From positions 1 to 59,529 of the forward strand of contig QEVJ01000064.1 of NCBI GenBank assembly GCA_003576845.1: a stretch of DNA of 59,529 nucleotides, given 5' to 3'. The notes under the pieces are model-generated. The model did not search any database, was not told where the DNA came from, and was given only the letters and a program-made list of their open reading frames with translations. Position 1 is the first letter of the stretch, and the number at the start of each line of letters is the position of its first letter. Source of the stretch: Planctomycetota bacterium (GTDB lineage Bacteria; Planctomycetota; Planctomycetia; Pirellulales; PLA5). Made by a program: the position numbers and the translations under genes. Positions 1 to 59,529 of the stretch are shown here, one piece after another.

Positions 1-72
1 CCACTGAAAACAATCACCAACGCCATCCGCGAATACCTAACCACCGGCAAACTCCCCGGCTTGCCGCCGTGA
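1..72 (+). CDS. C-terminal fragment of an unknown protein (runs off left edge)
   Basis: Frame 1 is open from the window edge to a TGA at 70-72 and encodes 23 residues ending ...REYLTTGKLPGLPP. It is too short to identify. It converges on the truncated hsdS, whose stop lies only 22 bases away, so this may be the flank that replaced the rest of hsdS. It could equally be a chance open stretch. Confidence 0.3.
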   Translation, partial: PLKTITNAIREYLTTGKLPGLPP

Positions 73-93
73 GTGCTTCAGACGGCTAAACTG

Positions 94-360
94 TTACAGT
101 TTCCCGAAAAGCACGGTGCCGTCGGCGACGACATTTTTTTGGCTAAGGATGTTTCCGCCGCGCTCAATTATCGGACGCGCACCTTCCTGATACGCGGGGA
201 TACTGTAGTAATCAAACTTTTCGTCGGGATAGTCTTGGGGACTGATGCTTTCCTTTTCTCCGACTCCCAATTCGGTCAGAGTGCGCAACGTCCAGCCATC
301 GGGCGCTTCGCTCGCGCTTCCAGCCGTTGGCGTCGAGCATTCGCCTTTGCTCCGAATCAT
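94..360 (-). pseudogene. hsdS: Truncated type I restriction specificity subunit (HsdS), N-terminal 88 codons
   Basis: This encodes the start of an HsdS target-recognition domain: a W-x-L opening near residue 23, then YYSIPAYQEGARP and, at the end, GTVLFGKL. In intact HsdS proteins the FGKL segment is normally followed by N-P-R and some 300 more residues. Here a TAA follows the Leu codon directly (stop at 94-96). The ATG overlaps the hsdM stop by four bases (ATGA), the usual translationally coupled hsdM-hsdS arrangement. With one partial recognition domain it should not give normal sequence specificity. I infer a deletion or recombination junction near position 93. No second half of hsdS and no hsdR is visible. 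Confidence 0.75.
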
Positions 361-2123
361 CGCTGGCCGTCCCCCGCACGGTACAGAAAGCCGAGCGACG
401 CGAAAACGCGATTCAATTCACGATCCAACTTGGCAGAGTCATTTTGTGCCGAAGCGAGTTCTTCAAGAATCTCGGAAATCGACCGATGGCTTCTCGCATC
501 CGCACCGTCGACAAATCGTGACGGCGACAAGTTGTAATCACTCACCTTCGCTTCGTCCGTCGTAATGATCCGGCTGAATTTGTCGACGGTCTTCCACTTC
601 AAGTACGTTTCGGCGATTCGGTCGATGCTCGCGTCGGGGATGAAGTTTTTGGGCTTCCCCTTGGAAAATTCGCCCGATGCGTTGATGAGCATGATTTGGC
701 CGCGGCGTTTCTTCGGCTTGGCCCGATTGAGAAACAGCAGCACGCCGGGGGCCGTCGTGTTGTAGAACAGGTTTTCGGGCAGCAACACGACGCCTTCGAC
801 GAAATCGCGGTCGACGAACGCGGCGCGAATATCGCGTTGCTTGTCGCTCGATTTGCTGCCCGATCCGCGCGACACCGCGCCCGTATCGAGCACCACGCCG
901 GCCCGACCGCTGTCGCCGAGCGACGCGAACATGTGTTGCACCCAGCCCCAATCGGCCGTGTTGCCCGTGGGATAGCCGAACGTGAACCGGGCGAACGGGT
1001 CTTCGTCGTAGAACTTCGGGTCGTAGCCCTTTTGGTTCCACATCGGATTGGCGACCACCAAATCGAAACGCCGGATCGCCGAGCCGTCGAGAAACTTGGG
1101 ATTCCGCAGCGTGTCGCCGATGAGCACGTCGCCATTCATATCGTGAATGGCCATGTTCATCTTGGCCATTGCGAACGTGACGGGGCTTTGCTCTTGGCCG
1201 AAGAGTTGTAGCGGCCGCTCCGCCGCGGCCGTGTCGTGATTCTGCTTGCAGACCAGTTGCAGCTTGACCAGCAAGCCGCCCGAACCGCACGCGGGATCGT
1301 AGGCCGTTTGGCCCGGTTCGGGACTGAGAATATGGGCCAGGATCATGCCGACTTCGCGGGGCGTATAAAACTCGCCGGCCGATTGCCCTTGGCCTTCGGC
1401 GAATTTCCGCAACAGGTATTCGTATGCCCGGCCCAGCAAGTCCGGCTCGGCGTCGGCCAACCCGATGCGATGCCGGCTAATCACTTCGATGAGGGCCGAC
1501 AGCTTTTCGTCGGCGATGATCCGCTCGCCGGAAACCGTGGCGTTGAAGTCCACCACGTCGACCACGCCTTGCAACGATTCGTTTTCGTCGGCGATGATGC
1601 GAACGGCGTCGGTCAGCTTTTGGCCGATATCGCGGGTCAACGTCCGCAGTATGGGCCAAGTCGCTTCGCGGGGCAGATAGAACCGCACAAGCCCATGATC
1701 GGCCGCGGCCATTTCCGCGGCGGTTTCCACGTCGCCCAAGCCAGTTTCGGCGAGCCGGGCCAACTCGTCTTCGTACACGTCCGACAGCCGTTTGACAAAG
1801 ATCAAGGGCAGGATGTAATCCTTGAATTTCGGCGCGTCCATCGCCCCACGGATCGCGCACGCGGCATCCCACAGCCATGTTTCGAGCGTGGGCATATCCA
1901 GCTTCGCGTTCGTCATCATGCGCGCCTTGCTCGCGGGCCGGATTGCCGTCGCGGGCCGCGTGGTCGATTTGGATTGGCGTTTGGATCGCAGCGGATGGGC
2001 CGCTCCGTTGCCGCCCGGCTTCGCGGCCGCGGGCTTCGCCCTTGTTGCCGACCGCGGCTTGGGCTTCGACTTCGCCGCAGCCCGCCGCGTCGTTGCGGCC
2101 TTCGCCGGCTTTCGTTTCGCCAT
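357..2123 (-). CDS. hsdM: Type I restriction-modification DNA methyltransferase subunit (HsdM)
   Basis: This 588-residue N6-adenine methyltransferase subunit has the HsdM N-terminal helical domain (TLETWLWDAACAIRGAMD..., about residues 78-200). The SAM-binding motif I is YDPACGSGGLL (about 273-283). Motif IV is ANPMW, where the family usually has NPPY/NPPF; NPMW occurs in some HsdM subgroups. The first 68 residues are a Lys/Arg/Ala-rich tail, and the conserved fold begins at MMTNAKL, so an internal start near position 1919 is possible. The gene is coupled by ATGA overlap to the truncated hsdS. Without a complete HsdS, and with no hsdR in view, the methylase is probably an orphan. The gene itself looks intact. 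Confidence 0.9.
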   Translation of the reverse strand: MAKRKPAKAATTRRAAAKSKPKPRSATRAKPAAAKPGGNGAAHPLRSKRQSKSTTRPATAIRPASKARMMTNAKLDMPTLETWLWDAACAIRGAMDAPKFKDYILPLIFVKRLSDVYEDELARLAETGLGDVETAAEMAAADHGLVRFYLPREATWPILRTLTRDIGQKLTDAVRIIADENESLQGVVDVVDFNATVSGERIIADEKLSALIEVISRHRIGLADAEPDLLGRAYEYLLRKFAEGQGQSAGEFYTPREVGMILAHILSPEPGQTAYDPACGSGGLLVKLQLVCKQNHDTAAAERPLQLFGQEQSPVTFAMAKMNMAIHDMNGDVLIGDTLRNPKFLDGSAIRRFDLVVANPMWNQKGYDPKFYDEDPFARFTFGYPTGNTADWGWVQHMFASLGDSGRAGVVLDTGAVSRGSGSKSSDKQRDIRAAFVDRDFVEGVVLLPENLFYNTTAPGVLLFLNRAKPKKRRGQIMLINASGEFSKGKPKNFIPDASIDRIAETYLKWKTVDKFSRIITTDEAKVSDYNLSPSRFVDGADARSHRSISEILEELASAQNDSAKLDRELNRVFASLGFLYRAGDGQR

Positions 2124-2504
2124 GTTCGATGGTCCCTCGATTCGTCGTCCGCCGGTCCGCGTTCCCGGCGGACGGTGCGATTATGGGGGGCCGCCCAGGG
2201 AAGTTCAACGACCCGGCGACGAAACAGCGCATTCGGGTTTCGACCGTACCGATTGCGAAATCTTCGCGGCTCGCGAACGTCGCCAAGCGCCGCTCGGGGC
2301 AAGGTTCGCCCGACGAAGCTAACCCCACTTGTTGGTATTCTAAGCACATGTTTCGATTTCGCGAAAAACTCCCCGGCGGTCCCGCTCCGGTCAGAGACTT
2401 GGCGGCGGATGGTTTTTCGACCGGCTATCCCGCAGTGCGCACCGAATCGCGAGATGCCGCCGGGCGTCGCCGCGGCGAAAGAAAGTAAGTCTGTCTAGGT
2501 CTTT

Positions 2505-2664
2505 GACTGTTCCCGTAGGGGTTCGGTCGATTCGCGCTGCCGGAAGTACCTTCGGGACCATGCCGAAGCCCCGAGCCGCAGGCCAACGTGTCTAGAAGGG
2601 CCGATAGGCCGCGGCCAAGGTTCTCCGTCGGACCGGTTCGCGTCGGCCCCCTACGGGAACAGTC
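2505..2664. repeat. Inverted repeat with 17-bp perfect ends
   Basis: GACTGTTCCCGTAGGGG at 2505-2521 is the exact reverse complement of 2648-2664. The 126 bases between contain further imperfect complementarity (GTTCGGTC against GACCGG). The size and shape suit a small non-autonomous mobile element or a large hairpin. No coding sequence lies inside and I saw no flanking duplication. Confidence 0.6.
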
Positions 2665-2681
2665 GGCAACTTGGGTAATCT

Positions 2682-2950
2682 TTATTTCTGCGCCCCGGCA
2701 TCGCGGTCCGCCGTGCCGATCATCGCCAGGATGCCCGCCCGGATCGCCGCGGGAAGCGTCGGCCAAGCATCGACCACGGCCGCCAAGTCGGGGTCAAACT
2801 GCGCCGTCCGTGCGCCAAGTGCGCCGGATTCTGCGCCGCTTTCGATGGGAACCCCCGTTTCCCCCGCGTTTTTCGCGGTCGTTCGATTCCCATGCACTTC
2901 CGCCATTTTCTTTGCGGCGTTCCCAGCGGTTTGCCGGATTCCGTAGTAGT
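2682..2950 (-). pseudogene. Possible C-terminal tail of a tyrosine recombinase/integrase
   Basis: The minus-strand reading frame ends with DPDLAAVVDAWPTLPAAIR, then AGILAMI and a stop. I associate a similar 'D-x-D-L-x-x-[VI]-x-x-A-W-P-x-L-P-x-x-[IL]' tail with planctomycete integrases and related short ORFs, from memory only. No catalytic domain is present upstream, so this is at most a remnant. It could also be a short hypothetical gene starting near 3017. Confidence 0.2.
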
Positions 2951-3151
2951 GACGATACCGCAAGCGGCTTGCGCACTCGGCTTGCGGGTCGCCGCGGTTG
3001 CCTGCCGACTGCGCCATAGCCGCAGAGCCGACCGTTCGCGGCGACGGGTCGTGGAACGCCCAAATACCCAGTCGTTCGCGCCGCCCAAACGGTCTCCGGC
3101 GGCTTGGCTAAATCGGCTAGGACGACGTAAACTTTACGAAGCGTCTTCGCC

Positions 3152-3179
3152 CCGAATCCCGAATTCCAAATCCCGGTTT
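3152..3179. repeat. Heptamer tract (CCGAATC type), four units, before leuD
   Basis: The units are CCGAATC, CCGAATT, CCAAATC and CCGGTTT in exact 7-base register. The tract ends five bases before the leuD ATG, where a Shine-Dalgarno sequence would normally sit. It belongs to the same class as the tracts at 22051, 25661 and 57582. Confidence 0.65.
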
Positions 3180-3184
3180 CGTCC

Positions 3185-3790
3185 ATGCAGCCCTTCACCC
3201 AACACACCGGCCTCGTCGCCGCGATGGACCGCGCGAACGTCGATACGGATCAGATCATCCCGAAGCAGTTCTTGAAGCGGATCGAGCGGACCGGCTTCGG
3301 GCAGTTTCTGTTTTTCGACTGGCGGTTCAACGACGACGGCTCGCCGAATCCGCAATTCGAGCTGAACCGACCGCGGTTCGCCGGCGCGAGCATTTTGCTG
3401 GCCCGCCGCAATTTCGGCAGCGGATCGAGCCGCGAGCACGCGCCGTGGGCCTTGGGCGATTACGGTTTCCGCGTCGTCCTCGCCCCCAGCTTCGCCGACA
3501 TCTTCTACAACAACTGCTTCAAGAACGGGATGTTGCCGATCAAGCTCGACGACGCGGCGGTCGACGATTTGTTCGAGCGCGTGGCAAAGCACGAAGGCTA
3601 CACGCTGACCGTCGACCTCGAAAAACAGCTCATCACGGACGACTTCGGCCTCGCGCTGGCGTTCGACGTCGACCCGTTCCGCCGGCACTGCTTGCTCAAC
3701 GGCCTCGACGATATCGGCATGACGCTGGAGTTCGAGCCGCAGATTGCGGCGTTCGAGGCGAAGCGCGGGATGGCGCCGGTTGTGAATTGA
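3185..3790 (+). CDS. leuD: 3-isopropylmalate dehydratase small subunit
   Basis: LeuD is the small subunit of isopropylmalate isomerase, which with LeuC converts 2-isopropylmalate to 3-isopropylmalate in leucine biosynthesis (cytoplasm). The 201-residue length is normal. Family signatures are present: an opening [20 protein letters not shown] (about residues 9-28), the swivel-domain loop [15 protein letters not shown] (about 78-92) and [17 protein letters not shown] (about 104-120). leuC is not in the window, so the two subunits are not adjacent, at least on this side. The start has no Shine-Dalgarno sequence and is preceded by a heptamer tract. A small gene follows after 26 bases and may be co-transcribed. 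Confidence 0.95.
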
Positions 3791-3816
3791 ACGCTGTTTG
3801 TTGTGGTCTATCTTCG

Positions 3817-4116
3817 ATGGCGCTCTTGGATGACAAACTCTCGGAACTTGAAGAGTTTCTTCGCGAGTGCCAAGTATACGGTTGGGCTAACCGCATTGAC
3901 GAACTCTTGCACTCGAAACTGTCACTCCCACATCGAGCCACGAAAGTGCGTTCTTGGTTTGGTGGAATGGGTAATCTCGACGACGTTATCATTTGTCGCG
4001 AGAACGGTGACGCAATCGCGGACCGAGATTATGAACGGGTAAATGGAAAGTTTCGCCATTTCTTGGCCGAAATTCGAGTTCTGGCAGAAATGGTGCGCCA
4101 GGAATTTGGAGGCTGA
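3817..4116 (+). CDS. Small DUF6966-like hypothetical protein
   Basis: This 99-residue protein starts at an ATG 26 bases after leuD. It opens with a Leu/Glu-rich helix (LLDDKLSELEEFLREC). The segment VRSWFGGMGNLDDVII recalls the 'FGGMGSFNDLVI' core of DUF6966 proteins, small proteins of unknown function often seen near polymorphic-toxin and immunity genes. The match is from memory and moderate. Base composition is less GC-rich than in the neighbours, which hints at acquisition. A longer reading frame upstream of this ATG overlaps leuD and is a shadow. Confidence 0.6.
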   Translation: MALLDDKLSELEEFLRECQVYGWANRIDELLHSKLSLPHRATKVRSWFGGMGNLDDVIICRENGDAIADRDYERVNGKFRHFLAEIRVLAEMVRQEFGG

Positions 4117-4245
4117 ATCGTCGGAATGATCAGCCGGCGGTTGTCGACATTATCCAATACATAGCCGTTTGGTGGCACTATTCGCCTACCGAACTTTGGG
4201 ATGGCGACGCTGCAAGGTCCGCGTCCGGAATCACTCGCATCGCCA

Positions 4246-7200
4246 TTATCGGCGTTTCGCGCGCCGCCAGGCGGTCGTTTCCACTTGGGCCGCGTCGATC
4301 GCGTGTACGTCGAACGCCGGGCGGCGAAGGGCGTGCAGGCTGGTCTGGCTTGGCGATTGCTCGGACGCCGCGGATTGCGAAACCTGCGGGGTGCGGCGGA
4401 CGGCTCGCATTGCGAGCGCGGCAGGACGCCGCGGTTCGTCGGCGCTCCGCAGAATCGCCGCGGCGGGGGCGGGCGCGGGCGGCGGGGTGTAGCTGCGGCC
4501 GAAGCGCTGGGCCAACGCGGCCGCATCGGCGCGGTCGACGTCGCCGTCGTTGTCGAGGTCGCCCGTGGCCGGCGTCGCGCCGCTTGCCGTGCCGAGCCGC
4601 GATTGCAGGAATGCCACATCGGCAAGGCCCACACGGTCGTCGAAGTCGAAGTCGCCGCGCATCGCGTCGCGGGCGGCGGGCGAACCGCCAAGCTCGAAGC
4701 TCGGCCGCCACGCCGCACCGTCGCCGTAGGTCGCAATCGCCGCGGCCGGATCGAGCTTCACGAGCGAATAGCCGTCGCCGTCGGTCGTGGGATGCCAGGT
4801 TGGTCCCGTGTCGTCGTAGACGAAGTCGAGAATCGTCGAACCGACGCTCGTTTCGAGCCGCACGGCTTCGCCGGCGTTGTTGAAGTTGCCCGTGTACTCG
4901 CCCGCGACCGGCAAGCCGCTGCCGTAGCGCATGGCGAACGCGGCCGGGTTGGCGACGACGAGCACATATCCGCCGGGCGCGAGCGCGGTCACCGCGCCGG
5001 GCGTGAAATCGAACTGCACGCCATTGGCAAACCGCACGTTCGCGAGCGAAAGCGGCGTGGCGGCGAGATTCGTCAACTCGACGAACTCGAAGTCGTCGGC
5101 GTCCGTGAAGCCCGCGGCGATTTCCGCGGCGCTCGGATCGGCCGGATGGTACATCAATTCAGTGATCCGCAGATGCGCGACGGGCGTCGGCGCGACGAAG
5201 CTCGTCGTCACGGTGATCGAGTCAACGCCGACCGGCTGGCCTTGATGGTCGAACGCCCGCAGCGTGAGGGCATTGGGTCCAGTCGCGAGCGGCAGGGCGA
5301 CGCGCCAACTATCCTGATCGATCCAGGTCACGTCGAGCGGCGACGCGTTGTCGTCCAAGCGGATTTCGTGGACGTTGATCCAGCCGTTGCCTTCGAGCGT
5401 GACGGTCGGCGTCGCGACCGAGAAGTTCGCTCCGCCGTTCGTCGTAATTGCAAACGGAACGCTCGGCATGAGTTGGCCGAGGACGAAGCTGCGCCGGGCG
5501 TCGATGTATTGGAGGATCGAGGCCGTGTCGTTCACCGCGGCCATCGTTCCATAGTGGTTCACCCACGGCGTGAGATACGCCGTGTTGTAGGTCGTGTTGA
5601 TGATGTCGAGCAGGTGTCCTTGGAAGAGCCGCTGGTTCGTCGGGATGTTGATGATCTTGCTCAGGTTCGAGCCGGTTCCGTAGATGCCCATGCTGGTCGA
5701 CTGGTGCAGGGCGAAGTCGTTGTCCCACGGAAACGCCAGCACGCGGCCGTCTTCGGGCCGGACGTAAAGCTGCACGTTGTGCGGCAGGCCCTGGTTGTAC
5801 GTGTCGTTGATGCCAGCGAGCGACTCCCAGGCGAACACCCGCATCCATTCGTCCACGTCCATGACCGCTTGCGAGGCGAGGTCGAGCGCGCCGCCGACGG
5901 TGCTGCCGGACATGCTGAACGTGCGGCCCAGCTCGATCATTTGCGAGAAGTCGTCCTGGCCGCGGTTGTTGCGAATCAGGTAGTTCCAGCGATACGAATT
6001 TTCGTCTTCGCCCATGTACTGAATGTCGACGGCGTTGACGGTGTTCGGGCGGGGGTGAATCTGCGCCGGGCTGCCGGTGGTCGTGTTGTAGTAAACCAGC
6101 TCGAATTTGAAGCGGGTGCCGTCGTCGCCGTCTTCGAATTGCGTGTCGAGGAACTCGTCCTCGAACCGCGAGCCGAGCAATTGGCCGCTGCTGTTGTAGG
6201 CCGAGGTCGGTCCCAGGAAGTTGAGGATATCGTCGTACGACATGGGCACGTCGCCGGCGCGGTTGGCGATGTGCTTGATCGTTAGTTCGCGGTGGCTCGC
6301 GCCGAGGCCATAGGGTCCGCCGTTACGGTCGATGGCCGTGATTTCGTGGACGCCGAACAGGGGCCGCTCGGGATCGAAGCGGAAGTTGTAACCCGTCGCC
6401 GCGCCGCCGCGGCTGTAGCCGGAGCCTTTGACGCGGATGCCGACGTCGTAATAGACCTGTTGCTCGCCGTAGACGATGGTCGCGCCTAGGCGATGATTCG
6501 ACTGGGCGTTGATTTCCTGGTGCATGAACGCGGCGTCGGAGGCGAGCATGACCACGCGAAAGTTGTGCCTGGGACCCGCCGTCGCGGCGTTGTCGTTCAC
6601 CTTGTAAAGCGCGCGCGACGCCGGGCCGGCGGCAGGATAGGTCGACGTCGCGCCGAGCGCGTCGTTTCCTTCGACGTAGAACTGAACGATCGCGCTTGCG
6701 GCCTGGCCCGGGATTTGCGCTCGCCACACGCCGTCGGCGTCCATGGTCATTGCGACCGACGCGAACTGCGCGGCGTTGACCGAGTACTTGACCGCCAGCG
6801 ACGCGATGCCGTCGGGATCGCTGGGCACGACGGACACCGTGACTGCCTGACCGATTTGCGGCACGGCGGGCGCGTGCTGGAAACCGGAGTACGTCGGCCC
6901 GATGTTCGCGACGCGCTGCGAATTCGCCAGTCCCGGCGTGCCGGCGGTCGACGGCGTCGGCAGGATGGTCGTTCGCGCGAGGCGGTTGAAGTACAGCCGC
7001 GTGTGCAATTGCGGCGAGCCGCTGAGCCATTTGGCCCGCAGCGAGATCTCGTACTCGCGGCCGTTGACGATCGGGGCGGAGCCGGCGAACGTCGTCACGA
7101 CGTGATTGCCCATGTGCTCGGTCGTTCCGGTGGCGACGACCTTGAGCACGTTGTTGGTGAGATTGCCCGGCTCGGCGATGACGCCGGAGAGGCCGTGCTG

Positions 7201-10200
7201 GCCGTGGTTGCCGAGGAGCCGCCAGTTGTTCGCGCCGTCGTTGAAACTGCCGTTGAGGACGCGTTGGATCCGCGTGCCATTGGGATCTTCGAGCACCGAT
7301 ACGTCGTCGATCAGCACTTCGCCGCTGTCGAGCAGGCCGAGGACAAACTCGTACCAGTTCGTCGGGTCGTTGCTGCCCGGCGGATTCTGGGCGACGCCGC
7401 GGTAGGTGATGGTCTGCCACTCGGCCGCGGCGGGCGTGCTCGCGGCCCAAGCGCCGGCCCGCGCATTGTCGGCGTCGGGATCGCGCAGTTCGAGCGTCGA
7501 ACCGCCGCCGTCGGCGAGCGCAGGCCACTCGCCGTTGCCCTCGTAATAGTGTACTTCGTCGGCCGGGTTGTCGTCCGGCGCTTCGAGCCGGACGACGTCG
7601 TCGTGGTTCGACAAGTTGCGGCTGAAGTCGCCGACGATCGTAATGCCGGGATATTTGGTAGCGAGCGCCGCGCTGTCGTTGGCCACCACGAGATACTGTC
7701 CCGCCGCAATCGTCGTGCCCGGGGCAAAGTTGTAGTCGATGCCGCCGCGGAGCTTCCAGCCGGTGAGGTCGACGTCCGCGGCGCTGCGGTTGTACAGCTC
7801 GATCCATTCCTCCGGAACGTCCTGAAACGGCTGGCCCGGCGTCGCCGGGACGACGAGCGTGCGGGCGACCAATTCCGCGCCGAACACGATATCGCTGCTC
7901 GTGAGCGACGCCTGGTGGACCTCGACCGACAGGCGGTTCGGGCCGACCTGCAACTGGTCCTTCGGCAGTACGATATTGCCGATGTCGGCGGCGTTGGTGA
8001 GCGTCGTGCTGGAAAGGGTTGAGGAGGTGATCGGCCCGGCGGGCAGGTTGTATCGACTGACCTCCACGCCGTTGAGATAAAACACGGCCGCATCGTCGAC
8101 GATGTGCCGGAGCACGAGTTCTACATCGGGGTCGCTCGGTACGCCCGCGAACGTGAAGTCGTACTCGAAGTAGTACGTGACCACGAACGGGTTGTTGGTC
8201 ACGGGATTGGCGAGCGTTGTGCGGATCGGCTCGGGCTGCGGGTCGGTGTCGTAGGCGATCAGCGCCTGGCCCGATTTCCAATTCACGCCGTCGACCGCGT
8301 GGGCCGTTTGGCTCCACGCCGCGCCGAGGTTCTGCCCGCGGTCGTTGTAGCGCCACGCGGCCGACATCGGCACCAGCGTCGTCGTGTTATAGGTCGCGGG
8401 CGTCGCGGGCGTTTCGTACTTCGGAAAGTGGTGGTATGCGATCTCGTTGATCACCACTTCGTCGCGAAACGCAAAGCTGTTCGGCGCGCCCGGCGTGGCG
8501 ACGTCTGGCCAAAGCCAATTGCCGGCGTGCACGGTCGATCGGCCGCGCACGCGGTTCGTCAGCGTGCGGCCGTCGACGACGGTCTGGCCGCCGTCGCGGA
8601 TGAGGAAGATGCGGTTCCCTTCCGCCGCGTCGAACCCGAGCGTGGCTTCGTCGAGGACGAGCAATTCGCCCGGATCGAGCACCGTCGGTGGAAGGACGAA
8701 CTCGGCGGGCAGCATCGACTGGCGTTTGACGATCCAGCCGCCTATATCCCGCGGCGCCGCGTCATCGTTCTTGATCTCGACGAAGAACGCCGCGTCGAGC
8801 GCGCCGGGCAACTCGTTGATGACAACGCGCGGCAGCGAGTCCGGCGGGAGCGGCGTTTCCGTCACGAACAGCTCCGCGCCGAAGCGAATGTCGTTCGCCG
8901 CCGCCGAAAACTGATGCACTTCGACCGCCAGCACGTTGCGCCCGATGCGGAGTGCCCCGGCCGGCACGGGAATGCGACCCGTTTGCTGCGCACCGGAAAC
9001 GTCGCTGGCCGCTGGGGTCGCATAGGCGATCGGTCCGGCGGGCATGTTGTGGCGATAGATTTCCTGCCCGTTGAGGTAAAACACGGCCCCGTCGTCGACC
9101 AGCATGTTGAGTTCAAGTTCGTGCTCGTCTTCGGCATCGCCGAGGAATTCGAATTCCTGGCGGAAATAGTGCGTGTTCGGGCCGAGGGCCACTTCGGAGT
9201 GGTCGACGAACGGCACGGCAGTCGCGTTGAACTGCACGCGCAGGCCGGACGGGTTTGGCGCAGTTCCGCCGTTGGTGAAGTTGAACGTCAGCGTGTTTAC
9301 GCCCGGCGAGAACGACGCGGCGGGAATCGTAAAGGGGCCATTGAGCGCCGCGAACCCGCTGGTGCTGATGCCGGTGGAGTTGCCGTTCACGAGGACGCCG
9401 TTCAAGCCGTCGTCGACGCCGATGAGCATCGCGAAGTTCAGCGTCGAGGCGTCGTAGCCGGACAGATCGAACTGGGTGCTGAACGAATACGGTCCCTGGG
9501 GCACGTTCGTGCCGCCGCTGCTCGTGACGCCGATCCACTGCGACTGTTGCGTGTTGCCGACCCACGCCGGGTGGCCCGTCATGGCGAGCACCGGTTCGCC
9601 GGTCGCCGTGTGATACCAGTGCGGATCGATCGCGCCGGCGGATAGCGGTTGGCCGTTGGCGTCCAGGCCCGTGCTGAAGAGCGTCGCGACGCTCTGGGCC
9701 GCAACCGTCGCCGCGCCGACCGTCTCGTTGGTGAGTCCGTAGAGCACCCACGGCGTGTTGCCCGCCGTTTGCGCGAGCCGGATTCGCATCGATGTGCTGG
9801 TGGCGATGAAATCGTACGAAATGGCGTAGGCCTGATTGGCGGACGCGAATCCCGGCGGATTGGCCGCGGCGTTGTTTTGATCGATGGCGCTCGACGATTC
9901 CGGCGTGCCGTCGGCGTTCGTATCGAACTGGACGTTGACGACGCGCGTGCCCGTCGTCGTCGGTTGGCGCGTGTAGAGCCGCGTATCGTAATGACCGCCA
10001 ACGGTCAGGCCGGAAAGCGTGATCGTTACGGAGCCGTTCGCGGCGGCGTTGAGCACGTTGCACATCGAATCCTGCATCAGTTGCAGGACATTGCCGGTCA
10101 CGTTGGCGGCGACCGTGTTGGGACAGGTCGTCGTTTGCGCGCCGCTGGACTGCGTGATCGAGAAGTTCGGAATTGACCCGACCGTCGCGGGCGTCGCCTG

Positions 10201-11085
10201 AGCGAACTGCACGCCGTTTACCAGCGCGCCGGTGTCGGCGACGCCGAAGTCAAGCTTGTGCGTGTAGTTCTTCTGGGCGCTGATGCCCGTGTCTGCATCG
10301 CCGGCAAACGGCAGGAATCGCAGGCCCGCGGGAGGCGTCGCAGGATCGCTGCCGGCGTGAAACACGGCTTGCCCTTGCGACCAGCTTGCGTCGTCGAAGT
10401 CCGGGTCGCGCCATGCCGCGCCCAAATCCGCGCCCGAGTCTGCATAGCGCCAGACGGAGGTCAGCGCGATCGGTTTCGTCGTTTGCGGCGTGAGGTCGGG
10501 CTGCGGGAAATTCTCCGCGCCGGGCGTGCCGCCGAGTTGCAGGCTGGTGCGCCAGTTCGCCGGGTCGGAGGCGGCCCAGTTCTCGTCGAACTTGGCGAGC
10601 GTCGCGCCGGAGCCGTCCGGTCCGACCGGCCAGGGCCCGTTGTCGCCATAGTCGACGACGTCCATCTGCCGGTCGCTGTTGTTGAACAGTTCGATCTCTT
10701 CGCCGCCGTTTGAGAGGTTGCCCGCGTATGGACCGAGCGCGCCCGCGAAACCGGTCGCGTTTTCGAGCGCCGCCGGGTCGGCCGCCACAACGAGGTAGCC
10801 GTCGGCGGGAATCACCGTTCCGGCCGGAAACGCAAACTCGACGCCGTCGCGCAGCGACCAGCCCGTCAGGTCGACGTTGACGGACAGCATGTTCCGCAGC
10901 TCGATCCACTCGAGCGTTTGATCGTCGTTGGCCGGGTTGTAGTTGAGTTCGTTGAAAACGACGACGCTGTCGAGCACGTGCCGCGCTTCGAGCGGCTCGA
11001 ACCGCGGGGCGAATTGCCGGGCGGCGCGGCGGCGGTCGTTTCGGCTCGATCCAACGAACGGCAGGCACGGCAACAAGAGGCGCAT
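4246..11085 (-). CDS. Giant secreted CotH-kinase / lamin-tail-domain / dockerin protein
   Basis: I place the start at the ATG at 11085, because GGAAAGA lies five bases upstream; a TTG at 11109 would add eight residues. The protein is 2,279 residues. A basic leader is followed by the box RFEPLEARHVL, the LEPR-xLL-type N-terminus of large planctomycete exported proteins. Approximate domains: lamin-tail 42-168; a module at 465-628 shared with the upstream PEP-CTERM gene; lamin-tail 1090-1202; a CotH-like kinase region 1505-1868 (IRVKGSGYSRGG, LAFPWDNDFAL); lamin-tail 1968-2105; type I dockerin 2138-2202 (Ca-binding loops GDFDFDDRVGLAD and GDLDNDGDVDRAD). CotH enzymes phosphorylate extracellular proteins in spore formers; here only the fold is implied. 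It is probably surface-located, and is separated from the upstream gene by a terminator. Confidence 0.85.
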   Translation of the reverse strand: MRLLLPCLPFVGSSRNDRRRAARQFAPRFEPLEARHVLDSVVVFNELNYNPANDDQTLEWIELRNMLSVNVDLTGWSLRDGVEFAFPAGTVIPADGYLVVAADPAALENATGFAGALGPYAGNLSNGGEEIELFNNSDRQMDVVDYGDNGPWPVGPDGSGATLAKFDENWAASDPANWRTSLQLGGTPGAENFPQPDLTPQTTKPIALTSVWRYADSGADLGAAWRDPDFDDASWSQGQAVFHAGSDPATPPAGLRFLPFAGDADTGISAQKNYTHKLDFGVADTGALVNGVQFAQATPATVGSIPNFSITQSSGAQTTTCPNTVAANVTGNVLQLMQDSMCNVLNAAANGSVTITLSGLTVGGHYDTRLYTRQPTTTGTRVVNVQFDTNADGTPESSSAIDQNNAAANPPGFASANQAYAISYDFIATSTSMRIRLAQTAGNTPWVLYGLTNETVGAATVAAQSVATLFSTGLDANGQPLSAGAIDPHWYHTATGEPVLAMTGHPAWVGNTQQSQWIGVTSSGGTNVPQGPYSFSTQFDLSGYDASTLNFAMLIGVDDGLNGVLVNGNSTGISTSGFAALNGPFTIPAASFSPGVNTLTFNFTNGGTAPNPSGLRVQFNATAVPFVDHSEVALGPNTHYFRQEFEFLGDAEDEHELELNMLVDDGAVFYLNGQEIYRHNMPAGPIAYATPAASDVSGAQQTGRIPVPAGALRIGRNVLAVEVHQFSAAANDIRFGAELFVTETPLPPDSLPRVVINELPGALDAAFFVEIKNDDAAPRDIGGWIVKRQSMLPAEFVLPPTVLDPGELLVLDEATLGFDAAEGNRIFLIRDGGQTVVDGRTLTNRVRGRSTVHAGNWLWPDVATPGAPNSFAFRDEVVINEIAYHHFPKYETPATPATYNTTTLVPMSAAWRYNDRGQNLGAAWSQTAHAVDGVNWKSGQALIAYDTDPQPEPIRTTLANPVTNNPFVVTYYFEYDFTFAGVPSDPDVELVLRHIVDDAAVFYLNGVEVSRYNLPAGPITSSTLSSTTLTNAADIGNIVLPKDQLQVGPNRLSVEVHQASLTSSDIVFGAELVARTLVVPATPGQPFQDVPEEWIELYNRSAADVDLTGWKLRGGIDYNFAPGTTIAAGQYLVVANDSAALATKYPGITIVGDFSRNLSNHDDVVRLEAPDDNPADEVHYYEGNGEWPALADGGGSTLELRDPDADNARAGAWAASTPAAAEWQTITYRGVAQNPPGSNDPTNWYEFVLGLLDSGEVLIDDVSVLEDPNGTRIQRVLNGSFNDGANNWRLLGNHGQHGLSGVIAEPGNLTNNVLKVVATGTTEHMGNHVVTTFAGSAPIVNGREYEISLRAKWLSGSPQLHTRLYFNRLARTTILPTPSTAGTPGLANSQRVANIGPTYSGFQHAPAVPQIGQAVTVSVVPSDPDGIASLAVKYSVNAAQFASVAMTMDADGVWRAQIPGQAASAIVQFYVEGNDALGATSTYPAAGPASRALYKVNDNAATAGPRHNFRVVMLASDAAFMHQEINAQSNHRLGATIVYGEQQVYYDVGIRVKGSGYSRGGAATGYNFRFDPERPLFGVHEITAIDRNGGPYGLGASHRELTIKHIANRAGDVPMSYDDILNFLGPTSAYNSSGQLLGSRFEDEFLDTQFEDGDDGTRFKFELVYYNTTTGSPAQIHPRPNTVNAVDIQYMGEDENSYRWNYLIRNNRGQDDFSQMIELGRTFSMSGSTVGGALDLASQAVMDVDEWMRVFAWESLAGINDTYNQGLPHNVQLYVRPEDGRVLAFPWDNDFALHQSTSMGIYGTGSNLSKIINIPTNQRLFQGHLLDIINTTYNTAYLTPWVNHYGTMAAVNDTASILQYIDARRSFVLGQLMPSVPFAITTNGGANFSVATPTVTLEGNGWINVHEIRLDDNASPLDVTWIDQDSWRVALPLATGPNALTLRAFDHQGQPVGVDSITVTTSFVAPTPVAHLRITELMYHPADPSAAEIAAGFTDADDFEFVELTNLAATPLSLANVRFANGVQFDFTPGAVTALAPGGYVLVVANPAAFAMRYGSGLPVAGEYTGNFNNAGEAVRLETSVGSTILDFVYDDTGPTWHPTTDGDGYSLVKLDPAAAIATYGDGAAWRPSFELGGSPAARDAMRGDFDFDDRVGLADVAFLQSRLGTASGATPATGDLDNDGDVDRADAAALAQRFGRSYTPPPAPAPAAAILRSADEPRRPAALAMRAVRRTPQVSQSAASEQSPSQTSLHALRRPAFDVHAIDAAQVETTAWRRAKRR

Positions 11086-11147
11086 CGCAATCTTTCCAAA
11101 TTCCGGCAAGAAGTGAGTCCGCGTCGTTGCGAACCGTCAACAAAACG

Positions 11148-11177
11148 AAGCCGCCAAGGGGATTACCCTGGCGGCTT
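11148..11177 (-). terminator. Rho-independent terminator after the PEP-CTERM gene
   Basis: Read on the minus strand, AAGCCGCCAGGG pairs with CCCTTGGCGGCTT (one bulged base) around a TAATC loop and is followed by CGTTTTGTT. It lies 69 bases after the PEP-CTERM stop and 63 bases before the next start, so the two surface-protein genes are probably separate transcripts. Confidence 0.7.
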
Positions 11178-11245
11178 GTGCGACGAGTCAGCTTTCACGA
11201 TTCGAGTTCGCGATGCAGGCGCCACGGGGCACGCCGCATCGCTGG

Positions 11246-12478
11246 CTATCGGCGGCGACCGCGGCGCCGCAAGGCGTACACGGACGTGCCCACGCCGATC
11301 GCCGCCAACACGATCGACGACGGCTCGGGAATCACGTTTGCGTGCGCGACCATGCCTTCGACGCGCAACCCGGCGGGGTTGAACGTCGCCGGCGCGTTCT
11401 CGACCACGAACGTGAGCGTGTTGACTCCCGGCAGGAACGCGTCGCCCTGGGCGACCGAGATTTCGAACGGCGACAAAACCGGGAAACTGCCGACTTGTGG
11501 ATTTCCGGTGGGAACGCCATTGAGCAGGATGTCGTGCCCGGTGTTGTCGCTCGACCACAGGCCAGTGATTACCGCCGAGTTCGGATCCAAACCCGTCAGG
11601 TCGAACGTCGTCTGGAAGTAGAAGAAGCCTTCTTCGGCGTTGCCCGCGCCGTCGAGCTTGGGCGAAATCCAGCGGGACGTGGCGGAGTTGGGAATCCACG
11701 GCGGGATCGGGAATTCGTTATTCTCGACCGCGGTGTCGTCGACCGCGACTGGACCGACGGGAAATCCGCCGAGCGGACCGGCGACCAAATCGTAGTGCGG
11801 ATCGTCGACGAAGCGCGGAAGCGGTTGTCCCGCCCCGTCGACGCCCGTGTTGTACAAACCGGGAATCGGCACGGAACCGGCCGGGGCGGCGCGGCTGTAT
11901 TCCAATTCCACGCGCAATCCCGACGGACCGCCGCCATTGTTCAGTTGAAATATGAGCGAGTTGACGCCGGGCACACCGCCCATTCCGCCGGAAAGCACGA
12001 ACGGCGTCAAACCGCCGAACCCGCCGGAGCCGGGATTCGCCGTTGGGTTGCCGTTGAGCAAGATGGCCAATCCCCCGTCGTCCGTTCCCCAATTCCCGCG
12101 AACGAACCAGTTCGTCGGGTGATAGGCCGAAAGATCGAATGTCGTTTCATAGAAGTAGTCGCCCGGCGGGCCATTCGCGTCCCCGCCATCGTTCGGGCCG
12201 ATCCACTGCGAGACGGCGCTATTCGCCAGCCACGGCCCGATGGGAAACCCGTCGACGGGCACGACCATGTCGCCCAATCCGCTCGGGTCGATGATGATCG
12301 CGTAGTGCGGATCGTCTACGCCGCCCGGCAGATTCACGCCCGCGCCGTCGACGCCCGTGTTGAAAAGGGTCGCGATGGGGCTGGCTGCGTGTAGCGGCAG
12401 CGAAGCCAATAGGGCCAAACTTGCGGCAATTGCCGCAGGAAGGCCGCGAGAAAGTCGCAATGCCAGAAACGTCTTCAT
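11246..12478 (-). CDS. PEP-CTERM-anchored exported protein with duplicated module
   Basis: This 410-residue protein has a signal peptide (LPAAIAASLALLASLPLHA) and the C-terminal sorting tail IPEPSSIVLAAIGVGTSVYA followed by RRRGRRR. Exosortase recognises this PEP-CTERM signal in organisms that export exopolysaccharide. The body is two copies of a roughly 170-residue module (about 35-205 and 213-375). Both open N-T-G-V-D-G-A-G and contain DDPHY, then W-I-x-P, F-D-L, I-L-L-N-G and PGVN. Another copy lies in the large protein downstream. AAGGA eight bases before the ATG supports the start. Function unknown; the repeats look like a beta-sandwich adhesion or carbohydrate-binding fold. Confidence 0.85.
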   Translation of the reverse strand: MKTFLALRLSRGLPAAIAASLALLASLPLHAASPIATLFNTGVDGAGVNLPGGVDDPHYAIIIDPSGLGDMVVPVDGFPIGPWLANSAVSQWIGPNDGGDANGPPGDYFYETTFDLSAYHPTNWFVRGNWGTDDGGLAILLNGNPTANPGSGGFGGLTPFVLSGGMGGVPGVNSLIFQLNNGGGPSGLRVELEYSRAAPAGSVPIPGLYNTGVDGAGQPLPRFVDDPHYDLVAGPLGGFPVGPVAVDDTAVENNEFPIPPWIPNSATSRWISPKLDGAGNAEEGFFYFQTTFDLTGLDPNSAVITGLWSSDNTGHDILLNGVPTGNPQVGSFPVLSPFEISVAQGDAFLPGVNTLTFVVENAPATFNPAGLRVEGMVAHANVIPEPSSIVLAAIGVGTSVYALRRRGRRR

Positions 12479-12659
12479 TAGCAGATTCCTTGCAACGGAT
12501 TACATTTCGCCCGAACCGGCAATCGGCCGCGCGAGATTTCCGAAAAAACTTGTCTGAAGTTTAATCGCTGCGAACCCTTTTGCCAAGCAAATTCAGGGTT
12601 TCTCTGCAAGATTTTCCCGGCATTGCACCGCCACTTGGCCTTTTTGCACCGTCGACGGA

Positions 12660-13140
12660 GACCTATGTCATGAGCCAGAGGCCGGGGTTTGGGTTGCGTA
12701 CCTTGCAGGCGGACGCCGAGTTCGGGGCCTTGGGTCGCGCGCTTGTGCCGCGAGTTCGGCATTTCGCGCAAGACCGGCAACAAGTGCAAGGAGCGGTTCT
12801 TCGCGGACGGTTCGACCGGGCTGCACGATCGATCGCGGCGACCGAAGCGAAGTCCGAACGCGATCGGTGAAACGACGGTTTGCGAGGCGGCGAAGGTGAA
12901 GCTGGCCCATCGCGACTGGGGCGCGGAAGGTGCTGACGGTGCTTGCGACGATGCCGAGCGATGAGCTCCCATCGGAGCGCAGCCTCACGAACGGATGCAT
13001 CGCGACGTAACCAGCGGCGCCGAACGACCGACGTCCTGCGACGGACATCGTTGCGCAGCAAGCCGAGCTGGATGTCTTGCGCCGCACGTTCGACGAGGAG
13101 CGGGCGCACGAAACGATTCGTGCAACGCGATTGCATGTAG
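12660..13140 (+). pseudogene. Decayed IS481-type transposase remnant
   Basis: Two separated pieces in different frames match opposite ends of an IS481-family transposase. The first (about 12735-12960) is the helix-turn-helix end: CREFGISRKTGNKCKERF, then GLHDRSRRPKRSP and KLAHRDWGA, with an upstream frameshift. The second (about 13045-13140) is the C-terminal end: DIVAQQAELDVLRRTFDEER, then AHETI, where intact copies have 'FNEERPHEAL'. The roughly 200 residues between them, with the DDE catalytic core, are missing. The element is dead. I could not fix its terminal repeats or target duplication. The remainder of the gap (13141-13810) has no gene I can support. Confidence 0.7.
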
Positions 13141-13691
13141 CTTTGACATTGTCGCGAGCGAGCGATCGAATCGCGACGCCGAATTTCGCAATTTGTCAAT
13201 CCGGTTGCAAGTACATGGAACGCGCGGCGGCGTAATTGCAATCCCCAGCCTCGCGACAAAAATTTCCGTGCGAGAATGTTGCTTGACAATTGCGGATTCG
13301 TTCCGACAATGGCGCGTGCGTTTCGCGTTCGTTCGAATTGCGAAGCGTCGGTTAGGCGATGACCTTTCGGTGTCGACCGGCAGATTCGTCGGCGACGGCC
13401 ATTTCGAGTAATTCCTTTCGCGGCGCGGTAGAGCAAGTCTGGCAGGGTTCGCGGTGCGCGCGGAGAATGGCTCGAATTGGGAAAGGCGTCGCCGGCTCTC
13501 CCTTGCGACTTTGGATTGAAGTCGACATGGGGGGCGGCGACTGCAGGATCGACTGTCGGCGGCCCCAGGTCGCGGCCCGGATGCCCCTCCCTTGTCTTTT
13601 TCGGTTCGTCGCGAGGTCTTTATGCTGCTGGCACGACGATGCTTGTCGTGCGGAACCGATTTGTTGATCGACGACGGCAGACCGCGGCGCT

Positions 13692-13712
13692 CCATCACTT
13701 GGAGAGTGATGG
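13692..13712. repeat. Small hairpin, CCATCAC...GTGATGG
   Basis: CCATCAC and GTGATGG form a 7-bp stem around TTGGAGA, and GTGATGGCTACAT is repeated directly 17 bases later. The core matches the hairpin at 57924-57944, where GTGATGG is also followed by C and AC, so both may be copies of one dispersed element. Confidence 0.4.
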
Positions 13713-13810
13713 CTACATTGTGTGATGGCTACATGGATTGTGGCTGGCGGCTGCCCTGGGTTTCTGTGCGGCGTGCGTGCGGATTACGCCGGGCGTTCGA
13801 GTGGTAGCGT

Positions 13811-14881
13811 ATGGCCGATTGCCTGATCGCGCTGGGTGCGAATCTCGGCGACCGCGTCGCGACGCTTGAGGCGGCCCTGGCGGCAATCGCGGCCGATCCC
13901 CAATCGCGTCTTCTCGCCCGCAGTTCGTTTCACGAAACGGCGGCGATCGGCGGACCGCCGGGGCAAGAGCCGTTTCTCAACGCCGCCGCGCGGATCGAAA
14001 CGTCGCGCTCGTGCGAAGCCGCGTGGGAACTGCTCGTCGATGTCGAGCGGCGTCTCGGCCGCGTGCGCGACGTTCGTTGGGGACCGCGGACCGTCGATCT
14101 CGACTTGCTGTTGTACGACGCGCTCGAAGTAGCGACGCCGCGGCTCGAAGTTCCGCATCCCCGCATGGCGTTTCGGCGTTTCGTGCTTGGTCCCGCCGCG
14201 GAAATTGCCGCCGACATGATTCATCCGGCCACGAGGTGGACGGTCGGCCGGCTTCTCGCGCACCTGGATACGCGGCCGAATTACGTCGCCATTACCGGAC
14301 CCGTCGGCGCAGGCAAATCGCACCTCGCGTCGGCGCTGGCGGCCGATGCCGCGTGGCGTCTCATCCGCGAGCCGATCGCCGATGAAAGGTTGGCCGCTTA
14401 CTACCGCGACCCGCGCGCCGCCATGCTGCCGACCGAGCGGGCGATTCTGGCCGAGCGAATCGAGTTACTCGACGCCGCCGAGTGGACCGAGCCCGATGCG
14501 TGGGCCGTGAGCGATTTTTGGTTCGACCAGACGTTGGCGTTCGCGAACTGGGCGTTGGGCGGCGGCCACTCGTCTCAACGGCGCTTGGGCGACGAAGCCT
14601 ATGCGGCGCTCTCGGACGAGTGGAACGCCGCGGCGGCGCACGTGGCCCGGCCCAAGTTCGTCGTCTGGCTCGATGGGCCGAACGAAGTCCTCTTGGAACG
14701 CATTGCCGCACGCGGCCGCGAATACGAACGGCGGCTTGGCGCGAGGGAACTAGACGACTTGCGTGCGGCCCTCGCCGAGCGATTGCGGCGCGACGACGTC
14801 GGTCCGGTATTGCGGCTCGATGCAACGCGATTGGATTGGGCCGCGGTGGAAACGCGGGCAGCGGCGGACGCGATGGGTTAA
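13811..14881 (+). CDS. folK: Fusion of HPPK (FolK) with a deoxynucleoside-kinase-like domain
   Basis: Residues 1-155 are 6-hydroxymethyl-7,8-dihydropterin pyrophosphokinase (folate synthesis): IALGANLGDRVATLEAAL, the ETAAIGGPPGQEPFLNAAA substrate loop, and WGPRTVDLDLLLYD with HPRMAFRRFVL. Residues 160-356 form a second P-loop kinase: AITGPVGAGKSHLASALAAD (about 159-178), an SDFWFDQTLAFA segment where dNK-family enzymes carry their second catalytic motif, a P-K-F-V-V-W-L-D strand and a basic lid (RGREYERRLGAREL). This resembles deoxyadenosine/deoxyguanosine kinases that salvage deoxynucleosides. The two domains share one uninterrupted frame. Shine-Dalgarno support is weak. FolK assignment is firm; the kinase substrate is inferred. 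Confidence 0.85.
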   Translation: MADCLIALGANLGDRVATLEAALAAIAADPQSRLLARSSFHETAAIGGPPGQEPFLNAAARIETSRSCEAAWELLVDVERRLGRVRDVRWGPRTVDLDLLLYDALEVATPRLEVPHPRMAFRRFVLGPAAEIAADMIHPATRWTVGRLLAHLDTRPNYVAITGPVGAGKSHLASALAADAAWRLIREPIADERLAAYYRDPRAAMLPTERAILAERIELLDAAEWTEPDAWAVSDFWFDQTLAFANWALGGGHSSQRRLGDEAYAALSDEWNAAAAHVARPKFVVWLDGPNEVLLERIAARGREYERRLGARELDDLRAALAERLRRDDVGPVLRLDATRLDWAAVETRAAADAMG

Positions 14882-15131
14882 CCCGAGGCGCTCCAACGCG
14901 GTCGCGTGCGGCGGCGCTAGACTCGCCGCCGCATCCGGCATAACGCGACTTCGGCTCCCTCGCGCGTGGTAAGAACGCGCCGAGCTTCGCTGCGCGTTGC
15001 CGCAGCGCGCGTTTGCCGAACTCCGGCGGCTCAGGTAAGCTGTATACAACTGCTCGCCCGCCTCGTTCCTCTCCCACCTTAATGCTGCTTGCCGCCGGCT
15101 ACATGGCCGGCGTACTTTTTGGAGGCTTCTC

Positions 15132-16550
15132 GTGCTGACTCTGCCCGTGCTCCGTTGGGGCGAACCTTATGAATCGCTGGAAACCGACACAGTCTTGCAC
15201 TTCATCACGGGCGAGCCGATCGCCAAGGTGAACCAGGCGAACGGCGGGCTCTTGCAGCGCGACATGCGCAAGGCGGCCCGAGCGCGCGAAGTCCTCCGCG
15301 AGATTCCGATTGCCGATCTGATCGGGAAGATCAAGACCGCGGCCGACTTGTATTTGAACGGCACGCTGCCGATGGGCGACGGTCAGCAATCGCCCGACGA
15401 CTTTGCCCGCCAGCAATCGGCCAGCACGGGCCTGCCCGAGCACATGTGCAAGGGCAACATGGCGAAGAACCATTTCGTCCTGCACAACATGGACAAGATG
15501 CTCGACGCGCTCACCCGCGGCCTCGATCCGGCAATTCTCACCCGCGGCTACGGCATGGAAAGCCGCGGCGTGACCGTCAGCTATCAATGCCAGTCGCCGG
15601 TCGTCGGCATGGTCCTGCCGTCGAACTCGCCGGGCGTCCATACGCTTTGGCTGCCTGTCGTGCCGATGCAGATCGGTCTCGTGCTCAAGCCGGGTCCGCA
15701 GGAGCCGTGGACGCCGTATCGCATGACGGCCGCGTTCACGCAAGCGGGCATTCCGAAGGAAGCGATCGCGATCTATCCCGGCGGCGGCGACGTGGGGGCG
15801 GCAGTGCTGTCGAGCGTCGATCGGGCGATGATCTTTGGCGGGACCGCGACCGTCGAACGCTACAAAGGCAATCCGAAGGTCCAGGCCCACGGCCCGGGCT
15901 TCTCGAAGATCATTCTGGGCGACGACAAGGTCGACCAGTGGGAACAATACATCGACCTCATGACCGAGAGCATTTACATCAACTCCGGCCGCGGCTGCAT
16001 CAATTGCTCCGGCGTGTGGGCGTCGCGGCATACGAAAGAGATTGCCCAAGCGCTCGCCGAAAAGCTCGGCCCGATCGAAGTCAAGCCGCCGCAGGATCCG
16101 ACGGCGGGCTTGGCGGCGTTTACGGTCCAGGGAGCGGCCGCCGGAGTATGGCGGGCCATCGAAACCGACCTTCGCGACGCCGGGGCCGAGGACATGACGA
16201 GCAAGTACGGCCCGCGATTGGTCGAAATGGAGCGCTGCGGCTACTTGCGGCCGACGATCGTCCACTGCAAGTCGCCGGAAACGCCGATCGCGAAGAAGGA
16301 GTACATGTTCCCGTTCAGCACAGTCGTGGACTGCCCACAGGACAAGATGCTCGCGTCGATCGGGCCGACGCTGGTGTGCACGGCGATTACGGACGACGCG
16401 AAGCTGCGCGAATCACTGATCGCGGCGACGCACATCGACCGGCTCAACTTGGGACCGATTCCGACGACGAAGCTCAACTGGCTGCAGCCGCACGAAGGGA
16501 ACATCGTGGATTTTCTGTTCCGGGCGCGGGCGCTGCAGGTGGCGGAGTAG
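15132..16550 (+). CDS. Aldehyde-dehydrogenase-superfamily protein
   Basis: A GTG start preceded by GGAGG gives 472 residues. The Rossmann and catalytic domains of the ALDH superfamily are visible: QSPVVGMVLPSNSPGVH (about 155-171), LVLKPGPQEPW (about 184-194), IFGGTATVERYKG (about 236-248), and the nucleophile segment SGRGCINCSGVWAS (about 289-302), with Cys293 the likely catalytic Cys. The usual ELGGK motif carrying the general-base Glu is replaced by HGPGFSKII. That suggests an acyl-CoA reductase-like or other atypical member rather than a standard NAD-dependent dehydrogenase. It stands alone, with about 250 bp of non-coding DNA before it and 790 bp after. Substrate unknown. Confidence 0.8.
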   Translation: MLTLPVLRWGEPYESLETDTVLHFITGEPIAKVNQANGGLLQRDMRKAARAREVLREIPIADLIGKIKTAADLYLNGTLPMGDGQQSPDDFARQQSASTGLPEHMCKGNMAKNHFVLHNMDKMLDALTRGLDPAILTRGYGMESRGVTVSYQCQSPVVGMVLPSNSPGVHTLWLPVVPMQIGLVLKPGPQEPWTPYRMTAAFTQAGIPKEAIAIYPGGGDVGAAVLSSVDRAMIFGGTATVERYKGNPKVQAHGPGFSKIILGDDKVDQWEQYIDLMTESIYINSGRGCINCSGVWASRHTKEIAQALAEKLGPIEVKPPQDPTAGLAAFTVQGAAAGVWRAIETDLRDAGAEDMTSKYGPRLVEMERCGYLRPTIVHCKSPETPIAKKEYMFPFSTVVDCPQDKMLASIGPTLVCTAITDDAKLRESLIAATHIDRLNLGPIPTTKLNWLQPHEGNIVDFLFRARALQVAE

Positions 16551-16614
16551 GAGGAGCGGTGAGTGATGAGTTGGCGGTGCTTTGCGGCCGATAGGGGGCG
16601 TTACCTCGTTCGCT

Positions 16615-16677
16615 GTCAGGCCGCTGCGGTTCGATCTCTCTTGGTGGGGGTCTTTCGCCGCTTGGCCTGACCTACCT
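16615..16677. repeat. Dispersed repeat, GTCAGGC...GCCTGAC family
   Basis: GTCAGGCCGCTGCGG at 16615 is paired with CCGCTTGGCCTGACCTACC ending at 16677. Other copies lie at 20244, 20408, 20847, 21762 and 23113. All have inward-facing GGTCAGGC ends separated by 10-55 variable bases. Confidence 0.6.
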
Positions 16678-16863
16678 TTGCCGCTCGGAATCGACCGGTG
16701 TTGCCCGGCGTGTCCGCGGGCCCGTCGCGGCGCGATTGGGGCCTCGACGTTCGCCCAGTTTGCCGTCGCGTCACATTACGGCGTTGTCAAAATCAGTTTT
16801 TCTCACCCTTGTTGTGCGTTTCACGTGATACGCGCGCTTGTTTTGCCCTTCAAGAAAATCTTG

Positions 16864-16909
16864 TGTCAGTCGCGGAAAACAGGGTAATAGCCGTTTTCCC
16901 CGACTGACA
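16864..16909. repeat. Long palindrome / hairpin
   Basis: TGTCAGTCGCGGAAAAC pairs with GTTTTCCCCGACTGACA (17 bp, one mismatch) around a 12-base loop. The similarity extends outward (AAGAAAATCTTG on the left against AAGAATTTTA, reversed, on the right). It lies 314 bp after the aldehyde-dehydrogenase gene. It could be a site-specific recombination site, the core of a small mobile element, or a structured RNA. It lacks the T-run of a terminator. Confidence 0.65.
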
Positions 16910-17286
16910 TAAAATTCTTACAGGGCCTTCGCCGTTCAGTACGGCGTTGCCGAAGTTCGATTGCGTTGACGGTCGGCAACATCGGCCTATTTCGTCGCGC
17001 CGCCCGCTCGCGACGCGCGTTGCCGTCTCGCACCATCCCCCGCCGCCCGCCTCACAATCGCGCCGTGCGAGCGGCAATTCGGAACCTTTCCGACGCCCCG
17101 CAAATTGACACCGCCGCCACGCGGCATAGGGTTGGAATGAACGGGGCAGCGACGGTCGGAAACGGTCCCGCTGAGCCCTCTCATCTTGGCTTTCTCACCC
17201 CCGTGTCGGGGCGCATGTCGTGGGTTCCCCGCGGCATGCGCCCTTTTTTCTTGGAACTCGCCCCAGCGCCTCGGCGGCACGCGGTT

Positions 17287-17342
17287 CCTCCATCCTCCAT
17301 CCTCCATCCTCCATCCTCGCCCCTCGCCCCTCACTCCTCAGC
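17287..17342. repeat. Heptamer tract, eight CCTCNNN units
   Basis: The units in exact register are CCTCCAT four times, CCTCGCC twice, CCTCACT and CCTCAGC. The last overlaps the cysNC stop (17338-17340), so the tract begins where the coding sequence ends. Confidence 0.75.
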
Positions 17343-19272
17343 CAATCACCCGCCGCTCGCGCAGCAACTTCACGATCCGCTCGACGCACTCGCCCACCGC
17401 CATCTCATCGGTCGCCAGCGTCAGGTCCGGCGACGTCGGCGGCTCGAACGGCGCCGACACGCCCGGAAAGCTCTGCAATTCGCCCGCGTCCGCTCGCGGA
17501 TACATACCGTCGGTGTCTCGCTCTCGGCAGACTTCGATCGGCGCCGAAAGATAAACCTCGATGAACCGCTCGCCGCCGATCGTGTGCCGCGCCTTCTGCC
17601 GCGTTTCTTCCAGCGGCGCGACGAACGCGCAAATCGCGATCAAGCCCGCTTGATTCATCAATCGCGCGACTTCCGCGGCGCGGCGTAGGTTCTCGCTGCG
17701 GTCGGCAACGGTGAAACCGAGATCGCGGCTGATCCCCAATCGCAGATTGTGTCCGTCCAGCAACGTCACCGCCCGGCCTTCGTCGAACAACCGCCGCTCG
17801 ACCGCCTGAGCGATCGTCGTCTTGCCCGAACCGGTCAGACCCGTGAGCAGAATCGTCACCGGCGTCTGCCCGAACCGCGCCTGCCGATCGGCGTCGCTCA
17901 CCGCGCCGTGGACTTCCTCCTGCGTGATCGTTCGCGGCGTCGCCTCCCAATAATCCTTGGTATCGCCCGGCTCCTGATCGAGAATCATCCCCGCCCCGAC
18001 CGTCCGATTGGTGAGCCGGTCGATGATGATGAACGCCCCGGTCGTCCGATTCCGCTTATAAGCGTCGAAGCAAATCGGCTGGTTGAGCGTCACCTGGCAG
18101 CGGCCAATCTCGTTGAGGTTCAAGGTCGGCGCGGCCGAGCGATGCAGCGTGTTCACGTCCACCCGATATCGCAGCGTCGTCACGCTCCCCGTCGCCAGCT
18201 TCGTCGTGTGCTTGATCGTGTACGGCTTACCGGGCACGAGCGGCTCTTCGCCCATCCACACCATCATCGCGTCGAACGTCTGATCCACGCGCGGCACGTT
18301 CCCCGGATGCACCAGCATGTCGCCGCGGCTCACGTCGATTTCGTCCTCCAGCGTCAGCGTCACCGAAAGCGGCGCAAACGCCTCGTCGATGTCGCCCTCG
18401 TGCGTGACGATCGCCTTCACGCGGCTCGTCTTCCGCGACGGCAAGGCCATGATCTCGCTCCCCTGCCGAATGATGCCGGAAGCGATCGTCCCGCAGAACC
18501 CGCGAAAATTAAGGTTCGGCCGATTGACGTACTGCACCGGATAGCGGAAGTCGATCAGGTTCCGGTCCGACGCGATATGCACCGTCTCCAAATGATTCAT
18601 CAGCGGCCCGCCCTGATACCAAGGCATGTTCGCGCTCGCATGAACGATGTTGTCGCCAAGCAAGGCAGAGACGGGAATGAACTGCACGTCCGGCAAATCC
18701 AGCCGCGCCGCAAAGCCCGTGTAGTCGGCCTTGATCTCCTCGAACCGCTCCTCCGAAAAGTCGACGAGGTCCATCTTATTGACGGCCACGATGATGTGCT
18801 TGATGCCCAACAGCGACACGATGAAGCTATGCCGCTTCGTCTGCGCCAGCACCCCCTGCCGCGCGTCGATCAAAATGATCGCCAGATCGCAAGTCGACGC
18901 TCCCGTCGCCATGTTCCGCGTATACTGCTCGTGCCCCGGCGTATCGGCAATGATGTACTTCCGCTTCGCCGTCGAGAAGTAGAGATAAGCAACGTCGATC
19001 GTAATCCCCTGCTGCCGCTCGTCCATCAACCCATCGGTCGCCAAAGCAAAATCCAGCTTCCCGCCGGTCGTCCCATGCTTGACGCTATCCTTCTCGATGG
19101 CCTTCAGCTTGTCGTCATAAAGCAAGTTGGCATCATAAAGCAGCCGCCCAATCAGCGTACTCTTCCCATCGTCCACGCTCCCACAAGTCATAAAGCGCAA
19201 CAGCTCCTTGCGCTCATGCTGAGCAAGATAAGCTTCGATGTCGGTCGAGATCAGTTCAGATTGGTGGGACAT
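17338..19272 (-). CDS. cysNC: Bifunctional sulfate adenylyltransferase GTPase subunit / APS kinase (CysNC)
   Basis: This 644-residue protein has an EF-Tu-like GTPase domain: [17 protein letters not shown] (about 31-47), [13 protein letters not shown] (about 114-126) and NKMD (about 170). It also has beta-barrel domains and a C-terminal APS kinase from about residue 467: [37 protein letters not shown] and [15 protein letters not shown]. CysN powers CysD-catalysed formation of APS from sulfate and ATP; the kinase domain makes PAPS. The expected motifs of both domains appear intact, although DGHNLR replaces the more usual DGDNVR. cysD lies upstream on the same strand but 2.8 kb away with three genes between. 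No Shine-Dalgarno sequence is visible. Confidence 0.93.
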
Positions 19273-19369
19273 AAATGTTTACTTCTGGCTATCGTCATCC
19301 GTAGCGTAGGCATAGGCCGTCGGAACGCGGAATCGTGCAGTTGTGCGCAACGAACCAGAACAATTCGAG

Positions 19370-20176
19370 TTACCGCCAATTCACATGCAATTCCCCTTGC
19401 TGATCATCAATCAAAACCGATGCAACTTCGATCGACGGCATCAATTCCCAGTTGAAATCATAAAACGGAGATGGATGAGCGACCCCTATGCAGGTTGCCG
19501 GCCACGAATCTAGTCCGCAAAGGAGAATGCCTGATACGTTTCTTGCGATATACTGCAATTCTCCGTCGCCATCCTTGGCGATGAATGCAGCGTATTCTAG
19601 ATCCGTCCACTCGTGCCAATCACTATCCGCGGGAGATTCTGGATCGACTTCCCGCGTACGGCAAGGCTCTCCGGTAAGCACCCACGGGGCGAGAACCTTC
19701 GAGAACCCAATTGCCGAGGCTGGCCAATGAAAAGTACCTACTGCCAAAAGCGCCGGGCTATCGAGATTGTCAAACTGTCCATGCTCTGACTTGTCCTTGC
19801 ACTTCGACGCAATTGCTTGGCACGTTCCTGCAGGATGGAATGGGAGCGTCTCCCGCGACGGTTCGGCGGACATCTTGGTTCGACGCGATAAAGTTGGCAC
19901 TCTTACGCAAGTTGTCTCAACGTAGAATCTCTCCTTGTTAACTTCGCATAAGAAATCCGGCTTCCGTCGCTCTTCTCGAAGGTCTTCAAAGGGTTGAACC
20001 TCGACTCGCCGATCTCTAAGCAACTGACAGACGCCAGCCTCACAGAGCGCGGACTCCCGATCCGCGTCGAGCAGCCGATTCCATTTCTCCAGGTATCCTG
20101 CATCGAAGCCTGACAGCCACTCGCGATGGGCAACAATGGATGAATCGCGAATCGGATTAGTCCGTAAATCGTGCAT
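19370..20176 (-). CDS. Hypothetical protein with possible PD-(D/E)XK nuclease-like core
   Basis: I do not recognise this 268-residue protein as a named family. Residues 70-90 read RRKPDFLCEVNKERFYVETT, with the PD...(8-12)...E spacing of PD-(D/E)XK enzymes. However, the usual E-x-K is E-T-T, so catalysis is doubtful. A later LLAVGTFHWP stretch (about 145) suits the next beta strand of that fold. GC content is clearly lower than in the flanking cys genes, suggesting transfer. A 13-base A/T homopolymer lies 14-26 bases upstream of the ATG. It sits between cysNC and a DUF4058 gene. Confidence 0.55.
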   Translation of the reverse strand: MHDLRTNPIRDSSIVAHREWLSGFDAGYLEKWNRLLDADRESALCEAGVCQLLRDRRVEVQPFEDLREERRKPDFLCEVNKERFYVETTCVRVPTLSRRTKMSAEPSRETLPFHPAGTCQAIASKCKDKSEHGQFDNLDSPALLAVGTFHWPASAIGFSKVLAPWVLTGEPCRTREVDPESPADSDWHEWTDLEYAAFIAKDGDGELQYIARNVSGILLCGLDSWPATCIGVAHPSPFYDFNWELMPSIEVASVLIDDQQGELHVNWR

Positions 20177-20953
20177 CTTTCAACCGACCAAAAAAAAAAA
20201 AAGGGCAATGCGATATGGCGATGTTCGGATTAGATTAGCGAAGTAGGTCAGCCACCCCTGTGCCTGACAAGCGGCGGCGATAGACTCAACATCGCGCGAC
20301 ACTTCGCCATCCCCTCGTCCGACAACGCCCCCAAAAATCTTTGCGCCCAAACGCCACCTACTTGCACGAAACACCATCTTCGGTATCGCCTACGCGAGAG
20401 AGTAGGGTAGGTCAGGCCAAGCGGCAATCGACTCTCCATCCTCGCAAGCCCCAACCCGCGCCGGCCTGACAAGCGGCGGCGATTGACTCGATATGACTCC
20501 ACGCACCGCCATCCCCGCACGCCGAACACGCCGAAAAAATCCTTGCGCCATCGCCCAGCCAGCCCGCCCAAAACCCCGATTTTAACACCGCCTACGCGAG
20601 GGAGTTATTAAACAAGCTCCTGGGAAATTCGGGGGGTAACGTTCAATAACCCCCGACCCATTTCCGCGCCGCCCGGTCAACAAAAAAACTCGCCGGCTGT
20701 CCCGTTTGCCTAAAAAATAAACAAATCCCCCATCACCATCCGCCACGCCAACGAAAACGCCTCATCCAACAGCGGCGCAGTTTCTCCCGCGACCTTCCTC
20801 ATACCAAACGATTGGCTCGCCTTCAAGCAACAAAATGCCAGCGAAGTAGGTCAGGCGCCCCCGTGCCTGACGGCACGCGCCGCCGCATGCGACTATCGTT
20901 CGTTTGGCGTCCGTCCGACATGCCCACCATGGGCTTTTCGTCCACAGTCTGAC
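20177..20953. other. Gene-free stretch of dispersed repeats
   Basis: The stretch contains a run of 13 A (20190-20202), three copies of the GGTCAGGC...GCCTGAC repeat and a tandem duplication of about 143 bp (20261-20605). The part at 20606-20846 shows only a G/C-run near-palindrome (CGGGGGG... against ...CCCCCG, about 20630-20660). No gene is supported. Confidence 0.6.
20244..20605. repeat. Two diverged tandem units (~143 bp) carrying the TAGGTCAGGC repeat
   Basis: Unit 1 (20261-20403) and unit 2 (20463-20605) both begin CCTGACAAGCGGCGGCGAT, share GACTC, CGCCATCCCC and TTGCGCC at matching spacing, and both end CGCCTACGCGAG(A/G)GAGT. Each is preceded by a TAGGTCAG end (20244 and 20408). A third short copy, TAGGTCAGGCGCCCCC then GTGCCTGAC, is at 20847-20871. 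Confidence 0.65.
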
Positions 20954-21730
20954 TCAACGATCGGCAATCAACTCCCTCGCCCACTTCCGATCCGCGTCCG
21001 TCAGTGGAGGCGTCGGCTCGCCCGCGTAATCCACCCGATCCGGATATGGCCCCGTTTCGTAGGCCTGCGCAAACGCCGCTTGGAGATCGAGTGTCGCATC
21101 GGTGTCCCCGGTGCGAAGCGGCACGCGGATTCTAGGCAGCCGCTCGCGTAGACTCGTTGGGTACACTTCATAATCGGTTCCCGGCGAACGCCAGACGCTC
21201 ACCAAATAGTCCCACGGCTTCACCGCATCGACCAGCGACCGGGGCACTCTCAGCACGTGCGGCCCTTCGCGGAGCAGATCGACCTCCACGAGATTCACGC
21301 CCGCCGTCGCCAGTTCGTCCTGCTTCTTCAGATACAGCGCCCTGCCTTCCGCGTTCGATTTGTTCGCCGGACTGACGAATTCAATGGACGTCACGAGGCG
21401 ATGCCCTTGGGAGTCGAACACCTCGATAAACGTCTCGCGCATCTCCACCTCCGTTGCGTGAATGATGAGCGGTTCGTCCGGTTCGAGTGTCGCGACGGTT
21501 GAAGTGGCCGGTTGCGGACGGCGAGGTTTTTGTAACACGGCCACATCGGGCATGACTTGCCGATCGGCCGTCGTCAGCCACACTCGCTCGCCGATATCGG
21601 CGAAATACCCGCGAGGACGCAGAACGGGCTGCAATTGATCGCAAGCCGCAGTGATCAAGCGCGCGTGAACGCCCGGCCACAAGCGTGGGTCTTCCAAGAA
21701 CGGGTCCATTCCAGGAAACGGGCTAGGCAT
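20954..21730 (-). CDS. DUF4058 family protein
   Basis: This 258-residue protein begins with the family signature MPSPFPGMDPFLEDPRLWPG. It continues with HARLITA (about 22-28), PDVAV (about 62-66), IEVFDSQGHRLVTSIEFVSP (about 101-120) and NLVEVDLLREG (about 145-155). DUF4058 proteins are common in cyanobacteria and planctomycetes; their function is unknown to me. The E-F-V-S-P-x-N-K and E-V-D-L strands resemble the core of Uma2/PD-(D/E)XK-like folds, an inference only. The gene lies in the cysD-cysNC gap between two dispersed repeats. No Shine-Dalgarno sequence is seen. Confidence 0.85.
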   Translation of the reverse strand: MPSPFPGMDPFLEDPRLWPGVHARLITAACDQLQPVLRPRGYFADIGERVWLTTADRQVMPDVAVLQKPRRPQPATSTVATLEPDEPLIIHATEVEMRETFIEVFDSQGHRLVTSIEFVSPANKSNAEGRALYLKKQDELATAGVNLVEVDLLREGPHVLRVPRSLVDAVKPWDYLVSVWRSPGTDYEVYPTSLRERLPRIRVPLRTGDTDATLDLQAAFAQAYETGPYPDRVDYAGEPTPPLTDADRKWARELIADR

Positions 21731-21761
21731 GATGTTTCATCATAATTCAACACCAACACAT

Positions 21762-21828
21762 GTCAGGCAGGCGCGGATGGAAACCTGCGATAATGGTTAG
21801 CTGTTTTCGCTGATTTGCCTGACCTACG
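21762..21828. repeat. Dispersed repeat, GTCAGGC...GCCTGACCTAC
   Basis: GTCAGGC at 21762 and GCCTGACCTAC ending at 21828 are inward-facing ends of the same family as the copies at 16615 and 23113. It occupies the gap between the DUF4058 gene and the 65-residue ORF. Confidence 0.5.
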
Positions 21829-21846
21829 GGCTGCGTGCGCCTCGCG

Positions 21847-22044
21847 CTATGGTGGAGTATTCCTTTCATTCATTCTCGCAGCCAACTCTCGCACTTTCTC
21901 AATCAAAAACGTCGTTTCCGCAATATGGTGTTGCTCCAGTTCGCGGTAACGCTCTTCCCACGACTTCGATTCATCCATCGCATACCGCGGAACCTTGATC
22001 CACGCATGGCCGTCGTAGCTTTCGTTCATCGAAGTCGCGCCCAT
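21847..22044 (-). CDS. Small hypothetical protein (65 aa) in the cysD array
   Basis: This 65-residue, charged protein is helical in its second half (KSWEERYRELEQHHIAETTF, then LIEKVRELAARMNER), which looks coiled-coil-like. It starts seven bases after a six-unit heptamer tract and 46 bases after cysD, so it is probably co-transcribed with it. A second in-frame ATG five codons in is possible. I do not know a function; similar short proteins exist in related genomes as far as I recall. Confidence 0.55.
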   Translation of the reverse strand: MGATSMNESYDGHAWIKVPRYAMDESKSWEERYRELEQHHIAETTFLIEKVRELAARMNERNTPP

Positions 22045-22050
22045 CGTACC

Positions 22051-22092
22051 CTGACCCCCGAATCCCGACCTCCGACCCCCGACCCCCGCCTA
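22051..22092. repeat. Heptamer tract (CCGACCC type), six units
   Basis: The units in exact register are CTGACCC, CCGAATC, CCGACCT, CCGACCC, CCGACCC and CCGCCTA. The tract fills nearly all of the spacer between the cysD stop (22090) and the start of the 65-residue gene (22044). Confidence 0.75.
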
Positions 22093-22998
22093 AAAATACC
22101 CCTCCCGCTTCTTCTTCTCCATCGAAGCCGCCTGGTCGTGATCGATCAATCTCCCCTGCCGCTCGCTCGTCTTGGTCATCAGCATTTCCTGAATGATCTC
22201 CGGCAGCGTCGTCGCATTCGACTCGACAGCGCCGGAAAGCGGATAGCACCCCAGCGTCCGAAAACGCACCTTCCGCATCTGCGGCTTCTCGCCGGGCAAA
22301 AACCGAAACCGCTCGTCGTCCACCATGATCAACGTCCCGTCGCGCTCGACCACCGGCCGTTCCGCCGCAAAGTACAGCGGCACGATCGGAATCTTCTCCA
22401 AATGCACGTACTGCCAAACGTCCAGCTCCGTCCAGTTGGAAAGCGGAAACACGCGGATGCTCTCGCCCTTGTTCGTCTTGCAGTTGTACAGGTTCCACAG
22501 CTCGGGCCGCTGATTTTTCGGGTCCCAGCCGTGGTTTTTGTCGCGAAACGAAAACACGCGCTCCTTGGCCCGCGATTTCTCCTCATCGCGTCGCGCCCCG
22601 CCAAACGCCGCGTCGTATTTGCCCGCCGTCAGCGCCTGCCGCAGCGCCACCGTCTTCATGATGTCGGTGTGCTTGTCACTGCCGTGGTCGAACGGGTTGA
22701 TCCCCATCGCCACGCCTTCCTGGTTGATGTGGACGCGCAACTCAAGGTTGTTGTCGCGGCAAAACTCGTCGCGAAACTTGATCATGTCGCGAAACTTCCA
22801 TGTCGTGTCGACGTGCAAGAGCGGAAACGGCAGCCGGCCCGGCGAAAACGCCTTCATCGCCAGCCGGACCATCACGGCCGAGTCCTTGCCGATCGAATAC
22901 AGCATGACCGGATTCTCGAACTCGGCCGCCACCTCGCGAATGATGTGGATGCTCTCGGCTTCGAGCTGCTTAAGGTGCGTAAGGTTGTAGCTGGTCAT
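22090..22998 (-). CDS. cysD: Sulfate adenylyltransferase subunit 2 (CysD)
   Basis: CysD is the catalytic ATP sulfurylase subunit that, with CysN, activates sulfate to APS. The 302-residue length is normal. The PP-loop motif is [14 protein letters not shown] (about 34-47). Other family blocks are [47 protein letters not shown] and [14 protein letters not shown] typical end is KKKREGYF. It is the upstream gene of a leftward series ending in cysNC. A purine-rich ACACGGAGG tract lies just before the gene, and there is no clear Shine-Dalgarno sequence. Confidence 0.95.
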
Positions 22999-23013
22999 CG
23001 AGGCCGGGTTTCT

Positions 23014-23046
23014 TTAACCACAAAGGACACGGAGGACACGGAGGAA
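23014..23046. repeat. ACACGGAGG-type short-period tract
   Basis: TTAACCACAAAGGACACGG continues as AGGACACGGAGGA, giving a 10-base period (ACAAAGG, ACACGGAGG, ACACGGAGG). It sits between the cysD start and the preceding gene's stop. It is a variant of the CGCAGAGG tract at 24381. Confidence 0.6.
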
Positions 23047-23112
23047 ATGCAAACGGCAGAATGCAGAACGAAAAATGTGAAATCAGTGGGCGTAAAGCGT
23101 AGCCGGAAATCG

Positions 23113-23176
23113 TAGGTCAGGCCAAGCGGCGCACGACTGACCATTGCCGAAGGATACCAGCCCGCGCCGGCCTGAC
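23113..23176. repeat. Dispersed repeat overlapping the end of a gene
   Basis: TAGGTCAGGCCAAGCGG at 23113 is identical over 17 bases to the copy at 20408. The partner end CCCGCGCCGGCCTGAC (about 23161-23176) is also identical to the copy at 20455-20470. The repeat encodes the last roughly 20 codons of the zinc-ribbon gene 23117-24310. Confidence 0.65.
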
Positions 23177-24310
23177 GGAGCGAAGTCGCAAGGCCCAGCG
23201 TCGACCTGCATCGTCGCGATCCGCGCTGCTACGAGAAGTATAGGGAAACGCCCGTTGACGCTCAACGCGAGATGCCGCGGGCGATATGACCGCTGTGAGG
23301 GGTGAATCGACCGTCTTTGTGCTGTCCATCTGCGACAACGTCGCCCCACGAGCGGCGACGGCGAAGAGCAAAATGATCGCCACGATCGCCACCGCAATCC
23401 CGATCGCGGCGAAGACTTTGCGGAGCGAGATCGGCGCCTGGCCCGTCGCCCGGCCCGTCTGACCGTTGACGAGGAACCGAAACACCCGCTCCTGATAGCG
23501 ATAAGCCATGATCCAAACCGGCAAGAGCACCGGCTCACTCGTAAGGTTCTCGATCCGCGTGTTGACCTTCATGTTGCGGCACCGTCCCGGCACGTACTGA
23601 TCGTCGCACGTTTGGGCGACGAGCTGTTCGATCCCCATCCGAGCCAGCGGGCGAGCGTATTTGCGGTTCACCGAAAACTGCTCGACCGTCACGTTGTCCA
23701 AATCGACTTGCCCCGGCGGAACGGCAAGAGCGAGATCGAACGGGCAGATCGCCGCGGTTTCGGCCGGCGTAAGCGCCCCGCTCGCGCCGACCAGCAGACC
23801 CGCGTGGCGGTCGTGGTGCTCGCCCGTCATCGGGAACCAATCGCCACGCGCGCCCGCGGGCGTCTGGCTCGTGTCGGCCGTCCAGTACGTGTGCGTGTCC
23901 GCGGCGAATACCCAATACGGCACATACACCGCCTGCATGCCGACGACGCTCGCGGTACGAGCCAGATCGCCGGGCCGCCAGAACCCCTGGCCGAGCCAAT
24001 GCCGCATCGAGGCTTCCGCACGGTCGCGACCGATGGCGAACGGCACGACCGCCTTCGGCGCGAGAATCTTCGCGTCCTTGCGCTCTTCGAGCTGCGTCGA
24101 GCCGCAAAACGGACAACGCAAGCTCCCGGCCGAAGCGTCGTAGCTCATCGAAGCGCCACAGCCCGTGCATTGGAAATTGTGCGTCGCCGTGCGGGCCGCG
24201 GTTTGCGTGGCCGTTTGACGCGGCGCTTCGGTCCCGCAGTTCGCGCAGAACATATCCTCCTCGTCCAACAACGCGCCGCAAACGGTGCACTTGGAAAGCA
24301 GGTCGGACAT
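23117..24310 (-). CDS. Zinc-ribbon membrane protein, paralogue 2
   Basis: This 397-residue protein has two zinc ribbons: CTVCGALLDEEDMFCANCG (about 8-26) and CTGCG...LRCPFCG (about 49-72). A soluble region follows (AVVPFAIGRDRAEASMRHWL, FWRPGDL, YVPYWVF), then VWIMAYRYQERVFRFLVNGQ and one transmembrane helix (about 302-321). It is a tandem paralogue of the gene at 24578-25657, which ends a few residues after the same helix. Here about 75 extra residues follow, and the last 20 or so are encoded by a dispersed repeat, so the tail is probably not native. The role is unknown; the fold suggests a membrane-anchored Zn-binding scaffold. Confidence 0.75.
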   Translation of the reverse strand: MSDLLSKCTVCGALLDEEDMFCANCGTEAPRQTATQTAARTATHNFQCTGCGASMSYDASAGSLRCPFCGSTQLEERKDAKILAPKAVVPFAIGRDRAEASMRHWLGQGFWRPGDLARTASVVGMQAVYVPYWVFAADTHTYWTADTSQTPAGARGDWFPMTGEHHDRHAGLLVGASGALTPAETAAICPFDLALAVPPGQVDLDNVTVEQFSVNRKYARPLARMGIEQLVAQTCDDQYVPGRCRNMKVNTRIENLTSEPVLLPVWIMAYRYQERVFRFLVNGQTGRATGQAPISLRKVFAAIGIAVAIVAIILLFAVAARGATLSQMDSTKTVDSPLTAVISPAASRVERQRAFPYTSRSSADRDDAGRRWALRLRSVRPARAGILRQWSVVRRLA

Positions 24311-24577
24311 GGAGCGGAAGCACTAGGATTGGAACTGCACTCGCAACTCAGGTTCATCCGATGAATCAAGGTGGTTCGCTTTTAACGCAGAGGGCGCAGA
24401 GGTCTCGCAGAGGGCGCAGAGAGTATCTCATGATGACGTTGTGCTATTATCAATTAACATCGCGTCTTATTCTCTACTTCTCTACTTCTCTGCGACCTCT
24501 GCGCGTCCTCCGCGACCTCTGCGTTAAAAAACGAACCCGCCTATTTTTGAGTTGTCGTTGACACTCCGCAAACGCCT
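24311..24577. repeat. Inverted pair of CGCAGAGG tracts between the zinc-ribbon paralogues
   Basis: The left arm (24381-24425) reads TTTAACGCAGAGGGCGCAGA and then two more CGCAGAGG units. The right arm (24487-24533) is its imperfect reverse complement, ending CTCTGCGTTAAAAAACG. About 60 AT-rich bases separate the arms. It could form a large hairpin in the transcript between the two genes. Similar AACGCAGAGG repeats occur in many unrelated bacterial genomes, as I recall, with no agreed function. Confidence 0.65.
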
Positions 24578-25657
24578 CTATCGCGGCAACATGGAAAACG
24601 CCAGGACCGCCAATGCCACGAGCACAATCCCAACGACGACCGCGACGGCGATGCGTTGGGCGGAGACGGGCTTGTCCCCCTCCGCTTTGCCCGTCTGCCC
24701 GTTGATGAGGAATCGGTACACTTTGTCGCGATAGCGATAGGCGAGCAGGTAGATCGGCACGAGGATCAGGTCCGAGTTGATCGCGCTGAAGTTCGTTCGC
24801 ACGTCGAGGCTGCGGTGCGTGTCGCCGGGGAGGAACGCTGCCACATCGCGCTGCACCTCCGAGTAAAAGACCTGCTGGCAGACTTCGAGGGCCTCGTCGC
24901 GCTCGCGGGAATATTCTTCGCTCAGCCAGCCCGCCAGATAGCCGCTTTCATAGCGTTTGAGCGCAGCCAGGTGAAACGGCTTGATCCGATCGGCGTAGCG
25001 TTGATCGAGTCCGCGGCTGCCCGACACGAGATAGCCGCTGTAATACTGGTGGTGCCGGCCGGAAAGATTCCACCATTCCGTTTCGCGGACGCGCCGCGTG
25101 CGGGTTTGGCTCTTGCCGTTCACGGTGACGGTGTACGTCTCGGTGCGATACCAATACTCGCCAATGTTCGCGCTCCAGCCGCTTTCCGCGAGCATCGAGA
25201 ACGACCAGAACGGCAAGTACACGCCGCGGAGTTTTTCCACGACTTTGGCCATCACGAGATCGCCCGGACGAAACCAAGAATTCGTCCGCAGCCAGACGCG
25301 GAACTTTTCTTCCGCCTGCGCCGGCGTCACCGCGAACGGAATGACGAACTCCGGAGCCTGCCGACCCGTTTCGGCCGGCGCGTATTCGACGACGTAGTTC
25401 GAGTCGCAAAACGGACAGGTAAAGGTCCGCTGATTCGCGTCGGCCGCCACTTCTGCCCCGCAGGTCTGGCAGCGAAAGTGCTTTTTGAGATCGGCGCCCT
25501 TCGTCGGCAGCATCACCGCCCTATCGTTCGCCGCCCCGCAAGCCACGCAAAACCGATCGTGCGCTTCCAGCGGCGCGCCGCACGCCGGACAGACGTCTGC
25601 CCCGCTGGGCAGCGCGATGTCGATGGTCGTAGGATCAAGCTGCGCCAAATCGGCCAT
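24578..25657 (-). CDS. Zinc-ribbon membrane protein, paralogue 1
   Basis: This 359-residue protein has paired zinc ribbons: CPACGAPLEAHDRFCVACG (about 23-41) and CQTCGAEV...FTCPFCDSNYV (about 63-88). It continues FVIPFAVTPAQAEEKFRVWL, WFRPGDLVMAKV and YLPFWSFSM, then VPIYLLAYRYRDKVYRFLIN and a terminal transmembrane helix (about 335-356). Its order and motifs match the neighbour at 23117-24310, but it has a longer Tyr/Arg-rich middle (ETYTVTVNGKSQTRTRRVRE). It starts just downstream of ruvA with a heptamer tract filling the gap, so it is probably in the ruvA transcript. No biochemical role is known to me. Confidence 0.8.
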   Translation of the reverse strand: MADLAQLDPTTIDIALPSGADVCPACGAPLEAHDRFCVACGAANDRAVMLPTKGADLKKHFRCQTCGAEVAADANQRTFTCPFCDSNYVVEYAPAETGRQAPEFVIPFAVTPAQAEEKFRVWLRTNSWFRPGDLVMAKVVEKLRGVYLPFWSFSMLAESGWSANIGEYWYRTETYTVTVNGKSQTRTRRVRETEWWNLSGRHHQYYSGYLVSGSRGLDQRYADRIKPFHLAALKRYESGYLAGWLSEEYSRERDEALEVCQQVFYSEVQRDVAAFLPGDTHRSLDVRTNFSAINSDLILVPIYLLAYRYRDKVYRFLINGQTGKAEGDKPVSAQRIAVAVVVGIVLVALAVLAFSMLPR

Positions 25658-25660
25658 TGT

Positions 25661-25704
25661 CCGTATTTCCCCGAATGCCGAATCCCGACCCCGTTCCCCG
25701 ACCC
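25661..25704. repeat. Heptamer tract filling the ruvA / zinc-ribbon spacer
   Basis: The units are CCGTATT, (TCC), CCGAATG, CCGAATC, CCGACC, CCGTTCC and CCGACCC, with small register slips. The tract occupies the spacer between the ruvA stop (25705-25707) and the next ATG (25657) almost exactly, with nothing else in the gap. Confidence 0.7.
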
Positions 25705-26328
25705 TTACTGGTGACTCTGCTGATACACCGCCTGCAACAGCGACTCCACATCTTTGTACTTTTTCTTCTCCGCCAGCGCCGCGTCGAGCAGTTTTCGTGC
25801 GTCGCGCTCGCTGTGGCCGAGGGTAATGAGCACGTCATACGTCTCGCGAACTACGTCCTGGGCGACTTCGGCCTCTGTCGGTTCCGACTGGGCGACCAGA
25901 AGCGCGAATTTGGGCATTTTACGGCGAAGCTTGGCGATAATCCGCTCGGCGAGCGCGGGCCCAATGCCCGGCAACGCCGAAACGCCTTTGATGTCCTGTT
26001 CTTCGATCGTCGTCGCCACTTCTCGGACGGGACGGACCATCGAACGCAGGGCTTTTTTTACGCCGACGCCGTCCACCGAGCAAAACAGATCGAAAAACTC
26101 CCGCTCGACCTCGCTCAAAAAGCCGATCAGCCGCGGGGTGAGACGCCCGTGGGCCGGGTTGCCTTCCAGGTACTCGATCGCGTGCAGGCTGACCTCCTCG
26201 CCGAGCCGCGACTGAAGCTGCCGCCGGGCAAACTCGGGGATGAGCACTTCATACTCGAACGGTCCCACTGCCAGCGACAGGTCACCCTCGCCGAGACGCA
26301 CGAGTTTGCCGGAAATCCGCGTGATCAC
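25705..26328 (-). CDS. ruvA: Holliday junction branch migration complex subunit RuvA
   Basis: I choose the GTG at 26328: it gives the usual RuvA opening (M)[11 protein letters not shown], a normal 207-residue length and a GGAG nine bases upstream. The longer frame to 26520 is not homologous. RuvA binds four-way junctions and loads RuvB. Visible features are domain I (residues 1-64), the helix-hairpin-helix [14 protein letters not shown] (about 78-91), the second hairpin [14 protein letters not shown] (about 115-128), and the C-terminal domain III ([20 protein letters not shown]) that contacts RuvB. ruvB and ruvC are not in the window. It heads the leftward array that continues through two zinc-ribbon genes to cysD. 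Confidence 0.93.
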
Positions 26329-26877
26329 AGCGTTTGGCTCCAGAAGGCCAGAAGGAGAGCGCGACGGGGACAGCAATTCGCCGCGCCCGGCCGGCATCAC
26401 CGTAGGCGAACGGCCGCCAGCAATCAAGCGGGCGGCAAGAAGATGTAATGCGACGAGCTCCGCGAAAACACCGCGGCTTTTGCGCGCAGAATAAGCGCTA
26501 GGTGCCCAAGAATTGCGCATCCGCGAAGTCGCCGGCTTGCGGCGGCTTTTTTCTTTTTTCGCCGCAAGCCAATTGCAAGCCCCGGCTTATGCGCTAAGAT
26601 GCTCTCTTGTTTTGCTCGCCTGTGGGGGATCGAGGTATCGCGTGTGCTAATTGCGTTCCGCCAAATTGGGCACGCCGACGCGTCACGTCCGGCATCGCGG
26701 CGCTCCTTCTCGCCGCTTTTGCCACGACATGGGAGAATTCGTGCTGCCGCGGCCCACACAAGGCCGGCACGCGAATCAAATCTTGCCAAAGTAAGCCCTC
26801 TGCCGGCGGCGCGCTCAACGGGAATCGCATAGGGACCCGCACTTGGGTCAAGTTCATTTATCGAAAGGATAGTACAA
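26329..26877. other. Divergent spacer between ruvA and glnA
   Basis: No gene is supported. It contains an inverted repeat (GGCTTGCGGCG at 26534-26544 against CGCCGCAAGCC at 26560-26570, with a T-rich loop), a possible glnA promoter and a leader of about 270 bases. The leader shows no riboswitch that I recognise. Confidence 0.5.
26573..26600 (+). promoter_or_regulatory. Possible sigma-70-like promoter for glnA
   Basis: TTGCAA (26573-26578) and TAAGAT (26595-26600) are spaced by 16 bases on the glnA strand, immediately after the inverted repeat. This is a weak prediction from consensus only. A sigma-54 -24/-12 site was looked for and not found. Confidence 0.3.
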
Positions 26878-28290
26878 GTGACTCCGAAAGAAGTGTTGGC
26901 AATGTGCCGCGAGAACGATGTCAAGGCGGTCGATCTGCGGTTCATGGACTTTCCGGGCCTGTGGCAGCATTTCACGATCCCCGTCAGCAAGCTCGACGAG
27001 GACGTCTTCGAGGACGGTCTCGGATTCGACGGCTCCAGCATCCGCGGCTGGCAGGCGATCAACGAATCCGACATGCTCGTCGTGCCCCAGCCGGACACGG
27101 CCTTCCTCGATCCGTTCACCGCGCTCCCCACGCTGGTGATGATCTGCAACATCCAAGACCCGATCACCCGCGAAGACTACTCGCGCGACCCCCGCAACGT
27201 CGCCCGCAAGGCGGTGAACTATCTCAAGAGCACGGGCATCGGCGACACCTGCTTCATCGGCCCGGAGGCCGAGTTCTTCATCTTTGACGACGTCCGCTTC
27301 GACCAGCGGGCAAACGAAGGCTACTACCACCTCGACAGCATCGAAGGCGAGTGGAACCGCGGCCGCGTCGAAGGCCCGAACTTGGGCTATAAGCTCCGCT
27401 ACAAGGAAGGCTACTTCCCGGTCCCGCCGTCCGATCAGCTCATGGACATCCGCAACGAGATGATGCAGACGATGATCGACTGCGGCATCGACGTCGAGGC
27501 CCAGCACCACGAAGTCGCCACCGGCGGGCAGTGCGAAATCGACATGAAGTTCAACGAGCTCGTCAAAATGGGCGACGCGGTCTTGATGTACAAGTACATC
27601 ATCAAGAACGTCGCCAAAAAGTACAACAAAAGCGTCACCTTCATGCCCAAGCCGCTCTACGGCGACAACGGCTCCGGTATGCACACGCACATCTCGATCT
27701 GGAAGGGCGGGCAGCCGCTCTTCGCCGGCTCGGGATATGCGGGCCTCAGCGACACCGCCATGTACGCCATCGGCGGTATCCTCAAGCACGCCCCGGCGAT
27801 TCTCGGCTTCTCGAATCCGACCACGAACAGCTACAAGCGGCTCGTGCCGGGCTACGAAGCGCCGGTCAACCTGGCGTACTCACAGCGGAATCGCTCGGCC
27901 GCCTGCCGCATTCCGATGTACAGCCCGAGTCCCAAGGCGAAGCGGGTCGAGTTCCGCTGCCCGGACCCAAGTTGCAATCCGTATCTCGCGTTCTCCGCGA
28001 TCTTGATGGCCGCCATCGATGGCATCCAGAACAAGACTCATCCCGGCGAACCGCTGGACAAGGACATCTACGACCTCCCGCCGGAAGAACTCGCCAAAGT
28101 ACCGAAGGCCCCCGGCTCGCTCGAAGAATCGCTCGGCGCCCTGGCCGAGGACCACGAGTTCCTCCTCCGCGGCGAAGTCTTCACCAAGGACGTGATCGAC
28201 ACCTGGGTCAGCTACAAAATGGAAAAGGAAGTCGACGCCATGCGCCTCCGCCCGCATCCGTATGAGTTCTGCTTGTACTACGACATCTAG
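26878..28290 (+). CDS. glnA: Type I glutamine synthetase
   Basis: Glutamine synthetase condenses glutamate and ammonia using ATP. The 470-residue size is that of GSI. Signatures: [17 protein letters not shown] (about 50-66), the metal-site segment [10 protein letters not shown] (about 125-134), [14 protein letters not shown] (about 265-278), and [10 protein letters not shown] (about 339-348). [10 protein letters not shown] (about 394-403) carries the Tyr adenylylated in GSI-beta enzymes, so control by GlnE-type adenylylation is likely. The start is GTG with GAAAGGA eight to nine bases upstream. A strong terminator follows, so it is probably monocistronic. Confidence 0.96.
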
Positions 28291-28323
28291 TGCCGCGTGC
28301 GTTTAGTCGACCAAAACATTTCA

Positions 28324-28361
28324 AGCCGTCGGCGGTGCGTCGCACCGCCGACGGCTTTTTC
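28324..28361 (+). terminator. Rho-independent terminator of glnA
   Basis: AGCCGTCGGCGGTGCG pairs perfectly with CGCACCGCCGACGGCT (16 bp, minimal loop) and is followed by TTTTT. It lies 33 bases after the glnA stop. There is no T-run in the opposite direction. Confidence 0.9.
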
Positions 28362-28409
28362 CTATAGGACTCCCGTTCCCTTTATTTCGCCCCGCATTTG
28401 GAGGCAGAT

Positions 28410-29470
28410 TCATGGCATTTCGATTATGAACGTTTCGTCACTGATGAATCCACCGTCGCTGTCCTCCTTGATGACCCAGGCGAGCGCCCAGCCTTCAGAA
28501 ACGTCGTAAACCAGATCGTACTGCGGCACAATGGCGATCTTACCCGTGTGATCCATGAATCCCCACTTGCCGTGGAGCTTGACGGCAGCGAATCCTTCGG
28601 CGAAGCATCGCAAGTCCTCGAACCGAAAATCGATGACCATGCGGCCATTCGTGTCGATGAATCCCCATTTGCCGTCCCGCTTGACGGCGATCTTGCCCTC
28701 GGTTGCGCCGTAGGATTCTTCGTATTGGTATTTGATGACGACGCGCCCGCCGCGATCGATGACGCCCCATTTGCCGTCCTTCTGAACACCAGCGAGACCT
28801 TCCTTGAAGCCGGTTCCCTGGGTATAGCCGTTGTCGATGCGAACGACTCCCTGGCGATCGATATACTTCAACTGGCGGTTTTCCGTGACGGCGGCAAGAC
28901 CCTCGCTGAAACCTTGCACTTCGTCGTAGGTCGTGGGAACGACGAGCCTGCCCGAGCGATTGACGAAGCCCCATTTTTTTCCCGTGGCGACGGGGCCAAG
29001 ACCTTCCTTGAAATGCTCCGCCTGGTCGTAGAAGAACGGAACTTTGGTGTCGCCGCACAGATCAATGTATCCCCACTTGTCGTCACGTTTGACCGCCGCG
29101 AGACTTTCCGAAAACCAACGCGCCTCGTCGAATTGGCACGGAATGACGACGACGTCTTTGTCGTCGGCGAATCGAATAAATCGGTCGCGCCGGGGACGGG
29201 TTTGTAATGCGGATAGGGCCGCTTGCTCAAAAACGATTCGACCCGCTTGCGACCCTTGGCGGTATCCGCTTCCGCGATGATCTTGCTCAGCGATCCCTCC
29301 GCCCCGGCCGCTTGCAACACGACCATTCGATCGCCGCGCAAAAGTGGCTCGATCGACTTCCCAAGGTCCGCCCAAAACTCAATCTGCCCCGCGATGCTGC
29401 GCTGCGAGAATTGCACGATCGCGCGTGCGTCGCCGACGAGATTATCCGACAGCTTGACTGGTTGGCCCAT
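28410..29470 (-). pseudogene. ParD-like antitoxin domain joined to WG repeats, interrupted by a frameshift
   Basis: From the ATG at 29470, about 98 codons encode a ParD-like antitoxin domain: MGQPVKLSDNLVGDARAIVQ, then FSQRSIAGQIEFWADLGKSI, ending at KRPYPHYKPVPGATD. Near 29178-29180 the frame changes. Immediately afterwards the other frame encodes about six WG repeats (DDKWGYIDLCGD, KKWGFVNRSGR, DGKWGVIDRGG, DGKWGFIDTNG, HGKWGFMDHTG) to a stop at 28410. Adding one base to the T-run (GATTTATT to GATTTTATT) would join them as ...ATDFIRFADDKDVVV. So it is either a one-base deletion, a sequencing error or programmed slippage. WG repeats are of unknown function. No toxin gene is adjacent. Confidence 0.7.
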
Positions 29471-29650
29471 TGCGAACCCCGCTTCGATAATGGCAGCATT
29501 TTGCTACCGGCGAGTCACCTCGGCGCGGGGCACGGGGCAATTCGGCCACCAAACCGATGCCTTCATGCCGATACCGCAACCGCTTCAACGGTCACACTTT
29601 CGCCGATCGGCAGATTGCCCAACGCCCTGTCGCGTCGTCCAGCCACGCGC

Positions 29651-32600
29651 CTACTGCATCTCCGCAAGTGCCGGATCGCGGTGGGGCTTCCCTTGCTGGA
29701 ACAGGGCGATGCGCGACTCGATCGTCGGAACGAGTTTCGCCCCGCTCTTGTCGGGAAGCGACGCCGCAGCCGCGATCGCCTCTCGGCAGACTTCGATCGC
29801 TTCCTGGAATTCGCCAGTCTCGGCAAGAGCGACGGCCAGCGTGCTGAGGAAGTTCGGGTCTTTGCGATTCGACGCCTTGCACGCGGCGCGGGCAAGCGCA
29901 ACGGCGCGCTGGCCGTCGCGGAACTGGGCATTGGGATGCGTCGCCAACACCCAGGCGAGATCGTTGGCCGCGGGCGGATAGCCGGGCGAAAGGTCGAGCG
30001 CGGCGCGGTACTGGGCGAGGGCTTCGGTGAGCTTTCGCTCGACCAGCAACGCCGCGGCGAGACGGTACCGCGTCGGCGCGTCGTTGCGCACCTGCAATGC
30101 TTCCTCGTACAGCCTGGCCGATTCCTGTGCCTGGCCCAGTTGCAGGCGGATGCCGGCCAGCAGGACGAGATTGTCGGGATCTTGGCGATGCGCATCGAGG
30201 AGTGTTTCGACGTGTTTGGCGGCCGGTTCGAGTTCGTTGAGCGCGAGATGGGCTCGCACCGCCTCGGAACGGACGGCCCGTGCGAGTGGATCGGCGTCGA
30301 GCACCTTGTCAAACTCGGCGAGCGCTTCGCGATACTTCCCCGCATCGAACGCCATGCGGCCGAGCAAGTCGTAGCTCTTGATCGCATCGGTTTTGAGCTC
30401 GGCCCATTTGAGCGACGCACGGTCGAGCCGTTCGAGCCGCCGTTCGGCATCGGCGATGATTTGCCGCAAATAGCGTTCGGTGACGCCGAGATCGCCGGCG
30501 CTCAGCAACATCGACGCGATGGCGAAACTGCCGGTTCCCCTGGGCAAGTCGATGAACCGTCCGCCGTAGGCCGGAATGGCCGCGAAAACCCGTTCTTCCT
30601 CGCCACGCGGCCTTCCGGGTCGATGAGAAAGCTCGCGGGAATCGGCAGCGGACTCTGGCGGACGAAGTACGTGCGCTGAACGACTTCGAGCATGTCGACG
30701 AGATCGCCCTGCGGCACGCCGACGGCGAACGGAAACGAAAGCCCCGCGGCGAACTTCGCGTGTTTCGCGGCGTCGGCGGCCGGATCGGCCGACGGTTCGT
30801 CGACGCAGATCGCGAGCACGTCGAGTTCGGCCGCTTCGAGCGCTTCCCGCGCCGCCGTCCACGCCTTCATCTCGACCAGACACGGCTTGCACCACGGCGC
30901 CCAAAGATTAACCAACAGCGAGCGGCCGTTGCGCGGGGCGACGAGAGCGGATTTGCCGTCCGCGCCGATGTGCGACACCTGCGGCATCAGCGCAGGACGT
31001 AATAGCACGGCTCGGGCCGCTTCGACCGGCTTGCCGCGTTCGAACGGCGACGCGGCGAGCGGTGTTGCCGCAGGCAGCGCGCCCTGCCACGGTTCGACCT
31101 TACCGTAGTTCTCGACGAGCAGATAGCGGCCATTTACGCCGCCGCCGGTGAATGTTTCCGCGGCGCCGCCGGGCCAGCGAACGACGATCTTCTCGATCGC
31201 GTTCGCCTCGCCCAGACCGAAGTGCAGCCACTTGCTCGACTGCGACAGAAAACCGTCCCCCGCGTGCCGCGTCCGTAGCAGCGGGACCGTCTGTCCCGGC
31301 AGATACACCTCGACACGGGCGCCGATCGCGTCGCGATTGCTCTTGCTGCCGCGGAGCAGCAGCGACAGGTGTCCGCCGCCGGCCGGATTCTCGTTGCGCA
31401 ACAGCCGCACCGGCGGGCCGGTGCGATTGGCGGTCCAAATGTCCAAGTCGCCGTCGAGGTCCCAATCGCACGTCGCCATGCCGCGGCCGTCGTCGGTAAA
31501 GTCGAGGTTCCAGGTGGCCGAGACGTTGGCGAAGCGGCTGCCGCGGACGTTCAGGTAAGCGCATTTGCGCTCGTTGCCGCTAAACGCGCGGCCGGCGCGG
31601 AGCAACTGGTTGATCGCGTTCCAGGCACGATCGTATTGGAGCATCTCGCGGGCGGATGCCGAAGTCTGAGGCGAACGCGACACGACCTGTCGCCAGAAGA
31701 AACTTCACAAGTCGCCCGTGTCTTCGCTCGAATAGAATCCGTTCATGATGTAGAGGTCTTCCCAGCCGTCGTTGTTCAGATCCATGAACTTCGACGCCCA
31801 GGCCCAGCGGCCCATCGTCACGTCGGCGTCGACGCTCGCGTCGCGGAATTTGTCGCCGCCCAAGTTCTCGTAGAGCGTGTTGCCGCGGGCGTGGCGCTGG
31901 AGCGTGCCGACGATCTGCTCGTTCGCGCCGGGCTTGAAGTTCGGCCGAAACGCGATCCGGTTGCCGGCCGACGAGAACATGTTGGCGATGTAGGCGTCCA
32001 TCCGCCCATCGCGGTTGTAGTCGCCCCAACTGATCGACATTCCCGAGCCGGGATCGTCGACTCCGGCCGCATCCGTCACGTCAACGAACTTGCCGCCGTC
32101 GTTGCGGAACAGCACCTTGCGGCCGAAGTCGTTGATGACGTACAGGTCCTGGTCGCCGTCGTTGTCGTAGTCCTCGAAGGAGGCCGCAAGCGTGAACTTG
32201 TTGTTCTTCACGTTCAGGCCGACTTCCTGTGTGACGTCCGGAAACTGCCAATTGCCGTCGTTGCGCAGCAGGAAGTTCGGAGCGCCGTTCGTGGCGTCTT
32301 CGTAGGGGACCGGGTTCGAAAATACGTCGCCCTTGCCGAGCATCGTGATCGGGTCGTAACCGCAGACGTAAACATCCACGTCGCCGTCGTTGTCGAAGTC
32401 GGCCGCCGCCATCGACGAAAGCCGCGAGGGCGTGTCGATGATCGCCCGTTGGATGAACCGCGTCTGGCCGTTGTTCTCGAAGATCACGACCGAATGCGCC
32501 ACGGCGATCACCGCGTCCTGATCGCCATCGTTGTCGAGATCGAGAAACAACACGCTGCGGGTGATGTCGAGCAGATTCAAGCCCGCCTCGGCGCCGACCT

Positions 32601-33660
32601 CCTGCGCGGTTCCATCCGGTTGATGGAGAAACAGCAGGTTCGGCAGGCCCGGTGGTTGCGGGACGTACACGTCGTCGAGCCCGTCGTTGTTGATGTCGAC
32701 GACGGTGATGCCGTGATTCGCCTGTTGCACGGCGAGCGACGATTCGAACTGGCCGGACCAGTGGTTGTCGTCGTGGATAAGCTGGCGATTCCAAGCCTCG
32801 TTCGCGCCCAGAGCCGATTTCGTGATCTCCGTGAAGAAACGCCCGGCCCTTTCGTCGGGCAGGATTTCTTCATAGCGCTCGACGCGGATCGCGGCAATTT
32901 TCGGCGGCGAATCCGCCGCGCCGCGCTGCCAGTCGATCTGCCAGGTCGCGTTCTGTTGGACGATAAAGCCGGACTTCGTCGTGCCGTTGGCTTCGAAATA
33001 AGCGGTCGTGCTCACGCGGCCGTCGGCCTGAGGCTCGACGCGAATGGTTTTGAAGAACCAGCGAATGTCGGTGCCGTCGCGATACGGTTCGGCAAGCGCG
33101 GCGAGTGCGGTAGCGAAGCCGGCGGCGCCGCGATGCGTTCCGGAGGATGCGGAATCGGTTGCTCGGCGGACGATCTGAGCGCCGTCGCGAAATGCCTCGC
33201 GGTACTCCGGCCGCAGGTCAGTGCATTCGAAGGCGTCGGTGAGGAACGTCGCGAGTTTCTCCGCCACGAGTTCGTCGGGATGGGAGAAGACCTTGCCCAA
33301 CGCTTTGAGTTGCACGCTCGCCGCGTCGTAGAAGACCTCGGTGTCCCAGGTCGGATCGAGGGCGGCATCGACCTTCGACGTCAGGTCGCGGATGTGCGTC
33401 TGGAAATCGCGCGGCTTGAGGCCCGCGATGGTCCCCAGGCCCTCGTCGTTTGCCGACGGGCCGGCGGGCGGCGCAATGGACGGAGGGCCCGCGTTCGACG
33501 GGCTTTCGCTGTCGGGCGAAATCGCCGCGGTTTGGCCCTCCTCGTCCGTGCGATGCGAGCATCCCACCGAAACGAAAAGAGCCGCGACCAGAACGGCGAA
33601 CGCCGCCTTCGGAATGCCGCGACGCAGCGGTACGGCGCGGGACGACGATATGTCGGGCAT
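29651..33660 (-). pseudogene. CRTAC1-type FG-GAP / UnbV / thioredoxin / TPR lipoprotein gene with one stop and one frameshift
   Basis: Three reading frames together form one gene of about 1,335 codons. Part 1 (33660-31705) has a lipoprotein-like leader ending SVGC and FG-GAP/VCBS repeats (VDINNDGLDDVYVP, ADFDNDGDVDVYV, EDYDNDGDQDLYV). It ends at a TGA at 31705-31707. The same frame continues SFFWRQVVSRSP into part 2 (to about 30600), with an UnbV/ASPIC domain and a thioredoxin-like LLVNLWAPWCKPCLVEM (CxxC motif WCKPC). A frame change at about 30603 leads into part 3, a TPR region ending at 29651. Restoring one G (GTGGC to GTGGGC) gives GRVGEEERVFAA. This FG-GAP/UnbV/redoxin/TPR order is familiar from planctomycetes. 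It may be a pseudogene or carry sequence errors. Confidence 0.75.
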
Positions 33661-34096
33661 AGAGAGGACCAGCAGCCGTTACTGGTTGCCAAATAATTTC
33701 ATTTTATAGTGTACCACAAGGCCGCGGAAAATCGACGACCGCAGATTTCTGCATTCCGGTGGTTTCGCAACGCTCGGGCAATGGCCGGGCGTCCAGCAAA
33801 TGGGCGGCGAGAGTGGTTCAGATCTCAGGGCTGATCCGGCTGATTCGGGCTGCTCGCCGGGCGAACCAAAGATTCGAGATTTTTTCGGCCTTATTGTTGA
33901 CCGGGAGAAAGTTGTAATTAGACTAGACACCCGTAGCGACTCGGGGCGAGCGCGTTGCGCGTATCGTGCCGGTCGCGACGTTTAACAGGCAACTAGTTGG
34001 CGAACGGCGGATCCCGTTATGGTCCGGCCGCGCCAGTGATCTTGTGTTGGCTTTTTCCGCCAGCGGGATTGCGACAACTTCGTAGAGGTAGAACTA
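33661..34096. other. Divergent spacer upstream of a PEP-CTERM gene
   Basis: No gene is seen. A TTGACC (33897-33902), 16 bases, TAGACT (33919-33924) arrangement could be the promoter of the plus-strand PEP-CTERM gene, leaving a leader of about 165 bases. Support is consensus only. Confidence 0.35.
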
Positions 34097-36316
34097 ATGA
34101 CGACGTCAATCTGGCGGGTCTGCCGTGCCGTGAAGGCTGCGGGCTGGTGCGGCATCGTGGCCGCGATTCTTTCGACAACGAATGCCAGGGCCGATTTGAC
34201 GGTTCTGCGCGACTATCAAGGCATTGTGCCTCCGGCCGACATGGTCTACGGCGGCAACTCGGGCACCTCTAGCCCAGTGATCGAACCCGGCACCGATCCG
34301 TCAATCGGCAAATACGTCGTCTCGGCGCTCGGACAGGACTTGTGGGAGCGCGCGGACGCGGGTTCCTTCCTTCACGATGCCGATCCCGTGACCGGTGACT
34401 TCTCGGCTATTGTCCGCGTCTCGTCGATCGTGAACCCGGGCGGCGGCACGCCGGCCCAATGGGGTCGCGCGGGTCTGATGGTGCGGGCCGATCCCGCAGC
34501 CGATCACTCGCCAAACTTTGCGATCGTGCGCCGCACGTCCGATGGCGGTGAATTCTTGGAGTCGACGGTGACCCAGAACCGCGACGCTTTCGGCGCCGGT
34601 TCGGGCGAACCGTTCGGTTTCGGTGGTTCGCAGGACGACGGCGGATTCAATAACACCACGCCGCAGTGGCTCAGCATCGGTCGTACCGGCGGCCAATTTT
34701 ATGCCGCGTTCGCCGCCGATGTCGGCGGCGCCCCGGGGTCGTGGAATCGCGCCAATCCGTTTGGCGTCGTGCCGGCCTTGTCGGGAGACATCTACCTCGG
34801 CTTGGCCACGCAAGGCCGCAAGGATCAAGGCAAGCGTCAGTTGGCGACCTATGAAAACTTCACCCGCGTCGATGAATTTCTCCCCGAATTCTTCCAAGCG
34901 GATCCGCGCGGCGGGAATTTGCTTCCGGCCGCCCCGCTGCCTGGAATTGGCCCCGCAAGTATGATGTGGGGCATTCGCGAAGTACGCGACATCGGCGGCG
35001 CCGCGAACGTCGGCGAAGCAGCTTCGAAGATCGCCGGTGGAACGGGCACGATTTTCGAGGGCCTGAGCCAGTACGTCAACCATACCGACCCGACGACCAA
35101 CCCGTCGGCCGGTAAATTCGGCAATGACGCACCGTTCATTTCGGATGCGCACACCGGCAACACCGACGGACCCGTACCGCCGTACAACGCCGCCGATCCG
35201 GAAGACGACCAGGACGTTCTCATGGTCGGTCACGCCCGCATTCGCGTCACACCGGCGCAAGCAGGTATTTGGAGCTTCGGCGTCCACACCGACGACGGCT
35301 TCGCGATGAGAATTCGCGATTCCGCTGGCAATCTGATGCCGTGGGGTATGACCGATGGGGCCGGCGGCGTGTATGGCGCCGATCGTTCGGAACTCTCGTT
35401 CCCGGATCCGACCGGCGACAGCAACACCCGCGGAACCATGAACCTGCCCGCCGGTAACTACGACGTCGAGTTCGTGTCCTACGAAAACGCCGGCGGCGCC
35501 AATTGGGAGGTGTACCACGCTCAAGGCGTCGTGCTGAACGACGGTGCTTCGAACTGGCGATTGCTCGGCGCGAAGCCCGATCCCGCGAAGCAATACTTCA
35601 AGCCGACGATGGCTCCTCTCGACGATCAGGGCAACCATTTCGACATCACGGTCGTGGATAGCACGCCGGACAACACGCCGGCGCATTCGGTTGCCCAAGC
35701 GCGAAGCATCCTCGATAATCCGGGCGCCAATCCGGTGTTCCAGGGCCTCGCGCCGGTGATCAACCACAAGGATCCTGAAGCCGGCGTGTGCTGCGGCGGT
35801 CTCGACAACGGCGACCTGGCCTGGCCCGGTTTGGCCGACGGCGTGGACAACGAAGACTACGCCACGCGATCGCTCGGCGTGCTGCAAATGCCGGCCGACG
35901 GCTACGTCCGGTTCCATATCCAAAGCGACGATGGCTTCGGGCTGCACATCGACGATGCCCAGTTCAGCATCCTTTCGGCGGCCGGCGGCCCGACGTACCT
36001 CGCCGACGCCGGCACGAGCGTGAACGCCGACTACGGCACCGGCAACACCAACACGGTGCTCGAAGCGTTTATTCCCGCGGGCGAACATTTCATGGAGTTC
36101 ATCCATTGGGATGGCTGCTGCGGTTCGTACGCCGAGGTCTACGTCGGCGGTCTCGCCGGCCAGGACGGCATGTTGCTCGGCTCGTTCAACGATCCGATCG
36201 ACCTCGGCATCATCGCCGGCCCCCAAGTGCTCGCCCTGGTTCCGGAACCGTCGAGCTACGTGCTGGCGGCGCTCGGTTTCGCCGGCATCGTCGCCCTGCG
36301 GCGCCGCCGTAAGTAG
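34097..36316 (+). CDS. PEP-CTERM exported protein with PA14-like modules
   Basis: This 739-residue exported protein has a signal peptide (AAGWCGIVAAILSTTNARA, about 14-32) and the sorting tail VPEPSSYVLAALGFAGIVAL followed by RRRRK. It contains two PA14-like modules recognisable by 'GIWSFGVHTDDGFAMRI' (about 391-407) and 'YVRFHIQSDDGFGLHI' (about 610-625), each followed by a GxHxMEF/GNYDVEF-type strand (YDVEFVSYENAGG, HFMEFIHWDGCCG). PA14 modules bind carbohydrate. A laminin-G/concanavalin-like N-terminal domain (about 35-265) precedes them. GAGGT eight bases upstream supports the ATG. A terminator follows. It was probably exported and processed by an exosortase not in this window. Confidence 0.85.
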   Translation: MTTSIWRVCRAVKAAGWCGIVAAILSTTNARADLTVLRDYQGIVPPADMVYGGNSGTSSPVIEPGTDPSIGKYVVSALGQDLWERADAGSFLHDADPVTGDFSAIVRVSSIVNPGGGTPAQWGRAGLMVRADPAADHSPNFAIVRRTSDGGEFLESTVTQNRDAFGAGSGEPFGFGGSQDDGGFNNTTPQWLSIGRTGGQFYAAFAADVGGAPGSWNRANPFGVVPALSGDIYLGLATQGRKDQGKRQLATYENFTRVDEFLPEFFQADPRGGNLLPAAPLPGIGPASMMWGIREVRDIGGAANVGEAASKIAGGTGTIFEGLSQYVNHTDPTTNPSAGKFGNDAPFISDAHTGNTDGPVPPYNAADPEDDQDVLMVGHARIRVTPAQAGIWSFGVHTDDGFAMRIRDSAGNLMPWGMTDGAGGVYGADRSELSFPDPTGDSNTRGTMNLPAGNYDVEFVSYENAGGANWEVYHAQGVVLNDGASNWRLLGAKPDPAKQYFKPTMAPLDDQGNHFDITVVDSTPDNTPAHSVAQARSILDNPGANPVFQGLAPVINHKDPEAGVCCGGLDNGDLAWPGLADGVDNEDYATRSLGVLQMPADGYVRFHIQSDDGFGLHIDDAQFSILSAAGGPTYLADAGTSVNADYGTGNTNTVLEAFIPAGEHFMEFIHWDGCCGSYAEVYVGGLAGQDGMLLGSFNDPIDLGIIAGPQVLALVPEPSSYVLAALGFAGIVALRRRRK

Positions 36317-36363
36317 CAAAGTAGGCTGGCGAGCCTGCCTCGCCGGACACGATCGATTTCGCG

Positions 36364-36405
36364 CCTGGCCGCCGGAAGCCTCTTCCGGTGGCCAGGTTCG
36401 TTTTT
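36364..36405 (+). terminator. Terminator after the PA14-like PEP-CTERM gene
   Basis: CCTGGCCGCCGGAAG pairs with CTTCCGGTGGCCAGG (one mismatch) and is followed by TTCGTTTTT. It lies between convergent genes, 48 bases after the plus-strand stop and just before the end of the minus-strand gene. Confidence 0.75.
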
Positions 36406-36410
36406 GCCGC

Positions 36411-38495
36411 TCAATTCCCCCAAGCCCACCGCAACAGATTCCGCGCGTCGACGTACCGCGCGTCGTTCGACGTGCTGCCCAAGATCACGGCGATCAGCTC
36501 GCGGTCGCCGCGGCGGGCGAAGGCGACCAGGCACGCTCCCGCCGCCATCGTCGTGCCCGTCTTCACGCCGCCGTAGCCTTCGATCGAGAGCAACCGGTTC
36601 GTGTTTCGCCAGACGACGTTGCGGCGATAACCCGAGGCGTGCGTCACGGTACAGCCGCGCTGATAGGTCGTGACGTAATCGCGAAACCGCGGCACGGCCA
36701 GGGCCGCATGCGCGAGCCGCACCAAATCCCCAGCGCTCGACCGATGCCCTTCCGCGGTCAAGCCGTGTGGATTCTCGAAGTGCGAGTGTGTCATGCCGAG
36801 CGCGGCAGCCTCGCGGTTCATTTCCGCAACGAAGCGAGCGACCGCGTCGATCGGTTTGTCGTTTGTGTCGCCACTTGCACCACCGGTCTTATTGTCGCGA
36901 TCCGGCGGCGCAAGCCGATCGCCGAAGTGCTCTGCCAGGGCGACGGCCGCGTCGTTTCCGCTCGGCAACATCAAGCCATATATCAGCTCGCGAACCGGCA
37001 ACGATTCGCCCGCGCGAATGTCGGCCGTGGAACCCGGCGTTTCGTCGGCCCGCTGCGAGAACGTCACGGTCTCGTCGAGCACGCTCGCATTGGCGGCAGC
37101 CAGTTTGAGCACGATGTAGGCGGTCATGATCTTGGTCGTGCTGGCGATGTCCCGCGGCTTTTCGTCGTCCGCGCCCCACAGCACCTTGCCCGAAGCTGCG
37201 TCGCCAATCGCCCACGCCGCGGCGGTCACAAGTGGCGGACCGTCGAGCGCCGTTTCCGCGATCCGCTTGCGTCTAGCCGCGTTTACGACCTCGGGATCGG
37301 GCACAGGCGCATCGCCGGTCGCAATCGGGCCGAGCGCCGACCAGGTCTTCTCATCGACCACGCCCGTCGCCGCGCGTTCATGCTTCCTTTGCAGTGCGAG
37401 CACCGCCGCCTCCGTCGCCGGGCCGAACTCGCCGTCGATCGCCAACTCCGGCGAGGGCGACAGCCGCGCGTTGAGTGTCCGCTGCAAGTCGGCGACCAGC
37501 GGGCCGCTCGCCCCGCGCTTGAGCGCCGCGTCGCCGGCCGCCGGACCGCGCTCGTGGTTCGCCGACTCCGGGTTGAAGTAGTCGTAAGCCGCGCGGGCAA
37601 TCTTCGCCCCCAGCACCTTCGCCGCGTTGTCGTCGGTCCACCGCTGGTCGGAATTCTCCGCGGTGAGCACGCAGATCGCAATCGGCCCTGCCCGCGACTC
37701 AATGACTCCGGCATCCGTGCGAATCGCGCTCACCGCCCCGGTCTTGTGGGCAACCTTCACGCCGTCGGGCAGCAGCGCGGGCAGCATCGTCCGATCGTCG
37801 CAAGCCCGCAAGTGATCCAGCATCGCTTCGCAAGCGGCCGCCGATACGACCTGCTTCCCGTGAATCTTCGCCAGCAGACCAACCATCTCATTGGACGTCG
37901 TGCTGCCCAGCCCGAACTTCTTGCTCCGCTCGGGAAACGCGCTCGTCTCGCGGCGAAACACCTTGGCGTGAATCTTCGTGTTCGGAAACCCGAGCTTCTC
38001 CATCGAATCGGCCGTCGACTTGAGGCCGATCTGGTCGAGTACCAGGTTCGTCGCCGTGTTGTCGCTATAGACCATCATCAGCCGCACCGCATCCCGCAGC
38101 GACAGCGACATCCCGGCGGAAAAATGCGGCGTCAAAATACCCGAACCGGGCACTTTATCGTTCTCGGCAAGCGTGATCGACTTCGCCAGATCGACTTTCT
38201 TTTCCTCCGCCTGGCGATAGGTTTCGACCATCACGGCCAGCTTGATAAGACTCGCCGTCGGCATCGGCTCGTCGCCGCGATAGGCGAACGCGGCGTCCTT
38301 GTCGTCGCGCGATAGATGCTTGATCGCGACCGCGACGGTGCCCTTATGCCCCTTGATGAGCGGCTCGATGCGTTCGGCGAGCGACTGGGCATGCACCGCC
38401 TGACTCAAGACGATCCAGCAAATCACCGCCGCAAAAGCACGAACGACCGCGCCATTCCGCCCGCGGATTCTTCCGAGAAACAAACCTTCGGCCAT
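36411..38495 (-). CDS. Class A beta-lactamase-like / peptidoglycan-binding / S11 D,D-carboxypeptidase fusion
   Basis: I choose the ATG at 38495 (GGAG seven bases upstream); it starts a signal peptide (VVRAFAAVICWIVLSQAVHA). The longer frame adds 29 unlikely residues. Of 694 residues, about 35-305 resemble class A beta-lactamase: nucleophile TASLIK (near 82), SDN (near 144), a RRETS segment where the omega-loop Glu would lie, and HKTG (near 250). A peptidoglycan-binding domain follows (about 320-390, LQRTLNARL, DGEFGPATEAAVLALQ). Then comes a D-alanyl-D-alanine carboxypeptidase of the DacA/S11 type: STTKIM (near 452), SGN (near 512), KTGTT (near 643). It acts in the periplasm on cell-wall muropeptides. 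Antibiotic hydrolysis by the first domain is possible but unproven. Confidence 0.85.
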   Translation of the reverse strand: MAEGLFLGRIRGRNGAVVRAFAAVICWIVLSQAVHAQSLAERIEPLIKGHKGTVAVAIKHLSRDDKDAAFAYRGDEPMPTASLIKLAVMVETYRQAEEKKVDLAKSITLAENDKVPGSGILTPHFSAGMSLSLRDAVRLMMVYSDNTATNLVLDQIGLKSTADSMEKLGFPNTKIHAKVFRRETSAFPERSKKFGLGSTTSNEMVGLLAKIHGKQVVSAAACEAMLDHLRACDDRTMLPALLPDGVKVAHKTGAVSAIRTDAGVIESRAGPIAICVLTAENSDQRWTDDNAAKVLGAKIARAAYDYFNPESANHERGPAAGDAALKRGASGPLVADLQRTLNARLSPSPELAIDGEFGPATEAAVLALQRKHERAATGVVDEKTWSALGPIATGDAPVPDPEVVNAARRKRIAETALDGPPLVTAAAWAIGDAASGKVLWGADDEKPRDIASTTKIMTAYIVLKLAAANASVLDETVTFSQRADETPGSTADIRAGESLPVRELIYGLMLPSGNDAAVALAEHFGDRLAPPDRDNKTGGASGDTNDKPIDAVARFVAEMNREAAALGMTHSHFENPHGLTAEGHRSSAGDLVRLAHAALAVPRFRDYVTTYQRGCTVTHASGYRRNVVWRNTNRLLSIEGYGGVKTGTTMAAGACLVAFARRGDRELIAVILGSTSNDARYVDARNLLRWAWGN

Positions 38496-38661
38496 AGCAT
38501 CGCTCCGTAACGTGGACGCGCCGTCAAAATGATACGGTGGGTCATCCTGGAAGGGTCGGTCAATCGAAGTGAGGCCCACCAACCGCGACGAAACACGTGG
38601 CGCTGCCGGCGCGTCTTACACCGTTCGGCCCATCCGGCACGCGTGCAACCGTCGCCCTGCG

Positions 38662-40125
38662 CTAAGATACTTCGCCCGAGCCGCGCGCATAAGCGAGAAA
38701 CGCCGCGGCAACCAAAGTCGCCACGACGCCGAACGTGGTCGGATACGCCGGCAGGCCCAAATCGCGCGCCAGCTCGACCGTTCCGCCCACGAGCGGCGAC
38801 CCGATGAGCGTCCCCACGTCCATCGACGCCAGCATCAGCGTCGTGGCCAGCCCGCGGTGCCGGTCGGGAAACGCCATCGCCCCGCCCGCCATCAGCGTCG
38901 GAAACAACAACGCGTGCGAGAACCCGGCCAACACGGCCGGCAACGCCAGCATTGCCTCGCGATCCACCGCCAGATACGACAGCGCGCTCGCCGCCCCGAG
39001 CGCCAAGCCCGTGAGGATCACCGGGCGAATGCCGAAGTCGGCCGACATCCGCCGCGTCGCGAGCCGGGCAATGAACGCCGTTGGCGTGTAGACGAAGAAG
39101 AACAATTGCATTTCGCCGATGCCCAGGTCGTGCGTGTACGCCCGCAGAAACGTCGACGGGAGCGTGATGAGCACACCCATCGCAAAGCCCACGGCGAGTA
39201 GCGCCCCGGGATGATAGCGTCGCAACAGCCAGAACGTCGGCGGGCGGCGGCGCGGCTCGGGCGCAGCGGACCCGCGCGTCGCCCAGGCCGCGGCGACGAG
39301 CGCGAACATGCCCAGCCCCGCCGACAGAAAGAACATGTTGTGCATCGCCACGGTCCGCTCGGCGAGCGAAGCCGCGACCAGGTCGCCCGCCAGCCAATCG
39401 CCGAGCGCCGGTCCGATCGCCATGCCCAAGAAGCCCGACGTGCCGAGCGTGCCCAGCACTTCGGCCATCCGCGGCACGGGAATCGTGTGCGAAATGAACG
39501 TGATCGACGAACCGAACACGCCGGCCACCGCGATGCAGTACAGGATGCGGAGCACGTACACGGTCGGCGTGTCGATCGTAGTGACCCACACGTGCGCGGC
39601 GACGACGGCGGCGAACAACGCTTGCGACGCCAGCCACACCCGCCGCGGACCGAGTCGGTCGATGCCGGCCCCAAGCCACCACCGCATCGCCAGGCTGCCC
39701 GTCATTCCCACGCCGACGATCCACCCGAGCTTCTTCTCGCCGCCGCCGAACAAATGAACGAAATCGGCATAGCGGTACAAGATCGCCGCCGCGGCGGTCA
39801 GCGCCGCGTTCGACAGATAACAGAGCCAGAATGTCTTGCCGTATGCCGACGGCTCGGCAAGCGCGGGCGGAGCTTCGATCGCTCGCGGCGACGCGAACGG
39901 ATTTGCGGCGGCTAATTCGGCCGGCGCGATCTCGGCGGGAGGAACTTCGGTGGCGACGGATTCGAGGCGGCGGATCATCGAGACGGCGGAAGCGGCGGGC
40001 GGCACGACCGGCGCGATTTCGAGCGGCGGGGCGAACGGGGCGGGTGATGCGGCTATTATAGCGCCCGCCGCCGAATCACCGAGTCCGATTGCGCCATTTT
40101 CGCCCCTGCCAGCAGTTCCCACCAC
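38662..40125 (-). CDS. Major facilitator superfamily transporter
   Basis: This 487-residue membrane protein has about 12 hydrophobic helices from residue 97 onward (FWLCYLSNAALTAAAAILYR, GWIVGVGMTGSLAMRWWLGA and so on). The MFS loop 2-3 motif appears as GAGIDRLGPRRVWL, and loop 8-9 as RRMSADFGIRP. The GTG at 40125 is supported by GGAGGA five bases upstream, so the Pro/Ala-rich 95-residue cytoplasmic N-terminus appears genuine. It is unusual for this family. Substrate unknown. It lies upstream of the carboxypeptidase fusion on the same strand (167-bp gap) and divergent from the glycosyltransferase gene. Confidence 0.85.
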   Translation of the reverse strand: MVGTAGRGENGAIGLGDSAAGAIIAASPAPFAPPLEIAPVVPPAASAVSMIRRLESVATEVPPAEIAPAELAAANPFASPRAIEAPPALAEPSAYGKTFWLCYLSNAALTAAAAILYRYADFVHLFGGGEKKLGWIVGVGMTGSLAMRWWLGAGIDRLGPRRVWLASQALFAAVVAAHVWVTTIDTPTVYVLRILYCIAVAGVFGSSITFISHTIPVPRMAEVLGTLGTSGFLGMAIGPALGDWLAGDLVAASLAERTVAMHNMFFLSAGLGMFALVAAAWATRGSAAPEPRRRPPTFWLLRRYHPGALLAVGFAMGVLITLPSTFLRAYTHDLGIGEMQLFFFVYTPTAFIARLATRRMSADFGIRPVILTGLALGAASALSYLAVDREAMLALPAVLAGFSHALLFPTLMAGGAMAFPDRHRGLATTLMLASMDVGTLIGSPLVGGTVELARDLGLPAYPTTFGVVATLVAAAFLAYARGSGEVS

Positions 40126-40334
40126 AAATCTCCTCCATTCGAGGGACCGTCTCCGGCTCTCGGCCTCGCCGCGATATAAGGTAGAATCGCATGGCCCCGC
40201 TCGTAGGCGTCCGATCCGACTACGCGACTAGGACAAATCCGCGGCGGCAAAGGTTCGAGCGCTTGACAGTGGTGTGGCCCGAGTGGCTTGCCCACCGTGA
40301 GTGTCGCGCGGAACACGAAGGCGAGAGAAAAGCG

Positions 40335-41144
40335 ATGGGAGCAACCATCTTGCACGACGATCTGATCCTTCCCGCCGTGAACGCTTTCGCGGAGGATTCC
40401 CGCAGGACCGGCGGCACGGTCGTGACGCTCGCCACGTACAACGAAATGGAGAACCTGCCGCGGCTGGTCGACGAAATCTTCGCCGCCGTGCCCGACGCCG
40501 ATCTGCTCGTGATCGACGACAACTCGCCCGACGGAACGGGCCGCTGGTGCGATGAACGGGCCGCCGCCGATCCCCGCGTGCATTGCGTGCATCGCTCCGG
40601 CAAGCTCGGCCTCGGCACCGCAACGATCGCCGCGATGCAATACGCCATCGACCACGACTACGATGCGATGGTCAACCTCGACGCCGACTTCAGCCATCCG
40701 CCGCGATACCTGCCGCAGCTCCTCGCCGGCCTTGCCGAGAAAAGCGAGCGCGGCGAGTGGAAATACGACGTGATGATCGGCTCGCGCTACGTGCCGGGCG
40801 GCAAGATCGAAGGCTGGCCGCTCAAGCGACACGTGATGAGCCGCTGCGTGAACCTGTACGCCCGCTGCATGCTCGGCCTCGGCCCGCGCGATTGCAGCGG
40901 CGCCTTCCGTGCCTACCGCGTCGATTTGCTACGCAAGCTCGATTTCGCTGCCATTCGCTCCCGCGGCTACTCGTTCCAGGAAGAGATCCTTTGGCGACTC
41001 AAGAAGCTCGGCGCCCGCTTCGGCGAAGTGCCGATCGCGTTCGTCGAGCGGCAGTACGGCCAGTCGAAGATCAACTCAAAGGAAGCCTACGCGGCGCTCG
41101 GCATTCTCTTTCGGCTGGGCCTGAAGAACTACTTGGGTTTATAG
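40335..41144 (+). CDS. Polyprenol monophosphomannose synthase-like glycosyltransferase (GT2)
   Basis: This 269-residue protein is homologous to dolichol/polyprenol-phosphate mannosyltransferase, which moves a sugar from a nucleotide donor to a lipid-phosphate carrier at the inner membrane. Motifs: TLATYNEMENLPRL (about 30-43), VIDDNSPDGTG (about 59-69), GLGTATIAAMQYA (about 88-100), the catalytic D-x-D in NLDADFSHPP (about 112-121), and DCSGAFRAYRVDLL (about 188-201). There is no C-terminal transmembrane domain, as in the short soluble class. I chose the ATG at 40335 because upstream codons are not conserved-looking; Shine-Dalgarno support is weak. The next gene, an ArsR regulator, begins 16 bases downstream. 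Confidence 0.88.
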   Translation: MGATILHDDLILPAVNAFAEDSRRTGGTVVTLATYNEMENLPRLVDEIFAAVPDADLLVIDDNSPDGTGRWCDERAAADPRVHCVHRSGKLGLGTATIAAMQYAIDHDYDAMVNLDADFSHPPRYLPQLLAGLAEKSERGEWKYDVMIGSRYVPGGKIEGWPLKRHVMSRCVNLYARCMLGLGPRDCSGAFRAYRVDLLRKLDFAAIRSRGYSFQEEILWRLKKLGARFGEVPIAFVERQYGQSKINSKEAYAALGILFRLGLKNYLGL

Positions 41145-41160
41145 CCTCCGTTGTCCGCTC

Positions 41161-41478
41161 ATGTCCGACGACCTCAATCCCGACGAATGCTCCCGGCGGC
41201 TCAAGGCGCTGGCCGATCCGGAGCGGCTGCGGATCGTGCAGTGCTTGCAGCAGGGCGAGATGAGCGTCGGCGACGTGGCGCTCGCGCTCGATGCGGAAAT
41301 CGCCAACGTCTCGCATCACCTGGGCGTGCTCAGAAACGCAAAGCTTGTCGTCGATCGCCGCGAGGGGAAGTACATCTACTATTCGCTGCACCCCGACGTC
41401 TTCCGCCCGGGCACGAAGGCCAAGAAGCCAGCCGTGCTCGACCTCGGCTGTTGCAAGCTGGAACTCGCCCGGCCGTAA
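41161..41478 (+). CDS. ArsR/SmtB-family winged-helix regulator
   Basis: This 105-residue protein has the ArsR fold: RLKALADPERLRIVQCLQQG (about 13-32), recognition helix ANVSHHLGVLRNAKLV (about 48-63), and the wing RREGKYIYYSL. The alpha-3 ELCVCDL metal site of classical ArsR is absent (MSVGDVA). A C-terminal LDLGCCKLEL contains a vicinal Cys pair that could bind metal or sense redox. It lies 16 bases after the glycosyltransferase gene and is probably co-transcribed. Its target is unknown. Confidence 0.88.
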   Translation: MSDDLNPDECSRRLKALADPERLRIVQCLQQGEMSVGDVALALDAEIANVSHHLGVLRNAKLVVDRREGKYIYYSLHPDVFRPGTKAKKPAVLDLGCCKLELARP

Positions 41479-41703
41479 GGCGGCGTCAATATGAGGAATC
41501 GGGGTCGCACGTTGCCGTTCGGCAACACTGCGTTCCCCAGCCGCGCCGATTCGCCACGCACGCGCTGCGGCAGCGTCCGGTCGTAACGGTCGCGCTACGG
41601 CTTTTCGGCCGATTCGCGCCTCGCCCGCTGCGGGAACATTCTTTGCACCTTGCCCGACGACGGCCGGTTCTCTTCCCGGCCGTTCCTCTCGGAGCAGGCG
41701 CGC

Positions 41704-44700
41704 ATGGCAGGCCCCAACTGGTTCGGCAGCGGTCCACAAGACGATCGCCGCTCGGCTCATCGCCGCGGCAAGCACAAGCGCCGGCCGGCGATCGAGAATC
41801 TCGAAATGCGCCTCGTCGCCGCCGCCGACTGGCACAACGCGGCGCTGCCGTTCGACGTAACCGGCGACCAGATCGTCACCGCGCTCGACGCGACGGCCCT
41901 CCGCAACTTCCTGCAACACGCCGCGTATACCCCGCTCGCGCCCCAACTGCCGCCGTGCGATCCCGTCCAACCCTTCGATGTCAACAACGACCTGCTCGTC
42001 ACGTCGGCCGACCTGCAATTGATCGAAGACTATCTCGCGGGCCAGATCGTACACATTCCGTCGCCAAGCGACGCGATCTCCGGCGGCGGCGCCACGTTCG
42101 TCCTCTCGTCGATGCTCGGTCCGCAACCCGCCGCGCCCGCCCAAAGCGGTTCGTCGCTCACCGTCTCGGTAAACGACGTGCCGGCGGCGGTGACCGAAAG
42201 CATCAACACCCACAACCTCGACCGCGCAATTCAAGCCGGCCTCGCGCATCTGACCAACATTCTCGACCGCGACAACGGCAACATCCCGTTCTTCACCGCC
42301 TGGGCGCTCACGCAGGCCCAAGCCCAAGCCTACGGCGATCCGTCGACGAACCGCGGCGCGACGGCCCACTTGGCGTTCGATCGCCACTTCGTGTCGAACG
42401 TCGCGGGCAAGACGCTCTATGCGCTGCTCGTCGGCGCGCAAGCGACGGGCCAGGCCGTGCCCGCCGAAGCGTATCAGGCCCTCAAGACGTTCGTCGTCAA
42501 ATCGCTGCACAAACCAAGGAACTTGAATTGGGCCGACACGACGCCCGCCAACCAGATGGTCACCGGCATTCCCGCCGACCCGGCCGCCTACGGCTCGCAA
42601 CAGTTCGACGTGAACTTTCTGTTCAACATGGGCGCGGGGTTGCGCGGCTCGATGGGCCTCGCCGCGCTCGGTCCCGATCCGTTCGCCACGATTCCCGGCT
42701 ACACGTGGTCTGCGCGGCACGTTTTCGAGCAGTCGGTCGACAACATCCGCCGCTATTACGTCTATCAAAAGACGCTCGGCGGCACGCGAGTCTACAACTG
42801 GGAGCAGTTCCGCTATCAGCTTGCCCTTCGCGGCGGCGACGTGAACACCGGCAACCTCTCGACCGAACTCAAGTCGAGCTGGACCGGACTGTGGTCCAAC
42901 TGGGTCGATCCGTTCTTGATCTCCGATCTCGTCGACTATTACCAGGCCACCGGACATCAGGCGTCACTCGAACTCGCCAAGGAACTCCGCGACCGCACGT
43001 TCTATCAGCGTTTCCCGCTCACCGCGCCGAACCTGAGCGGCTTCACGCACCTGTACGAGGTCGTGGGCGAGATGAACGCCTACAGCCGACTCGCCCTCGT
43101 GCTCGGCGACGCCGACATGATGAACCGCGTCCGCGTGCGGTACGAAGTGCTGCGGCAAAGCGCGTTCGGCGACAGCGGTTGGGTTCCCGAATGGCTCGGC
43201 AAGAGCAGCGACGTCGGCCAGGCGAGCAATACGGCGGAACTCGTCGAAACGGCGCTCAACTTCGCCCAATTCGGCTGGACGCAGTACTATCAGGACGTCG
43301 AACGCTTTACCCGCGGCCATCTGCTGCCGGCACAGCTTCTCGACACGAGCTTCGTCGTCGACAACCAGAACGCGACGAGCGACGGCCAGCGCGACATTGC
43401 GAACCGGATCCGCGGCGCCTTCGGTTTCGCCGCGCCCTACGGCCACGTCGCGACGAAGAACCCATACTACACCGGTGGATACTTTACCGACATCACCGCG
43501 AGTGCCGTGGCGACGCTCGCCGAAGTGAAGCGGGCGGCCTATGCCTATCGCAACGGCGTCCACGAGGTCAACTTGCTGTTCGACGTCGACAACTCGCAAA
43601 TCAAAGTCGTCAGTCCCTACCCCGCCGGCGCGAAGTTGACGATCACGACGAGAACTGCGGGCGATGTGCGCGTCCGCTTGCCCGCGTGGGCCGACAAAAA
43701 CGCCGCGGCCGTGAGCCTGTACCAGCAGGGAATCACGTATGAACTGAGCGGCGACGTGCTGCTCGTCCATCCAAAGGCAATCGGCGCGTCGTTCTACGTC
43801 GCCCTGCCGCTCGTCGAAACGCGCACGAGCAAGACGATCAACGGCCGCGATATCACGACGCTCTGGCGCGGCAACAGCATTGCGGCCATGTCGGGGTTGG
43901 CGACGCCGATGCCGTTCTTCCCGGAAATCCCGCCGCCGCCCGTACCGCAACCTGCCGAAACCCCGCCCATCGAAGCGACGAACCTCGCGGCCACGTCCGA
44001 CGCATCCGGCCGGATTCTCATCCAGTGGCAAGCCGGCACGCAGTTGCCCGCCGCGTATCTCGTGACGATCGCCGAAGGCGCCACCGTGGGCGCCGCGAGC
44101 ACGAATAGCATCGACGTGGGCCTCAACAAGTTCTACGTCGCCACCGGACTCAAAGCGAACACGGCATACACCGTCCGCGTCAGCGCGAAGAGTGCCCAAG
44201 GCCAAATCACGACAGGGATAACCACGACCGCCAGGACGCTCGCCGCGGAAAAGGTGAACACCTACAGTCTCGACACCGCGCTCGCCGCCGGCTTGCAGCA
44301 CCTGGCGTCGATTCAAGACGCAGGCAATAACAACCTGCCCTTCTTCACCGTCTGGGCGCTCACGCAATCGCAGGCCCAGAGCTACGGCGATTCCGCGGCC
44401 GGCCGTGGACCGACCGCCCACATGGCGTTCGATCGCCACTTCGTCTCGAACGTCGCCGGTCGCGCGCTCTATGCCCTGCTGCTGGGATCGCAAACGCTCG
44501 GCGTTAGCGTCCCGACGGCGGTTTACGACAACTTCAAGCGGGCCGTGCTCAAGTCGCTCCACAAACCGCGTAACGGCAATTGGAACGATCCCAACCCGGC
44601 GAACCAAATGGTCACGGGCCTGGCCGCCGATCCGCGCGGCTACGGTGCGCTCCAGTTCGATTTCAATCTCTTGTTCAACGTCGGCGCCGGCATGTGGGGC

Positions 44701-45990
44701 GCGCTCGGTCTCGGGTCGCTCGACCCCAACCAGCTCAACGCGCTCGCCGGCTACACCTGGTCCGGCCGCCACGTCTTCGAGCAGTCGGTCGACAACTTCC
44801 GCCGCTACTACGTTTACAACGGCACGCTCGGCGGCTCGCGCGTCTACGACTGGGAAAAGTTCCGCTATCAACTGGGCCTCACCGGCGGCAACTCGATCGG
44901 CAACTCGATCGGCGAAGAGACGGTCGCCAACTGGTCGACGCTCTGGAAAAACTGGGCCGACCCGTTTCTCGTGTACTCACTCGTCAAGTATTACGAGGTC
45001 GTCCGCCACGAACCGACGCTCGAACTGGCCAAGGAGCTTCGCGACCTGTCGTTCTATCGCCGCTTTCCCACGACGGCTGGCGGCGTGCCGTGGAGCAGCT
45101 TTACCCACATGCACGAAGTGCTGGGCGAAATGGCCGCGTACAGCCGGCTGGCCCTCGTCCTCGACGACGCCGACATGATGAACCGCGTCCGCGTCCGCTA
45201 CGAAGCGCTCCGCGACAAGGGTTTTTCCGCATCGGGCTGGGTGCCGGAAACCTACGGCCGCAACAGCGACGTCGGCGAAGCGAACAACACCGGCTTCCTG
45301 ATCGAAACGGCCGTCAATTTCGCCGAGTTCGGCTGGACGCAATACTACGAAGACGCCGAACGCTTCACCCGCGGAAATCTACTGCCGTCGCAATTGCTCG
45401 ACACGAGCATCGTCGTGCCGAACGCGAACCCGGCGAACGACGGCCAGCGCGACATCCAGAACCGCGTCCGCGGCGCGTTCGGCTTCGCCGCGCCGTACGG
45501 CCACGTCGCGACCAAGAACCCGTACTACACCGGCGGGTACTTCGCCGATATTACGAGCGGCGCAGTCGTTACGCTGTCGGAAGTGAAAAAGGCCGCCTAC
45601 GCATTCCGATCCGGCATGCACCAGATCAACCTGCTGTTCGACGCCGACAACGACAAGATCAAGGTGACCAGTCCGTATCCCAACGGCGACAAGCTGATCG
45701 TTGCCCCCAAAGTAGCCGGCGATGTCCGCATTCGCCTGCCGAGTTGGGCCGATCGCGCCGCCGTTGCCGCCAGCCTTACCCAGCACGGTCTCGCCCACGT
45801 GATCGAAGGCGATTTCGTCCGCGTCGTCGCGCCGCCGGTCAACCGGTCGTTCTACGTCGCCATGCCGCTCGCCTCGCAGCAACAGAACACGGTCGTCAAC
45901 GGCCGCGCCCTCGCCATCCAATGGCGCGGCGACAGCGTGGCCGCCATGAGCCGCATGGGCACGCCGATGCCGTTCTTTCCGGCGGTGTAA
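41704..45990 (+). CDS. Large exported protein with two copies of a GH127-like module and a dockerin-like N-terminus
   Basis: The ATG at 41704 has GGAG nine bases upstream; a TTG at 41650 would add 18 residues. Of 1,428 residues, the first 45 are basic and contain AIENLEMRLVAA, resembling the LEPR-xLL box. A dockerin-like pair follows (FDVTGDQIVTALDATALRNF, FDVNNDLLVTSADLQLIEDY, about 45-120). Module A (about 162-740) and module B (about 850-1428) are close copies, each with LAFDRHFVSNVAG or MAFDRHFVSNVAG, YTWS(A/G)RHVFEQSVDN(I/F)RRYY, ERFTRG(H/N)LLP and ATKNPYYTGGYF. They are separated by a fibronectin III domain (about 755-845). The helical barrel plus terminal beta-sandwich (VRVRLPAWAD) recalls GH127/DUF1680 enzymes, but the family call is tentative. 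Probably degrades or binds a surface glycan. Confidence 0.75.
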   Translation: MAGPNWFGSGPQDDRRSAHRRGKHKRRPAIENLEMRLVAAADWHNAALPFDVTGDQIVTALDATALRNFLQHAAYTPLAPQLPPCDPVQPFDVNNDLLVTSADLQLIEDYLAGQIVHIPSPSDAISGGGATFVLSSMLGPQPAAPAQSGSSLTVSVNDVPAAVTESINTHNLDRAIQAGLAHLTNILDRDNGNIPFFTAWALTQAQAQAYGDPSTNRGATAHLAFDRHFVSNVAGKTLYALLVGAQATGQAVPAEAYQALKTFVVKSLHKPRNLNWADTTPANQMVTGIPADPAAYGSQQFDVNFLFNMGAGLRGSMGLAALGPDPFATIPGYTWSARHVFEQSVDNIRRYYVYQKTLGGTRVYNWEQFRYQLALRGGDVNTGNLSTELKSSWTGLWSNWVDPFLISDLVDYYQATGHQASLELAKELRDRTFYQRFPLTAPNLSGFTHLYEVVGEMNAYSRLALVLGDADMMNRVRVRYEVLRQSAFGDSGWVPEWLGKSSDVGQASNTAELVETALNFAQFGWTQYYQDVERFTRGHLLPAQLLDTSFVVDNQNATSDGQRDIANRIRGAFGFAAPYGHVATKNPYYTGGYFTDITASAVATLAEVKRAAYAYRNGVHEVNLLFDVDNSQIKVVSPYPAGAKLTITTRTAGDVRVRLPAWADKNAAAVSLYQQGITYELSGDVLLVHPKAIGASFYVALPLVETRTSKTINGRDITTLWRGNSIAAMSGLATPMPFFPEIPPPPVPQPAETPPIEATNLAATSDASGRILIQWQAGTQLPAAYLVTIAEGATVGAASTNSIDVGLNKFYVATGLKANTAYTVRVSAKSAQGQITTGITTTARTLAAEKVNTYSLDTALAAGLQHLASIQDAGNNNLPFFTVWALTQSQAQSYGDSAAGRGPTAHMAFDRHFVSNVAGRALYALLLGSQTLGVSVPTAVYDNFKRAVLKSLHKPRNGNWNDPNPANQMVTGLAADPRGYGALQFDFNLLFNVGAGMWGALGLGSLDPNQLNALAGYTWSGRHVFEQSVDNFRRYYVYNGTLGGSRVYDWEKFRYQLGLTGGNSIGNSIGEETVANWSTLWKNWADPFLVYSLVKYYEVVRHEPTLELAKELRDLSFYRRFPTTAGGVPWSSFTHMHEVLGEMAAYSRLALVLDDADMMNRVRVRYEALRDKGFSASGWVPETYGRNSDVGEANNTGFLIETAVNFAEFGWTQYYEDAERFTRGNLLPSQLLDTSIVVPNANPANDGQRDIQNRVRGAFGFAAPYGHVATKNPYYTGGYFADITSGAVVTLSEVKKAAYAFRSGMHQINLLFDADNDKIKVTSPYPNGDKLIVAPKVAGDVRIRLPSWADRAAVAASLTQHGLAHVIEGDFVRVVAPPVNRSFYVAMPLASQQQNTVVNGRALAIQWRGDSVAAMSRMGTPMPFFPAV

Positions 45991-46059
45991 CGTAACCCGC
46001 CGCACTAGGCGGTCCGCCGCAACAAGAAACCTCGCTGCCGAGGGCCGTCGATTCGCCGG

Positions 46060-46353
46060 TTAGGTGCGCCGAGTCCAATAGTTCGGTCGACGCTTGGCAT
46101 GTGCGACTGCCACGACCAAAATCCGTTACGGATCGATTCGATAAATCAAGCGAAAAGGAAATCGCTCCAAAGCGCGGCCGCGGTGGACTTGCCCAACCAT
46201 CGCGAATCGCTCTGGGTTTTCGCTGATTTGCCGCAACGCCTTCTCCACCGCCCGTTCGAAGCGTTCCGCCGCCAGAAGACTACGACAAGCATACCAATCG
46301 AACGATTCGTCGTAATCTCGGCGTGCCGCCGGCAGTAGATCAACGGGCTTCAT
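46060..46353 (-). pseudogene. ParE/RelE-type toxin with in-frame TAA
   Basis: The frame from the ATG at 46353 encodes 75 residues of a ParE-like toxin: LLPAARRDYDESFDWY, ERFERAVEKALRQISENPER and ALERFPFRLIYRIDP. It reaches a TAA at 46126-46128. The same frame then continues RILVVAVAHAKRRPNYW to a stop at 46060. That is exactly the C-terminal strand and basic tail expected of this family. A single change (for example GAA to TAA) would explain it. The toxin is probably inactive, or made only by readthrough. It overlaps the antitoxin gene by 14 bases. Confidence 0.8.
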
Positions 46354-46591
46354 CGGACGCCGTCATCCCCGTTCTCGATCGGGCTTCGCTGCGGACTTGC
46401 TCCCAAGGGATGGCTCGCTCCTTGCCCGCGTCAAACTCTGCGGTCCGTCGTTCGATTTCCTCGATCCACTCGTCGGAAAGAGGCGGCAGCGCGTCTCCCG
46501 GGACGGTTTCCCATATCGCTTCGATCAATTGAATGCGAACGCTGACCGGCAATGCGCTCGCCCCAGCAAGTAATGATTCATAATCGGACAT
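46340..46591 (-). CDS. Addiction-module antitoxin (TIGR02574-like)
   Basis: This 83-residue antitoxin partners the ParE-like toxin. The ATG at 46591 has GGAGG five bases upstream; a GTG at 46606 is possible but lacks one. The pattern LPVSVRIQLIEAIWETV (about 14-30), then LPPLSDEWIEEIERR (about 36-50), is that of the 'addiction module component' family usually encoded just before ParE toxins. The 14-base overlap with the toxin gene implies coupled translation. A TATAAT and a short palindrome upstream could be the autoregulated promoter. Confidence 0.85.
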   Translation of the reverse strand: MSDYESLLAGASALPVSVRIQLIEAIWETVPGDALPPLSDEWIEEIERRTAEFDAGKERAIPWEQVRSEARSRTGMTASDEAR

Positions 46592-46608
46592 GGTTGCCTC
46601 CACCACGA

Positions 46609-46630
46609 TTATACTCGCGGGAATTCCGCG
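46609..46630 (-). promoter_or_regulatory. Putative -10 box and operator of the toxin-antitoxin operon
   Basis: On the minus strand, a TATAAT occupies 46614-46609, about 18 bases before the chosen ATG. Just upstream, CGCGGGAATTCCGCG (46616-46630) is a near-perfect palindrome that could bind the antitoxin. The -35 element is weak (TGATGG or TTACTG at non-ideal spacing). Confidence 0.35.
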
Positions 46631-46667
46631 CCATCAGTAACTAAGGATGCAGGGTTCACCTCGCGTC

Positions 46668-48749
46668 TCACTTCGCCTTCGCATCGGCGACTTCCACGAC
46701 CAATCGCGGCGGGTCCTTCTCGCCCCGCCCCTTGTCCCATCCCAGCGCCTCGGTGACTCGCGTGGGATACTCCCAATCCTCCACTCGCTTCGCCCCAATG
46801 ATCCGCACGGGACACCGCTCAGCCGCCATCGCCACTGCGGCCGGGATGTCGTGGCTGCGCAGCACGTTGAGAAAGTCCGGCCCATCCGCGTGCGACGCCG
46901 GCAGGTCGTAGAGCCGCAGTTCGGCGATGTTTGGCTCGAACAGGCTGGCGTAGAGGGCAATCGTCGCCAATGGCCCCCGACCTTCGAGAACGATTTTCGC
47001 CCCTTTGACGTGACCCACGCTGCGCGTCGCTTGGATCGTTCGCCGCACGTCCCAAACCTGCATTCCGGCCTGAGTTTGGCCAAGGAGCATGAAGCGGCGT
47101 CGGCGGTGAACCTGAGCCTTTGGATCGGCAAGATAGTGCAACGGATTTTCACCCCGAACTTCGACCAATCCGCCTGTACGGCCCGCATCGACGAACGGTG
47201 TGTCGGGCGGGGAAATGACTCCTTCCTCGTTCGGCTTGAGAACATACGGGTATACGCACAGAAGGACGAGTTTTTCGTTGTCGGGCTGGGGATAGTCATA
47301 GAGAGTAAAGACCATCGAAATGTGCGGCTGCGGCTCGATGTAGTACATATTTAGGCCCCCGCCATTGTCGAAGTTAAGCGCTTCGAACACTTCCAGCTTG
47401 GGCGAAGCTTCAATCTCCGGCCAACCCCGAAACACCTTCTCCCGCAAATCCTTCATCCACCCATCGCGCATCCGCTCCCACTCCTCCTTGCTCTCCGGCA
47501 CCTTCGGCTCCGCCGCCTTCGCCACGAACGTCTCGTCGATCTTCGTGTTGATCTCGTCCGCCGGCAGCTTGTCGAACACCTTGAGTTCTTCCGGCTCGAA
47601 CAGCTTCACCGCAGGGCCGTCGATCGGCCGGCGTCCGCCGCCTAGGAACCGGTCGAACCACACGAAGGCGTGCGTGTACAGTTCCTGCGTATCTTCGTGC
47701 GGCCCTTCGGTGATGTGCAAACCAAGATTCTTCTCCGCTTCGTGCAGGGAGTAAATGCGGCGGACGGTGCGGTGCGTCCGCAGCACGCCTTCGAGCGGGA
47801 AGATCCGGTCCTTGTCGCTGTTCGAGATCAGCAGCGGCCGCGGTGCCACGAGCGCCGCCAACTGCGGATAGTCCCAGCGATATGTGTTGACGAAGTACAT
47901 GCAGTCGCAATGCCCTTCGACCACGCCGTCGACGACGTGATTTTCCAGATCAGTAATTCCCGCCACGGGCACGGCGGCCTTCACGCGATCGTCGAGCGCC
48001 GCTACGAACCACGTGTAAGCCCCACCGCCGGATCGCCCCGTCGCGCCGATCCGCTCGGCGTCGACTTCTTTCCGCGTGGCGAGATAATCGAGCGCCCGAA
48101 TGCAGTTCCAAGCCTCGACGCCCGCCGGCGTGTATCCCCGCGCATTCCACCACCAGCGATCGAACTTGTACGTGCCGTGGTGCGTCCCTTCGATCTCCCC
48201 GAGTTGCAGTGTATCGAGCACCAGGCACACATACCCGTGCCGCGCGAACCAGATGCCGTGATGCTGATAATGCACCTTGTTGCCAAAGCTGATGCCGTTC
48301 TTCGCCACCTTGCCGTGTCCACAAAGATAAAGAATCGTCGGGCAAGGTTTGTCGATCGTCTTCGGCAAATACAGATTCGCGGTGACATACAGCCGCGGCC
48401 GCGACTGAAAGTGCAGCTTCTCGACGACGAAATCCTCGCGCTCGACGCGGCCGGTAATCGTCGCCTTCGAATCGGTCCGCTCCGGCAGCGGATCGAGCGA
48501 CAGCATCTCGAACAACTGCCGCCGATACTCGCCCTTCTTGGCGTTCCAATCGTCGAGCGTTTTGATCTCCGCCAGGCAACCGTCCCGCAGCTTGGCCGTT
48601 TCGGCGCGGAAGTACGCGGCGAGTTGCTCGTCGGCGGCATTGGCTTTGGGATCGTCCGCCGATCGCGCACACCGGTTACCCGCAAAGGCAACAACTGCCG
48701 CGAGGGCGACGGATGCGAGCGGGACGCGTAATTGTTGCCGCGAGCACAT
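46668..48749 (-). CDS. Exported alpha/beta-hydrolase, acetyl-xylan-esterase-like
   Basis: I choose the ATG at 48749, which starts a signal peptide (LRVPLASVALAAVVAFAGNR); the longer frame adds 27 non-typical residues. The mature 693-residue protein has a helical cap region (about 40-100) and an alpha/beta-hydrolase core: CPTILYLCGHGKVAKNG, LVLDTLQLGEIEG, nucleophile elbow GATGRSGGGAYTW (Ser near residue 244), RPLLISNSDKDRIFP (Asp) and EGPHEDTQ (His). The C-terminal part (about 460-690) has no family I recognise. Related exported planctomycete hydrolases are thought to remove acetyl groups from plant or algal polysaccharide. It lies downstream of the decarboxylase gene (gap about 195 bp). Confidence 0.8.
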   Translation of the reverse strand: MCSRQQLRVPLASVALAAVVAFAGNRCARSADDPKANAADEQLAAYFRAETAKLRDGCLAEIKTLDDWNAKKGEYRRQLFEMLSLDPLPERTDSKATITGRVEREDFVVEKLHFQSRPRLYVTANLYLPKTIDKPCPTILYLCGHGKVAKNGISFGNKVHYQHHGIWFARHGYVCLVLDTLQLGEIEGTHHGTYKFDRWWWNARGYTPAGVEAWNCIRALDYLATRKEVDAERIGATGRSGGGAYTWFVAALDDRVKAAVPVAGITDLENHVVDGVVEGHCDCMYFVNTYRWDYPQLAALVAPRPLLISNSDKDRIFPLEGVLRTHRTVRRIYSLHEAEKNLGLHITEGPHEDTQELYTHAFVWFDRFLGGGRRPIDGPAVKLFEPEELKVFDKLPADEINTKIDETFVAKAAEPKVPESKEEWERMRDGWMKDLREKVFRGWPEIEASPKLEVFEALNFDNGGGLNMYYIEPQPHISMVFTLYDYPQPDNEKLVLLCVYPYVLKPNEEGVISPPDTPFVDAGRTGGLVEVRGENPLHYLADPKAQVHRRRRFMLLGQTQAGMQVWDVRRTIQATRSVGHVKGAKIVLEGRGPLATIALYASLFEPNIAELRLYDLPASHADGPDFLNVLRSHDIPAAVAMAAERCPVRIIGAKRVEDWEYPTRVTEALGWDKGRGEKDPPRLVVEVADAKAK

Positions 48750-48944
48750 GGGAATACCACCGGGAGCGAGGGAAGTGGTGCGACTGGCGACCGTCCATCG
48801 CGTTTTACACCCCCCGGCGCGGTCGTGCAACTCATTCGGCTACGTGCGGTCGATCGCGGCGGCTCATACTTGCTCGATCGAGATCGAGACACCGATGCGA
48901 TCGACCCCCGCGGCGTCGTGGCGGACGCTCGGATGGGGGCGTTC

Positions 48945-50582
48945 TCAGCCGATGCTGCCGGCGGCGGTCAGAACGTGGGTGAGGACGGACCGCATTTGCG
49001 CTTCGTCTGCAAACGGTGAGAGGACGTAGGACTTGAGGGCGTTGATCGGCTCGCCGTAGTCGGTGCGGCGGTAGCAATCGGTAAGCGAAATCGCGACGCC
49101 AAAGCCGGCGAGGGCTTCGGTATGGACGCGCTCGTAAATCTGCCGATTGAGCTCGTTGTGGGCGAGCAGCCGGTCGCGATACGTCTTCTCGTGCTGCTCG
49201 CGCTGCTTGACCTTGAACGTGTCGACGTCGCGGGGATAGACGCGAAACAGCGTGACGGGGCCGACGTTGTCGCGGTTCATTACGCTTAGCCGCGGTTGGG
49301 CTTCGATCATTTCGCGGAGGACTTCGGACATTTCGACGGCGTGCCCGAGGAGCACGCGGAGCCCTTCGCGGCCGAGGAGCAACAGACTAGCGAGCGCCGA
49401 CATCGGGCCGGTGGCGCTGCGGCTCGTTTCGAGCGTGAACATGCCGGGGTGGTGCTGGCCCGATTGGAACAGATACGGCATCGTCTCGCGTCGCCGCGTG
49501 ATGAGGCCGAGGTCGTCGCGATCGCGAAACAGGACGAGCGAGGAAATGTACGGCACGTAGCCGGTCTTGTGGAAGTCGATGCCGACGGAATCGGCGAGTC
49601 CAAGATGGCGGATCGAACTGGCCGCGGCGGCAAGGGCGCGGACGGTGCGGCCGCGGAACTCAAGCTCGTTGATGCCGAAGTCGTAATCGCGGAACACGGA
49701 CCAGGCCCAACCGATGACCGCGTCGGCGTGGACGTGAATGCGATAAGGAAGCTTGAACTCGTCGACGAGGCGATCGCGAAGTTCGCTGATGGCGGCGAGG
49801 TCGTCGATGCCGAAAGCGTCGGTCGAGCCGAGCGTGGCGACGATGGCGGCGATCTTGCGGCCGGCGGCGAGCGCTTCGCGGGCCGCGGCTTCGAGCGCGG
49901 CCACGTCGATGCTGTTTGCTTCGTCGGCCGGAACGGAAATCACGCGGTCCTGGCCGAGACCGAGCCACGCCGCGACGGTGTAGCTGGCGTAATGTCCGCA
50001 GGTCGACGTGAGGACGACCGCATCGCCGCATACGCCGCTCTGGAGGGCGTCGGGACAGGCCTTTTCGAGGCCGATCTTGATGCCGTAGAGAAGCGTGCCG
50101 GTTCCGCCGAAGGTGAACACGCCGCCGGCGGTTGCGGGATCGTAGCCGACGAGGTCGGCCGCCATCGCGACGACGCGAGCTTCGGCCTCGGAAAACTTGA
50201 GCGCGCTTTCGTCGCTGCACATGTTCGGGTTGAACAGCGCGGGCAGCAGCACGCCGATCACGCTGGCGACGTTGGGAACGGGAATGACGTTGAGCTGGCT
50301 CCGCGGGTGCCCCCAAATGAACATGCCTTCGAGGTAGCGGACCAACTCGCGGACGACCTCTCCGAGCGGGCGGCTCGCCATGTCGAGGCGGCTGGCCATT
50401 GCGGCAGCGTAGTCGGGCTGTTGCGGCCGGCCAAGAATTGGCGCCTGCGACTTCATCGCGTCGACCTGGTCGAGCGCACGCAGAATCGAGAACACGACGT
50501 AGCTGTCGTGGACGGGATCCGACACCGGCTGTGGAAAGACGGTGCGGAGGGCGGCGAGGAGGTGTTGGTGTCGAGGAGCCAT
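48945..50582 (-). CDS. PLP-dependent group II decarboxylase
   Basis: This 545-residue pyridoxal-phosphate enzyme belongs to the glutamate/aspartate/aromatic amino-acid decarboxylase superfamily. Features: GVFTFGGTGTLLYGIKIGLE (about 155-174), TSTCGHYASYTVAAWLG (about 193-209), the cofactor Asp region IHVHADAVIGWAW (about 285-297), and the Schiff-base Lys in GIDFHKTGYVPY (about 335-346). Substrate cannot be told from the motifs. The ATG at 50582 has AAGGA four bases upstream; the GTG at 50594 is an alternative. The start lies within a few bases of a TTCACNN heptamer element. It follows the ABC importer genes on the same strand and may act on the imported compound, which is inference. Confidence 0.85.
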   Translation of the reverse strand: MAPRHQHLLAALRTVFPQPVSDPVHDSYVVFSILRALDQVDAMKSQAPILGRPQQPDYAAAMASRLDMASRPLGEVVRELVRYLEGMFIWGHPRSQLNVIPVPNVASVIGVLLPALFNPNMCSDESALKFSEAEARVVAMAADLVGYDPATAGGVFTFGGTGTLLYGIKIGLEKACPDALQSGVCGDAVVLTSTCGHYASYTVAAWLGLGQDRVISVPADEANSIDVAALEAAAREALAAGRKIAAIVATLGSTDAFGIDDLAAISELRDRLVDEFKLPYRIHVHADAVIGWAWSVFRDYDFGINELEFRGRTVRALAAAASSIRHLGLADSVGIDFHKTGYVPYISSLVLFRDRDDLGLITRRRETMPYLFQSGQHHPGMFTLETSRSATGPMSALASLLLLGREGLRVLLGHAVEMSEVLREMIEAQPRLSVMNRDNVGPVTLFRVYPRDVDTFKVKQREQHEKTYRDRLLAHNELNRQIYERVHTEALAGFGVAISLTDCYRRTDYGEPINALKSYVLSPFADEAQMRSVLTHVLTAAGSIG

Positions 50583-50587
50583 TATGT

Positions 50588-50691
50588 CCTTCACAATTCA
50601 CGATTCACAATTTTCCATTCACCATTGGAATTCACCCCCGTTTCGCACGAACGAATTGCGAATGGAAAGTGGTGAATTGTGAATAGTGAAC
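50588..50691. repeat. TTCACNN heptamer element between permease and decarboxylase genes
   Basis: The left arm (50590-50628) is TTCACAATTCACGATTCAC, then AATTTTCCATTCACCATT. The right arm (50653-50691) has the same units reversed (GAATGGAAAGTGGTGAATTG, then TGAATAGTGAAC). It fills the gap between the two genes. A 37-base part matches the element at 53350-53395 with one mismatch, in the opposite orientation. Confidence 0.75.
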
Positions 50692-50707
50692 GGGATTCGC
50701 CGACGGC

Positions 50708-51772
50708 CTACACGGCGGCGGCCATCTTCCTTTGGCGATACTGATCCACGGCCACCGCCGCGACGATGATCGCGCCGATGAGGATGTCCTGATACATGTC
50801 GCCGATGCCGAGCGTCGTGCAGCCGTGGTCGATGACGGCCATGATCGCAGCGCCGCTGAGCGTGCCGAGGACGGAGCCGCGTCCGCCGCTCAAGCTGCCG
50901 CCGCCGACGACGACCGCGGCGATGATCCGAAGTTCCTTGCCGACGCCGCCCATCGGATTGCCTTGGTAGAGCGTGGCGAACTGATAGACGCCGGCGACGC
51001 CTGCGAACAGGCCGCCGAGCGCGTAGACGGAAATGCGGACGAGCGGGACGTTGATGCCGCACAGTCGGGCAGTGGCCTCGTTGGAACCGAGGGCAAAGAC
51101 GTACCGGCCGAAGACCGTGTAGCGCAGCACGAGCGACACAGCGACGGCCAACAGGAGCATGATCCACACGCCGGGCGAAAAGATGTGCCAGGCGGGCGTG
51201 GGAAACGGGGCCTGAAAATCGGCCAGCGGCGCAAACGAGGCAAGCGGCGGACGGATGGGCGTGTCGGCGGCAAGCCAGCGGCCGGCGCCTTGAAAGATCA
51301 TCATCGTGCCGAGCGTGACGATGAACGGCACGACCCGGAGCGAGCTAATCAGCGAGCCGTTGAGAATGCCGGCGGCGAGTCCCGTCGCCAGACACAAGCA
51401 GACCGCTTCGGTTGGAGAATGACCGTGTAGGAATCCCCAAGCGCCGACCGTTGCGGAGAGGGCCATCGCTGCGCCGACCGACAAATCGATGCCCCCGGCG
51501 ATGATGATGATCGTCATGCCGAACGCGGGCACGGCGACGGCGGCAGTATGGACGACGATCAATTGGAAGCTGCGGATTTGTGCGAAGGAACCGCCATACT
51601 GCTGAAATGCATCGAGGACGGCGAAGAGCGCCCAGACGATGAACAACGGTCCCAGGGCGGTTTTCGTGAACAGCCACACCGTCACGCGCCAGTCGTAACG
51701 CCACTTCTTGGCGAGCACGCTGCCGATCGTATCCGAATCATCGAACTGCGGCTCAGGCCGACGGTCGTTCAT
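50708..51772 (-). CDS. Ribose-type ABC transporter permease
   Basis: This 354-residue inner-membrane permease is of the RbsC/branched-chain type. Hydrophobic helices include LGPLFIVWALFAVLDAF and VPAFGMTIIIIAGGIDLSVG; the latter contains the family's GGIDLSVGA signature (about 93-101). The coupling region is GSNEATARLCGIN (about 230-242), followed by the conserved GVAGVYQFATLYQGNP and SGGRGSVLGTLSGAAI. It overlaps the ATPase gene upstream by 20 bases, so the two are translationally coupled. The partner binding protein is encoded at 53413-54384. Substrate unresolved; ribose-family importers carry pentoses, inositol and similar polyols. Confidence 0.93.
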   Translation of the reverse strand: MNDRRPEPQFDDSDTIGSVLAKKWRYDWRVTVWLFTKTALGPLFIVWALFAVLDAFQQYGGSFAQIRSFQLIVVHTAAVAVPAFGMTIIIIAGGIDLSVGAAMALSATVGAWGFLHGHSPTEAVCLCLATGLAAGILNGSLISSLRVVPFIVTLGTMMIFQGAGRWLAADTPIRPPLASFAPLADFQAPFPTPAWHIFSPGVWIMLLLAVAVSLVLRYTVFGRYVFALGSNEATARLCGINVPLVRISVYALGGLFAGVAGVYQFATLYQGNPMGGVGKELRIIAAVVVGGGSLSGGRGSVLGTLSGAAIMAVIDHGCTTLGIGDMYQDILIGAIIVAAVAVDQYRQRKMAAAV

Positions 51773-53285
51773 TGCCGCCTCCCGCTGAATCGTCTACGGC
51801 GATGGCTGCTTCCATGATCGAGTGTTCGTTCCAGTTACTCGCGTCGCGGACGGCGGTGACACGGCCGCGGCTCATGACGGCGATGCGGTCGCAGACAGCG
51901 AGCAACTCGTGGCAGTACGAACTCACGAAGATCACCGAGCGACCTTCGGCGGCGAGTTGACCGATGAGGCGATAAATCTCGGCCTTCGTGCCGACGTCGA
52001 TGCCCCGGGTCGGCTCGTCGAGCAGCAGCACCTGGGCATCTTGATGCAGCACGCGGGCGAGCGCGACCTTTTGCTGGTTGCCGCCGGAGAGCGCAGCGAT
52101 CTCTTGCTCCGCCGAACGGGCTTTGACGTGGAGGCGGGACATCCAACTCTCGACGATCGCGCGTCGCTCGCCGAGCCGTAGCCAGCCGAGCGTGCTGTAG
52201 GGTTTGAGGCGACTGTAGGTGAGATTGTCGGCGATCGAGCGGCTTTGAGCGAGTCCTTCGCCTTTGCGGTCTTCGGAGACGATGCCCAGGCCCGCGGCGA
52301 TGGCAGCGCGGGGCGACGCCGCGAGCAATTTGGCGGCGACGCGGACCTGCCCGGACTTGACCGGGTCGAGTCCGAAGATGCTGCGGATCAATTCGGTTCG
52401 GCCCGCGCCGACGAGCCCGAAAACGCCGAGAATTTCGCCGCGGCGAAGTTCGAGCGAGGCCGCGACGGGAAACCGCCGGCCCGAAAGGCGATCGACCGAC
52501 AGCAGGACGTCGCCGGGCGCGTGGGGAACGGTCGGGAAGAGCTCTTCGACGCTGCGGCCGACCATCAGAGCGACGATGGCGCTTTCCGGCACGCCGGCGA
52601 GCGAGCCCGCGCCGGCGACGCGGCCGTCGCGGAGGACGGTGTAGTTGTCGCAAAGCTGGCGGACTTCTTCGAGAAAGTGGCTGATGTAGACGATCGCCCG
52701 GCCGGTTTCGCGGAGGCGGCGAATGACCTTGAACAAGTGCTCGACGTCCTGGCGGGTGAGCGAGCTGGTCGGTTCGTCGAACGCGATCACTTTTGCGTCG
52801 TGGACGAGCGCGCGGGCGATTTCGACCAACTGCTGCGCGCCGACGGAGAGCGAACGGACGGGCGCATCGGGCCGCAGTTCGCCGTGGCCGAGCAGATCGA
52901 GCGCTTGCTGCACGCGGGGACGCTGCTCGCGACGCAACAGCCACCCGAGGCGGCTCGCTTCGCGGCCGAGCATGATGTTGTCCTCGACGCTTAGGTCCGG
53001 CGCGAGGTTCAACTCTTGATAGATCATCGCCACGCCGGCGTCGCGGGCTTGTTGCGGACTGCCCGGAGCGTAGGAACGGCCGGCGACGTGGATCGAGCCG
53101 GCGTCGGGCCGATGCGCGCCCGAGAGAATCTTCATCAGCGTGCTCTTGCCGGCGCCGTTTTCGCCGACGAGCGCCATGATCTCGCCCGCGCGGACCGAGA
53201 ACGAAACGCCAGAGAGAGCCTGCGTCGCGCCGAACCGCTTGCTGATGTCGTGCATGACGAGCAGCGGAGCGGCGGAGTCGGTCAT
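51753..53285 (-). CDS. Ribose-type ABC transporter ATP-binding protein (duplicated ATPase)
   Basis: This 510-residue protein has two ABC domains, as in RbsA/MglA. The first has a Walker A GENGAGKSTLMKILSG (about 38-53), signature LSVGAQQLVEIARAL and Walker B VIAFDEPTSSL. The second begins about residue 258, with a degenerate P-loop (GLVGAGRTELIRSIFG), signature LSGGNQQKVALARVL and Walker B VLLLDEPTRGID. A degenerate second P-loop is normal for the family. It overlaps the permease gene by 20 bases. A heptamer element, not a Shine-Dalgarno-rich leader, fills the gap to the upstream binding-protein gene. Confidence 0.95.
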   Translation of the reverse strand: MTDSAAPLLVMHDISKRFGATQALSGVSFSVRAGEIMALVGENGAGKSTLMKILSGAHRPDAGSIHVAGRSYAPGSPQQARDAGVAMIYQELNLAPDLSVEDNIMLGREASRLGWLLRREQRPRVQQALDLLGHGELRPDAPVRSLSVGAQQLVEIARALVHDAKVIAFDEPTSSLTRQDVEHLFKVIRRLRETGRAIVYISHFLEEVRQLCDNYTVLRDGRVAGAGSLAGVPESAIVALMVGRSVEELFPTVPHAPGDVLLSVDRLSGRRFPVAASLELRRGEILGVFGLVGAGRTELIRSIFGLDPVKSGQVRVAAKLLAASPRAAIAAGLGIVSEDRKGEGLAQSRSIADNLTYSRLKPYSTLGWLRLGERRAIVESWMSRLHVKARSAEQEIAALSGGNQQKVALARVLHQDAQVLLLDEPTRGIDVGTKAEIYRLIGQLAAEGRSVIFVSSYCHELLAVCDRIAVMSRGRVTAVRDASNWNEHSIMEAAIAVDDSAGGGNERPSA

Positions 53286-53315
53286 GGCCGGGCGGGGGCT
53301 GGGGGCGGCCGCTTA

Positions 53316-53395
53316 CCATTCACAATTAACCATTTACGATTCGCAATTTGAATGGTGAATGGAAAATGGTGAATCGTGAATTGTGAATGAAAAGG
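53316..53395. repeat. ATTCACA heptamer element between binding-protein and ATPase genes
   Basis: The left arm (53316-53349) runs ATTCACA, ATTAACC, ATTTACG, ATTCGCA. The right arm (53350-53395), read in reverse complement, is TTCACAATTCACGATTCACC then ATTTTCCATTCACCATT. Together they form an imperfect palindrome that fills the spacer. It is homologous to the element at 50588-50691. Confidence 0.75.
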
Positions 53396-53412
53396 ACCGG
53401 TCCCGACTTCAA

Positions 53413-54384
53413 TCAATCCGCCTTCGGCGGATTGAGAAGTTCTTTCATGCGCGGGTCGTCCATATTCTCCTGGGTTGCCAGATACTCGCCGGTGGTGATG
53501 ACCTTTTCGACGGGCTTACCTTCGAGATGTTCGACCATCGTCTTGACGGCCTGGTAGCCCATGTGAAACGGGTCTTGCAGGACGATGCCGTGCATTTTGC
53601 CGTCTTTGAGGGCTTGGACGAAGCGCGGATCGCTATCGAAGCCGACGAACATGATCTTGCCGGCCTGGTTGTCGTTCTCAAGCGCCTGGAGCATGCCTTT
53701 GTTGTTCGGCTCGCAGACGGTGAACACGCCGTCGATCTGGCCTCGCAACGACTGGAGGAGCGACGAGGATGTTCGCAGCGCTTCCTCGGCGTCGGACCCG
53801 GCGCGCTGATTGTCGGCGATGACCTTGATGCCGGGATGCTTGGCGATCGCGTCGAGGAAGCCTTTTTCGCGTTGCTCGGTGCTCTCGCTGCCGGCGGCGT
53901 AACGTAAAAGGACGACGTTTCCTTTGCCGCCGAGGAGCTTGGCGAGGTGCTCGCCGGCCATCTGACCGCCTTTGTAATTGTCGGTAGCGACGTAGCTGAC
54001 GATGGCGCTGGCGTCTTCGAGACCGCTGTCGAAGATGACCGTCGCGACGCCGCTTTGCTTGGCCCGGACGACCGGCGGGACGAGCGAGGTGCGGTCGATC
54101 GGGGCGAGACAGATGCCGTCGACGGTGCCGGCGAGGCTATCGACGAGTTGGACCTGTTTTTCCTTGTCTTCCTCGCTGGCGGTTCCTTTCCAGACGATTT
54201 CGACGCCGAACTCTTCGCCGGCTTTGAGCGCGCCGGCTTTTACGGATTTCCAGAAGTCGTGGGTCGTGCCCTTGGGGATGACGGCGATGCGGCGTTTGCC
54301 GCTGCGTTCACCGGACCCGCAACCAAGAACCGTCGCCGCAGCGAACGCGGCAACCAATCCGAACAGGCAGGCGCGTCGGAACAC
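53413..54384 (-). CDS. Ribose-type ABC transporter substrate-binding lipoprotein
   Basis: I choose the GTG at 54384 because GGAGG lies eight bases upstream and the resulting N-terminus FRRACLFGLVAAFAAATVLG then C is a good lipoprotein signal (Cys22). The frame to 54423 adds 13 unlikely residues. The 323-residue precursor is a periplasmic-binding-protein type 1 fold of the RbsB group: IAVIPKGTTHDFWKSVKAGA, LVDSLAGTVDGICLAPID, YVATDNYKGGQMAGEHLAK, FTVCEPNNKGMLQALE and FVGFDSDPRFVQALKDGK. It is first in the leftward importer operon. The ligand is unknown, and no sugar-metabolism gene is adjacent. Confidence 0.93.
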   Translation of the reverse strand: MFRRACLFGLVAAFAAATVLGCGSGERSGKRRIAVIPKGTTHDFWKSVKAGALKAGEEFGVEIVWKGTASEEDKEKQVQLVDSLAGTVDGICLAPIDRTSLVPPVVRAKQSGVATVIFDSGLEDASAIVSYVATDNYKGGQMAGEHLAKLLGGKGNVVLLRYAAGSESTEQREKGFLDAIAKHPGIKVIADNQRAGSDAEEALRTSSSLLQSLRGQIDGVFTVCEPNNKGMLQALENDNQAGKIMFVGFDSDPRFVQALKDGKMHGIVLQDPFHMGYQAVKTMVEHLEGKPVEKVITTGEYLATQENMDDPRMKELLNPPKAD

Positions 54385-54698
54385 GATCCAAACCTCCACG
54401 GTGCAGCCGTTGGCCGCGACCAAAATTGAACTGGTTCACTAATTCATTAAACGCAGAGAACCCAGAGGTCCCACGGAGGCCACAGTGTCTTTGTCGTATC
54501 GTCGATGTGACCGAGTACCGTTGACCAGGCTGTCGGCAGAGAGTGCGGAAGAGGGGTGTGAACGATAAACGCTGTGTTGATTGGCGGACGGGCTACTCGG
54601 CGGCGCACGGTGGGGCGACAAGGGCGCGTCGGGCAGGCGCGGGTTTACGTCGCTGACAACGGCGAGTCGGTGGCCGCTTCGTCTGATCTACGAGTGGG
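54385..54698. other. Spacer upstream of the importer operon, with a CGCAGAG-type tract
   Basis: No gene is seen. At 54450-54478 a tract TTAAACGCAGAGAACCCAGA then GGTCCCACGGAGG is a weak copy of the CGCAGAGG class seen at 24381. Nothing else is recognisable; the importer promoter presumably lies here. Confidence 0.45.
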
Positions 54699-56153
54699 TT
54701 AACCTCGTCCGCCGCCGCGATCGTCGCGGCCGCGGCCACGTCCTCCGCGTGGGCCGCGCCCTCCGCCGCGGCCGCCACGACCGCGCGATTGCGAGCCGTG
54801 GGGCGATCGGGCGCGGGCTTCCATATTTACGGCGATGATCGATCCGATAGCTTCTTCCCAACTCGGGATGTTGCGATGGTTGACATGCACCGACTCATCG
54901 CCGTCGTCGGCATCGTCTTCGTCGAGTTCCGCAGCGCGGACACGGCCGGTTGGCAGGTCCATCGGGACGTCCTCGCCCTCGTAGTCGTCGAGGTCGAACG
55001 CACTCTCCTCGGCGGATCGCTCGGCATCCCCCTGGCCGACGGAAGCGCTCGACGCGGACTCATCGCGGTCGCGCGGCAGATTTTCGGATGTGCCGGAACC
55101 GCGGCGCCGACGCCGCCGACGGCGACCGCGCTCGGATCGTTCGCCGCCCTCTCGCGGCCCGGCGCCGCTCGCACGACCGCCGGGCGCGGACTCGTCGCCG
55201 AATTCAACGGGCACCTCGTCGACGGCGTCGTCAGTCGTAAAGGACGACGAATAACCTGCGCCGGCGTTCCAACCGATCTCATCCGCACCGCCGCGTGGGT
55301 CGACGTCGCGAGGGTCGATGTCGCGCGGGTCGATATCGCGGGAATCCGTGCTGCCCGCGCCGACGCCGCCGCGTTCGCGGTCTTGCGGCCGGTTTTCCCG
55401 CGTGCCAGGACGACGCCCGCGGCGGCCGCGACGACGCGAACGACGCGGTTCCTGCGCGCGCGGGTCGATATCCCGCGGATCGACATCGCGCGGGTCGATA
55501 TCCCGCGGATCGATGTCGCGGGGATCGAATTCGGCCTCGACGTCGGATGGCGCGTCGGCGTCCGATTCTCCTTCCGAAGCGGATTCGGCGACATTCGCGC
55601 CTTCGTCGGCGACGCGACGGCGACCTCGGCGACCGCGACGGCGGCGGCGTGCGTCGCGTTCGGCTTCTTCCTCGGCGACATCGTGCGGCTCGCCGGCGTG
55701 CTCCGGACGGTCGAATTCGGCGGCGCGTTCGGACGGTGCGAAGGAATCGGCGGCCGTGCGCTCGGCCGAGGGCTCGGCGGCTGTGTCCCGTGTTGGCGGC
55801 CGGTCGTCGCGAGACGGGGCATAGGCTCCGGAGGCTTCGTGGGGCGGGAGCTCTTCGAGAAATGCGGCGTTCGCGGACGGGACCTCGTCGGCCGGATCGG
55901 GGGCCAGGCCAAGCGACGCCGCGAGGCTGGCCCAATCGGCAGGCGGTTTTGCCGAAGGTTTCGGGCGATCCGCAGCGTCCGCGTCGGGCATTTGGATCAC
56001 GGGCGGAGGCATCGCCGGGAGAGGCGGGGGAGGCGGCGCCTCGGTTGGCGCGGCTTGCACTGAAGCGGAATCCTCCGCCTCCGGCGGAACTTCCGCTCCG
56101 ATTTCGCTGGCCAGGCTGAACCAATGGTTTTTCTTCGGACGGTCGGACGACAT
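54699..56153 (-). CDS. Disordered Arg/Gly/Asp-rich protein with DPRDI repeats and an RGG-like tail
   Basis: I do not recognise a named family. The 484 residues are almost wholly low-complexity: an acidic Pro/Ala-rich N-terminus beginning SSDRPKKNHWFSLASEIGAE, basic blocks (RRRRGRRGRRR, RRSRRRGRRGRR, RRRRRRRRGSG), and two arrays of the pentapeptide DPRD(I/V) (about 211-233 and 275-289). A short ordered-looking motif, IPSWEEAIGSIIAVNMEARA (about 429-448), precedes a GRGGRGGGRGPRGGRGRGR tail. RGG-like tails bind RNA in many proteins, and the alternation of acidic repeats and basic blocks suggests phase separation or nucleic-acid binding. Both are inference. A long frame on the opposite strand is its shadow. 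Confidence 0.7.
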   Translation of the reverse strand: MSSDRPKKNHWFSLASEIGAEVPPEAEDSASVQAAPTEAPPPPPLPAMPPPVIQMPDADAADRPKPSAKPPADWASLAASLGLAPDPADEVPSANAAFLEELPPHEASGAYAPSRDDRPPTRDTAAEPSAERTAADSFAPSERAAEFDRPEHAGEPHDVAEEEAERDARRRRRGRRGRRRVADEGANVAESASEGESDADAPSDVEAEFDPRDIDPRDIDPRDVDPRDIDPRAQEPRRSRRRGRRGRRPGTRENRPQDRERGGVGAGSTDSRDIDPRDIDPRDVDPRGGADEIGWNAGAGYSSSFTTDDAVDEVPVEFGDESAPGGRASGAGPREGGERSERGRRRRRRRRGSGTSENLPRDRDESASSASVGQGDAERSAEESAFDLDDYEGEDVPMDLPTGRVRAAELDEDDADDGDESVHVNHRNIPSWEEAIGSIIAVNMEARARSPHGSQSRGRGGRGGGRGPRGGRGRGRDDRGGGRG

Positions 56154-56540
56154 GCGGTCCTCGGCGAGAAACGGCGGCGATGACGTGCGCGGTGGCGTTG
56201 TGGGTCAAATGGCTCGCGCGGCCGCCTGATGTTCGGTTCAATATAGCGGCGTTGCCAATCGTTGTGAAGTCTTGGTGAGATTTGGACTTGCGGCGAAGGC
56301 GAGAGTTCCCAAAGGCACGATTGCCGCTGAAGCGCCTTTGTCCGCGGCGATGCCCGCGGCATATCCAGCACAATCGTCGCAAGCATCCCAGACCGCCCGT
56401 TTTGACTTCTCGCGTTCTCAATCGTATCGTTGCGAGTCCGCGACGCGGCGCCGGTTCCCAATGGCGACACGTTTCCCGTTCGCCACGCCCTGCATTTCGC
56501 GCCGCCACCCAACGCACACCCGACCTGAGGAGACCTGTCC
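56154..56540. other. Divergent promoter region
   Basis: This 387-bp spacer separates the leftward disordered-protein gene from the rightward YTV-like gene. Apart from the promoter-like pair at 56240-56268 I see no repeat tract and no gene. A reading frame crossing it on the minus strand is not gene-like. Confidence 0.4.
56240..56268 (-). promoter_or_regulatory. Possible promoter of the disordered-protein gene
   Basis: On the minus strand TTCACA (56268-56263), 17 bases, TATATT (56245-56240) resembles a sigma-70-type promoter about 85 bases before the start at 56153. Prediction is by consensus only. Confidence 0.35.
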
Positions 56541-57269
56541 ATGTACCGCTCGATAGCACTTTCCTTCGCCGCATCGCTCGTACTTTTCGGCGCGACGCCG
56601 AGTTCCGCGGGCGCCGCCGCGAAGACCGTGTCCGCGCCGTGCGACGGCGGCAAGGCGGTGGAGTACGTCGAGAAGACGATTTGCGTGCCGGAGTGGGTCG
56701 AGGAGATTCGCACCGTTAAAGAGACGTGCTACAAAAAGGAGCTGCGCGAACGGGACGTGACCAAATATCGGCAGGTGACGAAAACCAAAACGCTCGAGTG
56801 CAAGCACACCGTGTTCGTGAAGGTGAAAAAGCCGGACGTGCAGAAGCTCGATATCGCGAAGCCGGTTTCGAAGTGGGTCGAGGAGCGTTATGCGGTGATG
56901 GTTCCGCATCAGGAGGTGCGCAAGGGAACGCGGAAGGTCTGCCGGCCCGTGCCGGGATGTTGCGGCAAGTTCGAGGAAGCCGAGGAGCCGTACGAATGCG
57001 TCGTGACGGTTTGCAAGCCGCAGGAGCGCGTGTGCAAGAAACTGGTATGGGAAACGCAGCACGAAGAAAAGGTCATTACCCGCGAGATTTGCACGATCGA
57101 GCCGAAGGTGATCGTCAAGCCGTACGACGTGACGGAATGCGTGTGGGAACCGGTCGTGACCAAGGAAACCTACGAGGCGTGCGTTCCGTATACGGTGGAG
57201 AAGCAGGTGAAGGTGAAGGTATGTAGGATGGTGGAGAAGACGGTTCGCGTGCCGAAGTGTTGTCCTTGA
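56541..57269 (+). CDS. Cys/Val-rich exported YTV-like cell-wall protein
   Basis: This 242-residue protein has a signal peptide (SIALSFAASLVLFGATPSSA). The mature part is a series of short repeats rich in Val, Lys, Glu and regularly spaced Cys: VPEWVEEIRTVKETCYKKEL, YRQVTKTKTLECKHTVFVKV, YECVVTVCKPQERVCKKLVW, and VPYTVEKQVKVKVCRMVEKT. This is the style of planctomycete YTV proteins, which are thought to form the disulfide-cross-linked proteinaceous wall. The Y-T-V triplet itself occurs near residue 220. GAGGAGA eight bases upstream supports the ATG. Confidence 0.8.
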   Translation: MYRSIALSFAASLVLFGATPSSAGAAAKTVSAPCDGGKAVEYVEKTICVPEWVEEIRTVKETCYKKELRERDVTKYRQVTKTKTLECKHTVFVKVKKPDVQKLDIAKPVSKWVEERYAVMVPHQEVRKGTRKVCRPVPGCCGKFEEAEEPYECVVTVCKPQERVCKKLVWETQHEEKVITREICTIEPKVIVKPYDVTECVWEPVVTKETYEACVPYTVEKQVKVKVCRMVEKTVRVPKCCP

Positions 57270-57698
57270 ACGCCGTAGGTGGCACGGTCGGGTGATCGCG
57301 CCACAATACGTGATAGTGGACAGTGGGTGAACGGTGCGCGGTAGGCGGTTCGACTACGTTGGCGTCGGGAGTGGCTTGGCTTTGGAAAGCGGTACCTGGA
57401 TTATCGTTGGCTGTGTCGTCGTGGCGGCGATGATGGCCGTCTTTCGGCGAATGCCGACGACGGTTCGCGGCGACGTGCCCGAATCGTTGGGCAAACGCTG
57501 GTTCGGCGGGTGAGCCGGTCCGCCGGATTCGATCGGACCGCGGCGCCGTCTCTTGACCGCGGTGCTGCGGCGTTCCATGATGGGGATTCGGGATTCGGGC
57601 GAGGGGAGTCGATTCGCTCGTCATGTCGCCTGTCTATTGGACGCGTCGGATTCCTTTCACGCCCATTTTTTCCTCATTCGTTCCAAAGGGTAAACGCC
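57270..57698. other. Spacer with a four-unit heptamer tract
   Basis: No gene is seen. At 57582-57609 the units GGGGATT, CGGGATT, CGGGCGA and GGGGAGT run in exact 7-base register (the CCGAATC class read from the other strand). The tract ends about 90 bases before the next start codon. Confidence 0.5.
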
Positions 57699-57848
57699 GT
57701 GACGATCGTCAGGGTCGGGTCGAACCAGAAGTACGCAGAAGGTTGGGATCAGGTGTTCGGCAAGTCCGCTTCTAAGAAGGGTGCCGCGAAGAAGGCCGCG
57801 GTCAAGCCGGCGGCGAAGAAGGCGGCGAAGAAAAAGGCCAAGAAATAG
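57699..57848 (+). CDS. Small protein with Lys/Ala-rich histone-H1-like tail
   Basis: A GTG start with AAGGG eight bases upstream gives 49 residues. A short ordered-looking head (TIVRVGSNQKYAEGWDQVFG) is followed by a strongly basic tail (KKGAAKKAAVKPAAKKAAKK). The tail resembles bacterial histone-H1-like DNA-binding proteins. I recall similar small proteins in other planctomycetes but no assigned function. DNA or RNA binding is likely from charge alone. Confidence 0.65.
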   Translation: MTIVRVGSNQKYAEGWDQVFGKSASKKGAAKKAAVKPAAKKAAKKKAKK

Positions 57849-57856
57849 GCCCTCCT

Positions 57857-57876
57857 GCTGCGGCGCGCAGCGCTTT
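57857..57876 (+). terminator. Weak terminator after the small basic protein
   Basis: GCTGCG-GCG-CGCAGC forms a 6-bp stem followed by GCTTTTG, nine bases after the stop codon. The T-run is short, so this is tentative. Confidence 0.4.
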
Positions 57877-57923
57877 TGCGGTCGGGAAACGACTTTGTGA
57901 AGGCTACGCGGTGGGGCATAGTC

Positions 57924-57944
57924 CCATCACGCGGAGCGTGATGG
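57924..57944. repeat. Small hairpin, CCATCACGC-GGA-GCGTGATGG
   Basis: A perfect 9-bp stem with a three-base loop lies in the 116-bp gap between the small basic protein gene and hemW, 21 bases after the hemW stop codon's side. Its core matches the hairpin at 13692-13712. It has no T-run, so I class it as a repeat, not a terminator. Confidence 0.5.
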
Positions 57945-57964
57945 CCACGATGGTTTGCTTTCGG

Positions 57965-59110
57965 TCAGGGCGCGAGGAGTTGTGGCCATAGCGCGTCGCT
58001 GACGAGCAGCCCTTCGCGCGTGAGCCGGATTGTCTCCCCGTCGTCGTCGACGAGGCCGAGTTGGACGTACCGCTCGATCGCGGTGCGCGCGAGCTCGTCG
58101 ACCATAAACCCGGTGGCGGTCGCGAACCAGCCGCGGCGCACGCCGTCGATGCGGCGGAGGGCGAAGACGAGCCGCTCGCACGCGCGTTCGCGGGGCGAAA
58201 GTTCGTCGACTTCGGCGACGGGCGAATGGCCCGCGAGGACCCGCGCAATGTAGGTGGTCGTGCTGCGATGGTTCGTCTCGCGTCGGCCCGCCAGGTAGCG
58301 CGAAGCCCCTGGACCGGCCGCGAAGAACTCGTCGCCGCGCCAATACGCCTCGTTGTGGCGGCAGCGGTGGCCGGGCCGGGCGAAGTTCGACACCTCGTAG
58401 TGTTCGTAGCCGGCGGCGGTGAGTCGCTCGATGGCCGACTCGTACATTGCCCGCTGGGTTTCTTCGTCGACTTCGGCGAGGTCCCCGGTGCGGCGGCGGG
58501 TCCAATAAGACGTGCCTTTCTCGATGGTCAGGCCGTAGGTGGAGATATGGTCTGGTTCGAGGGCGATGGCGGCGTCGAGGTCGCGGCTCCAATCGTCGAG
58601 CGTTTCGCCGGGGGTGGCGAAGATCAGGTCGACGGCCACGGTGGCCACCGCCGAACGCGCGGCTGCAACGGCTTCGCGGGCTTGCTCGCCCGAGTGATCG
58701 CGTTCGAGGAGCCGCAGCTTGGCGTCGCGAAACGATTGGACACCGAGGCTCAGGCGCGTTACGCCGGCAGATGCTAGCGCGCCGAGTTTTTTGGCATCCA
58801 CGTCCACGGGGTTCGCCTCGACGCTCCATTCGCCGTCGGCGGTGAGCGGAAACCACTGGTGAGCCAGGGAAAGCAACCGGGCGAGGTGGCCGCGGGCCAG
58901 GTGCGTGGGAGTACCGCCGCCGACGAAGAGCGTGTCGACGGGGCGCGGCGTTTCGAGCGCTTGCAGTTCCCGTTCCACGGCGGCGAGGTAGCGTTCGGCT
59001 AGCTCGTCGCGGCCGGCAACGACGGTGAAGTTGCAGTATCCGCAGCGATGGCGGCAGAAGGGGACGTGGAGATAGGCGGCGTGGGCGATTGGCAGGGTGG
59101 GCTTCGCCAT
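57965..59110 (-). CDS. hemW: HemW-type radical SAM protein (coproporphyrinogen III oxidase-like)
   Basis: I choose the ATG at 59110 (MAKPTLPIAHAAYLHVPFC), giving 381 residues, the normal HemW length. The longer frame adds 98 residues of no family. The radical SAM cluster motif is CRHRCGYCNF (CxxxCxxC, Cys near 19, 23 and 26), followed by TLFVGGGTPTHL (about 60-71), EANPVDVDAKKL, LGVQSFRDAKLRLLERDH and DLIFATPGETLDDW. The C-terminal HemN-like domain ends ...GLLVSDALWPQLLAP. HemW proteins act as heme chaperones, and many were misannotated as HemN. The gene is divergent from the lipoprotein gene to its right. Confidence 0.88.
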   Translation of the reverse strand: MAKPTLPIAHAAYLHVPFCRHRCGYCNFTVVAGRDELAERYLAAVERELQALETPRPVDTLFVGGGTPTHLARGHLARLLSLAHQWFPLTADGEWSVEANPVDVDAKKLGALASAGVTRLSLGVQSFRDAKLRLLERDHSGEQAREAVAAARSAVATVAVDLIFATPGETLDDWSRDLDAAIALEPDHISTYGLTIEKGTSYWTRRRTGDLAEVDEETQRAMYESAIERLTAAGYEHYEVSNFARPGHRCRHNEAYWRGDEFFAAGPGASRYLAGRRETNHRSTTTYIARVLAGHSPVAEVDELSPRERACERLVFALRRIDGVRRGWFATATGFMVDELARTAIERYVQLGLVDDDGETIRLTREGLLVSDALWPQLLAP

Positions 59111-59286
59111 GTGCGGGAGTTGATCTTGACCGAATTTGCCGGAACTGCGAGACTCTGCCGCCCGAAGTGCACGGGATGCTGCGGCGTTACCCTGCGCTTC
59201 GGGTCCACGGAATTGTATGACGGGCTTGCTGCCGAATCGAGCGGCAGGGCCTGCGGGCGACGACTCAAGGACGGGAGATCGCAAGG

Positions 59287-59529
59287 ATGCGGCGCGTTTG
59301 GTTTGCGGCAGGTTTGTGCGTGGCAACCGCGGTTCTGGCGGGATGCAATTCGTCGAGCGGCGACGGGTCGCCGGGCGATGGGGCATCGTCGCAAGGTGAC
59401 GCATCGTCGCCGCAGGTGAAGAGCGACGGCAGGACGCCGAAACAAGTCGTCGAGGGCTTGATGGAAGCGATGCTGGCGCACGACCAAAGCAAGGTCGACG
59501 CGATGCTGACGGAGAAAGCGCGCCTGGCG
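59287..59529 (+). CDS. Lipoprotein, N-terminal part (runs off right edge)
   Basis: The 81 codons to the edge encode RRVWFAAGLCVATAVLAGC, a lipoprotein signal peptide (lipobox VLAGC, Cys20). A Ser/Gly/Asp linker follows, then TPKQVVEGLMEAMLAHDQSK and VDAMLTEKARLA. The last part resembles the start of a DUF4878/NTF2-like domain ('TPEQVVxxFLxAxxxGDxxxAxxLLTxxAR'), often seen in planctomycete lipoproteins. A GGAG lies about nine bases upstream. The C-terminus is outside the window. Confidence 0.75.
   Translation, partial: MRRVWFAAGLCVATAVLAGCNSSSGDGSPGDGASSQGDASSPQVKSDGRTPKQVVEGLMEAMLAHDQSKVDAMLTEKARLA

What the first reader, a model, noticed from the sequence alone, without database searches (positions are those of the whole stretch)
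36411..38495. Beta-lactamase fold, peptidoglycan-binding and D,D-carboxypeptidase in one exported protein
Two different penicillin-recognising serine enzymes (SxxK/SDN/KTG twice) flank a wall-binding domain. This arrangement could couple muropeptide trimming with self-protection or sensing of beta-lactams in a phylum long thought to lack peptidoglycan.
Basis: partly seen in the sequence, partly recalled or inferred. Interest (0 to 1): 0.55.

Follow-up and report, generated by a model that had tools for sequence, protein, structure and literature searches.

The report
Two-headed cell-wall-trimming enzyme in planctomycetes
One exported planctomycete protein carries two different wall-trimming enzymes around a wall-binding domain, and it is kept even in species whose genomes seem unable to build a wall, which suggests that it may help to digest the walls of other bacteria.

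Summary
The minus-strand gene 36411-38495 encodes 694 aa: probable signal peptide, class-A-beta-lactamase-fold domain, PG_binding_1 and an S11 D,D-peptidase. Both acylation sites are intact and their main residues invariant in 72 relatives; the second middle motif is SGN, not SDN. The first domain is probably not a beta-lactamase: no column of its omega loop is an invariant Glu and it misses the class A cut-off, though which residue stands at position 166 is uncertain. I read the protein as two wall-tethered D,D-peptidases. The genome (99% complete) shows no PBP transpeptidase, GT51, MraY, Mur ligase, nor a Ddl over cut-off. At least 43 of 248 class genomes carry the full fusion; 23 of these lack PBPs and MraY. 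In one family all 11 loci examined have a D-Glu-salvage-type gene just upstream, and elsewhere the protein is fused to an M19 dipeptidase. Best reading: peptidoglycan digestion, in PBP-less lineages probably of foreign walls. Nothing was tested at the bench. These salvage genes are not beside the window's copy.

The parts
36411..38495 (-). gene for the 694-aa tandem D,D-peptidase protein, stop codon included
   Evidence: translate, Pfam, 72 aligned full-length sequences, the window's included
38388..38495 (-). probable signal peptide, residues 1-36
   Evidence: judged by eye; low pLDDT at 1-11 and a helix at 15-32 in the model
37662..38324 (-). class-A-beta-lactamase-fold domain (PF13354), residues 58-278
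   Evidence: 220.8 bits; structural matches LRA-5 Z 36.3, 4ewf Z 36.1, PBP-A Z 34.5
38241..38252 (-). SLIK, catalytic Ser82 and Lys85
   Evidence: S and K 72 of 72
38058..38066 (-). SDN 144-146
   Evidence: S and N 72 of 72, D 71 of 72
37959..37961 (-). Val179, likely equivalent of Glu166 of class A beta-lactamases judged by LRA-5 (Val166)
   Evidence: LRA-5 in three alignments and wild-type PBP-A in one; V 70, L 2 of 72; other PBP-A alignments give other places
37947..37949 (-). Glu183, acidic in 65 of 72, a rival candidate for a general base
   Evidence: D 38, E 27, S 4, G 2, T 1
37929..37931 (-). Glu189, where MAFFT puts PBP-A Leu158; second rival candidate
   Evidence: E 50, D 10, others 12 of 72; alignment
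37737..37745 (-). KTG 251-253
   Evidence: K and G 72 of 72; middle residue T 58, S 8, others 6
37332..37508 (-). PG_binding_1 domain, residues 330-388
   Evidence: 47.9 bits, cut-off 23
36414..37238 (-). Peptidase S11 domain, residues 420-694
   Evidence: 185.6 bits; K15 D,D-transpeptidase Z 36.2, 36% identity
37131..37142 (-). STTK, catalytic Ser452 and Lys455
   Evidence: S and K 72 of 72
36954..36962 (-). SGN 512-514
   Evidence: 72 of 72
36555..36563 (-). KTG 645-647
   Evidence: 72 of 72
38662..40125 (-). neighbouring MFS transporter, same strand, upstream; generic; not shown to belong to the system
   Evidence: MFS_1 97.1 bits; no AmpG model among its 7 NCBIfam matches

Best explanation
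It is an exported, wall-tethered double D,D-peptidase. After signal-peptide cleavage the PG_binding_1 domain holds the protein on peptidoglycan. Two serine active sites of different families then attack D-Ala-D-Ala ends and possibly D,D-cross-links: an N-terminal domain with the class A beta-lactamase fold but probably no Glu166 (working like cyanobacterial PBP-A), and a C-terminal S11 (K15/PBP5-like) domain. In lineages that keep peptidoglycan synthesis it would trim or recycle their own wall. In lineages without that pathway, the window's genome included, it most likely works at the front of a salvage route that digests peptidoglycan of other bacteria. Shown here: architecture, intact acylation residues, no invariant omega-loop Glu in the family, absence of several synthesis families, and the salvage-type neighbourhood in one family. 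Inferred: the chemistry, the substrate, and that the window's copy does the same work without those neighbours.
For: PF13354 and PF00768 in 72 of 72, PF01471 in 70 of 72; acylation residues invariant apart from D145 (71 of 72), T252 (58) and T453 (65). No omega-loop column is an invariant Glu (best E189, 50 of 72). With the family profile, 4ewf (149.7 bits), PBP-A (118.9) and LRA-5 (109.8) outscore the other beta-lactamase chains listed, except an engineered LRA-5 variant at 108.0 (best 60 of 406 shown); LRA-5 and PBP-A lack Glu166 (PMC12777564; PMC11189452), and PBP-A is a D,D-carboxypeptidase and endopeptidase. 4ewf is titled beta-lactamase; I know of no activity data for it. C domain best matches K15 and PBP5-type enzymes. 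Own genome: no PF00905, no PF00912, no MraY, no Ddl over cut-off; its two Mur_ligase_M matches are cyanophycin synthetase and FolC. 23 of 43 full-length carriers lack PBP and MraY over cut-off. In family f7 a DUF1611/DgcN-like gene stands just upstream in 11 of 11 loci and an epimerase in 10; within the 18-kb loci LdcA-like in 9, M14 in 8, AmpG- and NagZ-like in 3 of 11; 0 of 9 loci from three other families has any of these. M19 dipeptidase downstream on the same strand in 28 of 101 loci, in one reading frame in 4.
Against: 20 of 43 full-length carriers have PBPs, so foreign walls cannot be the only substrate in the class. Jeske et al. report peptidoglycan sugars and DAP in Rhodopirellula baltica and Gemmata obscuriglobus and state that all analysed species have essential synthesis genes (PMC4432640); murB, murE and mraY are reported for an Isosphaeraceae genome (PMC5352709). 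MurA, MurB, MurG, SEDS proteins and L,D-transpeptidases were not searched. The Ddl cut-off is a poor marker: only 13 of 57 relatives pass it, while 20 have PBPs. Neighbour names are family-level: the AmpG, DgcN, DgcA, NagZ, LdcA and MpaA models were all below their NCBIfam cut-offs. The position of Glu166 is uncertain: PBP-A Leu158 falls on Val179, Phe187 or Glu189 by method, and residue 183 is acidic in 65 of 72. No activity was measured.
Confidence: 0.58

Rival explanations
1. Ordinary wall maintenance: the protein is a low-molecular-mass PBP that trims the cell's own, thin or divergent peptidoglycan, in PBP-less planctomycetes too.
For: 20 of 43 full-length carriers have PBPs and 19 have MraY over cut-off. 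Peptidoglycan was reported in R. baltica and G. obscuriglobus (PMC4432640).
Against: The window's genome shows no PBP transpeptidase, GT51, MraY or MurC-F, and no Ddl over cut-off; in family f7 the gene sits among salvage-type genes.
Confidence: 0.25
2. Self-protection: the N domain is a working class A beta-lactamase that shields the S11 domain.
For: Fold and SxxK/SDN/KTG present. Glu183 and Glu189 lie on the omega loop of this protein, and MAFFT puts the Glu166 place of PBP-A on Glu189. Jeske et al. found beta-lactamase homologues in all selected planctomycete genomes (PMC4432640).
Against: No omega-loop column is an invariant Glu in 72 sequences; LRA-5 alignments put Val179 at 166; NF033103 122.9 bits against 200; LRA-5, lacking Glu166, has biologically insignificant activity (PMC12777564).
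Confidence: 0.08
3. Beta-lactam trap or sensor: the N domain is acylated for good and signals or soaks up drug.
For: Intact acylation residues with no invariant deacylating Glu.
Against: No signalling or DNA-binding partner domain; none of the 8 neighbour types identified is a regulator (the other neighbour groups were not identified).
Confidence: 0.03
4. Stand-in transpeptidase: in PBP-less cells the K15-like S11 domain cross-links peptidoglycan in place of lost PBPs.
For: The best structural match of the C domain is the K15 D,D-transpeptidase, Z 36.2, 36% identity; 23 carriers have no PF00905.
Against: The same 23 genomes lack MraY over cut-off and the own genome lacks the Mur ligases, so there would be no precursor to cross-link.
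Confidence: 0.05

Closest known systems
PBP-A of Thermosynechococcus elongatus (PDB 2j7v)
   Same: Class A beta-lactamase fold; SxxK, SDN, KTG; Z 34.5, 25% identity; probably also no Glu166
   Different: Single domain; shorter omega loop; its Glu96, proposed to select amidated stems (PMC11189452, Discussion read), falls on Gly117 here (G 71 of 72); the authors call the family exclusively cyanobacterial
LRA-5 (PDB 8eo5), soil metagenome
   Same: Best structural match of the N domain, Z 36.3; its Val166 aligns with Val179
   Different: Single domain; studied as a beta-lactamase precursor (PMC12777564, passages)
Streptomyces K15 D,D-transpeptidase and PBP5/PBP6/DacB (S11)
   Same: S11 fold, Z 33-36, 31-38% identity in the rows looked at; STTK, SGN, KTG here
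   Different: Here joined behind another serine peptidase and PG_binding_1; PBP5's C-terminal domain is not among the Pfam matches
E. coli murQ operon with PBP4B
   Same: A penicillin-binding protein kept in a MurNAc-recycling operon (PMC5061867, passage read)
   Different: Different partner genes; the host makes peptidoglycan
Natural fusion beta-lactamase LRA-13 (recalled, no call)
   Same: Two active-site-serine domains in one chain
   Different: As recalled, both halves are beta-lactamases (classes C and D), with no wall-binding domain

Membership tests
Class A beta-lactamase | Class A fold with SxxK, SDN, KTG | tested here: met
Class A beta-lactamase | A Glu kept on the omega loop across the family | tested here: not met
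   Columns 176-200 in 72 sequences: most frequent Glu is E189, 50 of 72; E183 27 of 72
Class A beta-lactamase | Identity of this protein's own residue at position 166 | tested here: inconclusive
   Val179 against LRA-5 in phmmer, hmmsearch and MAFFT and against wild-type PBP-A in hmmsearch; Phe187 against wild-type PBP-A in phmmer; Glu189 in MAFFT and with the PBP-A mutant chain.
Class A beta-lactamase | NCBIfam NF033103 cut-off (200 bits) | tested here: not met
   122.9 bits
Class A beta-lactamase | Hydrolysis of beta-lactams | not testable with these tools
   needs enzyme assays
PBP-A | Class A fold lacking Glu166 | tested here: inconclusive
   fold met; position 166 uncertain as above
[quoted passage not shown]
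   Gly117 in 71 of 72, Asp in 1; same register in phmmer, hmmsearch and MAFFT
PBP-A | Cyanobacterial family | tested here: not met
   79 of the 80 loci kept bear planctomycete names (genera judged from my own knowledge), one only 'bacterium'; so 'works like', not 'is a'
PBP-A | D,D-carboxypeptidase/endopeptidase activity | not testable with these tools
   needs peptide assays
Peptidase S11 | PF00768 cut-off and STTK/SGN/KTG | tested here: met
   185.6 bits against 27.6; motif residues 72 of 72 except T453, 65 of 72
PG_binding_1 | PF01471 cut-off | tested here: met
   47.9 bits against 23
Peptidoglycan salvage locus | Neighbours of the AmpG/NagZ/LdcA/DgcN/epimerase kinds beside the window's copy | tested here: not met
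   No tblastn match of seven neighbour types in the 59.5-kb window; met in 11 of 11 family f7 loci for at least DUF1611

The most novel reading that the evidence does not exclude
Peptidoglycan as food for bacteria that make none: planctomycete lineages that lost peptidoglycan synthesis kept, and in places extended to a four-part enzyme with an M19 dipeptidase, a wall-tethered tandem D,D-peptidase as the entry step of a route that digests the walls of other bacteria.
Probability: 0.42. Interest if true: 0.75.

Novelty: new variant of a known kind. Interest (0 to 1): 0.6.

Why it matters
Whether and how planctomycetes make peptidoglycan has been argued for decades. A conserved exported peptidase with two intact penicillin-recognising sites, in genomes where PBPs, MraY and Mur ligases are not found, gives a direct test: either these cells hold a hidden peptidoglycan, or they consume that of others. 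It also warns that 'class A beta-lactamase' hits in planctomycetes, a suggested cause of their beta-lactam resistance, may be peptidases without the deacylating glutamate.

Tried and rejected
I first thought the fusion and PBPs excluded each other: among 57 relatives none of the 7 full-length carriers had PF00905, which 20 of 57 have. The class sample refuted this: 20 of 43 carriers have PBPs, all in family f21; carriers are 20 of 84 PBP-positive and 23 of 164 PBP-negative genomes (Fisher p 0.075). Recent internal duplication was rejected: the two halves share no significant similarity (best E 0.11). The MFS gene upstream was considered as AmpG and rejected: generic MFS_1, no AmpG model matched. 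Comparing domain distances gave weak correlations (N against C rho 0.27, 0 of 999 permutations as high; PGB against C 0.36, 0 of 999; N against PGB 0.12, 33 of 999), so it says little. The weak third PF13354 match in the genome (C77) is a class C-like PF00144 protein, so this protein is not the genome's only penicillin-recognising protein; PF00144 was not counted genome-wide. AGGAGG in the window gave no more than chance. Two paper searches, one on planctomycetes lacking PBPs and one on this architecture, found 0 papers; the library is open-access only. Families absent from the list are not excluded. L018-L097 and L151-L170 overlap in part (equal contig lengths, e.g. L083 and L159), so the counts are not independent.

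Full report
What is there. On the minus strand, 38495 to 36411, one open frame of 694 codons encodes a probable signal peptide, a Beta-lactamase2 domain, PG_binding_1 and a Peptidase_S11 domain, each of the three domains over its Pfam cut-off. The AF2 model, made from 72 aligned sequences, has mean pLDDT 91.7 and pTM 0.78. VIA-align places residues 37-310 on LRA-5 (Z 36.3, rmsd 1.9, 259 aligned), 36-313 on 4ewf (Z 36.1) and 37-311 on PBP-A (Z 34.5), and residues 420-694 on the Streptomyces K15 D,D-transpeptidase (Z 36.2, rmsd 1.6, 252 aligned, 36% identity).

It is a conserved protein, not an accident. Of 57 relatives searched, 12 have some match and 7 the full-length protein (in one of them, G052, the match comes in two pieces of one frame). 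A scan of named genomes gave 460 relatives, of which the best 80 were kept; 79 of these 80 bear planctomycete names (genera judged from my own knowledge) and one says only 'bacterium'. I aligned 72 sequences: the window's, 6 and 65 of the 80. All 72 have PF13354 and PF00768, and 70 have PF01471. In a phylum sample of 294 genomes, 8 full-length matches appear, all in the window's own class; in other classes no match spans both ends, though some frames there join PG_binding_1 and S11 pieces (e.g. G060, G104).

Both acylation sites look intact. In 72 sequences S82, K85, S144, N146, K251 and G253 of the first domain and S452, K455, S512, G513, N514, K645, T646 and G647 of the second never vary; D145 is D in 71 and E in 1, T252 is T in 58 and S in 8, T453 is T in 65.

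The first domain is probably not a beta-lactamase. Class A beta-lactamases deacylate through Glu166. Over columns 176-200 no position is an invariant Glu: E189 is E in 50 of 72, residue 183 is D in 38 and E in 27. Which residue stands at 166 is uncertain. In alignments to LRA-5, whose Val166 is documented (PMC12777564, passages), Val179 (V 70, L 2 of 72) lies on that valine in phmmer, hmmsearch and MAFFT. PBP-A has a shorter loop; its Leu158, the place structurally aligned with Glu166 by its authors' account (PMC11189452; the residue number is from the PDB title), falls on Val179 in hmmsearch, on Phe187 in phmmer and on Glu189 in MAFFT and with the mutant chain. The class A model of NCBIfam scores 122.9 against a cut-off of 200. 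With the family profile, 4ewf (149.7 bits), PBP-A (118.9) and LRA-5 (109.8) outscore the other beta-lactamase chains among the 60 shown of 406, save an engineered LRA-5 variant (108.0); the next are 4hes (89.2, 'class A-like') and 6v4w (85.8).

Own genome. The window lies in a 7.05-Mb genome, 99% complete, in 289 contigs. It has no PF00905, no PF00912, no MraY match and no Ddl over cut-off (best 115.6 bits against 245.65). The Ddl result is weak: only 13 of 57 relatives pass that cut-off, while 20 have PBPs. Its only two Mur_ligase_M matches are cyanophycin synthetase (1149.4 bits) and FolC (348.8 bits), both over cut-off. MurA, MurB, MurG, SEDS proteins and L,D-transpeptidases were not searched. 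This protein is its only S11 and only strong PF13354. The genome also has a CHAP plus PG_binding_1 protein and a class C-like PF00144 protein. So it carries enzymes against peptidoglycan but, by these models, not the main ones that build it.

Class-wide. Of 248 genomes, 84 have PF00905 and 80 have MraY over cut-off (206 have some weaker match); the 80 are all among the 84. At least 43 have the full-length fusion (list made). Of the 43, 20 have PBPs, all in family f21; 23 have neither PBP nor MraY over cut-off, in families f7 (11), f15 (7), f104 (4) and f1, the window's own (1). Elsewhere the two halves occur as separate genes (e.g. G426). Published work says that synthesis genes are only partly detected in planctomycetes (PMC12910023, passage; PMC5352709, passage, where murB, murE and mraY are reported for an Isosphaeraceae genome), yet peptidoglycan was detected in four strains, R. 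baltica included (PMC5147048, passages; PMC4432640). A metagenome study names Planctomycetia among classes that may be important for D-amino acid recycling, after examining ddl and murD (PMC12363236, passage).

Neighbours. Among 80 genome-contig loci, 63 have at least 3 kb upstream, and 18 of these carry an enolase-superfamily epimerase, DUF1611, GH3 or AmpG-like gene; Bythopirellula, Adhaeretor, Lacipirellula and Botrimarina are among them. The neighbour families are: epimerase (best model DgcA, 218 of 400 bits), DUF1611 (DgcN 269 of 480), GH3 (NagZ-like 166 of 207), AmpG-like MFS (187.8 of 350), S66 LD-carboxypeptidase (177 of 378) and M14 (MpaA 20.5 of 157). All six are over a Pfam cut-off, but M14 and MFS_1 say little about substrate, and all these NCBIfam names are below cut-off. 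To tie neighbourhood to PBP status I took 20 loci from genomes of known status: in family f7, all 11 without PBP and MraY over cut-off, DUF1611 stands upstream in 11 of 11, the epimerase in 10, LdcA-like in 9, M14 in 8, and AmpG- and NagZ-like in 3 (in one of these on the other strand); none of the 9 loci from f15, f104 and f21 has any of them (one of the 9 is a contig of only 7.8 kb), and neither has the window. In some loci the tandem protein is continued in frame by an M19 dipeptidase (two checked, 397 and 372 bits). By tblastn M19 stands downstream on the same strand in 28 of 101 loci (25 within about 400 bases, 3 about 2 kb away), in one frame in 4, two f15 genomes among the 28, but not in the window. 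DgcN-DgcA turns D-Glu into L-Glu (PMC10845958, passage). A penicillin-binding protein in a muropeptide-recycling operon has a precedent in E. coli, PBP4B beside murQ (PMC5061867, passage).

Mechanism. The likely order is: binding to peptidoglycan, removal of terminal D-Ala and possibly opening of D,D-cross-links by two sites of different specificity, then dipeptide cleavage (M19) and uptake and D-Glu conversion where those genes are present. Every chemical step is inference from family. That PBP-less carriers act on foreign peptidoglycan follows from the missing synthesis genes and is the least certain step.

Verdict. A real, conserved architecture made of known parts, for which my two paper searches found no description (open-access library only): a new variant of a known kind. 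Its context makes it more interesting than the architecture alone.

Noticed in passing
L033:5908-9150, L058:622-3906, L051, L155: The tandem protein is extended in one frame by an M19 dipeptidase, giving a four-module protein (Pfam checked for L033 and L058 only).
   Followed up: yes
G015:C2:678198-678797 (L146): A genome without PBP and without MraY over cut-off keeps a MurE-type ligase over its cut-off (379 bits) as one of only two Mur-ligase matches; the other is FolC.
   Followed up: partly
G000:C163:11718-12356 (L144): Cyanophycin synthetase in the window's genome, one of its two PF08245 matches.
   Followed up: partly
G000:C77:47682-47879 (L148): Exported-looking class C-type (PF00144) serine hydrolase; nearest curated models D-aminopeptidase, PBP4B and AmpH, all below cut-off.
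   Followed up: partly
G000:C203:26036-26254 (L150): CHAP domain with PG_binding_1: a probable peptidoglycan hydrolase in a genome where the main peptidoglycan-synthesis families were not found.
   Followed up: no
window 34097-36316 (+): Large PEP-CTERM protein converging on the gene from the other strand.
   Followed up: no
G005, G023 (L008, L009, L013): Stand-alone N-domain genes of about 300 aa in a family (f5) where both searched genomes lack the fusion; G023 has a Ddl over cut-off but no PF00905.
   Followed up: no
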